34,429 bases of DNA, taken from positions 1 to 34,429 of IMG/VR virus record IMGVR_UViG_3300021964_000248. One strand, given 5' to 3'. Within the stretch, counting starts at the first letter, position 1, and each line of letters starts with the position of its first letter. Both the position numbers and the translations under genes were made by a program. Below, piece by piece: positions 1 through 34,429 of the stretch. The DNA comes from a virus. The notes beneath the pieces are model-generated. The model saw only the letters and a list, made by a program, of their open reading frames with translations, did not search any database and had not been told where the DNA came from.

Positions 1-39
1 GTGACGTTCAATTATAATCCACGGGGTTATAAGCCGTGA
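1..39 (+). CDS. C-terminal end of the long tail protein (continuation of the gene at 32646)
   Basis: The first 13 codons, including the TGA stop, are the same as the last 13 codons of the gene at 32646-34358. This is a second copy of the 3' end of that gene made by the terminal overlap, not a separate gene. Confidence 0.9.
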   Translation: MTFNYNPRGYKP

Positions 40-110
40 GGCGGGACGAACCGTGGTTCGCCCCGCAACTCACGAATTTGCGTGGCCCTGACCAGTTGCC
101 GTTACGCAAC
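1..110. repeat. Direct terminal repeat, left copy
   Basis: These 110 bases are identical to the last 110 bases of the window. The repeat lies inside coding sequence (the end of the long tail protein and the start of the next gene), which continues in frame across the join. This is what a circular or circularly permuted genome gives when assembled with an overlap. It could also be a real short terminal repeat, but a breakpoint inside a gene makes assembly overlap more likely. Confidence 0.95.
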
Positions 111-410
111 ATTTTCTTGTCGTTGACAGAGTATTTGCGTCGCTATTTTGCGTCTAATGTTGGGCATTGGTTGGAAGTTCAGGGGACGACAAATGCTGTT
201 GGGGAGTTGACGTTTGCTCATGGGGCATCGTTTACTCCGTCGTTGATTATTGCTACGGAACAGCATGTGGCTGCCAGTAGCCATGATGAGGGTGCGTTTC
301 ATGTTGATTCGCATGATGATACGAATGTGACTATTCACTTTCTGGTGTCAACCAGCGGTAATGATAGATCGAATACGGATGTGCATATTCATGTGTTGTG
401 CCTGCCGTAA
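36..410 (+). CDS. Small virion-associated protein, probable tail or neck component
   Basis: This 124-residue protein starts with GTG overlapping the stop of the tail gene (GTGA), as expected for translational coupling. The first 50 residues are predicted helical. Residues 50-124 look like a beta-rich domain with many His and Asp, in the pattern 'aHG..FTPslii....aFhVDSHDDTNVTIHFLV'. Many podoviruses carry a small protein of this shape directly after the tail-tube gene, which is why I call it virion-associated. I do not recognise a named family. It sits between the tail protein and the ejection protein cluster, and the next gene has its own promoter-like element. Confidence 0.6.
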   Translation: MRRDEPWFAPQLTNLRGPDQLPLRNIFLSLTEYLRRYFASNVGHWLEVQGTTNAVGELTFAHGASFTPSLIIATEQHVAASSHDEGAFHVDSHDDTNVTIHFLVSTSGNDRSNTDVHIHVLCLP

Positions 411-430
411 CCTGTGGGCCTGTGGATAAG

Positions 431-444
431 TAGAACGATATAGG
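431..444 (+). promoter_or_regulatory. Phage promoter-like element (TAGAACG type), short variant
   Basis: TAGAACG at 431-437 is followed by TATAGG at 439-444, directly before the GTG (450) and ATG (453) of the first ejection gene. The spacer is shorter than in other copies. There is no good Shine-Dalgarno between the element and the start, so a leaderless or near-leaderless mRNA is possible. Confidence 0.5.
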
Positions 445-452
445 TATTAGTG

Positions 453-941
453 ATGGCTAGTAGTTTGTTGACATCTTCTCCTGATTTGTTGGCACGGGGT
501 TCCCGTGCTTCTTTTGCTGACCCGCAGGGGTTTGGTTTGGGGGAGGCCGCTCAACGCCGTCAGCGTGAGCAGGCCCAGTTGCGTGCCCAGTTGCAACGTG
601 CCGGTTTGGGTGCGGAGACACAGCGAAGCACCCGTGATCTTACTAGGGCGTATCAGCAGGGGGCGGAGCCGCAGATTACTGGTTATGCTCAGCGTGGCCT
701 TGGTAGGTCCGGTATTTTCAATCGGGCTATGCAGGATTATATCGGTCAGTATCAGCGTGGTGTGGGGGATATTGCTCAACGTCAGCAGTTGGGTGAGGCT
801 GGTATTCAGTTGGGTGAGCAGATTTCGGCTGAGGATTTGCAGGATGCGTTGGATCGTTTGCGTTTCCAAACCACGGAACAAATTATTGCTGATGCCGCAA
901 TGTTGCGGCAGGAAGCACCGATGACCGGACTGTTTAGTTAG
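453..941 (+). CDS. Internal virion / ejection protein, small
   Basis: The protein has 162 residues from ATG 453; GTG 450 directly upstream is an alternative start. It is rich in Gln, Arg and Ala, and a long helical part (about residues 28-75) has many heptad-like Q/R/A positions. A region 'GYAQRGLGRSGIFNRAMQDYIGQYQRGVGDIAQRQ' near residues 75-110 resembles small ejection proteins of other podoviruses (the T7 gp14 position), in which a GR.SG turn is followed by amphipathic helices. It is the first of four consecutive genes of this kind ahead of the endolysin. The role is inferred from order, size and composition. TTG is the main leucine codon. Confidence 0.6.
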   Translation: MASSLLTSSPDLLARGSRASFADPQGFGLGEAAQRRQREQAQLRAQLQRAGLGAETQRSTRDLTRAYQQGAEPQITGYAQRGLGRSGIFNRAMQDYIGQYQRGVGDIAQRQQLGEAGIQLGEQISAEDLQDALDRLRFQTTEQIIADAAMLRQEAPMTGLFS

Positions 942-950
942 GGGATTGTG

Positions 951-1925
951 ATGGCTAGAGGTGTTCGTCGTCCTGTGTATTTGCAGGATGTTGACCGTAA
1001 TCGTCCGCCTTCGGATCGTGGGCAGACCGCTACCCCAACTAGGACGGTTTCTGTTCCTACGGTTCGGCCTACTACTTTGCCGATGCCGTCCGCTGATGCT
1101 CTCAGCAGCAGGTTGCAGCAAATTCGTCGTGAAACACCGTCAGATTCGGCACCACAGTTCGGCAGTTTGGGCGCATCAATTACCCCGCCTAGAGGTGGTT
1201 GGTCTGAAAGACAAGATATTGCTTTAGACTCTGTAAAAGATTATTACCGCAATTTGTCTGCTGGTTATGATGCTCAACGTGCAGCGGATGCTGCCGCCGC
1301 TGTTGGCGGCGGCGGAGGTGGTGGTGGGGCTGCTTTGCCGGATTATGGTCCTGCCCGTGAGTTGTTGGAATCACGTTTAGCGGGGGTTCCTGCTTCTTAT
1401 CAAGCCGAATATGATGCTTTGGCTGCAAGGGCTGCTGCCGAAGAGGAACGTTTAGCAAACATTTTTGGTACTTCTACTGGGCGCATCAGGGGAGCAGCAG
1501 CAACTTTGCAGACAGCGCTTCAGTCATTGGACCCTCAGGCGGCTTTTGTTTATGATGTTGGGGCACCTAATATTCCGGGTGTGAGTGTAGATTATTTGCG
1601 TGCATTGGGTGCTTCCGCTGATCCTGTGTCTGCTGAAGCACAGTTTGCCCGTGAGTTGTTGGGTTACCAGTTGGCTGCCAGCCAGCAGGCGGCAGCCGGT
1701 ATGACTTCTAGTTTGGAACGTGAACGGCAAGCCCGTTTGGCTGCGGCTTTGGCTATGGAACAGCAGGGTTACACTGCTGCCGAGTTGAATCGTGTTGCTG
1801 CTTTGGAGGATATCGCTAGGCGGCGCGCTGAGGCTGAAGCGCAGATTCGTGCCGAGGAACGTGCGGCTGCTGATGCTTTGCGTGACAGGTTGTTGGAAAT
1901 TGAATTGGCAGGAGCGATTGCCTGA
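951..1925 (+). CDS. Internal virion / ejection protein, coiled-coil with glycine linker
   Basis: The protein has 324 residues from ATG 951, which has AGGGGA about eight bases upstream; GTG 948 would extend it by one codon. Residues 1-60 are Pro/Thr-rich and probably disordered. A run of glycines at about residues 117-125 links this to an Ala/Glu/Arg-rich helical part. Residues 235-320 form a strong predicted coiled coil with many Glu, Ala and Arg. The stop overlaps the next start (TGATG). No catalytic motif is visible. By position it is a second ejection protein, which would leave the capsid with the DNA and help build the passage through the cell envelope. Confidence 0.6.
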   Translation: MARGVRRPVYLQDVDRNRPPSDRGQTATPTRTVSVPTVRPTTLPMPSADALSSRLQQIRRETPSDSAPQFGSLGASITPPRGGWSERQDIALDSVKDYYRNLSAGYDAQRAADAAAAVGGGGGGGGAALPDYGPARELLESRLAGVPASYQAEYDALAARAAAEEERLANIFGTSTGRIRGAAATLQTALQSLDPQAAFVYDVGAPNIPGVSVDYLRALGASADPVSAEAQFARELLGYQLAASQQAAAGMTSSLERERQARLAAALAMEQQGYTAAELNRVAALEDIARRRAEAEAQIRAEERAAADALRDRLLEIELAGAIA

Positions 1926-3217
1926 TGCCTCCGTTGACTGATGAAGAACTGAACGCTTTGTTGCAAACTTTGCAATATAGCCAGAATTATGGGATGTTTC
2001 CTGATGTGTTGGCTGGCGCTGCTGGCGATGATGGTGTAGGTAGAACAACTCAGGCCCAGTTGTTGGACCCTGAGTTGTTGACCAGTATCGGTTTGTTTGG
2101 TCCTGCACAAATTGCTTCTGGTTTGGAAGAACGTTTGTCGTCTGCTGGGCGTAAGGCGTTGGAAGATTGGAATGAGGAAGGTTTCACGTTGCAGCAGAAG
2201 ATTGATGCTGAACGTGTTTCTCAACAGCCCCCTGTTTTCATTAACGAAATTAAGAATCGTTACCAGTCGAATCCGACTGTGTGGAATATTGTTGGCAGTT
2301 TCTTTGATCAGATTGAAAAGGGAACTACCAGTGCCGGTGCTGTAAACGAAATTTTTGATGAGTCTTTGCCTGTTGACCAGTGGACTGTTCCAAAGGCTGA
2401 AGGCGGACCGGGGTTGTCTCCTGAGGTTGCTGCGGTTATTGGCAAAGAGGAGTTGAGTCTAAACGATTTGTTGTTGAACGCTGGTGTGTTGGAATCAGAT
2501 ATCCGAAGGTTGAAAAGTGATTTTTCTGCTTTTGAAAATGATGCTAGCACTTTCCGTTCGCAAAGGTTGCAATGGGGAACCAACGTTGATGATTCTGATT
2601 TAATTGATTTGCTTTCTCAGAAAGCAATTTGGGAACAGGGTCCTAAGGGTGTTGATGTTTCTGAGGAACGTCTGGATTATTTTAAGGATATTGGTGTTCC
2701 CGGTTTGGCGTTGTTGCCTGATCCAACAGAACGTTACCAGTTTACGACTGAAGATATCCGTCAGATGCGTAAGCCAACTCAGCGTGGCACCGAGTTGTCT
2801 TTGTTGGAGTCAATGATTCAGGAACGTTCCAAGCCTGCTGCTGCTTCAGGCGAGTTGCAGATGAAGGCTTTGCGTGATGTTGAGCGTGCTGAGCGTGAAC
2901 GTCAGGTTCGTTCTGCTTTGCCTCCTCGGCCTGAGCCTACGGAGGCTGAGCAGGTTGCTATTTCTCAGATTGCTAAACCGTTTACTCGTTTTTATGATGT
3001 TGGTCCTGCACTTGATATGGCTCCTACTCCTTTGCGCAGACAGGGCGGGTATCGTGCGCCTAGTTATTCGGAGGATTTGGCTAGGATGTTGTTGGAGGAG
3101 GAGAGAATTTTGGCTGGTCGTGCTGCCCGTGAGGGGGAACGTATGGCTTCTCAGGGTCGTACCCCGTTTTTGGATGCGATGCGTCAGGCTCAGTCTTATG
3201 GGCGGATGGTTGGCTAA
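1925..3217 (+). CDS. Internal virion / ejection protein, 430 residues
   Basis: This soluble protein of 430 residues is mostly predicted helical, with no signal peptide, membrane segment or known catalytic motif. The start ATG overlaps the previous stop by one base and the stop overlaps the following start (TAATG), so the ejection genes form one coupled unit. The C-terminal third is rich in Arg, Glu and Ala. Of the first eleven leucine codons, ten are TTG, which shows the codon bias of this cluster clearly. The function is inferred only from gene order. It does not resemble a peptidoglycan hydrolase. Confidence 0.6.
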   Translation: MPPLTDEELNALLQTLQYSQNYGMFPDVLAGAAGDDGVGRTTQAQLLDPELLTSIGLFGPAQIASGLEERLSSAGRKALEDWNEEGFTLQQKIDAERVSQQPPVFINEIKNRYQSNPTVWNIVGSFFDQIEKGTTSAGAVNEIFDESLPVDQWTVPKAEGGPGLSPEVAAVIGKEELSLNDLLLNAGVLESDIRRLKSDFSAFENDASTFRSQRLQWGTNVDDSDLIDLLSQKAIWEQGPKGVDVSEERLDYFKDIGVPGLALLPDPTERYQFTTEDIRQMRKPTQRGTELSLLESMIQERSKPAAASGELQMKALRDVERAERERQVRSALPPRPEPTEAEQVAISQIAKPFTRFYDVGPALDMAPTPLRRQGGYRAPSYSEDLARMLLEEERILAGRAAREGERMASQGRTPFLDAMRQAQSYGRMVG

Positions 3218-6200
3218 TGCCAGTTATTCGCAGCCCGTTTTCTCCGGGCGGGCCATCTAGTTCACAACCTAGTGTTCCTGCTTCACGGTCTACCCGTGCT
3301 GCTGGTGAAGATTTTTCTTCTTATATTTCTAGGTTGACTGGCAGAGAGTTCGGTCCTGTCCCTCTGCCAATGCAGCAAGTTGTTGAGCAGGTTGATATTC
3401 CGGCTCGTTTGTCTCCGCCTAAAAGGACTACGTTGGGGGCTTCTCGGCCTGCTGTTCAGCGGCGTGTTCAGGAAACTGAACCGCCGCAACCTGACACCCA
3501 GTTGGATTTGTCTAATTTGTTGCGGGATGTTTCTGCGGAGCGTCGTGAGGAACGTGGCCCTGAGGTCGCTCCGGAAGATTTTGTTTCTGAAAGCGATGTT
3601 CGTGATGCTGCCGCTAAGGCTCGCACCGAGTTGGCTGGAATGTTTAGTTTGCCGGAGGAGCAAAGACAGCAGGTTCGTGAGCAGATTGAGCAGATTGAGA
3701 TTGGTGAGGCGGCATCTACTGGCGGTATTGCCGGTTTGGCTAAGGGTTTGTTTGAGTTGTTGCCGTCTAGGGTTGAGGACCCTATCAAGGAAGGTGCTGC
3801 TGGTGCGTTGAGCACCGCTGGTCAATTTGTTGAAACTCCTTTTAGGGGTTTGCAGTCGTATGCGAAGGAGTTGACTGATTTCTTTACTGAGGGTCAGGAA
3901 ACTTCTTTTGCTGATTTAACTAGGCAGACAATAGGTCCGCTTAGTGAGCGTTGGGGTGATCCTGATTTTGACCCCGAATATAAGCCAATTCAAGACACAG
4001 CCCAAGCCTTGTTCGGCAAGGATTTGTCTGGCAACGATTGGGTGTCTGGTTTTGACACCGCATTAGAATTGGGTGTTCGTATTGGCGCTGATCCCACGAC
4101 TTACACTATTTTGACTCCGTTGAAGTATCAGGGTGCGATTGGGCGTTCTGCTGCTGCACAAGATTTTTTGCGTAGCGTTACGGCTGTCCCGTTAGATGAT
4201 GCAGTTAAAGCCCAGTATGCGGCAGATATTTACCGTTACGGCCCTAACTATCTGCCTACTAGTGTGCGTGATAGTTTGGTTCGTGAAGGAATTTTTGAGC
4301 CTGCTGGCATCCGGATTGCAGGTCAAACTGTTCCCGGCACTGAAAGTGTTAGCGAAACTTTAGGTGCCGGTATAAGTGCGGCAAGAGCCAGATTTGGTGA
4401 TATTGGTGGTGGTGCTACTGCTACGGCTATGACTCCGGGCAGTTTGATCGGGTTGACTGATATTGCTAGGAACGCTGATTTGACTACGGATCAGGTTTTG
4501 GATGCGTTCGCTATTCATGCTAGCACGATGCAGGCAAAGGCGGATGCCCGCCAGTTGGCAGGCGATTTGACTGGCAATAATGAAAGGTGGATGCGTCAAG
4601 CAGACACATTGTCACCCGAAGAAAGCCGCATGGTCATTGATTTTGCCGAAGGCATCATCAATGATGTCCCTGACAATTTGCGTCAGATAGCGGAAGCGTA
4701 TCGTCGCATGACACGGGATGAAGCGTTGGCACGTTTTAATGCTGAACGTCTTGATATTTCTCAACGTCGTGGATTGCGACTAGATGAAATCACTCCCCGT
4801 GACAACTGGTTCCACCGAACCACCACTTCAGGTGCTAAAGCACTGTTCAGTTCCAACAAGAAACGTAACGGTTTGGACGGCAACGCTATCAGGCGTTTGG
4901 TTGGCCGTGACACCGGTCTGTCTCCGCAACAGTTGGGTCGTGCCGAAGGGTTCACTATGGCCCGTCGGGACATGGATACTTTTCTTGGTGAAACTTTGGT
5001 TCATGGTGGTCGTTCAACCACAGAGTTGAACGACATTTTCCGTGCCAAGTACGGTGTCGATCTGTTTGAAGAAAACGTGGGGATTAACGGCAGAAAGTAT
5101 TTGGCTAGTTTGGTGCGACAGTTTGAACGCCAATCTTTTGTTGACAACATTTTCAGGTTCCGTCCATCGCAAATCAAACCGTTGTTGTCTACTGGTCCTT
5201 CCGCACAGGAAGTGCGTACAGTTATTGACGGTTTTGAATCTGTGCTCCGCAGCGTGGACAAACTGATCGTTGGTACCGGCGAGGGCACCGCCAAGGCTGG
5301 TGCCAAGGACTTTATGGAGTCTATTATTGCTGGCATCAGGAACGCCAGCAACCCTAATTTTTTAAAGTCGTCTAGGGCTAGGGCTGATGTGAAGCGGTTG
5401 CGTAATCGTTTGGCCCAGTTGGAAAGTCAAATTGCTGAGGTTTCTGGTCGTGCGGCTCGTTCTACTTCGGATGCTCAGGACGAGTTTTTGACTGTTGTTG
5501 GCCCGTTGGAATCTAGGATCAGGTCGTTGCGTTCGGCTATTGATACTGGCGAGGGCGAGATTGCTTTGGCTGAGGACTGGTTGCGAGCGAAGTATGCTCA
5601 GGTGTTTTTGGATACTGCCGGTATGCCTAGTGGTGTGGCTGGTATTGCTGACCGGTTGGACAGGTGGGCGTTGCAGAATCTTTCTGGTGCGGCGTTGAAG
5701 TCTAATCGTCAGGCTATTGCCCGTCGCAGGGCGCAGGCCATCAAGCGTGGCCGTGAGATTGATGTTGAGGGTGTGCAGGAGAATTTGTCTGCCGCTAGAA
5801 AAGAACTTGCACAGAAGCAAAGGCAAGTTACTGCGGCTGAGAATTCGTTTAATAGCGTTGTTGCGAATGATCCTGATGTGAAGAATTTGCGATCTTTGGA
5901 ACGCAAGCGTGACAGCATTGCTTCCAAGTTGGATACTGCTTCTGCTTTGGCTGGCTTGTGGGATGTGTGGGAACAAGAGGTTGGCATTTTGTATCGTTTT
6001 GATATTGCCAAGATTCGTGCGATCATTGCCGATATGCCGGGGGCAAACATTAGGGTAAATAAAGCGGTTGATCCGGCAGATTTGCCTGTCAGAAATCGGG
6101 TTCAGGAAGATTTGGATGCTGTTTTCAATCGGGTGTTCCCTGAGGGTCGTGGCGCAAAACCTCCGGTCGAACCCCCCAAGGGCAAACTTCAGCCGTCTAC

Positions 6201-7830
6201 CCAGCAGAGCATTGCATGGTTGGAGAAGGTTGACGAAACTATGCGCAATCTTCCGACATATGGGCTTGATGAAGGTGAACTGGATGCTTTGACTAGGGTG
6301 ATGTCACAGTTGTTTAGTTTGGAAGCGGACGCATCTCAAATTCAGTTGTCTGCTGTCAAAGCCGCAGAGTTGGAGGATCGTGTCCGTCAAGGTTTGATGG
6401 ATGGTGATTGGGTTCAAGATTTGGAAACCGGCTGGAAGGGCATTGAAGCCTTGCAGGCGCAGGTGTCACCTAGGTTGTCTCAGCGGTTGGCTGGGGATGT
6501 TGAGGATGACTTTATTGATAATGCGTTGAACGCTTTGGGTGATCCTGTTAACCGTAGTCTTTTGGTTGAAATGTATGATGCTAATTTGCGGTACTTTAAG
6601 AGTACCGCTATTTTGACTGCTGGGTTTACGGTTCGTAATGCTTTGACAGCGGCGTTTAACAACATTGTTTATGGTGTGACACGTTCCCAGTTCCGTGAGG
6701 GCCGCAAGTTTATGTGGTCGCTTTATCGTGTTGGGCCAGAGGAAGCCATCAGGCGTTTGCCCAAGGAGCAGAGGGCACGTTATGAGGCGGCGTGGCGTAT
6801 GGTTATTGCTACTGGCGGCGGTCGAATGATTGACGAAATTGTGCCTGTTATCGGTAGGGACAGGAACCGTTTTAATGGTCGTGTTGCTAGTGCTGCTTAT
6901 ACTGTTGGTGATTATGTGTTCCGTCCGTTTGGCGGACGGTTGTCTGCTGGTGCTCGTCGTTTGAATGAGAACGTTGAGATTGCTGTTCGTATGCCGTTGG
7001 CGTTGAACGCTGTTGATAAGGGTTTCAGTTTGGAGGCAGGTGCTGCACGCATCGCTAGGGTGCAGTTTGATTACACTGATTTGTCTGCTTTTGATCGTGT
7101 CGCTAAAAGAATTATTCCGTTCTGGGTGTTTGCTAGTCGCAATATTCCGTTGCAGTTGGTGAATCAGGCTGTGCGTCCCGGCCCGTATAGGGCGTATGAA
7201 AAGTTGCGTGGGTCTGGTGATGCGAATGATGGCAGGTTGCCTAGGTGGCGTGTCCGTCAGATGCCGGTGCCGGTTGGCGACTGGTTTTTGAATTTGGATT
7301 TGCCGTTTGTTGCTGTCGGTGAAGATATTGCCGGGTTGACTAGTGTGTCTGGTTTGGCCGGTCAAATCAGTCCTTTGCCTAGGGCGTTGGTTGAATACAT
7401 TACTGGTCAACGCATTGCGTTTGGCACTAGTTATCCGTATTCGGAAGATTACAGGCAGATTGGGGTCACTGATTTTCCGGGTGTGTTGCTTGGGGCTGTG
7501 TCTGATCGTGGTGAAGCACTCAAACAAGGTTTGGTTAAGGAGAAGGATATTCAGATTGCTGGCGGGGCGTTGCCAGCGTTGCAGAATATTCAGCGTTATA
7601 TTGCGGCTATTTCTCAGGCGACCGGTTTGAAAGAAACCGGTCAACGTGTTTTGGGTGGACCGGAAGATTATTTTGAACGTGACGCTTTGTTGACTGGTTC
7701 GAAGGCTGTCGGTATAGATGTGTTCCAGTCGACTAGAGCAACGGAGTCGCAAGAACGTAAACGTATTATTGCAGAGATTAATGATTTGATGCGTGAACAG
7801 GGCAGGATTGCAGGAGCGTTGAGCGAATGA
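3217..7830 (+). CDS. Very large internal virion / ejection protein (T7 gp16 position)
   Basis: At 1537 residues this is the largest protein of the genome. Residues 1-110 are Pro/Ser-rich and probably disordered. Predicted coiled coils lie near residues 724-745 and 830-880. The C-terminal part (about 1230-1340) carries a stretch I know from other large phage virion proteins: 'FDYTDLSAFDRVAKRIIPFWVFASRNIPLQ', preceded by 'RLNENVEIAVRMPLAL'. There is no lysozyme or transglycosylase motif, unlike T7 gp16. It overlaps the endolysin start by ATGA. The likely role is to be ejected into the cell and form or line the DNA channel across the envelope. A fused or polyvalent enzymatic function in the unrecognised middle cannot be excluded. 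Leucine is mostly TTG. Confidence 0.75.
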   Translation: MPVIRSPFSPGGPSSSQPSVPASRSTRAAGEDFSSYISRLTGREFGPVPLPMQQVVEQVDIPARLSPPKRTTLGASRPAVQRRVQETEPPQPDTQLDLSNLLRDVSAERREERGPEVAPEDFVSESDVRDAAAKARTELAGMFSLPEEQRQQVREQIEQIEIGEAASTGGIAGLAKGLFELLPSRVEDPIKEGAAGALSTAGQFVETPFRGLQSYAKELTDFFTEGQETSFADLTRQTIGPLSERWGDPDFDPEYKPIQDTAQALFGKDLSGNDWVSGFDTALELGVRIGADPTTYTILTPLKYQGAIGRSAAAQDFLRSVTAVPLDDAVKAQYAADIYRYGPNYLPTSVRDSLVREGIFEPAGIRIAGQTVPGTESVSETLGAGISAARARFGDIGGGATATAMTPGSLIGLTDIARNADLTTDQVLDAFAIHASTMQAKADARQLAGDLTGNNERWMRQADTLSPEESRMVIDFAEGIINDVPDNLRQIAEAYRRMTRDEALARFNAERLDISQRRGLRLDEITPRDNWFHRTTTSGAKALFSSNKKRNGLDGNAIRRLVGRDTGLSPQQLGRAEGFTMARRDMDTFLGETLVHGGRSTTELNDIFRAKYGVDLFEENVGINGRKYLASLVRQFERQSFVDNIFRFRPSQIKPLLSTGPSAQEVRTVIDGFESVLRSVDKLIVGTGEGTAKAGAKDFMESIIAGIRNASNPNFLKSSRARADVKRLRNRLAQLESQIAEVSGRAARSTSDAQDEFLTVVGPLESRIRSLRSAIDTGEGEIALAEDWLRAKYAQVFLDTAGMPSGVAGIADRLDRWALQNLSGAALKSNRQAIARRRAQAIKRGREIDVEGVQENLSAARKELAQKQRQVTAAENSFNSVVANDPDVKNLRSLERKRDSIASKLDTASALAGLWDVWEQEVGILYRFDIAKIRAIIADMPGANIRVNKAVDPADLPVRNRVQEDLDAVFNRVFPEGRGAKPPVEPPKGKLQPSTQQSIAWLEKVDETMRNLPTYGLDEGELDALTRVMSQLFSLEADASQIQLSAVKAAELEDRVRQGLMDGDWVQDLETGWKGIEALQAQVSPRLSQRLAGDVEDDFIDNALNALGDPVNRSLLVEMYDANLRYFKSTAILTAGFTVRNALTAAFNNIVYGVTRSQFREGRKFMWSLYRVGPEEAIRRLPKEQRARYEAAWRMVIATGGGRMIDEIVPVIGRDRNRFNGRVASAAYTVGDYVFRPFGGRLSAGARRLNENVEIAVRMPLALNAVDKGFSLEAGAARIARVQFDYTDLSAFDRVAKRIIPFWVFASRNIPLQLVNQAVRPGPYRAYEKLRGSGDANDGRLPRWRVRQMPVPVGDWFLNLDLPFVAVGEDIAGLTSVSGLAGQISPLPRALVEYITGQRIAFGTSYPYSEDYRQIGVTDFPGVLLGAVSDRGEALKQGLVKEKDIQIAGGALPALQNIQRYIAAISQATGLKETGQRVLGGPEDYFERDALLTGSKAVGIDVFQSTRATESQERKRIIAEINDLMREQGRIAGALSE

Positions 7831-8855
7831 GTTGGCGTACATTTATTGATGTTTCAAAATGGCAAGGCAACATTGACTGGGATGTTATGAAAGCGTCCGG
7901 TGTCGATGCCGTCTATATGCGTGCCTATAACGGCACCCGTAGAGATGAACGGTTGGATCAGTATGCCGAAGGTGCCCGACGGGTCGGTCTACCGTTCGGC
8001 CTATACACTTATTGGCGACCGAAGTATACCGCTAAGGATCAGGTGGATCGTTTGTTGGGTGCTCATGCGGAGACAGGTGCTTCGTTGATCCCGATGATTG
8101 ACGTTGAGCATGGCGATGAGAAGCCGCCGACGGAGATCGGCCAGTCGGTTACTGAGGGTGTGCGTCTGGTGGAGGAACGGTTGGGTGTGTCACCGGTTAT
8201 TTATACGGCGGCATGGTTTTGGAATCCTGCTGTGAAGGGTGCTGATGTTTCGCAGTGTCCGTTGTGGTTGGCCCGTTATTCCACGCCTCAGCCTCCGGTT
8301 CCGGTAACCCAGTGGGGTGATTTTGCTATGCGTTACCGTCAGCCTGCTGTGCCGAATGATTGGTCACAGTGGGATGCTTGGCAGTTTTCTGCTGACGGCA
8401 ATTTCCGTGGCAAAACGTATGGTGCGTCGTCGTCCCATTTGGATTTGAACATTATGCGTCCTGATTCTTGGGCACGGTTCCAAGTGAACCGGCCCAAGCC
8501 GGAGCAACCCGCCATCGATATTCACTATTCAAAGGATTATGAGATGAAGATTGTTACCCCTGTCCGTGTCTATGACTCACGCTATATGGGCGCACACAGC
8601 AAGAGTGAGACCCGTCGTGTTCGTGTGACAAGTTGTGAGGCGGCGTTTGTGAATATTACGGCGGTTGATCCTGCCGGTGACGGCTGGATCACCGTGTGGT
8701 CTGGGACGACCATTGTTCCGAACGTGTCGAACGTCAACTTTGTGAAGGGTCATACGATTGCGAACAGTGCGTGGGTGCCGGTGACGAACGGGCAGATTGA
8801 CATTTTCACTAGCGCACCTTGTCATGTGCTGGTCGATTTGCAAGCCGTCGTCTAG
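7827..8855 (+). CDS. Endolysin: GH25 muramidase with actinobacterial-type C-terminal surface domain
   Basis: This 342-residue lytic enzyme cuts the glycan strands of peptidoglycan at the end of infection. Residues 4-220 are a glycoside hydrolase family 25 domain, with FIDVSKWQG (Asp8), the catalytic pair in PMIDVEHG (Asp92, Glu94), and HLDLN (Asp206). After a Pro-rich linker, residues 243-342 form a beta domain with TPVRVYDSR, AAFVNITAVDPAGDGWITVW, SNVNF, IANSAWVPV and HVLVDLQA. This pattern is familiar from repeated surface domains of actinobacteria, notably Acidimicrobiia, and probably binds the cell wall. There is no signal peptide, so release needs a holin. The gene is last in the late unit. 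Its stop lies inside a triple 7-bp repeat. Confidence 0.93.
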   Translation: MSWRTFIDVSKWQGNIDWDVMKASGVDAVYMRAYNGTRRDERLDQYAEGARRVGLPFGLYTYWRPKYTAKDQVDRLLGAHAETGASLIPMIDVEHGDEKPPTEIGQSVTEGVRLVEERLGVSPVIYTAAWFWNPAVKGADVSQCPLWLARYSTPQPPVPVTQWGDFAMRYRQPAVPNDWSQWDAWQFSADGNFRGKTYGASSSHLDLNIMRPDSWARFQVNRPKPEQPAIDIHYSKDYEMKIVTPVRVYDSRYMGAHSKSETRRVRVTSCEAAFVNITAVDPAGDGWITVWSGTTIVPNVSNVNFVKGHTIANSAWVPVTNGQIDIFTSAPCHVLVDLQAVV

Positions 8856-8869
8856 CGTCTAGCGTCTAG
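8849..8869. repeat. Three tandem copies of CGTCTAG
   Basis: The 7-mer CGTCTAG occurs three times in a row. The first copy contains the endolysin stop codon and the last ends next to the 3' end of the tRNA on the other strand. It fills the whole space between the converging transcripts. No hairpin terminator is seen here. Confidence 0.9.
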
Positions 8870-8943
8870 TGCCTGTGGTGGGATTCGAACCCACACTGTA
8901 CGCAGTTTGAGTGCGCCGCCTCTGCCAGTTGGGCTACACAGGC
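8870..8943 (-). tRNA. tRNA with anticodon CAA (reads UUG, leucine), short variable arm
   Basis: The minus strand folds as a full cloverleaf. It has a 7-bp acceptor stem (GCCTGTG/CACAGGC), discriminator A at 8870 and a 3-bp D stem with GG in the loop. The anticodon stem is GCGCA/TGCGT with loop CTCAAAC, giving anticodon CAA. The T stem is GTGGG/CCCAC with loop TTCGAAT. CCA is not encoded. The variable region is only about five bases, whereas bacterial tRNA-Leu normally has a long variable arm. UUG is the leucine codon the late genes prefer. It lies just past the last minus-strand gene and is probably co-transcribed with it. Confidence 0.9.
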
Positions 8944-8959
8944 TGGGTCTGGGCTGATT

Positions 8960-9214
8960 CTAGAAGCCGGTTTCGTCTAGGTATTCTCTGAGTTGGTTGA
9001 CGAGTTTGCCGAACTCTAACATGACCAGCATGATGGCGGCTGTGTCGCCGTCTGTCGCACGGTCGTAGACTTCTATCAGTTGTTTAGCGTCGTATACGGA
9101 GATTTCGAATTCGACTCCGAATCCTTCTTCGATTTCTTCTTCGATTTCGTCTAGCCGTTCGGACATTTCTTGCCAGTGTGGGTTGTCCTCCCAGCCGTCA
9201 TCTACATTGCCCAT
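8960..9214 (-). CDS. Small acidic protein of unknown function
   Basis: The protein has 84 residues from ATG 9214, and this start overlaps the upstream lysozyme-like gene by 13 bases. An open frame continues upstream but has no composition typical of a real protein there. Residues 12-35 are very rich in Glu and likely helical (EMSERLDEIEEEIEEGF). Residues 55-80 are also helical with hydrophobic positions. There are no cysteines, no membrane segment and no recognised family. It is the last protein gene of the leftward block before the tRNA. Confidence 0.7.
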   Translation of the reverse strand: MGNVDDGWEDNPHWQEMSERLDEIEEEIEEGFGVEFEISVYDAKQLIEVYDRATDGDTAAIMLVMLEFGKLVNQLREYLDETGF

Positions 9215-9585
9215 GGTGCTAGCCCTGATTTGGCGTACAAATAGGATGCGACGCAAATGTTTTTGACAGGGTTGAATCCGTCTGTATGGTGGCTGGTTTG
9301 GCAGTCGTTTTTGACGTTGCCCCACAGGTGGGGGCGAACGTCCATATCTTTCCAATGAATGTCGTTTAGTTGTAGCAGACCATACGATCCCGTGCCGGGA
9401 TCGTCGCCGTTGTGTGCGTCAGGTTGGCATCTTGATTCACGCCACGCAATGTAAGAGAACTTGTCTACCGGCATGTCATATAGGGCGAACACAGGTTCCC
9501 ACTCTGCGCATCGTTGTTGTTGAGCGTCGGGTGTGCTTTGGCATGTGGACAACGTATACAGTATTAGCCCTATGAGATATTTCAT
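9202..9585 (-). CDS. Secreted lysozyme / lytic transglycosylase-like protein
   Basis: The protein has 127 residues from ATG 9585, which overlaps the previous stop (TAATG). Residues 1-15 are a short hydrophobic export signal ending in LSTC, which might be a lipobox although Thr at -1 is not canonical. Residues 40-80 match the lysozyme/SLT-like fold: FSYIAWRESRCQPDAHN with catalytic Glu50, followed by GTGSYGLLQLNDIHW. Four further cysteines may form disulphides. It would act on peptidoglycan outside the membrane. It is encoded in the early/replication block, away from the endolysin, so a role in envelope alteration or as a virion-carried enzyme is also possible. Confidence 0.78.
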   Translation of the reverse strand: MKYLIGLILYTLSTCQSTPDAQQQRCAEWEPVFALYDMPVDKFSYIAWRESRCQPDAHNGDDPGTGSYGLLQLNDIHWKDMDVRPHLWGNVKNDCQTSHHTDGFNPVKNICVASYLYAKSGLAPWAM

Positions 9586-9809
9586 TACGGCCAGTCCGCT
9601 TCCCACGCCATCTTCTCTAACCATCTGTAGAAGGCATCTTCATAGTAGACGGAGTGGGTGAAGTGTGCTTCGGCAGTGCTGTCTATAGCCCATTCTGCAC
9701 GGGCGTTGGCGCACTCTAGGCTGTCCTCAAATTCTTCTTCCAGCAGGTGCGGTTCTAGTTCGGCTGGGCCTTTGCCCACGCTATCTAGGTACTGTTGGTA
9801 GCGGTTCAT
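9585..9809 (-). CDS. Small acidic hypothetical protein
   Basis: This protein has 74 residues and is rich in Glu, Ala, Tyr and Trp, with no cysteine cluster, membrane segment or known motif. A good Shine-Dalgarno (AAGGAGG) precedes ATG 9809, inside the end of the upstream 54-residue gene, whose stop overlaps this start (ATGA). I do not recognise the family. Confidence 0.7.
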   Translation of the reverse strand: MNRYQQYLDSVGKGPAELEPHLLEEEFEDSLECANARAEWAIDSTAEAHFTHSVYYEDAFYRWLEKMAWEADWP

Positions 9810-9970
9810 TGTTCCCTCCTTGTGATGATCACGGTATCCAATGGGATACCGTTGACATGTTCACCGTATCCTACTTCCACATTATAGTTTCTTAGGTGCC
9901 GTCTGAATAGTTCTGCGACACTGTGGGTTTCTACTTCAAAGTCGAACGCCAATCGTACTTGTCTAGCCAC
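9806..9970 (-). CDS. Small hypothetical protein, 54 residues, GTG start
   Basis: This short gene starts with GTG 9970, preceded by AAGGAGG about eight bases upstream within the end of the DUF1599 gene. It reads M-A-R-Q-V-R-L-A-F-D-F-E-V-E-T-H-S-V, then an Arg-rich helix, and ends with TVIITRREQ. It fills exactly the space between two genes and overlaps the next start by ATGA. These facts, with the strong Shine-Dalgarno, support it as real. The opening resembles the 33-residue product at 19068-19169. The function is unknown. Confidence 0.72.
   Translation of the reverse strand: MARQVRLAFDFEVETHSVAELFRRHLRNYNVEVGYGEHVNGIPLDTVIITRREQ
9831..9852 (-). promoter_or_regulatory. Perfect 9-bp hairpin before a ribosome binding site
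   Basis: ACGGTATCC and its exact complement are separated by four bases. On the minus-strand mRNA it sits at the end of the 54-residue gene, about ten bases ahead of the AAGGAGG that serves the gene at 9585-9809. It could tune translation of that gene. No U-tract follows, so it is not a terminator. Confidence 0.5.
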
Positions 9971-9971
9971 A

Positions 9972-10487
9972 CTAGGCCACCTCCTTCAGCCCCATTCGGA
10001 ACGATCCTGCTTCCAACATGCAGGCGATACATGAGTAGCCCACAATGTCGATCCATGAATCTTTCAACGATTCGTTTGCTGGTTGTGCGCCACGGTCAGT
10101 CAAATTGTTGATGCGTTCAATTTTGTCGGACAGTCTGACGGCAACACCGACAACACCGAAACGGTTGATGTTGCCATGCCCGTAGTCTCTCTGTTTGGCT
10201 ACCAGAATGTCGTGCATGTCCTCCGGGTCCCACTGCCCGTTCCACTTCAGGGTGCAGGCCGCATGATGCCCAGCCAACTTGATCAAACTATACAGGCCGC
10301 TAGTGTCGGACTCTGACCTGACCTTGGTAGCCAATGTCAGTCCGATGGCTTGCATCGCACGGGGCGAATACTCACGGTCCACACTGATCGTGTCCAGATA
10401 GTTTACTTCGAACTCGGCGGCATCTTCCCAGCATGAGAACTTACCCAACGGACGTTCCATGTCCCACTCAATCTCTGTTAGTTTCAC
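9972..10487 (-). CDS. DUF1599 / nucleotide-modification-associated domain protein
   Basis: This 171-residue protein starts with GTG 10487, with GGGAG upstream inside the previous gene. The C-terminal half carries the family pattern: LVAKQRDYGHGNINRFGVVGVAVRLSDKIERINNL, then NESLKDSWIDIVGYSCIACML. The family is often found in phages and was proposed to be linked to modified nucleotides or nucleotide hydrolysis; its exact reaction is not established. The N-terminal 80 residues are not recognised. It lies in the DNA module next to a sigma-like protein and the RusA resolvase, which fits a role in the DNA precursor pool. Confidence 0.85.
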   Translation of the reverse strand: MKLTEIEWDMERPLGKFSCWEDAAEFEVNYLDTISVDREYSPRAMQAIGLTLATKVRSESDTSGLYSLIKLAGHHAACTLKWNGQWDPEDMHDILVAKQRDYGHGNINRFGVVGVAVRLSDKIERINNLTDRGAQPANESLKDSWIDIVGYSCIACMLEAGSFRMGLKEVA

Positions 10488-10800
10488 CTAGTTTCTCCCT
10501 GATGGTTGGATGGCGTAACAATTTCACTTGCAGGCACGCCAATGCTTTCTGCACAGCATACCATGCTACTGACTTGGAACTGTATTCCATGATTTCCGTG
10601 ATCTCGTTGTACGTTTTACGTTCAAAGAAATGTAACTGAAGTAACATCCGGTCTGTCTCCGCCAGATTGTTTACCTCTTGATTGACGATATCTATGATGG
10701 ACCAGTTGGTTTCATTGTCGATGATGTCCGCCTCGGCGAGCATCATCATTTGTTCTATGAACGATGACGGTTCAACCGGGGTAATCTCCGGGATTATCAC
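10468..10800 (-). CDS. Sigma-region-4-like helix-turn-helix protein
   Basis: The protein has 110 residues. Residues 46-94 (LAETDRMLLQLHFFERKTYNEITEIMEYSSKSVAWYAVQKALACLQVKL) have the layout of RNA polymerase sigma factor region 4: a helix with 'R.lL.L.ff...ty.eIaeim', a turn, and a recognition helix ending 'al..Lr..L'. Residues 1-45 are acidic and not recognised; a full region 2 is missing. It may be a small phage sigma factor, a transcription co-factor or a terminase-like HTH protein. It overlaps both neighbours within the DNA module. The only unassigned promoter type in the genome (TAGAACG) makes it the obvious candidate regulator, but this is inference. Confidence 0.75.
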   Translation of the reverse strand: MIIPEITPVEPSSFIEQMMMLAEADIIDNETNWSIIDIVNQEVNNLAETDRMLLQLHFFERKTYNEITEIMEYSSKSVAWYAVQKALACLQVKLLRHPTIREKLGETNRD

Positions 10801-11165
10801 CGTTTCTCACCCCGAACAATCATCACGCATTTGTCGTCAATAAATGCGACACCGTTCAAACCGTCCAACAACAACTTCAAATAGTTGTCGGTATCACCAC
10901 GCAACTTAGATGTATGTGCCTCCTCCAACGGGCTGATAGTTACTTCTGTTTCCGATGTGCGGAACACTGCTTCGATCATCACAGGCCCGCCATAGAACGG
11001 GCCACGCAACTTCTCGTACAGTGCCGCAATATACGCTTCGGCTTCCAACGTGCGTGCCGGTGTAAACACACGGCCACGCCTACCTAGACGGGGACGGCCT
11101 TTGACTGTTGGCCGCTGGTCAACGGTGAACGTGAACGGACGCTTATTACTTTTTCTTCGTGGCAT
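10797..11165 (-). CDS. rusA: RusA-family Holliday junction resolvase
   Basis: This 122-residue endonuclease cuts four-way DNA junctions formed during replication and recombination, clearing branches before packaging. The family features are visible: KGRPRLGRRGRVFTPART near residues 22-39, the acidic metal-binding set GDTDNYLKLLLDGLNG (Asp91, Asp93, and Asp101 on the following helix) and FIDDKCV (Asp110, Asp111). Length is normal for the family. It overlaps the upstream nuclease gene by about 20 bases and ends in a four-base overlap with the sigma-like gene. Confidence 0.92.
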   Translation of the reverse strand: MPRRKSNKRPFTFTVDQRPTVKGRPRLGRRGRVFTPARTLEAEAYIAALYEKLRGPFYGGPVMIEAVFRTSETEVTISPLEEAHTSKLRGDTDNYLKLLLDGLNGVAFIDDKCVMIVRGEKR

Positions 11166-11661
11166 TAGACTTGATATAACCTACTAGGAAGTCGAACGAT
11201 TCCAACTGATCCTTGTCTGCCATATACCAAGTATCATAGATGCCTCGCACACGGTCAAACTTTTTCTCCGCTGTCCAGTTCGGTTCATCATATCCCATAA
11301 TCACCAGCATATCTCCGGTGATTTGACTGATGTTTACTACGGCAAGGGGTGTCGGCTTGTGGCCTTTCCAACTTGAAACAGTCTCAACAAAAACTGTCGG
11401 ATAAGGAAAACTATCAGGGTCGTCATCGAAATCTAGATTTCGTGATTTGACTTCGATGACATCACCGTTAGCCAAAACAATGTCAGGCGATCCCGCATAT
11501 TTCTTTTGACGTTCCTCAAAATCTGAATCACATTCCACCTCTGTTTCAAACGTGCATTTGATCTTATGGCGACGCAACGCTTCGCCAACAATAACTTCAT
11601 GGGCGCGACCAATCTTCAGTTCCCTGAAGAATATGTCGTCACTGAACGGCGGCTTTTTCAC
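11146..11661 (-). CDS. PD-(D/E)XK nuclease-like protein
   Basis: This 171-residue protein carries GSPDIVLANGDVIEVKSRN at about residues 57-75. This is the PD...(D/E)XK core with Asp60, Glu70 and Lys72 on two adjacent strands. A helix before it holds Glu22 and Glu27, and conserved aromatic positions follow. It is likely a DNA endonuclease acting in recombination or in degrading host DNA, between the RusA resolvase and the primase. The exact subfamily is not recognised. The start ATG overlaps the primase stop by four bases. Confidence 0.78.
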   Translation of the reverse strand: MKKPPFSDDIFFRELKIGRAHEVIVGEALRRHKIKCTFETEVECDSDFEERQKKYAGSPDIVLANGDVIEVKSRNLDFDDDPDSFPYPTVFVETVSSWKGHKPTPLAVVNISQITGDMLVIMGYDEPNWTAEKKFDRVRGIYDTWYMADKDQLESFDFLVGYIKSNATKKK

Positions 11662-12551
11662 TGGTACACCCTAACTACAATCTTGTCTAGTTCGATATCA
11701 CCATCCGCACGCTCATGGAATTTACCCCAACGGCGGTCAGCGTCACGGATAACTATACCACATTGCGATGGGGACATGCCGGAATCACGACACACGTAAG
11801 CCAACCTGACCAGTGTGCGTGACCGGTCATGCCCCGGCAACGGACCGTCACGCCAGATCACATAACCTAAACCGTTGACCTCACGCAAACTGGATGCCAA
11901 ATCTAGATCAGGGTCACCCGTGTCGATCACGACATGCTGATGCACAGGCGGCTGATACATGCCAGCGATACGGTCCACCAGATCAGGGTCGTTCGCTGTT
12001 GCTGTTGCTTCACCTAGGAACTGGACTAACGGGATCGGTTGTCCGTCACGGTCAATGATGACACGCCGAGCAGGCGTGTCATTCATGCCACCGAAATATG
12101 GTAGCCGAACATAGTTGCCGTACTTGGTGAGCGACACATCGGTTTGTTTCGGGTTGACTTCACGGGGGTCCATACCGGCAACCTGATGCGCAACCAACTG
12201 CATGTTCCGCATAGATTCGGCGGAGACAGGCGACGATACAAATATCCACACGTGGTAGCCTTTGGATCGGGACCGTTCCACCCATGAGGTGATACCGGCG
12301 GATTGTAACGTGTCTTGCAACAGTAGTGCTTGGCTGTGATCTTCGATGTCGATGTCGGTGCATCCCCACGCACAGATAACTTCGGTGCGTGTCGGGACGG
12401 CAGGGTAGATACCGATGCCGGACACGCCGGTCAGGTGGTCACGCCAATGCTCATCCGTCAGCGTTGACTTGACGCATCTGCCTTCGTCGTGTCCGTATAC
12501 GTCGCCTCGGCCACGGAACAGACGGACGAATGTATCGACGGTCGGGTTCAT
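11658..12551 (-). CDS. Archaeo-eukaryotic primase (AEP) domain protein, possible primase-polymerase
   Basis: The 297-residue protein has the three AEP motifs. Motif I is CTDIDIED (Asp66, Asp68), the metal-binding pair. Motif II is SRSKGYHVWIF (His100). A third is PKQTDVSLTKYGNYVRLPY (residues 134-152), as in TOTE-type primases. The last 80 residues form a helical domain. It would synthesise primers for the phage fork and, as some relatives do, may extend DNA. It lies six bases from the helicase gene, the expected partner. No replicative DNA polymerase is encoded in this genome, so its polymerase ability matters. I see no zinc ribbon. Confidence 0.85.
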   Translation of the reverse strand: MNPTVDTFVRLFRGRGDVYGHDEGRCVKSTLTDEHWRDHLTGVSGIGIYPAVPTRTEVICAWGCTDIDIEDHSQALLLQDTLQSAGITSWVERSRSKGYHVWIFVSSPVSAESMRNMQLVAHQVAGMDPREVNPKQTDVSLTKYGNYVRLPYFGGMNDTPARRVIIDRDGQPIPLVQFLGEATATANDPDLVDRIAGMYQPPVHQHVVIDTGDPDLDLASSLREVNGLGYVIWRDGPLPGHDRSRTLVRLAYVCRDSGMSPSQCGIVIRDADRRWGKFHERADGDIELDKIVVRVYQ

Positions 12552-12557
12552 GGCATG

Positions 12558-13655
12558 TCACCAGTCGGCCAGCACCATGCTGTAGTCGTTGTCGCTGTCA
12601 TCGGTTTCAACCTTGACATTTTCTGCGGTCATGCTGGGGGGCACCGGACCGGCCAGCCGTAGCAGGCGGCCGGTACCGGCCTCAATCTCGTAGTCCATGT
12701 CGTCCAACAGGTGTGCGTCCTGCCGTTTACATTTCACTAGGTTGATCGTGACCGTGTTCTCATGTAACTGTGCGTCATATCTGAGCATGTCCAACCGTTC
12801 CAGTAGACGTTCAGAGGCGGACGACTTGTCCAGTTTCTCAACGATATCCCTGATCTGGCCTTCGATCTCAAACTTTTTGCGTCGCACACCGACGATATGT
12901 GACGCTTGCTGTTCGCCACCGTATGCACCGGACGAGATTGTTTGCTTCTTGCCGTCCGCACCTGCGGTGCGTGACGACTGGTGCAGAACAATCAACGGTA
13001 TGTTGTGTCGTTTGCCGAACGCTTTGATCGTGTTCGCTTTGGCGGGCACCGTTTCTTCACCGCATGACAACAACTCCAAATAGTCGAACACCATCAACGC
13101 TGGCTTACCCAAATAGGTGTCCACTTCGATCAAAGACTTTTCCATGTCGCTCAGGTTCATGAACTGATCGAACACTGCTAGGTTCGGGAACCATTCACGG
13201 GCTGTCGTTTCCAACATCTCCAACCCTGCCTTGTCGTTATCAGAAATCATCTGTTCCAACTGCTTGCCGGGAACCTTGTGCACCAGACACGCCAACTTGA
13301 TCAGCGTCAACGTGCGTGGCTCATCAGGACAGAAATAGACGACAACTTTGTCACGGTTAGCCACAAGAATTTGTAGCAGGAACAATGTCTTGCCGGAGTG
13401 GGAGAACCCGTTGATCAAACACATTTCGCCGGGGGCCACACCACGAACCTGCATGTCTAGATCGTTGAACCCGAAATAGATTCGTTCGTCAGGGTGCTGT
13501 GCCCAATGCACATAGTCCGGTACCGCATCAGCCAACGGCTTATACAGTGACGGCTTGTCGGCAGGTTTAGTTTTGCCGGTGGACGAATCGGGCGGGGAGA
13601 TTGACTCTCCCCGCCCTACCGCCGCCCACCTATCGGAGAGCGTCTGTTCGTCCAT
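12558..13655 (-). CDS. Replicative helicase / RecA-fold ATPase (DnaB-like)
   Basis: The protein has 365 residues. Residues 60-300 form a RecA-type ATPase: Walker A GFSHSGKT (83-90), a Glu-containing strand YFCPDEP (108-114), Walker B ALMVFDYLELL (Asp191) and a sensor segment PLIVLHQSSR (220-229) as in DnaB and T7 gp4 helicase domains. The first 45 residues are low-complexity. No primase domain is fused; the AEP primase comes from the next gene. It would unwind the phage DNA as a hexamer. A KaiC/RadA-like ATPase is the alternative, but the primase neighbour favours helicase. Confidence 0.85.
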   Translation of the reverse strand: MDEQTLSDRWAAVGRGESISPPDSSTGKTKPADKPSLYKPLADAVPDYVHWAQHPDERIYFGFNDLDMQVRGVAPGEMCLINGFSHSGKTLFLLQILVANRDKVVVYFCPDEPRTLTLIKLACLVHKVPGKQLEQMISDNDKAGLEMLETTAREWFPNLAVFDQFMNLSDMEKSLIEVDTYLGKPALMVFDYLELLSCGEETVPAKANTIKAFGKRHNIPLIVLHQSSRTAGADGKKQTISSGAYGGEQQASHIVGVRRKKFEIEGQIRDIVEKLDKSSASERLLERLDMLRYDAQLHENTVTINLVKCKRQDAHLLDDMDYEIEAGTGRLLRLAGPVPPSMTAENVKVETDDSDNDYSMVLADW

Positions 13656-13658
13656 CGG

Positions 13659-14126
13659 TCACCGAGGCGGCCAGAAGGCTACGTCGTCACCCTTGGCGTT
13701 CTTCGTGCCGTCAGCCGCCTTGAACCACGGGCGACGGGGATTCTGTGCCAGACCATCACGGTTATCATAGATGGCGGACACACCGGCCTTGGCGCAAGCG
13801 GCAGGCAACCAGTCAGGCAGAGGGCCGTGCTGGGTGCCCTTGATCTGAATGTTGAAGGTGCTGTTGGTTGGTGCCTGCTCGGCACCGGGGAACGCCTGCT
13901 GAACCAGTGACATGGGGTCCGACAGAGCAACCTCAGGGGTGGAGGTCGGAACGGTCGCTGGTCCGGCAGGTTGAGCGTGAGCCGACATGATGCCGTCCAG
14001 AACTGCGTCGAAAGCGACAGCCCAGTTAGCGATGTTGGCGGTAATGTCTCCACCGTCAGGCACAAGGTCGGCCGCAATCTTTGCGGCCACCTGAGTGATG
14101 ATGGATTGGTCTTTAGTGATTGTCAT
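13659..14126 (-). CDS. Possible ssDNA-associated replication protein (unrecognised family)
   Basis: The protein has 155 residues from ATG 14126, with AGGAGG six bases upstream; a longer open frame upstream is non-coding leader. Residues 1-48 are helical. Residues 49-95 are Pro/Ala/Thr-rich and probably flexible. The C-terminal 55 residues form a conserved-looking part: PLPDWLPAACAKAGVSAIYDNRDGLAQNPRRPWFKAADG. I have the impression of similar tails in other phage replication-module proteins but cannot name the family. Position between a nuclease and the helicase, plus its own strong promoter and structured leader, suggests a protein needed in quantity, such as a ssDNA-binding protein. This is inference. 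Confidence 0.7.
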   Translation of the reverse strand: MTITKDQSIITQVAAKIAADLVPDGGDITANIANWAVAFDAVLDGIMSAHAQPAGPATVPTSTPEVALSDPMSLVQQAFPGAEQAPTNSTFNIQIKGTQHGPLPDWLPAACAKAGVSAIYDNRDGLAQNPRRPWFKAADGTKNAKGDDVAFWPPR

Positions 14127-14129
14127 GTT

Positions 14130-14145
14130 GCATCCTCCTAGATGC
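14130..14145 (-). promoter_or_regulatory. Shine-Dalgarno held in a hairpin
   Basis: On the minus-strand mRNA, GCATC and GATGC pair around a six-base segment that includes most of the AGGAGG serving the gene at 13659-14126. It is a small stem (5 bp) but could slow ribosome access. Confidence 0.45.
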
Positions 14146-14167
14146 TTGTTGTTGTTTGGAGAAAGGT

Positions 14168-14232
14168 GTCGGGGACGGGCCGTCGGGACAGAAAGGAATA
14201 AGATACCGACGGTGGAGGAACCCGTCCCCGAC
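14168..14232 (-). promoter_or_regulatory. Large nested stem-loop in a 5' leader
   Basis: Two inverted repeats are nested. The outer arms are 12 bp (14168-14179 with 14221-14232) and the inner arms 7 bp (14180-14186 with 14206-14212). On the minus transcript the outer stem begins within a few bases of the start predicted from the promoter at 14242-14271. No U-tract follows, so a 5' stabilising structure, protein-binding site or attenuator is likelier than a terminator. Confidence 0.75.
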
Positions 14233-14241
14233 TGGGGGGAA

Positions 14242-14271
14242 ATCATACAGTGCTAGTTGCGGGACTGTCAA
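14242..14271 (-). promoter_or_regulatory. Sigma-70-type promoter
   Basis: On the minus strand TTGACA (14266-14271) is followed after 18 bases by TATGAT (14242-14247). It lies over the end of the Cas4-like gene and would start transcription near 14235, just ahead of the stem-loop leader and the gene at 13659-14126. Confidence 0.75.
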
Positions 14272-15109
14272 CCACCATGTCGTCGCTGGCTGTGATGTGC
14301 GCTCCACGACACACACTGTACCACGGACACCACTTCTGTGAACACAAGAAATGGTTGTCGTTCATGAACAGATCACCGGCAGAGAACATGGCGTTCACCG
14401 CACCCACGGTCTGGCGTGCCAGCCAGCCGTGATGATTCGATGTCCGTCGAACGGTCGTGATGTGACCGGAAGATTTCTCTGACCTGATGACCACACCGAA
14501 GTTGAATAAATATTCATCACGTTGTTGCTGTTGTGCCAGCATCATCGTATACATCGAAGCCTGAACAGACTGAAGTTGCTTTTCACGGGCAGAGTATTTC
14601 CGCTTAGCAGTTTTCCAATCCCACAACGTGCCGTCCGGTGCCAGATAGTCGGCGGTGCCTTCCATGAAAATGCTGTAACCGTTGATCGCAAACTCGTTTA
14701 ACGGGAACTGAAACTTCTTTTCAATCTCCCCTCCACGGGGAACGTGAGGGGAGATATCACGAACCCATGCCGAAACCATAGATTCCAATAAGGCATAGAC
14801 AGTCTCATTGGACCAATCCTGAGTAACCAGAATATTCAGACCGATCTCATGATGATAGGAACCCATACCATTATCAATAGCCATAGCGATCAGGTCATGG
14901 CCAACTGTCTCCGCATAACCATCCTGAGGGCCATCCCGAAGGATGGTTTCAATAGCAGTATGGAACGCTGTACCCAACGCAGTTTCGCTAGAACCACGCC
15001 GCATCTGTGGCAGGGTGATAGCATACTTGCCACGACGGGGACAGATCAGCGTGTCACCCAGCCATGACTGGCGGACAAACACCTGCTTGTTTTCGTGATC
15101 GGCTCTCAT
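14243..15109 (-). CDS. Cas4/AddB-like PD-(D/E)XK exonuclease with iron-sulphur cysteines
   Basis: The 288-residue protein has His50 in ALGTAFHTAIE, Asp154 in MEGTADYLAPDG, and Asp164/Lys166 in LWDWKTAKRK, followed by LQSVQASMY (Gln183). This is the RecB/Cas4-type nuclease order. One cysteine near the N-terminus (Cys23, LICPRR) and three near the C-terminus (Cys256, Cys261, Cys267) fit the split [4Fe-4S] site of Cas4 and AddB. It likely processes DNA ends in phage recombination or degrades host DNA. No cas1, cas2 or CRISPR repeats are near, so a role in spacer acquisition is not supported. Confidence 0.88.
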   Translation of the reverse strand: MRADHENKQVFVRQSWLGDTLICPRRGKYAITLPQMRRGSSETALGTAFHTAIETILRDGPQDGYAETVGHDLIAMAIDNGMGSYHHEIGLNILVTQDWSNETVYALLESMVSAWVRDISPHVPRGGEIEKKFQFPLNEFAINGYSIFMEGTADYLAPDGTLWDWKTAKRKYSAREKQLQSVQASMYTMMLAQQQQRDEYLFNFGVVIRSEKSSGHITTVRRTSNHHGWLARQTVGAVNAMFSAGDLFMNDNHFLCSQKWCPWYSVCRGAHITASDDMVVDSPATSTV

Positions 15110-15864
15110 GATTCTCCTCTGATTTTCTCTAGGGCACGACTGACCTGCTTAGATCGTGTTGACATCGACACCTCAGGGAAGGTGTGCTTGTGCCATGCTG
15201 TGATCATATCACGGTCAACGTCAGGGTTGTCGGACACGTAACGTTCCAGCACATTCTTCGGGCTATCAGGGTCATCGCCGTTGCGGTACTGGTGGACACG
15301 AAACGTGCCACCCAACAAACCATAAACAATATCGCCCGACCTGCCCTTGTCAGGATTCAGCCCGTACTTGTGGGCAAACTTGTTGTGACCCAAACTGTTA
15401 CGGGCATCACCCTGCATCTCCACCAAAGTGTCACGATCCCAGTCCGGAGTCAAACGTTTAAACAGAATACAATCACGGAACTCCTCAACGCTGATGTTCA
15501 GCATGTCCAACACATCCAGAATGTTAGCGTCCGGCGAATCCCTATAGGTATCTTCGATCACCATACGGATACGTTTCCAATAGGAAGGCAACGTTTCATT
15601 ACCGGCACGTTCCATCAACCGTGGACGCACAGTGCGAATACTGGTGACCGAACCACGATGAGCGTCATATCCGTACAACAGTTTCTCAAAGAACTGTAGC
15701 AGGTTGTCAGGTTCCCACGGGCCAGCCAAATCAAAAATGTTACAAATGCTTTGACCTCCCCACAACTCTGCTACCGATCGGACATTCACTGGTGTTGGCG
15801 TTGTGATAACAACGTCACACAAACAATCCTCAGGATGTTCCTCCACCCCACACTGATCAACCAC
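15106..15864 (-). CDS. Hypothetical protein of the DNA module, 252 residues
   Basis: I do not recognise this family. The N-terminus holds four cysteines and a histidine (C5, H10, C14, C16; C41 further on), a possible metal site. Residues 75-150 are helical, with a stretch ILDVLDMLNISVEEFRDCILFKRL that could be a helix-turn-helix. The C-terminus is basic (STRSKQVSRALEKIRGES) and may bind nucleic acid. Its stop overlaps the Cas4-like start by four bases (ATGA). Its start lies within the end of the upstream gene, so all three are co-translated. A DNA-binding or regulatory role is possible but unproven. Confidence 0.7.
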   Translation of the reverse strand: MVDQCGVEEHPEDCLCDVVITTPTPVNVRSVAELWGGQSICNIFDLAGPWEPDNLLQFFEKLLYGYDAHRGSVTSIRTVRPRLMERAGNETLPSYWKRIRMVIEDTYRDSPDANILDVLDMLNISVEEFRDCILFKRLTPDWDRDTLVEMQGDARNSLGHNKFAHKYGLNPDKGRSGDIVYGLLGGTFRVHQYRNGDDPDSPKNVLERYVSDNPDVDRDMITAWHKHTFPEVSMSTRSKQVSRALEKIRGES

Positions 15865-16102
15865 TATTGTTTGCCTCCATCTTGCGCAAAACTTGAGCCT
15901 GCCTTTTACTTATCCAACCCTGATGTTTGATCTGTCTCAGCACAGATTTACAGAAAGTGTTGTCAGGAAACATCTCACATATCTGACGGTACTTCCTTAA
16001 AGTTAACTGTTCGATTTTGCGTTCATGTTCCAACGCCTCATTGCTACGATCTAAACGGTAGGGCGTGACACGCCCACCGTCAGACCAATCCATCTTGCCC
16101 AT
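15857..16102 (-). CDS. Small basic protein, possibly DNA-binding
   Basis: The protein has 81 residues from ATG 16102, which has GGAGG six bases upstream; the frame is open to 16129 but that part overlaps the zinc-ribbon gene. Residues 30-75 are helical and rich in Lys, Arg and Gln (LRKYRQICEMFPDNTFCKSVLRQIKHQGWISKRQAQVLRKM). The layout of the last helices, 'GWISKRQAQVLRKM', is often seen in small phage and bacterial proteins related to DNA-replication accessory factors. The function is not known. Confidence 0.7.
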   Translation of the reverse strand: MGKMDWSDGGRVTPYRLDRSNEALEHERKIEQLTLRKYRQICEMFPDNTFCKSVLRQIKHQGWISKRQAQVLRKMEANNSG

Positions 16103-16241
16103 CGGCCACCTCCATGCGTCGGCCACCACCCGTATGCTGTGAACAAGTAGGTGGCGCAGACAATTGGACTAGAACTGTTACGGTCGTACCACAAGCAGGA
16201 CACCGATACGTTGTCCCACCTTTGATTCTATTCCGTGGCAT
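16080..16241 (-). CDS. Small zinc-ribbon protein
   Basis: This 53-residue gene was found between two others. It starts at ATG 16241 (a second ATG is at 16244), overlapping the stop of the upstream gene. The sequence includes YRCPACGTT at residues 12-20 and PTCSQH at 31-36, giving a Cys-X2-Cys and Cys-X2-His pair typical of a small zinc ribbon. Similar tiny proteins are frequent in actinophages. It overlaps the next gene by 23 bases. The role is unknown, perhaps binding nucleic acid or a host protein. Confidence 0.7.
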   Translation of the reverse strand: MPRNRIKGGTTYRCPACGTTVTVLVQLSAPPTCSQHTGGGRRMEVADGQDGLV

Positions 16242-16485
16242 CATCCACCACCAGCCTCAGGGTGCGGTCACGCACAGCGTCCCACCGTTCCGACCATGAA
16301 TGTGTAGGTGAACCGGTGGCGAACAGAATGTTGTCGATGTCTGCCACCATGTCACCGGTTCGACGTTCGACCTCATCCATGAACGGCCACCGTTCAGCGT
16401 AACTGTCTAGCAGTGTGCCGGTCAATGTCAACAGATAGTCGATCTGTTCGACGGTGAATGTTACTTGCCGTTTCTCATCACTCAT
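16228..16485 (-). CDS. Small hypothetical protein
   Basis: The protein has 85 residues from ATG 16485, whose ATGA overlaps the stop of the previous gene. It begins with a beta-like segment (KRQVTFTVEQIDYLLTLTGTLLDS), then helices with several Trp and Asp. No cysteines, membrane segment or known family. It is part of the chain of tiny coupled genes in this part of the genome. Confidence 0.7.
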   Translation of the reverse strand: MSDEKRQVTFTVEQIDYLLTLTGTLLDSYAERWPFMDEVERRTGDMVADIDNILFATGSPTHSWSERWDAVRDRTLRLVVDDATE

Positions 16486-16781
16486 CTGAACCACTCCATA
16501 ACTTCATCACTGCCCACCGGAAACGGAATGAAAGACACATGCGGGTCCGGCCCATCAAAATCTTTGTGTGCTATACAGATCGGCAACACGGTGATCTCCG
16601 GAATATCCGCATCATCATACACACTGACCTCCAAACCCTCCGCATAATTGGTACACATATCAATACCGAACGCACATTTAAGACCTTTGCGAAATGTTAC
16701 GTCACCATCACCGTGCGCCATAAGCACCCACATTCGTGCGCCCATAACTTCACCGAATAAAGTTAAATCCATGTTTCTCAT
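16482..16781 (-). CDS. Small hypothetical protein
   Basis: The protein has 99 residues from ATG 16781, with AAGGAGG about ten bases upstream at the end of the previous gene. It has mixed alpha/beta character, with hydrophobic strands (MWVLMAHG, ITVLPICIAHK) and an acidic C-terminus ending SDEVMEWFR. No recognised motif. It overlaps the next start by ATGA. Confidence 0.7.
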   Translation of the reverse strand: MRNMDLTLFGEVMGARMWVLMAHGDGDVTFRKGLKCAFGIDMCTNYAEGLEVSVYDDADIPEITVLPICIAHKDFDGPDPHVSFIPFPVGSDEVMEWFR

Positions 16782-16783
16782 CT

Positions 16784-17038
16784 CTAGTTGTCCTCCTTGC
16801 CTTCGATCATTTCGACCCACTCCAAAATCTCCGCCATAACTCTCGCAGATTCCAGTTCACTGATCACTCTCGGCCCCAACGAACCCAACTCAACTTCCGC
16901 CCTACCGGCCTCAGCACGTTCGGCACATTGAGTCAAAGTTTCAGCAAACCAACGTGCGCTATATGCCGCCGAAGCATTACGATACTCACACTGTTGGCGC
17001 ACCCATCGTGCGAACACCTCAAAGTTTTTCTCATTCAT
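16784..17038 (-). CDS. Small helical hypothetical protein
   Basis: The protein has 84 residues from ATG 17038, overlapping the previous stop by ATGA. It is mainly helical, with many Glu, Ala and Arg, and ends with an acidic amphipathic helix (SARVMAEILEWVEMIEGKEDN). No family is recognised. Its end carries the Shine-Dalgarno of the next gene. Confidence 0.7.
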   Translation of the reverse strand: MNEKNFEVFARWVRQQCEYRNASAAYSARWFAETLTQCAERAEAGRAEVELGSLGPRVISELESARVMAEILEWVEMIEGKEDN

Positions 17039-17328
17039 TTCCATTCTCCATTTCTGCAAGAAACCAACTTCGCCAACGCACGCTTACACTGCGCACGATA
17101 CTGAGGGATATCAGTGAACTCAATCTGATAATCCAAATCGTCAATGAACTCCTCCAACGCAACCCTAGAGATAGAAATAATCGATGTCCGCTCACCCTCA
17201 CTGATGACAGAGATGAAAGCACCTTCGACATCAACATGGTCATGATCAGGATAACTATGACAGGGATACAACCTGTCCAGATGATCATTCAGAGCACTGG
17301 TCGAAATGATCGCAGTGATAAGTTTCAT
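17035..17328 (-). CDS. Small hypothetical protein, first gene after a strong promoter
   Basis: The protein has 97 residues from ATG 17328; the frame is open further upstream but that part covers the promoter and leader hairpin. AAAGGGA precedes the start. It has mixed alpha/beta character, with an N-terminal hydrophobic strand (KLITAIISTSALNDHL) and several His/Asp (HSYPDHDHVDVEG). No known family. It is the first gene downstream of the promoter at 17381-17409. Confidence 0.72.
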   Translation of the reverse strand: MKLITAIISTSALNDHLDRLYPCHSYPDHDHVDVEGAFISVISEGERTSIISISRVALEEFIDDLDYQIEFTDIPQYRAQCKRALAKLVSCRNGEWK

Positions 17329-17354
17329 TACATTCCCTTTCTGTTTCTGTTTGT

Positions 17355-17375
17355 CATCACGGAACCTCCGTGATG
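17355..17375 (-). promoter_or_regulatory. Perfect 9-bp hairpin at a predicted transcript start
   Basis: CATCACGGA and TCCGTGATG flank a three-base loop, and the outer T-A pair extends it to ten. It starts about six bases below the -10 box at 17381-17386, so it would form the very 5' end of the mRNA, or be an operator over the start site. Confidence 0.75.
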
Positions 17376-17380
17376 AAACC

Positions 17381-17409
17381 ATTAAAGCATAAAAACAAAC
17401 CTGTGTCAA
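17381..17409 (-). promoter_or_regulatory. Strong sigma-70-type promoter
   Basis: On the minus strand TTGACA (17404-17409), a 17-base spacer and TTTAAT (17381-17386) are present, with an AT-rich spacer and surroundings. It lies in the gap between the genes ending at 17443 and starting at 17328. Confidence 0.82.
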
Positions 17410-17442
17410 GACCCATCATGTTACAATCATGTTACGAAAACA

Positions 17443-17709
17443 TTACCGTTTCGCCAACGCACGGACCTCCATCATGTAATCATACAGATCACCAGCATCC
17501 CAAAACTGGTCATGCTCATCACAAAACACACCATCACCACAATACCGGTAATCACTATCGGTCGCCCACTCCAACAAATCCCTAGACCAACCAGCAATAG
17601 TGTCACCAGAAACAAACCCAACATCTGGTGCCAAACTAGAACACAACCCACACAGAAAACCATCGTCCTCTGTCAAGGTCGCATGGCACGCACCACACTG
17701 AACATCCAT
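17443..17709 (-). CDS. Small zinc-finger-like protein
   Basis: The protein has 88 residues from ATG 17709, seven bases after AGGGG; another ATG at 17715 is too close to that site. Residues 5-23 have CGAC...CGLC, a four-cysteine zinc ribbon. A further C..C and H (YRCGDGVFCDEHDQFWDAGD) follow at about 55-72, perhaps a second site. The C-terminus is a helix ending in basic residues. The function is unknown; it may be a small host-takeover protein. Confidence 0.72.
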   Translation of the reverse strand: MDVQCGACHATLTEDDGFLCGLCSSLAPDVGFVSGDTIAGWSRDLLEWATDSDYRYCGDGVFCDEHDQFWDAGDLYDYMMEVRALAKR

Positions 17710-17864
17710 CACCATTCCCCTTTTCTAATCTTCTTATTCACCGAAATCAAATCGGCACACACACAACGCAGACGACGAATCTCCTTCGACTGCTCAAACA
17801 AAACAACCACCAAACAACCCACACTAAAAGAACCCAACAACACCATAAAAGTACCCACAATCAT
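17709..17864 (-). CDS. Small membrane protein
   Basis: This 51-residue gene lies in a gap between longer frames. AAAGGGAG precedes ATG 17864 closely. Residues 2-23 are a hydrophobic membrane segment (MIVGTFMVLLGSFSVGCLVVVLF), followed by a basic cytoplasmic-like tail with two cysteines (RRLRCVCADLISVNKKIRKGEW). The stop overlaps the next start (TGATG). It could be an envelope-acting or superinfection-exclusion peptide, or a holin-like protein, but nothing decides. Confidence 0.68.
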   Translation of the reverse strand: MIVGTFMVLLGSFSVGCLVVVLFEQSKEIRRLRCVCADLISVNKKIRKGEW

Positions 17865-17884
17865 TCTCCCTTTCTGTCTATGCC

Positions 17885-17905
17885 TATTGTTTATTGTTTA
17901 TTGTT
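17885..17905. repeat. Three tandem copies of TATTGTT
   Basis: Three exact 7-mers lie in the leader between the genes at 17948 and 17864. On the minus-strand RNA this is an A-rich, unstructured stretch just before the Shine-Dalgarno, possibly a translation enhancer. Confidence 0.85.
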
Positions 17906-17907
17906 AT

Positions 17908-17936
17908 CACGGTAGACACCAGCAGTGGATACCGTG
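17908..17936 (-). promoter_or_regulatory. Inverted repeat CACGGTA / TACCGTG
   Basis: Seven-base arms flank 15 bases in the intergenic leader after the stop of the gene at 17948. The arms resemble the hairpin at 9831-9852 (both contain ACGGTA and TACCGT). It could be a protein-binding site or an RNA stem between two genes. Confidence 0.5.
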
Positions 17937-17947
17937 ACCACACCACA

Positions 17948-18115
17948 TCAGAAACCAGCACGCATCTCAAAATACCGGACACGAATAGCCTCCCTGGCCC
18001 TAGAGACAGTTGGTTTACAATCAAACCTAACGTGAACCCTATAGCCACCCACCATCGAACTGGCACACCACAAACCACTACCAGCACGTTCGATATAAAC
18101 ATCATCAATACGCAT
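17948..18115 (-). CDS. Small hypothetical protein
   Basis: The protein has 55 residues from ATG 18115, overlapping the upstream stop (TGATG). It contains two short beta-like segments (GGYRVHVRFDC) and a basic end (SRAREAIRVRYFEMRAGF). No recognised family. A frame on the same strand with hydrophobic residues overlaps it and is taken as a shadow. Confidence 0.62.
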   Translation of the reverse strand: MRIDDVYIERAGSGLWCASSMVGGYRVHVRFDCKPTVSRAREAIRVRYFEMRAGF

Positions 18116-18387
18116 CACATAGCCTCCCAATCAGTATCAGACCAATACATAACATTCCCATCAAACCAACCAAACATATAGCCACGCCTAGCAACGGTAT
18201 CATTAAGAAAATCCATAGCAGAATCCTCCAACCAATCACGATCATGGCTATCGACATCCCAAACAAAATTGTTTGGAACACTCCAACCATGCGCCTTAGC
18301 ATACTGGCACAACAACTGACCAGCATAGATGCCATGGATGCCATCGATCACGCATCCCGTCTCTGCCATATCCACAATATAACTCAT
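18115..18387 (-). CDS. Small acidic hypothetical protein
   Basis: This 90-residue protein starts at ATG 18387, with AAGGAGA upstream. It is rich in Asp, Gly and aromatic residues, and residues 45-90 hold many Trp/Asp/Phe (DSHDRDWLEDSAMDFLNDTVARRGYMFGWFDGNVMYWSDTDWEAM). No known domain. DNA-mimic type acidic proteins look like this in composition, but there is no direct evidence for that. Confidence 0.68.
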   Translation of the reverse strand: MSYIVDMAETGCVIDGIHGIYAGQLLCQYAKAHGWSVPNNFVWDVDSHDRDWLEDSAMDFLNDTVARRGYMFGWFDGNVMYWSDTDWEAM

Positions 18388-18426
18388 TTCTATTCTCCTT
18401 TTCTGGTTTATATATATGTTTTCTAT

Positions 18427-18714
18427 CTACGCATCCATTGTAAATGCGAACCTATAGCCACCCAACCTAGACCTACAACAATCACACCACCACTGGCTAA
18501 AATCCTTAGTCTCACACTCAGTCATCTCGTCATGATCATCCTCATGATCATGACCACAACCGTCCACACCATGAACCCTACCCGGAGAATATGGCGGCAA
18601 ACTATTTACCGCATCACGCACCACATACGCGCAGTCCTCGTCCTCTGGTAGTTCCCCGTTCACCATGAACGCATAACAATCATAACAAGCCCAACTAGTC
18701 GCATCCATAACCAT
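18427..18714 (-). CDS. Small cysteine- and histidine-rich (zinc-binding) protein
   Basis: The protein has 95 residues from ATG 18714, overlapping the previous stop by TGATG. It has CYDCYAF near residue 11, an acidic His/Asp cluster (GCGHDHEDDHDE) at about 53-64, and CDCC at about 78-81 ahead of a short basic end. These are likely metal ligands. The start residues MVMDATSWACYDC resemble those of the protein at 17443 (MDVQCGAC). The function is not known. Confidence 0.68.
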   Translation of the reverse strand: MVMDATSWACYDCYAFMVNGELPEDEDCAYVVRDAVNSLPPYSPGRVHGVDGCGHDHEDDHDEMTECETKDFSQWWCDCCRSRLGGYRFAFTMDA

Positions 18715-19037
18715 CACTGGCCACCATTCCAATCCTGCCCCAAATCATCAATGAGATGACGACCAATCTCACTAGCATCAATGCGCCACACTGAACCAAC
18801 ATCGGAACGCATCAGACGAACCCACTCCGAACCCTCACACTCATCCCAAAGTTCCTCCACTGATTCCACCATATTGGCACCCACAACCCACGCCACACCA
18901 TCACGATCACCAGCAAGAATCGAAAGGGAATCTTCGACACGCTCCCCTGCCCATTCCCACAACCCTTGATCGTTACTCAGATGGAGATAAAACGCCCATG
19001 TCTCACGATTCGCCCAACCATTGTAAGTCTCATCCAT
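18714..19037 (-). CDS. NGWxNRETW-type phage protein (DUF7249-like)
   Basis: The 107-residue product begins MDETYNGWANRETWAFYLHLSNDQGL. The motif 'NGW.NRETW...LhLsND' is well known in small proteins of many phages and some bacteria. The biochemical role of the family is, to my knowledge, not established. GAGGA precedes the start by about seven bases. The leader shares CATAGACAGA with the leader of the gene at 17709. Confidence 0.82.
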   Translation of the reverse strand: MDETYNGWANRETWAFYLHLSNDQGLWEWAGERVEDSLSILAGDRDGVAWVVGANMVESVEELWDECEGSEWVRLMRSDVGSVWRIDASEIGRHLIDDLGQDWNGGQ

Positions 19038-19067
19038 TGTTGTTTCCTCTCTGTCTATGTCTAATAG

Positions 19068-19169
19068 TTAATGGTCTATCTCATCAGTGATCGGAGACCA
19101 TCCCGACCAGACACCCACAACCGTGGGTGTTTCGACATCGCATCCAAATCCTAGCCAAACTCTAGCCAT
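19068..19169 (-). CDS. Very small possible protein, 33 residues
   Basis: Starting at ATG 19169, inside the end of the upstream gene, this frame reads MARVWLGFGCDVETPTVVGVWSGWSPITDEIDH. The opening 'MARVxLxFxxxVET' resembles the start of the 54-residue product at 9806-9970, which supports it being real. The Shine-Dalgarno is weak (GGGGA). An 8-bp hairpin (19111-19130) lies inside. Confidence is moderate because of the length. Confidence 0.42.
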   Translation of the reverse strand: MARVWLGFGCDVETPTVVGVWSGWSPITDEIDH

Positions 19170-19476
19170 AGACCACATCCCCAAACAAGCCGAACTGAAC
19201 CACCATATCTGCTACCTCTGCGTCATCCTGCCCATCCACAAACTCCATAAAACGATGAGGATAAGCACTGGCCAACAAACCCAAACCATAACGCACCACA
19301 TTCCTATTAACCAGATGCCAGACATCATCCACATAAACCTTGTACGAACCACCATCATCCATGACACGCACACCATCGCACCAGTAGTTGATACCTCCGG
19401 CCATTGCCGAATCCATCAACTCATCAAACCTAGAGGCGTTGACACCCACCTCCATGGTTACCGTGAACATCTCCAT
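19162..19476 (-). CDS. Hypothetical protein, first gene of the accessory cluster
   Basis: The protein has 104 residues from ATG 19476, with AAAGGA seven bases upstream. It has a beta-like start (MEMFTVTMEVGVNASRFDELM), several Asp/Gly turns and helical segments near the end. No recognised domain. It is directly downstream of the promoter at 19525-19554. Confidence 0.72.
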   Translation of the reverse strand: MEMFTVTMEVGVNASRFDELMDSAMAGGINYWCDGVRVMDDGGSYKVYVDDVWHLVNRNVVRYGLGLLASAYPHRFMEFVDGQDDAEVADMVVQFGLFGDVVYG

Positions 19477-19524
19477 AACCCATCCTTTCCGTCTGTATGT
19501 CATCCCCTCAGTGGGACTAAAGAA

Positions 19525-19554
19525 ATTATGCGCAGATTCCGGAACCTACGTCAA
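19525..19554 (-). promoter_or_regulatory. Sigma-70-type promoter for the accessory cluster
   Basis: On the minus strand TTGACG (19549-19554), an 18-base spacer and CATAAT (19525-19530) are present. The predicted start near 19518 leaves a leader of about 40 bases with a short CCC/GGG stem before the gene at 19162-19476. Confidence 0.72.
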
Positions 19555-19818
19555 GAGATTTTTTCATGAATCTTTATACATTCCACGAATAAATATACAG
19601 ACATCGGAGCGCCCATCGTGCCCGCATTGTGGTGGATCGTTCACCTAGCCTATGGTCCGACGATAGGCGACCTTTATAGTCAACATTAGGGGAAACTACC
19701 GGTAAATGTTAGGTCAGCCTAACAACCCGACCGACACTAGCCACCCATACCGGGGTACCCGTGGGGGCGCGCCCATCAACTTGGATTCTAATATAATACC
19801 ATAGAGCCAGAGCGCATC
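19555..19818. other. Palindrome-rich non-coding region, candidate origin or control region
   Basis: No convincing gene is seen here on either strand. The stretch has several exact inverted repeats: GCCTAT/ATAGGC near 19657-19680, TGTTAGG/CCTAACA around 19710, GGGTACCC (19753-19760) and GGGCGCGCCC (19765-19774). The last is followed by an AT-rich run (TCTAATATAATACC). It is the largest gene-free stretch of the genome. Such a mix is typical for replication origins or packaging sites, but no repeated initiator box is apparent. Confidence 0.5.
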
Positions 19819-19971
19819 CTATTTTGGTTTTTGGATACCCCCACCTATCATTCTTTTTAGGGTGGTGTGCGCACTGTATGATATTGTTATTCCTAGGGCG
19901 ATTGTTATGGCTGTCAATGCCACTAGTATTCCGCTGATTAGGTTGCGGAGTTTTACCAGAGGTGTTTGCAC
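19819..19971 (-). CDS. Small membrane protein
   Basis: The protein has 50 residues from GTG 19971; an upstream ATG (20013) would give 64 residues with a 61-base overlap of the previous gene. A clear membrane segment at about residues 10-33 (NLISGILVALTAITIALGITISYS) is followed by a basic tail (TTLKRMIGGGIQKPK). No Shine-Dalgarno is obvious, so coupling to the upstream gene is assumed. It could be an envelope or exclusion protein. Confidence 0.55.
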   Translation of the reverse strand: MQTPLVKLRNLISGILVALTAITIALGITISYSAHTTLKRMIGGGIQKPK

Positions 19972-20237
19972 GCCCAGTATCTTGCACTTAGGATGTCGGT
20001 TGCGGTTTCGCATTTGTGTCTGGCACGGAATGATTTGCGTCGTGCTTTGCCTCGTTCGGTTTTGGGGTCACTTCCTTCGGTTGTGACTCCTTGTTGTCCG
20101 AATCGGATGGTTTTGGTTTGTCCTGAACTGTTGCGTGCTACAACGATCCATGATTTGGTGGGATGGTTCGGGGTGCGTTTCGGTTTGTTGTAGTCGGATA
20201 CGCCAGCGTTTTTTAGTTTGGGGTCTTTGTCGGCCAT
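19953..20237 (-). CDS. Small basic phage protein (DUF6321-like)
   Basis: This 94-residue protein has the pattern MADKDPKLKNAGVSDYNKPKRTPNHPTKSWIVVARN, then KTIRFGQQGV and KARRKSFRARHKCE. I know this layout from many marine and freshwater phage genomes; DUF6321 is my best family name. It is rich in Lys and Arg and ends in ARYWACKHLW. The function is not established. It overlaps the next gene upstream by one base (TAATG type). Confidence 0.82.
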   Translation of the reverse strand: MADKDPKLKNAGVSDYNKPKRTPNHPTKSWIVVARNSSGQTKTIRFGQQGVTTEGSDPKTERGKARRKSFRARHKCETATDILSARYWACKHLW

Positions 20238-20497
20238 TATCGTGTCTTTCGGTTGCGGACTGCTTTGGATGCTTTCTTGGCGGCTGGCGCATTTGCTACT
20301 ACACCTTGGCCTCGGCGGGATGCGGCCTGCTTTTTACGGTTTGTAGCCGCCTTCTGTGCCGGTGTCAGTTTGTTCCATGCTTCATCCGGCAGATAGCGGG
20401 TGGTGCCACCAGCCCGCTGGGCTTTCTTACCGTCACTGGTCCGCCACTTTTCTTTCGTCCACTTGTCCAAAGATTTTTGAGACTTCGCTTTAGCCAT
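20237..20497 (-). CDS. Small basic protein (DUF5872-like)
   Basis: The 86 residues read SQKSLDKWTKEKWRTSDGKKAQRAGGTTRYLPDEAWNKLTPAQKAATNRKKQAASRRGQ. This matches the small 'kwtkekWrTsdGk...tRYLPdkAW.kLs..e..atn.kK' family in aquatic phages. It is very basic, without cysteines. The role is unknown; nucleic-acid binding is likely from charge. The start overlaps the stop of the previous gene. Confidence 0.8.
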   Translation of the reverse strand: MAKAKSQKSLDKWTKEKWRTSDGKKAQRAGGTTRYLPDEAWNKLTPAQKAATNRKKQAASRRGQGVVANAPAAKKASKAVRNRKTR

Positions 20498-20685
20498 CAG
20501 TTTTTGTACCCTCCGCCGGATGCTTTATATTGTGACGCTAACATTTGGGCTTTGCGTGCCGTCCACTTGCCGGGAGGCCCACCTTTTGATCCGGCTTTGA
20601 TTTCGTTGAACAAACGTTTACGCATCGCAGGTTTCGTATAGTTCCCTGCTTCGTTGACCCGTGACTTGGGTTTCTTCGCTGGCAT
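20497..20685 (-). CDS. Small basic protein of aquatic phages (NYTKP...GGGYK type)
   Basis: The protein has 62 residues from ATG 20685, overlapping the stop of the previous tiny gene (TAATG). The sequence NEAGNYTKPAMRKRLFNEIKAGSKGGPPGKWTARKAQMLASQYKASGGGYKN follows a small family seen in many marine phages and some bacteria. It is highly basic. The function is unknown. With its two neighbours it forms a set that tends to travel together. Confidence 0.82.
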   Translation of the reverse strand: MPAKKPKSRVNEAGNYTKPAMRKRLFNEIKAGSKGGPPGKWTARKAQMLASQYKASGGGYKN

Positions 20686-20816
20686 TACTTGTGGGACTTC
20701 CCCTTCATCCATTTGCCGTTCGGCATCTTGTGATGCCAAACGCCGTTGATTTTCTTCGCCACCGGACCAGACGCTTTCTTGGCACCAGTCTTTCCCGGCT
20801 TCTTGTCATACGGCAT
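20685..20816 (-). CDS. Tiny basic protein, first gene of the leftward block
   Basis: This 43-residue gene has ATG 20816 preceded by GGAG. The sequence is MPYDKKPGKTGAKKASGPVAKKINGVWHHKMPNGKWMKGKSHK. The end 'NGVWHHKMPNGKWMKG' is a repeated-looking WHHxMPdGxWM motif. I recall it in short phage proteins beside the GGGYK family. It is nearly all Lys/Gly, probably binding nucleic acid. The stop overlaps the next start. Confidence 0.75.
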   Translation of the reverse strand: MPYDKKPGKTGAKKASGPVAKKINGVWHHKMPNGKWMKGKSHK

Positions 20817-20870
20817 TGCTGTCTCCGCCTATGGTCTATAGTCTATAGTATAGTATATAGTAATGGTACA

Positions 20871-20890
20871 CTAATGGGTGAACCGTTCTA
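20871..20890 (-). promoter_or_regulatory. Phage promoter-like element (TAGAACG type) facing left
   Basis: On the minus strand TAGAACG (20884-20890) is followed by GT-TCACCCATTAG. It is closest to the copies at 21514 and 29051. It precedes the first leftward gene by 67 bases. Confidence 0.55.
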
Positions 20891-20915
20891 CTCATGGTAT
20901 TCGTAGAACGGTTCA
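20879..20915. repeat. 13-bp perfect inverted repeat
   Basis: The arms 20879-20891 and 20903-20915 are exact complements around 11 bases. Each arm is the first half of a TAGAACG element, so it may be a pair of facing promoters, an operator for one dimeric regulator, or both. Confidence 0.85.
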
Positions 20916-20923
20916 ACTATAGG
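20904..20923 (+). promoter_or_regulatory. Phage promoter-like element (TAGAACG type) facing right
   Basis: TAGAACG-GT-TCAACTATAGG ends two bases before ATG 20926. There is no Shine-Dalgarno between. The layout and spacing resemble a T7-type promoter (core TAATACGACTCACTATAG). Confidence 0.6.
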
Positions 20924-20925
20924 TA

Positions 20926-21372
20926 ATGGTACACAATAACGACGACGACCGTTCGCACACCCTAGACGAACGGCAAGAAAAATATTTGAACTGGCTCCTA
21001 ACGCCTAAGGGTGACAGGCTTCCGGCTTCACAAGCGCAATACTGTCGGGAGAATAACGTGGACCCAACGACCGTTAGGCGTTGGGAGAAGAAGGATGTGT
21101 TTCGGCGGGAGTGGCAGAAACGTGTCGATGATCTTCAGGGGTCGCCGGAACGCACTCAACAGTTGTTGGATGCGTTGTACAACAAAGCGATCGAGGGTGA
21201 CACTAGGGCGGCTAATTTGTATCTTCAGGCTACGCACCGGTTGACTCCTCCTCCGTCGGCGGAGACAACTGCCGCTAGGTCGATGGCCGAGTTGTCGAAT
21301 GACGAGTTGGATCAGTTGATTTTGGATGCGGCTAAGAAGGAACGTGAGTTGCGTAACTTGAAGGTTGTGTAA
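20926..21372 (+). CDS. Terminase small subunit (candidate)
   Basis: This 148-residue protein has an N-terminal helix-turn-helix region: LDERQEKYLNWLLTPKGDRLPASQAQYCRENNVDPTTVRRWEKKDVFRREWQKRVDDL (about 13-69). It continues with helices (ERTQQLLDALYNKAIEGDTRAANLYLQATHRL), a Pro-rich linker and a C-terminal helical tail. This matches small terminase proteins that recognise the packaging site and recruit the large subunit. The large subunit gene lies 3.7 kb downstream, with tail genes between, which is unusual but not rare. A general regulator with the same HTH is the alternative. Confidence 0.75.
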   Translation: MVHNNDDDRSHTLDERQEKYLNWLLTPKGDRLPASQAQYCRENNVDPTTVRRWEKKDVFRREWQKRVDDLQGSPERTQQLLDALYNKAIEGDTRAANLYLQATHRLTPPPSAETTAARSMAELSNDELDQLILDAAKKERELRNLKVV

Positions 21373-21575
21373 TGGATTTGGTTGAGTGTATCCAGTGTGG
21401 TGAGGATTATCCGTCGGTTGCTTGCCGGTGGCGTTGCCCGTCATGCGGTTACAAGGATTCGTGTTGTGATGGTGAGGCTCAACCGAAGGGTGGGCGTTTC
21501 ACCGAATCCGGTTTAGAACGCCTCACCCATAGTAGTAGACCGAAACTTTCGGGAGATGATTATGTCGATTTCTAA
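21372..21575 (+). CDS. Small zinc-ribbon protein
   Basis: The 67-residue product starts at an ATG overlapping the previous stop by one base (TAATG). It has CIQCGEDYPSVACRWRCPSCGYKDSCC, with CX2C pairs at residues 6-9 and 22-25 forming a zinc ribbon. The rest is polar and probably disordered. It also covers the promoter-like element at 21514 and overlaps the next gene. Its function is unknown. Confidence 0.68.
   Translation: MDLVECIQCGEDYPSVACRWRCPSCGYKDSCCDGEAQPKGGRFTESGLERLTHSSRPKLSGDDYVDF
21514..21532 (+). promoter_or_regulatory. Phage promoter-like element (TAGAACG type)
   Basis: TAGAACG-CC-TCACCCATAG lies within the end of the zinc-ribbon gene, about 30 bases before the tail gene at 21562, which has its own Shine-Dalgarno (GGGAG). 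Confidence 0.55.
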
Positions 21576-21924
21576 TTATGCTGAGAACAAACTGCTGGAC
21601 ACGATTGGCGGTACGTCGTTCTCTGTTGCCACCCCTTATTTGCAGTTGCATACTGGTGATCCCGGTGAGGACGGGACCGCTAATGTTGCTGGCGAAACGA
21701 CTCGTCAAGCCGCCACCTTCGGTGCGGCGTCGGGTGGTTCGATGGTGACCACAGCGAACGTCACTTGGACGAATGTGTCCACCACGGAAACTGTGTCGCA
21801 TTGGTCGGCTTGGGATGCCGCCAGTGCCGGTAATTGTTTGTGGACCGGCGCTCTGACTAGTTCCGCTAGCCTTGAAGCGGGGGACACGTTCCAGATCACC
21901 AGCCTGACCCTGACGTTGGACTGA
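21562..21924 (+). CDS. Tail-associated virion protein
   Basis: The protein has 120 residues from ATG 21562, with GGGAG about six bases upstream; ATG 21556 is too near that site. The sequence MSISNYAENKLLDTIGGTSFSVATPYLQLHTGDPGEDGTANVAGETTRQAATFGAASGG follows a common family of phage tail or fibre proteins (the 'yLhLHTgDPgedGt.nEv....Rqav.f' pattern). It is beta-rich and ends in strands (TFQITSLTLTLD). It probably forms part of the tail or baseplate structure. It is the first gene of the fibre cluster. Confidence 0.8.
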   Translation: MSISNYAENKLLDTIGGTSFSVATPYLQLHTGDPGEDGTANVAGETTRQAATFGAASGGSMVTTANVTWTNVSTTETVSHWSAWDAASAGNCLWTGALTSSASLEAGDTFQITSLTLTLD

Positions 21925-21933
21925 GGTTGATTG

Positions 21934-22626
21934 ATGGCTACTAGTTTCCCTGCGTCGCTGGACACGCTGACGAATCCGACCAGTTCGGATTCGCTAAGTT
22001 CTCCTAGCCATAGTGCTCAGCATGCGAATGTGAATGATGCTGTTGAGGCGCTTCAGGCGAAGGTTGGTGCGGATTCGTCTGCTGTTACGTCGTCGTTGGA
22101 TTATAAGGTTGCCCAGTTGGAGTCGGATGTTGCTGGCTTAGTCACGGGCAAGATTTTGCAGGTTGTGTCCACCACAAAGACCGACCCGTTTACTGCTTCT
22201 CTTGGGGGGGGTGCGTTTACTTCTGTAACTGGTTTGTCGGCAACAATCACACCGACTAGCGCATCTAGCAAGATTTTAGTGATGGTTGACGTGAACGGGG
22301 CGCAAGTCACCAGTTCTCAAGGCCATATAACTATTAGGCTGTTGCGGGGAGCGACACAAATCGGTTCTGGCGGCGCTAGCGGTAGTCGAACTACGGCTTT
22401 CAGCGCTGCACGAATAAACTATTCGGAAGTCGGAAACGCCGTGAGTACGTCTGGAGCGTATTTAGACAGTCCCGCTACAACATCTGCGACGACGTATTCG
22501 GTCCAGATTGGCAATGCGAAAACAACTACGCAAACTTTAGCGGTCAACCGCTCGGCTGCAGACACTAACAACGTTGCGTATCTTCGCACTTCTTCAACAA
22601 TCGTGGTAATGGAGGTGTCAGCATGA
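21934..22626 (+). CDS. Tail fibre protein A (shared N-terminal anchor, beta C-terminus)
   Basis: The protein has 230 residues from ATG 21934. Residues 1-65 (MATSFPASLDTLTNPTSSDSLSSPSHSAQHANVNDAVEALQAKVGADSSAVTSSLDYKVAQLES) match the first 65 of the fibre gene at 22892 closely. They form an anchor with a coiled-coil end. The rest is beta-rich with many Thr, Ser and Gly, probably the trimeric receptor-binding shaft and tip. It overlaps the chaperone-like gene by ATGA. With gene 22892 it makes a pair of fibres. Confidence 0.82.
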   Translation: MATSFPASLDTLTNPTSSDSLSSPSHSAQHANVNDAVEALQAKVGADSSAVTSSLDYKVAQLESDVAGLVTGKILQVVSTTKTDPFTASLGGGAFTSVTGLSATITPTSASSKILVMVDVNGAQVTSSQGHITIRLLRGATQIGSGGASGSRTTAFSAARINYSEVGNAVSTSGAYLDSPATTSATTYSVQIGNAKTTTQTLAVNRSAADTNNVAYLRTSSTIVVMEVSA

Positions 22627-22892
22627 TCGACTACGCCGCCGTACTGACCGCCAACTATCCCGACGCTTTGTGGACGCTGGACGGTGACACCTATGGCGGA
22701 CTCACATGGCTAAGTGATACACTCAAGCCGACTCAGGCCGAGTTGGATGCGGCATGGCCCGCAGTCCAACAAGCCGCACAGGACGCTGTGGCCGCCCATG
22801 AGGCGGCTCGTCAGTCTGCTATTGACAAGTTGGCGGCGTTGGGTTTGACGGTTGATGAGATTTCTGCCGCGTTCGGATTGGAGAATAACTGA
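22623..22892 (+). CDS. Fibre-associated small protein (possible tail fibre chaperone)
   Basis: This 89-residue gene overlaps both fibre genes (ATGA at its start, and one base at its end). It has a short beta part (NYPDALWTLDGDTYGGLTWLSD), then KPTQAELDAAWPAVQQAAQDAVAAHEAARQSAIDKLAALGLTVDEISAAFGL, an alanine-rich helix. The 'kPT.aELdaaw' segment is common in small proteins next to phage fibres, including XkdW-like and fibre-assembly types. A chaperone or structural accessory role is inferred. Confidence 0.65.
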   Translation: MIDYAAVLTANYPDALWTLDGDTYGGLTWLSDTLKPTQAELDAAWPAVQQAAQDAVAAHEAARQSAIDKLAALGLTVDEISAAFGLENN

Positions 22893-24136
22893 TGGCAACT
22901 AGTTTCCCGTCGGGGTTGGATTCGTTTACGAATCCAACTGCTGTTGACACTCTTGATAGTCCGCCGCATGACACCCAGCATGCCGACGCTAATGATGCTA
23001 TTGAGGCGTTGGAAGCCAAGGTTGGTGTCAATGGTTCGGCTGTCACCACTACTTTGGATTACAAGGTTGCAAACCTAGAGTCCCGTCCTGTTGAGACTAA
23101 GACAGCCTCGTATGTGCTTGTTGCCGCTGATGTGAATAAGCGGATTGTTATGAATAACGCTGGTGCGACGACGATCACTGTTGATGATGGTGTGTTTGCG
23201 GCTGGTGACACGGTGTGGATTCATAACATTGGTGCTGGTACGACGACGGTTACGGCTGGTACTGCGACGGTTGATACTGCTGGTTCGTTGGACGTTGGAC
23301 AGTGGGAGGGCGGAAGTCTTTACTTCACATCTGCGTCCTCTGCAATCTTTTTTCGTGGTGGAGGCGCTGTAAATTACGGTACCGCTACTGGCGGTACCAG
23401 CAGTTCAATCACGGTTGGCGGAGAGTCGTACACTTTGTTGAAGTTCACTTCGTCTGGCACGTTGACGGTTTCTAAGGCTGGCGTGTTTGATGTTATCGTT
23501 GTCGGTGGTGGCGGAGGTGGCGGTACCTCTGGAACCTTGTCGGCTGGTGGCGGTGGCGCTGGTGGCTATCGGGAATATTCCAAGATTTATTTCGACGCTA
23601 ATCAGACTGTGACGATTGGGGGTGGGGGAGCGGTCAACGGTACCCGTGGCGCTCATTCTCGTTGTGGTCAACCGTTTGCCGGTGGTGGCGGAACGATGAA
23701 AGGTTACGAACTGCCCCGACAGGGAGCATCGGGGGCAGGAGGTGGATATTACACCACCCCCGCCGTCGGTGATGGCATTAGCGGCAATAATGGTGGTTCT
23801 GGCGGACTTTACAACTCCGGTGGCGGTGGCGGTGCTGGTGCGGTTGGCGGAAACTCCTCCGGTGGTGTTGGTGGTGCTGGCGGTGCTGGTTTGGATGCGT
23901 CTGCGTTCCGTGGCGAATCGGCCACTACCACTTACTATGCCGGTGGTGGCGGTGGAGAGCCGAACTCCAACGGTTCTGGCGGTTCTGGTGGTCTTGGCGG
24001 TGTTGGCGGTGGAGGCAACGGCAAGATCAACGGTGTCCGTTCTGCTACTGCTGGTGCGGCCAACACGGGTGGCGGCGGCGGTGCCGACGGTGCCGCAGGC
24101 GGCTCCGGCATTGTCCTAGTGAGGTTCAAGAACTGA
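22892..24136 (+). CDS. Tail fibre protein B with glycine-rich tip
   Basis: The protein has 414 residues. Residues 1-65 repeat the anchor of fibre A. Residues 65-180 are a beta domain (ADVNKRIVMNNAGATTITVDDGVFAAGDTVWIHNIGAG) like those in many phage fibres. From about residue 205 the sequence becomes very rich in glycine (GGGGGGGTSG..., GGGGAGGYREY, GGAGGAGLDASAFRG, GGAANTGGGGG), with repeats resembling the glycine-rich tip domain of adhesins such as T4 gp38. It ends GSGIVLVRFKN, a usual end of this domain. It likely binds the host surface. Gly-rich stretches often vary between related phages. Confidence 0.88.
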   Translation: MATSFPSGLDSFTNPTAVDTLDSPPHDTQHADANDAIEALEAKVGVNGSAVTTTLDYKVANLESRPVETKTASYVLVAADVNKRIVMNNAGATTITVDDGVFAAGDTVWIHNIGAGTTTVTAGTATVDTAGSLDVGQWEGGSLYFTSASSAIFFRGGGAVNYGTATGGTSSSITVGGESYTLLKFTSSGTLTVSKAGVFDVIVVGGGGGGGTSGTLSAGGGGAGGYREYSKIYFDANQTVTIGGGGAVNGTRGAHSRCGQPFAGGGGTMKGYELPRQGASGAGGGYYTTPAVGDGISGNNGGSGGLYNSGGGGGAGAVGGNSSGGVGGAGGAGLDASAFRGESATTTYYAGGGGGEPNSNGSGGSGGLGGVGGGGNGKINGVRSATAGAANTGGGGGADGAAGGSGIVLVRFKN

Positions 24137-24402
24137 TGGCACATTTCGCACGCATTGAGAACAACAACGTAGAAGATGTAATCGTCATTTCTGATGACGT
24201 AGCACCGGACCCTGCACCCGACAACGAGTCCGCAGGACAGGCGTTCATCGCTGACGTTCTCGGCTTGGCTGGCACTTGGAAGCAGACCTCATACAACGGA
24301 AACTTCCGTGGCGCATATGCCGGTATCGGCTACACCTATGATCCTGACCTTGACGAGTTCGTGGCCCCACCGGAACCGGAGTTGCCTGCTGAGGAGCCGT
24401 AA
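24136..24402 (+). CDS. Small tail-fibre-region protein (QTSYNGNFRG type)
   Basis: The 88-residue sequence MAHFARIENNNVEDVIVISDDVAPDPAPDNESAGQAFIADVLGLAGTWKQTSYNGNFRGAYAGIGYTYDPDLDEFVAPPEPELPAEEP follows a family very common in cyanophage and other marine phage genomes next to fibre genes. The function is not known to me. The start overlaps the fibre stop (TGATG). The last 20 residues are Pro/Glu-rich. Confidence 0.82.
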   Translation: MAHFARIENNNVEDVIVISDDVAPDPAPDNESAGQAFIADVLGLAGTWKQTSYNGNFRGAYAGIGYTYDPDLDEFVAPPEPELPAEEP

Positions 24403-24404
24403 TC

Positions 24405-25049
24405 ATGTCGTTGATTTATGACGACACCTACGGTTACGACACACCCAACGTCACGTTTGAAGGCACTGGCCCAATCCAGAACGCCTATACCGATCCGACG
24501 ATTGTTTACCGGTCAACATCAGCCTCATATCAGGGTGCTGTCGTTGTTCAAGAAACCGCATCCGGTTCAGGTCTAGGTTCCAGTTCCACCGTTAGTTTCA
24601 AGATGCGGTTCCGTACCGCCAGCGGTGCTGGCGACGGAACCTCCACCAGCATCGGTGTTGTCACTGTTCCCCGTACCGCAACCGGTACCGGAGGTGCCAC
24701 CGCTGGAGACTCCGCCACCGGACTACGGACCGCTGTTGATGCGGCCACAGGGTCCGGCGGCGGAACCCAGACAGCCACCGGTTTGCGTACCGCTATTGAG
24801 ACTGCCAGCGGGTCTGGTGTTGGGACACACACGATTGTGTCCGCCAAGGCTTCGTTGCGTACTGCTGGTGGTTCGGGTGTTGGTGGGTCGTCTGTGGCGG
24901 CTTTCACTACGACGTTCAAGACCGCCACTTCTGCTGGGGTGGGTTCGTTGGATGTAGCATTGTGGAAGAACGCAGGCAAGTCTTTGGATTTGCTGGTTGT
25001 TCTGCCTCCCAAGTGGTCTAAGCGGAAGCCGTATACTGTACCCCAGTAA
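24405..25049 (+). CDS. Repetitive virion protein
   Basis: This 214-residue protein has an N-terminal part (1-45) and then about six repeats of 20-26 residues, each with a core like 'RTAsGsGvGT' (RTASGAGDGT, RTATGTGGAT, RTAVDAATGSGGGT, RTAIETASGSGVGT, RTAGGSGVGG, KTATSAGVGS). A final basic segment (PPKWSKRKPYTVPQ) follows. Such Gly/Thr/Ser repeats often form beta-solenoid rods of tail spikes or decoration proteins. No known family. It is followed six bases later by the terminase gene. Confidence 0.72.
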   Translation: MSLIYDDTYGYDTPNVTFEGTGPIQNAYTDPTIVYRSTSASYQGAVVVQETASGSGLGSSSTVSFKMRFRTASGAGDGTSTSIGVVTVPRTATGTGGATAGDSATGLRTAVDAATGSGGGTQTATGLRTAIETASGSGVGTHTIVSAKASLRTAGGSGVGGSSVAAFTTTFKTATSAGVGSLDVALWKNAGKSLDLLVVLPPKWSKRKPYTVPQ

Positions 25050-25055
25050 AATTCT

Positions 25056-26651
25056 ATGGAACTAAATGAATTGTTGTTGGAACGTGAATGGCGTTCCTGC
25101 AAAGGCGGCGACAGCCCCGAAGAACAAATCCAAGGGTTCTTCTATTTCTGTGAGAACTATTGGTTTATCCGGCACCCGGAACGGGGCCGGATACTGTTTG
25201 AGTTGCGGGAAGCCCAGCAACAGACTATTGAAGCGTGGCACACCAACCGATATAACATTGTCCTAAAGGCCCGCCAGATTGGGTTCTCTACGTTGGCGGC
25301 GGCATACGCTTTCTGGCTGGTGTTCTTCTGGTCTGACCGGTTTATTGTTATGTTGTCCCGAACGGAACGTGAAGCCGCCAAACTGTTGCAGAAATCTAAG
25401 TACGGTTACCGTTGGCTACCTCAGTGGATGAAAGAACGTGGCCCGTCGCAGATTACGGATCACCAGTTGAAGATGGTGTTTGATAACGAGTCGGCTGTTG
25501 AATCATTACCGTCCAGTAATGATCCTGCCCGTGGTGAGTCGGTGTATCTGGTGATTGTGGACGAGATGGCGTTCCTACCGAATTCGGAGGAGGCGTGGGC
25601 TAGCATTGAGCCGATCGCTGATGTGGGCGGTCGTATCATCACTCTCAGTACGGCTAATGGGTCTGGTAACTTTTTTCATCAGATGTGGGTTGGTTCTCAA
25701 ACGGGAACCAATTTATTCAGCGGATTATTTTTTCCGTGGTCTGCGGGTGACCGGGATGAAGCATGGTACGAAGTCAAGCAACGCACTACCCCGTTGTGGC
25801 AGTTGCATCAAGAGTACCCTAGGTCTCCTGAGGAAGCGTTTATCAAGTCGGGTAACCCTGTCTTTGATATTGATGCGTTGAACGACATGCCGGTGCAAGC
25901 ACCGGATGTCGGAGACCTGAAATATAATGAAACTGAGTATGCGGAGTTTGTTCTGTCTCCGACATCTGAGGGGCCGTTCAGCATGTGGGAGGAGGCTACG
26001 GAGGGCGGTATATATGTGATTGGTGCTGACGTTGCCGAAGGGTTGTCGCATGGCGACTACAGTTCCGCTCATGTTGTAGATGCAGAGACAGGTGTTGTGG
26101 TTGCCCATTATCATGGGCATATCGCACCAGATTTGTTTGGTGTGATGTTGGCGGAGTTGGGGTGGATGTATAACTCTGCGTTGATTGGTGTCGAATCAAA
26201 CAACCACGGTCTGACCACCCTGAAGTCTCTTCAGGGTTATGGGTATAAGAATATTTATCGGCAACGTAAGTTGGGTGTGGTGCGGCCTACGCCGACGGAT
26301 ACGTTGGGGTGGCGCACCACCAGTAGCACGAAGCCGTTGATGATTGATGAGTTGTCTGCGGCGTTGCGTGACGAACAGTTGGTGGTGTTGTGCCAGTTGA
26401 CTATCGGGGAGTTGCGGACGTATGTTCGCAAGGAGAACGGTAGGATGTCCGGGTCTCCGCATGATGACCGTGTGATTTCGTTGGCTTTGGCAAATCAGAT
26501 GTTGAAGTATGTGTATTTGCCTGAGTATATGCCGGATCGTACTCCGCCTAAGAATAGTTTGATTTGGTGGGAACAGTTTATTTCCCGTGATGAATCTCCG
26601 GGTAGGGTGCCGATTGGGTCTCATAATGTGCGGAAAGCCGCACAAATCTAG
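25056..26651 (+). CDS. terL: Terminase large subunit
   Basis: This 531-residue motor and nuclease packs DNA into the prohead. The ATPase part shows NIVLKARQIGFST (about 67-79, Walker A-like), the Walker B YLVIVDEMAFLP (Asp169, Glu170) and TLSTANGSGNFFH (motif III). The nuclease part shows VIGADVAEGLSHGDYSSAHVVD (Asp325), LIGVESNNHG (Glu380) and GSPHDDRVISLALANQM, the usual three acidic sites of an RNase H-like fold. The length is normal. A short hairpin near its end and the element at 26654 separate it from the next unit. Confidence 0.95.
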   Translation: MELNELLLEREWRSCKGGDSPEEQIQGFFYFCENYWFIRHPERGRILFELREAQQQTIEAWHTNRYNIVLKARQIGFSTLAAAYAFWLVFFWSDRFIVMLSRTEREAAKLLQKSKYGYRWLPQWMKERGPSQITDHQLKMVFDNESAVESLPSSNDPARGESVYLVIVDEMAFLPNSEEAWASIEPIADVGGRIITLSTANGSGNFFHQMWVGSQTGTNLFSGLFFPWSAGDRDEAWYEVKQRTTPLWQLHQEYPRSPEEAFIKSGNPVFDIDALNDMPVQAPDVGDLKYNETEYAEFVLSPTSEGPFSMWEEATEGGIYVIGADVAEGLSHGDYSSAHVVDAETGVVVAHYHGHIAPDLFGVMLAELGWMYNSALIGVESNNHGLTTLKSLQGYGYKNIYRQRKLGVVRPTPTDTLGWRTTSSTKPLMIDELSAALRDEQLVVLCQLTIGELRTYVRKENGRMSGSPHDDRVISLALANQMLKYVYLPEYMPDRTPPKNSLIWWEQFISRDESPGRVPIGSHNVRKAAQI

Positions 26652-26653
26652 TT

Positions 26654-26671
26654 TAGAACGCACGATATATC
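26654..26671 (+). promoter_or_regulatory. Phage promoter-like element (TAGAACG type), divergent variant
   Basis: TAGAACG is followed by CACGATATATCT and then ATG 26673. The distal half differs from the consensus, but the distance to the start is as in the copies at 431 and 31721. Confidence 0.48.
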
Positions 26672-26672
26672 T

Positions 26673-26891
26673 ATGATGGGTACTTTGATTTGTGAAAATT
26701 GTGGCCGAACGTTCACGTTTGATGTTGTTCCTCGCCGGGGAGCGATCTGTTTCGGCTGTCATGTGAAGTCGGTGAACCTTGGATTTACTTACGGTAGGGA
26801 CAACTTTCATGGTCCGACCCTCAGGGAACGGGAACGTGATATCTTGGGCAACGCTGAGGCTAATGGCGTGGTGCCAGAACGGGTGAGTTGA
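26673..26891 (+). CDS. Small zinc-binding protein
   Basis: The protein has 72 residues from ATG 26673, or 71 from 26676. CENCGRTFTFDVVPRRGAICFGCHVKSVN contains CX2C at about 7-10 and 27-30: a zinc ribbon with a beta part between. The C-terminus is charged (RERERDILGNAEANGVVPERVS). The promoter-like element lies about 12 bases before the start without Shine-Dalgarno. Similar small zinc-ribbon proteins occur between terminase and portal genes of many phages; the function is unknown. Confidence 0.75.
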   Translation: MMGTLICENCGRTFTFDVVPRRGAICFGCHVKSVNLGFTYGRDNFHGPTLRERERDILGNAEANGVVPERVS

Positions 26892-26897
26892 TTTGCC

Positions 26898-27098
26898 ATG
26901 TCGTCTTGGTTGCAGATCGTACTGGCTGTCTTGGCCCCCAGCGGGATTATTGCTACGTTGATTGAAAAGACCAGACGGGAAAACAATAAGGATCATGCTC
27001 GCAACAGCGATCTGTTGCATCGGATTGATCACAAGGTTGATAAGATTGATGGCCGGTTGGATGACCACATTGAGTGGCACCTAGATAGGGAGAGTTGA
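26898..27098 (+). CDS. Small membrane protein, holin-like
   Basis: The 66-residue protein has one membrane segment at residues 4-22 (WLQIVLAVLAPSGIIATLI), followed by a long charged helix (KTRRENNKDHARNSDLLHRIDHKVDKIDGRLDDHIEWHLDRES). Class III-like holins and XhlA-type hemolysin-like proteins have this layout. It is next to another small hydrophobic protein, and such pairs often work as holin and helper. It lies upstream of the portal, not near the endolysin. Confidence 0.65.
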   Translation: MSSWLQIVLAVLAPSGIIATLIEKTRRENNKDHARNSDLLHRIDHKVDKIDGRLDDHIEWHLDRES

Positions 27099-27099
27099 T

Positions 27100-27276
27100 A
27101 TGGATTATCGTGAGTCGGTTCGTCGGGCGGTTGCTACGTTTGTTGCGGGTGCTACTGCGGCACCGTTGACTGCCGCCGTGTTTGATGTGTCGTTCTTCAA
27201 GGCGGCGGCAATCGCTGGTGCGATTGCCGTATGGAATCTGGGTGGACGCATGGCCCAGTCTTGGTTGGCTTCCTGA
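27100..27276 (+). CDS. Small hydrophobic protein, possible second holin component
   Basis: This 58-residue gene has ATG 27100, with GGGAGA upstream. MDYRESVRRAVATFVAGATAAPLTAAVFDVSFFKAAAIAGAIAVWNLGGRMAQSWLAS has two hydrophobic stretches (about 9-28 and 32-48), typical of a small two-pass membrane protein. It starts two bases after the previous stop and overlaps the portal start (TGATG). A holin role is inferred from size and pairing with the preceding membrane gene. Confidence 0.65.
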   Translation: MDYRESVRRAVATFVAGATAAPLTAAVFDVSFFKAAAIAGAIAVWNLGGRMAQSWLAS

Positions 27277-29048
27277 TGGCACGCCCCAGCAACAACGAGA
27301 TACTGGGCAAGTATCGCAAAAAGATTACCCAGTCCAAGCGGTGGCGGCGTGAGGAAGCCTATGATGATACTTGGCGACGTTTGGTGGACTTGTATCGTGG
27401 ACGGCATTACGACTATTATACGGAGGAGGACCGTATTCTGGTGAACTTGGCGTTTTCTACGGTGAACGTTATTTCGCCGTCGATTGCTGTGAACTATCCG
27501 AAGATCACGGTGAATGCTGTTGATCCTGATAATGCGGCACAAGCAGTTATTGCCGAGGCGGTGGTGAACTATTGGTGGCGTAACCGTAACTTCAAACAGC
27601 ATTTCCGTCGGGCCGTCAAAGATTTCCTGATTTTTGGTCACGGCTGGCTGAAGGTCGGCTACAGGTATGTTGAGGAGGAACGTGTTGGTGACTTTGAAGA
27701 TGTGTCGGATGCTGATGTTGAGGAGAATGTCGCTAGTACGACTTTGGTTATCACAAAGGATGAGCCGTTCGTAGAGCGTGTCTCACCGTTCGATGTGTTT
27801 ATTGACCCGGATGCGACCAGCATGGATGATGCCAAGTGGATTTGTCACCGGGTTCGCCGCACATTGAACGATGTCCGTACAGATAAACGGTACGCCAAGG
27901 CGGTGCGTGACACGGTGGATGCCGTGTCATACGCCCGCTATACGGATGATCCGTCGTCCCGCAAGGTTCACGACAAAGACGAGGGCTATGCGGATGTTTA
28001 CGAGTTTTACGATTTGAAGAATAACATGGTGTCAGTGTTCGCTGATGCTGGTGACGGGTTTTTGATCAAGCCGAAGAAGATGCCGTATTCGTTTGGTCAT
28101 CCGTTTGTGATGATCCGTAACTATGATGTGCCTGATCATTTCTATCCTATTGGGGATTTGGAAGCGATTGAGCCGATGCAACGGGAATTGAATGAGACTC
28201 GTACCCAGATGATGAATCATCGTAAGCGGTATGCACGCAAGTATTTGTTCCGTGAAACTTCGTTTGATAGTAATGGTCGTGCGGCGTTGGAATCGGATGA
28301 CGATAATGTGATGGTGCCGGTTACGGGTGATGGGCCGTTGGGTGATTCGGTTGCACCGTTCCCGGCGTTGATCAACCCGCCAGAGTTCTATAACCAGTCG
28401 GAGTTGATCCGTCAAGATATTGAACTTGTGTCCGGTGTCACAGAGTTTATGCGTGGCGGCGTATCAGAGATTCGCCGCACCGCCACCGAAGCCGCACTTA
28501 TTCAGGATGCCGCTAACGCTAGGACCGCCGACAAGTTGGCTACCATTGAGATCGCTGTCTCTGCCGTCGGTCGTCGTGTTCTTCAGTTGGCTCAACAGTT
28601 TATGACTGGTGAGCAGGTGGCCCGGATCACCGCCAAGGACGGTGAGCCGATGTGGGTCACGTTTGACCGTGACTATATTGCCGGTGAGTTCGACTTTGAG
28701 GTTGCGGCTGGGTCTACCCAGCCGATGAACGAAGCGTACCGTCGCCAGTCCGCTATCCAGTTGATTGATGCTATGGCCCCGTTTGTTTCTGCCGGTGTTG
28801 TAGACGTACAGAAGTTGGGTGCCTATGTGTTGCAGTACGGGTTTGGTGTGAAGAATCCCGAAATGTTCATGGCGGCACCCCCACCACCACCTGAACCCCC
28901 GATGGCCCCCGCACCCCAGATGCCGCCAGAGGCCGCTGGTTTGCCTCCTGCGGCCCCAAATCCGATGATGGGTCCTCCACCACTGGACGGTATTGATCCG
29001 TCGATTCTGGGGCTATTTGGCGGGCCTATGGGGGCACCGCCAGCCTGA
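27276..29048 (+). CDS. Portal protein
   Basis: The protein has 590 residues from ATG 27276; upstream open sequence belongs to the 58-residue gene. Residues 1-60 are basic and helical. It carries 'VERVSPFDVFIDPDATSMDDAKWICHR' (about 168-194), 'MPYSFGHPFVMIRNYDVPDHFYPIGDLEAIEPMQRELNETRTQMMNHRK' (about 269-317), and the stem/crown region with SGVTEFMRGGVSEIRRTATEAALIQDAANARTADK, which is typical of podovirus portals. The last 50 residues are Pro/Met-rich. It would form the dodecameric ring through which DNA is packed and ejected. The order holin-portal-scaffold-capsid is consistent. Confidence 0.9.
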   Translation: MARPSNNEILGKYRKKITQSKRWRREEAYDDTWRRLVDLYRGRHYDYYTEEDRILVNLAFSTVNVISPSIAVNYPKITVNAVDPDNAAQAVIAEAVVNYWWRNRNFKQHFRRAVKDFLIFGHGWLKVGYRYVEEERVGDFEDVSDADVEENVASTTLVITKDEPFVERVSPFDVFIDPDATSMDDAKWICHRVRRTLNDVRTDKRYAKAVRDTVDAVSYARYTDDPSSRKVHDKDEGYADVYEFYDLKNNMVSVFADAGDGFLIKPKKMPYSFGHPFVMIRNYDVPDHFYPIGDLEAIEPMQRELNETRTQMMNHRKRYARKYLFRETSFDSNGRAALESDDDNVMVPVTGDGPLGDSVAPFPALINPPEFYNQSELIRQDIELVSGVTEFMRGGVSEIRRTATEAALIQDAANARTADKLATIEIAVSAVGRRVLQLAQQFMTGEQVARITAKDGEPMWVTFDRDYIAGEFDFEVAAGSTQPMNEAYRRQSAIQLIDAMAPFVSAGVVDVQKLGAYVLQYGFGVKNPEMFMAAPPPPPEPPMAPAPQMPPEAAGLPPAAPNPMMGPPPLDGIDPSILGLFGGPMGAPPA

Positions 29049-29050
29049 TT

Positions 29051-29074
29051 TAGAACGGCATCACCCATATATAG
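29051..29074 (+). promoter_or_regulatory. Phage promoter-like element (TAGAACG type)
   Basis: TAGAACG-GCA-TCACCCATATATAG lies between the portal and the scaffold gene, with a 5' leader of about 35 bases and a normal Shine-Dalgarno (GGAG) before ATG 29109. Confidence 0.58.
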
Positions 29075-29108
29075 AGCAACCTTATTGGACTCTATTATAG
29101 GAGACTTG

Positions 29109-29909
29109 ATGTCTGACGAAAATATTGCTGTTGAAACCGGTCCCGAACCTAGTGTGGGCGGGGAAACTGTTGCAGAGACAGCCGCAGAGACACCAACTGA
29201 ATCATACGAATATGTTGACACCAGTGCTTTCGACGGAAAGTACGTCAAGGTCAAGGTTGACGGTGAAGAACTGGATGTGCCTTTCAATGAGGCCATTCAG
29301 GGATATCAACGTCAGGCTGATTATACTCGCAAGACTCAGGAATTGTCTCAGCAGAGGGAACAGTTGCAGTACGCACAGACGTTGCAACAGGCTCTTGAAT
29401 CTAATCCACAGCAGACGTTGGAAATTCTGTCCCGACATTATGGGGTAGCGGAAGCACAACGAATGATTGCGGATGCGCAGGATGCGCCATCCGAACCTGA
29501 GTTTGATGATCCTTTGGAGAAACGAATTTGGGAAACGGAGCAACGTATCCAGTCGTATGAGCAGGAGCGTGCCAACGATCAGTTGCAGAAAGAAATTGTC
29601 CGTCTGCAAAACACATATGAAGATTTCAACCCACAGGAAGTGGTGCGAGCGGCACTAAATGCTGGCACCACAAATTTGGAGGCGGTCTACAAGCAGATTG
29701 CTTATGATCGTCTGGTTCAGAAGATTCGGGCTGGCGAACAAGCCAACCAGATTATTCAGGATCAGAACCAGCAGGTTGTTGATGCGAAACGTGACGCAAG
29801 TTTTGTGGAAGGTGGAGCATCCGCTAATGGTCCGTCAGATGTTCCGGTGGGTAAGATCGGTTCCGTTCATGATGCTTGGGCATTAGCCAAGAATCAGATG
29901 GGTATGTGA
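29109..29909 (+). CDS. Scaffold protein
   Basis: The protein has 266 residues from ATG 29109, with GGAG upstream. It is acidic and strongly helical, with a long Gln/Glu-rich coiled coil (about 65-100: IQGYQRQADYTRKTQELSQQREQLQYAQTLQQAL), a second helix region (KRIWETEQRIQSYEQERANDQLQKEIVRLQNTYEDF) and a C-terminal tail. This composition between portal and major capsid is typical of phage scaffolds, which guide prohead assembly and then leave. The C-terminal part is likely to bind the capsid protein. Confidence 0.88.
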   Translation: MSDENIAVETGPEPSVGGETVAETAAETPTESYEYVDTSAFDGKYVKVKVDGEELDVPFNEAIQGYQRQADYTRKTQELSQQREQLQYAQTLQQALESNPQQTLEILSRHYGVAEAQRMIADAQDAPSEPEFDDPLEKRIWETEQRIQSYEQERANDQLQKEIVRLQNTYEDFNPQEVVRAALNAGTTNLEAVYKQIAYDRLVQKIRAGEQANQIIQDQNQQVVDAKRDASFVEGGASANGPSDVPVGKIGSVHDAWALAKNQMGM

Positions 29910-29953
29910 CCATTTTTATTATTCACCATTTCACCTAGAATAGAGGTAACATC

Positions 29954-30895
29954 ATGGCTGGTAACACCAACTTTGATTCGTTGCTGTCAACTACTCTCGC
30001 TAATTACCGGGATCAGATGACGGACAACATTTTCACCGCCCGACCCCTGACGAATTTCCTGATGGACAAGGGCCGTATCCGTATGCTGGACGGCGGCACG
30101 AAGATCGTGGAGCCGTTGGTTTACGGTCTCAACGGTACCGTCGGTTCGTACTCCGGTTACGACACGATCTCCCTGACCGCTCAGGAAGGCATGTCGGCCG
30201 CCGAGTACGAGTGGAAGCAGTACGCTGCGTCCATCGCCATTTCCGGTATCGAAGAGGCGAAGAACAACGGCGAGGCCGCCATCATCAACCTTCTTGAGGC
30301 CAAGATCATGCAGGCCGAGGAGTCGATGCGTGAGGGCTTCAACCAGATGTTCTTCGCTGACGGCACCGGCAACTCCGGCAAGGACTGGCTGGGTCTGGCC
30401 GCTATCGTTGATTCGGCTGGCACTGTCGGTGGCATCAACCGTGCGACCGCCGGTAACGAGTTCTGGCAGTCTTACGAGGAGGGCACCGCTGGTGCGCTCT
30501 CGTTGGCTGACATGGCTACCGCTTACAACTCGGTGTCGGTTGGTAACGACCATCCCGACATGGTGCTGACGACCCAGACTCTCTTTGAGAAGTACGAGTC
30601 GTTGCTTCAGCCGCAGTTGCGGTACACCGATGCCAAGACGGCTGACGCTGGGTTCCAGAACCTGTTGTTCAAGTCGGCTCCGGTCACCTATGACGTTCAC
30701 TGTCAGGCCGGTGTCATGTACTTCTTGAACAGCAAGTACCTGACTTTGGTCGGTCATTCCGGCAAGTGGTTTGAACAGACCGATTTCGTGCGTCCTGAGA
30801 ATCTGGATGCCCGTTACGCTCTGATCATGTGCTACGGCAACCTTACTTGCCGTAACGCCGCTAAGCAGGGTAAGTTGACTGGCCGCACCGCCTGA
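29954..30895 (+). CDS. Major capsid protein (HK97 fold)
   Basis: The 313-residue protein begins MAGNTNFDSLLSTTLANYRDQMTDNIFTARPLTNFLMDKGRIRMLDGGTKIVEPLVYGLNG, the usual N-terminal arm and E-loop region of such capsid proteins. It continues with ATAGNEFWQSYEEGTAGALSLADMATAYNSVSVGNDHPDMVLTTQTLFEKYESLL and ends with strands. The codon choice is clearly different from its neighbours: among the first eight leucines only two are TTG, and C-ending codons are common, as for highly expressed genes. The stable stem-loop just behind it may raise or fix its mRNA level. Confidence 0.92.
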   Translation: MAGNTNFDSLLSTTLANYRDQMTDNIFTARPLTNFLMDKGRIRMLDGGTKIVEPLVYGLNGTVGSYSGYDTISLTAQEGMSAAEYEWKQYAASIAISGIEEAKNNGEAAIINLLEAKIMQAEESMREGFNQMFFADGTGNSGKDWLGLAAIVDSAGTVGGINRATAGNEFWQSYEEGTAGALSLADMATAYNSVSVGNDHPDMVLTTQTLFEKYESLLQPQLRYTDAKTADAGFQNLLFKSAPVTYDVHCQAGVMYFLNSKYLTLVGHSGKWFEQTDFVRPENLDARYALIMCYGNLTCRNAAKQGKLTGRTA

Positions 30896-30917
30896 TCAAC
30901 ATAATCTGATGATTATT

Positions 30918-30945
30918 GGGGGAGGGGGCTACGGCCCTCTCCCCC
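30918..30945 (+). terminator. Strong stem-loop after the capsid gene, terminator or mRNA stabiliser
   Basis: A 12-bp stem (one G-T pair) closes on the loop TACG between C and G, which in RNA is the very stable C(UACG)G tetraloop. It starts 23 bases after the capsid stop. The downstream sequence is only weakly U-rich, so partial termination or protection of the capsid message is more likely than full stop. Confidence 0.75.
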
Positions 30946-30971
30946 TGATCATTCCTAGTTGGGAGAATAAT

Positions 30972-31454
30972 ATGGCTAAGTCCCCTATTGATTTGGGAAA
31001 TTCTATGCTTCGTAAGGCTACACGTGCAAAGGAAAATGCGCAGGCAAAGCGTCGTCCCGGCGAAGCCCCGTCTACGATTGCTGGTCGTACTGCCCGTACC
31101 GCTCCTGTGAAGAAGTCGGCTAAAGGCACTAGTGCTGCCGAGAAGAAGCGGCTTCCTCGTCAGGCCACTAGTGGTGGCGGTTCGGGTTTGGCTGGTCGTT
31201 CGCCTGCGATGTCACCAAAGAAGAAGGGTGATGCTGGTCGTCGTGCCGCTGATCGTGCCGCTGAACGCGCCAAGAGTGATGCACGCAGGACTCGTTCGGC
31301 TGACATGGATCGTGCTCGTCGTAGTGAGTCGTCTGATAAGGCGGCTCAGAAGAAGCGTTCTGATAAGCGTCGTGCTATGGCTACCGAGAAGAAGCGTGAT
31401 CGTGCCGCTTCCCGCAATCGGCGTTACAAGGATGATCGGGCCTATAGGGACTGA
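30972..31454 (+). CDS. Highly basic virion-region protein 1
   Basis: The protein has 160 residues from ATG 30972, with GGGAG upstream. After MAKSPIDLGNSMLRKATRAKE it is almost entirely Arg, Lys, Ala, Ser and Asp, with long predicted disorder (KKKGDAGRRAADRAAERAKSDARRTRSADMDRARRS...KKRSDKRRAMATEKKRDRAASRNRR). It is likely to bind DNA or RNA tightly. The opening MAKSPIDLGN matches the opening of the next gene (MAKKPAIDLGD), so both probably share a docking peptide. Position right after the capsid suggests a packaged or head-bound protein; not recognised as a known family. Confidence 0.72.
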   Translation: MAKSPIDLGNSMLRKATRAKENAQAKRRPGEAPSTIAGRTARTAPVKKSAKGTSAAEKKRLPRQATSGGGSGLAGRSPAMSPKKKGDAGRRAADRAAERAKSDARRTRSADMDRARRSESSDKAAQKKRSDKRRAMATEKKRDRAASRNRRYKDDRAYRD

Positions 31455-31482
31455 CTGAAATAAATCGCTTATAGGTGATAAC

Positions 31483-31704
31483 ATGGCTAAGAAACCTGCT
31501 ATTGATTTGGGTGATGTTTGGGATACGGTGACAGCCCCGGCTAGGGCGTATGGTCGTGCGGTTCGTTCTTATAGTCGTGGGATTCAGTCTACTCGTCCTG
31601 ACCGTTATCCTGAGAAGTATCCGAGAAAAACTGTGGGTGGCCGTACTGCGTTTGCGGGGGGTGCTCCTCGTAAGAAGTCGGCGGCTGGTCGGCGACGTAA
31701 ATGA
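31483..31704 (+). CDS. Highly basic virion-region protein 2
   Basis: The 73-residue product shares its first residues MAKKPAIDLGDVW with the preceding basic protein. It continues with TVTAPARAYGRAVRSYSRGIQSTRPDRYPEKYPRKTVGGRTAFAGGAPRKKSAAGRRRK, rich in Arg, Lys, Gly and Tyr and probably disordered. It may be a shorter partner or a duplicated, diverged copy. No known family. DNA-binding is inferred from charge alone. Confidence 0.7.
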   Translation: MAKKPAIDLGDVWDTVTAPARAYGRAVRSYSRGIQSTRPDRYPEKYPRKTVGGRTAFAGGAPRKKSAAGRRRK

Positions 31705-31720
31705 GCCGGGGCCTGACAGG

Positions 31721-31739
31721 TAGAACGAATCATCTATAG
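31721..31739 (+). promoter_or_regulatory. Phage promoter-like element (TAGAACG type)
   Basis: TAGAACG-AA-TCATCTATAG is directly followed by ATG 31740. If transcription starts at the final G, the mRNA begins one base before the start codon. No Shine-Dalgarno is present. Confidence 0.62.
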
Positions 31740-32009
31740 ATGATGAGCGATATTCAAGCAGTTCCCGCCTACAGTTTGTACGGACAACCGGCAACCGATG
31801 CACGGTTGGCGCATATGGACGGTGCCCGTGTTGCGGCACCGTCCGCACCGTATCTGGGTCGGGGTAACAAATGTTCGGCCAATGATGATACTTGTGAGGG
31901 TATGCGTGCCAAAGGCACCGCATACTGTATGGGTCACTTGAGGTCTATTCAGAAGAAGGGCGGTGACAGCGATGGCGATGACAAGGCTGACTCTACAGCA
32001 GATTCGTGA
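31740..32009 (+). CDS. Hypothetical protein after the basic proteins
   Basis: The 89-residue product has three cysteines and His in NKCSANDDTCEGMRAKGTAYCMGHLRSIQKK (about residues 43-73), a possible zinc site (C..C..C..H). The end is acidic (GGDSDGDDKADSTADS). The frame overlaps the start of the adaptor gene by about 38 bases. It may start at ATG 31740 or 31743. No known family. Confidence 0.68.
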   Translation: MMSDIQAVPAYSLYGQPATDARLAHMDGARVAAPSAPYLGRGNKCSANDDTCEGMRAKGTAYCMGHLRSIQKKGGDSDGDDKADSTADS

Positions 32010-32646
32010 TAACGCCCGCACGATAACTGAAACCGAAACGGATGACGTTTCGGATGCTTTGCTGGATTTGTATATCCGTGATGGCTATAACCGGATTCTT
32101 GATTTGGAACGACGCTGGCCTCATTTGGAGGTTTCGTTTCAGTTTGATACGGTTGGGGATCAACGTTCGTATACGGTGAATGATTATACGGATGATGATA
32201 TCCGTGAGGTTGTGTCTCTGGTCGATAATGTGAATGTTCGGCTAGAGTGGATTTCTTATGATATGGCTGAAGATTATTTTATTGGGGCTTCTGATGCTCC
32301 GGGTCGTCCAATGTATGTGGCGTTTTGGGCGGGACAACTCCATCTGTTCCCAATTCCCAGCGGTGTATATACGCTGAAGGCACGGGCCTATAGGCATCCG
32401 AATGATTGGGTGACTGCCGGTGGGACTGTGGATGGTCCTTACGAGTTTGATTTGCCGTTGGTGTATTATGCTGTGTCGCAAATCTATAGGGCGCAGGAGG
32501 CTCCTCAGATGGCGGCTGAGTATGAGCGTGCGTTCAATGACGGCGTGCTGATTGCACGCCGTGACATTATGAAACCAGAGTCCTATGCTCCGTTGCGTCT
32601 GTCTACTGGCGGTCACAAGCATCGCTGGGGTTCTCTGGATATCTGA
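31972..32646 (+). CDS. Head-tail adaptor (connector) protein
   Basis: The protein has 224 residues from ATG 31972; GTG 31963 and ATG 31978 are alternatives. It begins with helices (LTLQQIRDNARTITETETDDVSDALLDLYIRDGYNRILDLERRWPHLEVSFQFDT), a pattern common to podovirus adaptor proteins that sit below the portal ring. It continues with a beta domain (RPMYVAFWAGQLHLFPIPSGVYTLKARAYRHPNDW) and C-terminal helices. The family is known as gp4/gp11-like. Position between capsid region and the long tail protein supports this. Its stop overlaps the next start (TGATG). Confidence 0.78.
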   Translation: MAMTRLTLQQIRDNARTITETETDDVSDALLDLYIRDGYNRILDLERRWPHLEVSFQFDTVGDQRSYTVNDYTDDDIREVVSLVDNVNVRLEWISYDMAEDYFIGASDAPGRPMYVAFWAGQLHLFPIPSGVYTLKARAYRHPNDWVTAGGTVDGPYEFDLPLVYYAVSQIYRAQEAPQMAAEYERAFNDGVLIARRDIMKPESYAPLRLSTGGHKHRWGSLDI

Positions 32647-34358
32647 TGGCGTTCCGTGCTTTTGCCATTGAGGATTTTACGGGCGGCCTGAATCTTCGGG
32701 CTGATGTATTCAACCTGAGTAAGAACGAGTCGCCTGACTTGTTGAATGTGGACATTGATCCACGGGGCGGAGTGTTTCAACGCCGTGGGTTGCAACGGTG
32801 GGGCACCGGCAATGTTGCTGGTGTTTTACCGCAAAACTGGGGTGGGTCAGTCAACCTGTTTTTCTGGGAGTCCGGAACTCCTCAGGTGTTGCTGTCTGGT
32901 AACGACACGATCTACTATTCGGATGACGGCACGTTTACTGACACCACGATCAGCACTGCTTCTAGTGTGTTTGGGGCTGGGTTTGCTGGCTGGTCTGACG
33001 GTTCGGACGATGTGGTGTATGTGGCGTGTGGTTGTGCTACTGGTTCTCACAAGTGGGATGGTGCCGCCAAAACCAGTTTGACTGCTAGCGGCACGGGGAA
33101 CTGGCAGGATGATCTGCTGTCTCCGACTACTGGGTTTATGCCTGCGGCTCATCATGTTGCCACGCACAGCGAACGGCTGTGGGTGGCATATACCCGTGAG
33201 GATGCTGTTGATTATCCGGATCGGGTGCGTTTCTCGCACCCGTTGTTCCCTGAATCGTGGCGTGAACAGGACTATATTGATATTGTTGGTGGGGGTCGTG
33301 GGATTACGGCTTTGGTGCCGTATTCGGGTCATATGCTGGTGTTCAAAGAACACGCAGTGTACGCCATCTTCGGCTACAGTGACGATACTTTTCAGGTGGT
33401 TACGATCACTGAGGAGTTGGGTGCTGTAAGCCCCAGTGCTGTGGCGCAGACAGAAGAGGGCATCTTCTTTTTTGACGGGCAGAATGGTTTGTTCAAGTAT
33501 GATGGCCGTTCGGTTCAGTATATGTTTGAGCCGTTGCGTCCGTTGTTTGATATCAACGAGTTTCACGATGAGGCTTTGGCACAGGTCAAGGTGTCTGCGG
33601 TGAACCGCAAGGTGTATGTGTCGTTGCCGACTGGTGTGTCCACCAGTTCGGAAACGTACAGCATGATTGGTGTCAACTATAGGGATTCCGGCATTTTGTA
33701 TGCTGGTGGCGGTTTGACGTTTGATGCTGTTGGTGTCACTTATGATGATTCTGATGTGAAGTGGGATGGTGCCACCCAGTCGGATGATGTGACTGTGACG
33801 TATGTGTGGGATTCCACGTTGGGTAAGAATGGTGCTTGGACTAAATATCAGATTGCTGATGGTTTCGGTTTGGGTGCTGGAACTATTTTTGTGGATTCTT
33901 CTAGTAGGGTTTACGAGTTGTTTGTTCATCCGACTAAGCCGCAGGTTTTCTTTTTTGATCGGACGTTGTATACGGATAATGTGTTGGGATATTCCAGTCC
34001 GTTTCAGTCGTTTTATGTTACGTCGTGGCAGGATGCCGGTTCGGCATCCACTAAAAAGTTTTGGCGTAGACCGGAGTTTGTGTTGAATCGTGAGTTTGCG
34101 GCATATGATTTGAATGTGGCTGTTTATCGGGATTGGGATTCGTTGACTCTAAAGCGACAGTTTGATGTGCCGTCTGGCGGGTATTCTGGGTTGGGTTCGC
34201 CGTCGCAGTGGGTGTCGTCGTTTGGTTCTGAGGTTGCCCGTGGCAATAGCCTTGGTTTGGGGCGTGCCGTTCAACTAAAAATCAGTGGTCCTGAGTCTGC
34301 GTCTTGGGGTGTGAATGGTGTGACGTTCAATTATAATCCACGGGGTTATAAGCCGTGA
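32646..34358 (+). CDS. Long tail protein (tail tube B / nozzle type)
   Basis: The 570-residue protein starts MAFRAFAIEDFTGGLNLRADVFNLSKNESPDLLNVDIDPRGGVFQRRG, a well-known opening of tail proteins in podoviruses and some siphoviruses. The rest is beta-rich with repeated 'dgq.glf.ydG' elements (FFFDGQNGLFKYDGRSVQYM; HKWDGAAK; DSDVKWDGATQ), suggesting a beta-propeller like the nozzle of T7 gp12. It is the last gene before the sequence wraps to base 1, and its final 13 codons are duplicated there. Confidence 0.82.
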   Translation: MAFRAFAIEDFTGGLNLRADVFNLSKNESPDLLNVDIDPRGGVFQRRGLQRWGTGNVAGVLPQNWGGSVNLFFWESGTPQVLLSGNDTIYYSDDGTFTDTTISTASSVFGAGFAGWSDGSDDVVYVACGCATGSHKWDGAAKTSLTASGTGNWQDDLLSPTTGFMPAAHHVATHSERLWVAYTREDAVDYPDRVRFSHPLFPESWREQDYIDIVGGGRGITALVPYSGHMLVFKEHAVYAIFGYSDDTFQVVTITEELGAVSPSAVAQTEEGIFFFDGQNGLFKYDGRSVQYMFEPLRPLFDINEFHDEALAQVKVSAVNRKVYVSLPTGVSTSSETYSMIGVNYRDSGILYAGGGLTFDAVGVTYDDSDVKWDGATQSDDVTVTYVWDSTLGKNGAWTKYQIADGFGLGAGTIFVDSSSRVYELFVHPTKPQVFFFDRTLYTDNVLGYSSPFQSFYVTSWQDAGSASTKKFWRRPEFVLNREFAAYDLNVAVYRDWDSLTLKRQFDVPSGGYSGLGSPSQWVSSFGSEVARGNSLGLGRAVQLKISGPESASWGVNGVTFNYNPRGYKP

Positions 34359-34429
34359 GGCGGGACGAACCGTGGTTCGCCCCGCAACTCACGAATTTGC
34401 GTGGCCCTGACCAGTTGCCGTTACGCAAC
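34320..34429. repeat. Direct terminal repeat, right copy
   Basis: This is the exact copy of bases 1-110. Removing it gives a closed genome of 34,319 bp. Confidence 0.95.

Follow-up and report, generated by a model that had tools for sequence, protein, structure and literature searches.

The window analysed here, a virus record of 34,429 nucleotides (IMGVR_UViG_3300021964_000248), carries a gene that very probably encodes a working elongator tRNA-Leu(CAA), one of the short-armed (class-I) kind present on many Actinomycetes chromosomes. The textbook rule is that bacterial tRNA-Leu belongs to class II, with a long variable arm. Judged from its sequence features, the phage molecule is most likely an ordinary UUG-decoding leucine tRNA. 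The gene, its parts and its immediate neighbours are as follows.

8870-8943, minus strand: tRNA-Leu(CAA), class I, CCA not encoded (ARAGORN; Rfam RF00005; kept in sister phages; covariation)
8907-8909, minus strand: anticodon CAA, reader of UUG (ARAGORN, Rfam and structure parse)
8895-8899, minus strand: 5-nt variable loop ACAGU, whose last base, U48, is the Levitt partner of A15 (parse; alignment with long-armed relatives)
8918-8934, minus strand: leucine-type D-arm with a 3-bp stem GCC/GGC and the 11-nt loop CAACUGGCAGA (layout as in chromosomal long-armed tRNA-Leu(CAA))
8870, minus strand: discriminator A73, the main LeuRS determinant (role according to PMC9976931; Rfam and parse)
8960-9214, minus strand: small ORF of 84 aa that ends 16 nt before the tRNA 5' end (a DNA match to the sister contig L122 covers the tRNA and most of the ORF)
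7827-8855, plus strand: endolysin gene, convergent with the tRNA and last of the rightward late block (PHROG 291 endolysin, E 4.8e-30)

ARAGORN predicted tRNA-Leu(caa) at 8869-8943 on the minus strand as the sole tRNA of the window, and Rfam family RF00005 matched 8870-8943 with 59.2 bits (gathering score 29). These two calls, which supply the structure scoring that a first-pass annotation had proposed, agree with its description of a complete cloverleaf with anticodon CAA and discriminator A, and add the strand, which it had not given. The stems comprise 7, 3, 5 and 5 bp (acceptor, D, anticodon and T, respectively), the acceptor being GCCUGUG/CACAGGC, and the D-arm contains A14, A15, G18G19 and A20a, with positions 13 and 22 unpaired. 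The variable loop of 5 nt, which the annotation had described as about five bases with no long arm, falls short of the 10 nt or more that define class II.

When the gene was aligned with 13 relatives, standard pairs occupied 97.9% of the pair cells of the cloverleaf and both sides had changed in 12 of its 20 pairs, a level that none of 500 shuffles reached; slid controls on this alignment gave nothing near the observed covariation. Acceptor pair 6:67 differs between the window (U-A) and its sisters L122/L377 and L376 (A-U), and this compensatory change points to selection at the RNA level. When the naked RNA was folded by free energy, the z was -1.85 and the minimum was not the cloverleaf, which is common for unmodified tRNAs. 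A scan for promoters and terminators adjoining the tRNA found nothing above shuffles.

For the E. coli LeuRS, A73, A15-U48, G18G19 and A20a matter and the long arm does not, and a tRNA-Leu with the arm deleted is still charged (PMC9976931). All of these determinants are present in the phage tRNA, as is C2-G71, a SerRS antideterminant in E. coli. The 3-bp D-stem and the unpaired 13:22 are likewise those of long-armed tRNA-Leu: the D-arm is GCC CAACUGGCAGA GGC in the phage and GCG GAATTGGCAGA CGC in the long-armed chromosomal tRNA-Leu(CAA) of locus L368, with equal layout, and this D-arm type has a frequency of 97% in bacterial leucine tRNAs, long and short alike, compared with ~20% in other class-I tRNAs. 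The signature of A15-U48, unpaired 13:22 and A73 was found in 73 of 82 short leucine tRNAs of phages versus 9 of 418 other phage class-I tRNAs (Fisher p ~1e-66), and at bacterial loci in 80% of 99 short leucine tRNAs versus 1% of 157 non-leucine class-I tRNAs; the counts concern parsed ARAGORN tRNAs of loci fetched by a CAA pattern, among the matches listed, and are biased as prevalence figures. This pattern touches neither the D-arm nor positions 15, 48 and 73 and therefore does not produce the contrast. The parser drops tRNAs with low scores and, for some genes with an encoded CCA, sets the 3' end wrongly.

The phage tRNA has a chromosomal counterpart, which stands in place of the long form. 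A stricter pattern gave at least 120 matches in bacterial genomes, and ARAGORN called 119 of the 120 listed as tRNA-Leu(caa), mostly in Actinomycetes; on viral contigs, roughly half of the listed matches to the short-armed CAA pattern were due to chance, and the number confirmed by ARAGORN ranged from 48 to 112 with the parse used. Among 148 genomes of Actinomycetes, 78 had a short, 39 a long and 3 an intermediate form, and none had both (Fisher p ~1e-16, with genomes that are not phylogenetically independent), in a count that needs an exact GGTTCGANTCC T-arm and leaves about one-fifth of the genomes unclassified. Pattern matching across 297 Actinomycetota genomes yielded ~22 plausible short forms, with 12 of 29 fetched loci confirmed by ARAGORN, and a long-pattern match in 169 genomes, without real co-occurrence of the two. 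In Alloscardovia macacae (Actinomycetes), all 48 tRNA matches were typed: the only CAA tRNA is the short form, and the leucine tRNAs with anticodons CAG, TAG, TAA and GAG are long-armed.

Among the matches listed, 118 of the 145 short CAA loci have a PdtaR-like regulator within 2.5 kb, as do 16 of the 24 long ones. In Bifidobacterium (L137), the short tRNA sits between genes that we take, from their translations, to encode pyruvate kinase and a PdtaR-like response regulator. Because both forms lie mostly beside the same response-regulator gene, they probably go back to a single orthologous gene, from which certain lineages lost the arm in place. The first-pass annotation had predicted leucine on UUG, for which the determinants, the signature and the chromosomal counterpart now provide firmer support than it had assumed; its doubt about charging by a normal LeuRS is largely removed by chromosomal short forms next to which no long one was detected and by the dispensability of the arm for the E. 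coli enzyme (PMC9976931).

Three genomes (G348, G363 and G310) have an intermediate CAA spacing of 32 nt with a variable loop of ~7 nt, possibly an intermediate or an independent state of arm loss. Outside the Actinomycetota, Tumebacillus avium (L202/G012) carries the same short CAA sequence at three chromosomal places, with a different D-arm, which suggests that these copies may be of independent origin or phage-derived.

Comparison with known tRNAs places the phage gene closest, after its sister phages, to the chromosomal short tRNA-Leu(CAA) of Actinomycetes (such as L161, L138, L137, L155 and L133), with which it shares the anticodon, a 5-nt loop (mostly NCAGU), the leucine D-arm, A73 and the T-arm GUGGG-CCCAC, at identities of up to 85% among the matches listed. 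The acceptor stem differs, however, and the phage gene adjoins endolysin/lysozyme genes, whereas the chromosomal form adjoins the PdtaR-like regulator. Class-II bacterial tRNA-Leu(CAA) has the same anticodon, A73, A14, A15-U48, G18G19, A20a, 3-bp D-stem and unpaired 13:22, but differs in its long variable arm. Short leucine tRNAs with this signature also occur in isolated phages of Streptomyces, Mycobacterium, Pseudomonas, Prochlorococcus and Erwinia. Those of Streptomyces phage Comrade (CAA), Mycobacterium phage GenevaB15 (TAG and CAA), Pseudomonas phage ZC03, cyanophage P-RSM6 and Erwinia phage FIfi106 all combine a 5-nt loop with A15-U48, unpaired 13:22 and A73; these phages differ in being larger and in having more tRNAs adjoining, and several have other leucine anticodons. 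Phage tRNA-Leu genes as such are ordinary, and the present one adds to the examples of a structural tRNA-Leu variant that has drawn little notice.

A tRNA cluster of Mycobacterium mucogenicum/phocaicum includes a tRNA-Leu(TAG) with a short variable loop, the usual isoacceptor being long (PMC6582537); it differs in its TAG anticodon and its place in a bacterial cluster, and that paper treats neither leucine identity nor the chromosomal CAA gene. The long variable loops of M. tuberculosis tRNA-Leu-2, 3 and 5 (PMC11541572) are compatible with the others being short, although this is not stated there. Human mitochondrial tRNA-Leu(UUR) is charged by LeuRS without a long arm (PMC9976931), a likeness in working only, between an organellar tRNA and synthetase and the phage case. 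The literature searched, which covered few subscription papers, yielded no account of chromosomal tRNA-Leu(CAA) with a short arm as a feature of Actinomycetes, so that an earlier one is possible; tRNA databases surely contain short-armed sequences already.

The exact 110-bp terminal direct repeat of the window (1-110 and 34320-34429) indicates that it is probably a complete genome of ~34.3 kb, and family searches revealed podovirus-like gene content (terminase, portal, capsid, DnaB-like helicase, AEP-type primase and endolysin). With a same-strand ORF 16 nt upstream and the convergent endolysin gene on its other side, the tRNA belongs by position to the leftward replication block and stands apart from the rightward late genes. 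The motif GTCTAG(C) is repeated three times in tandem at 8850-8869, at the endolysin stop codon and directly 3' of the tRNA. Elsewhere in the genome, a type II hammerhead ribozyme (19070-19137, minus strand, 50.4 bits, gathering score 37) lies between two small minus-strand ORFs; an Rfam search of nine related loci did not find it.

Among 34 loci with a related helicase, the tRNA was present in L376 and L377 (the contig of L122), and the near relatives L379 and L402 (77-81% helicase identity) had no tRNA within 10 kb of downstream sequence. The tRNA is an accessory gene of one subclade of the phage family. A distant podovirus relative, L409 (MW202803.1), has an annotated RNA ligase and ARAGORN-predicted tRNA-Trp and tRNA-Met (19690-19837) near a comparable convergent junction. 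Capsid and helicase relatives among isolated phages do not settle the host, and that the phage would infect an Actinomycete is deduced mainly from the tRNA. Similarity alone does not fix the host, because short leucine tRNAs also occur in Erwinia, Pseudomonas and Prochlorococcus phages. E. coli genomes gave no match to a short-armed tRNA at the search sensitivity used, and the short-armed design also persists in phages with hosts not known to have the short form.

The late genes of the phage strongly favour TTG for leucine, whereas the capsid gene does not. On recount, the first-pass figures (TTG for 10 of the first 11 leucines in the gene at 1925 and for 2 of the first 8 in the capsid gene) proved exact. 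The TTG share exceeded its silent-site expectation in all three blocks (0.81 versus 0.35 in block 36-8855, 0.55 versus 0.33 in the head/packaging block and 0.38 versus 0.18 in the early minus-strand block), ruling out that the excess is mere base composition. Across 28 family members compared over the matched late region, the two measurable carriers of the tRNA ranked first and second in TTG (0.80 and 0.78, the others 0.37-0.76); since they are sisters, these ranks are suggestive only. L379 and L402, without the tRNA, had a share of 0.47. The carriers stood at z ~2.2 in a regression on silent-site composition, a weak result because the regression explains only 8% of the variance. An excess due to the tRNA alone is unsupported, as relatives without it also prefer TTG; this preference belongs to the family as a whole, and the tRNA may have strengthened it.

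The suggestion in the first-pass annotation that the tRNA may serve the late genes is therefore upheld in part. The two highest TTG shares (80% and 78%) belong to carriers, but the gene lies at the end of the leftward block and relatives lacking it still reach 37-76%. Moreover, the first leucines of the capsid gene, presumably the most expressed, are mostly CTG and CTC, a poor fit with a tRNA serving the most abundant late protein.

That the gene is a class-I tRNA of another isotype, with an anticodon mutated to CAA and a different amino acid delivered to UUG by reassignment or mistranslation, is scarcely credible. Its body is leucine-like: identity to the window copy is 96% for the sister phage and up to 85% for actinobacterial chromosomal short CAA tRNAs, compared with 76% for the best non-leucine tRNA, among the matches listed. 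Just 1-2% of non-leucine class-I tRNAs combine A15-U48, unpaired 13:22 and A73, and the chromosomal counterparts occupy the locus of long-armed tRNA-Leu(CAA). We rejected a mutated anticodon in another isotype on the identity values and the leucine signature, and nothing was found in favour of another amino acid, which the first-pass annotation had thought possible. It is also highly unlikely that the gene is a passenger or an integration-site relic without a translational role. Its restriction to the window and two related contigs and the chance-level promoter and terminator signals beside it would suit such a relic, but the gene is complete and has the compensatory change at 6:67 relative to sister phages, and no integrase is among the protein families found in the window. 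Further, integration at an attachment site would leave the 3' half of the host gene intact, whereas the closest chromosomal match is just 85% identical.

A different question is the purpose of the molecule if, as we conclude, it is a leucine tRNA. It could be a backup for a host tRNA-Leu(CAA) that is destroyed or modified by a tRNA-targeting defence, which we regard as unlikely. Phage tRNAs are generally known to replace cleaved host tRNAs, and the presence of the gene in only some family members is what host-dependent counter-defence would give. However, no defence targeting tRNA-Leu(CAA) was identified, the anticodon loop CUCAAAC is the same as in many chromosomal forms, with no visible resistance change, and codon supply fits at least as well, the carriers having the highest TTG use.

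We favour a UUG-decoding leucine tRNA that the podovirus would have acquired from an Actinomycete host or from another phage. The gene would be transcribed together with the leftward (replication) block, and its product would be processed and completed with CCA by the host. Host LeuRS would leucylate the tRNA through A73 and the D-loop/T-loop core, not through the missing arm, and the charged molecule would raise the capacity to decode UUG, the codon preferred by the phage late genes.

Of greater interest than the phage gene itself is the class-I tRNA-Leu on Actinomycetes chromosomes. We give roughly even chances to a broader proposal, in which the chromosomal tRNA-Leu(CAA) of many Actinomycetes would have turned into a class-I molecule by losing its arm in place, against the textbook rule and with its leucine identity kept. 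Phages infecting Actinomycetes, and others with unrelated hosts, would have spread the same short-armed design, possibly because enzymes that recognise the long arm cannot act on it. UUG appears to be read by a class-I tRNA-Leu in many Actinomycetes, among them species of Streptomyces, Mycobacterium and Bifidobacterium. What began as a phage oddity thereby becomes a testable statement on tRNA identity, which bears on LeuRS recognition and on isotype prediction, where a long arm is expected for leucine, as well as on the assignment of phage hosts from tRNAs and on toxins and modifying enzymes for which the arm is the mark of a class-II tRNA.
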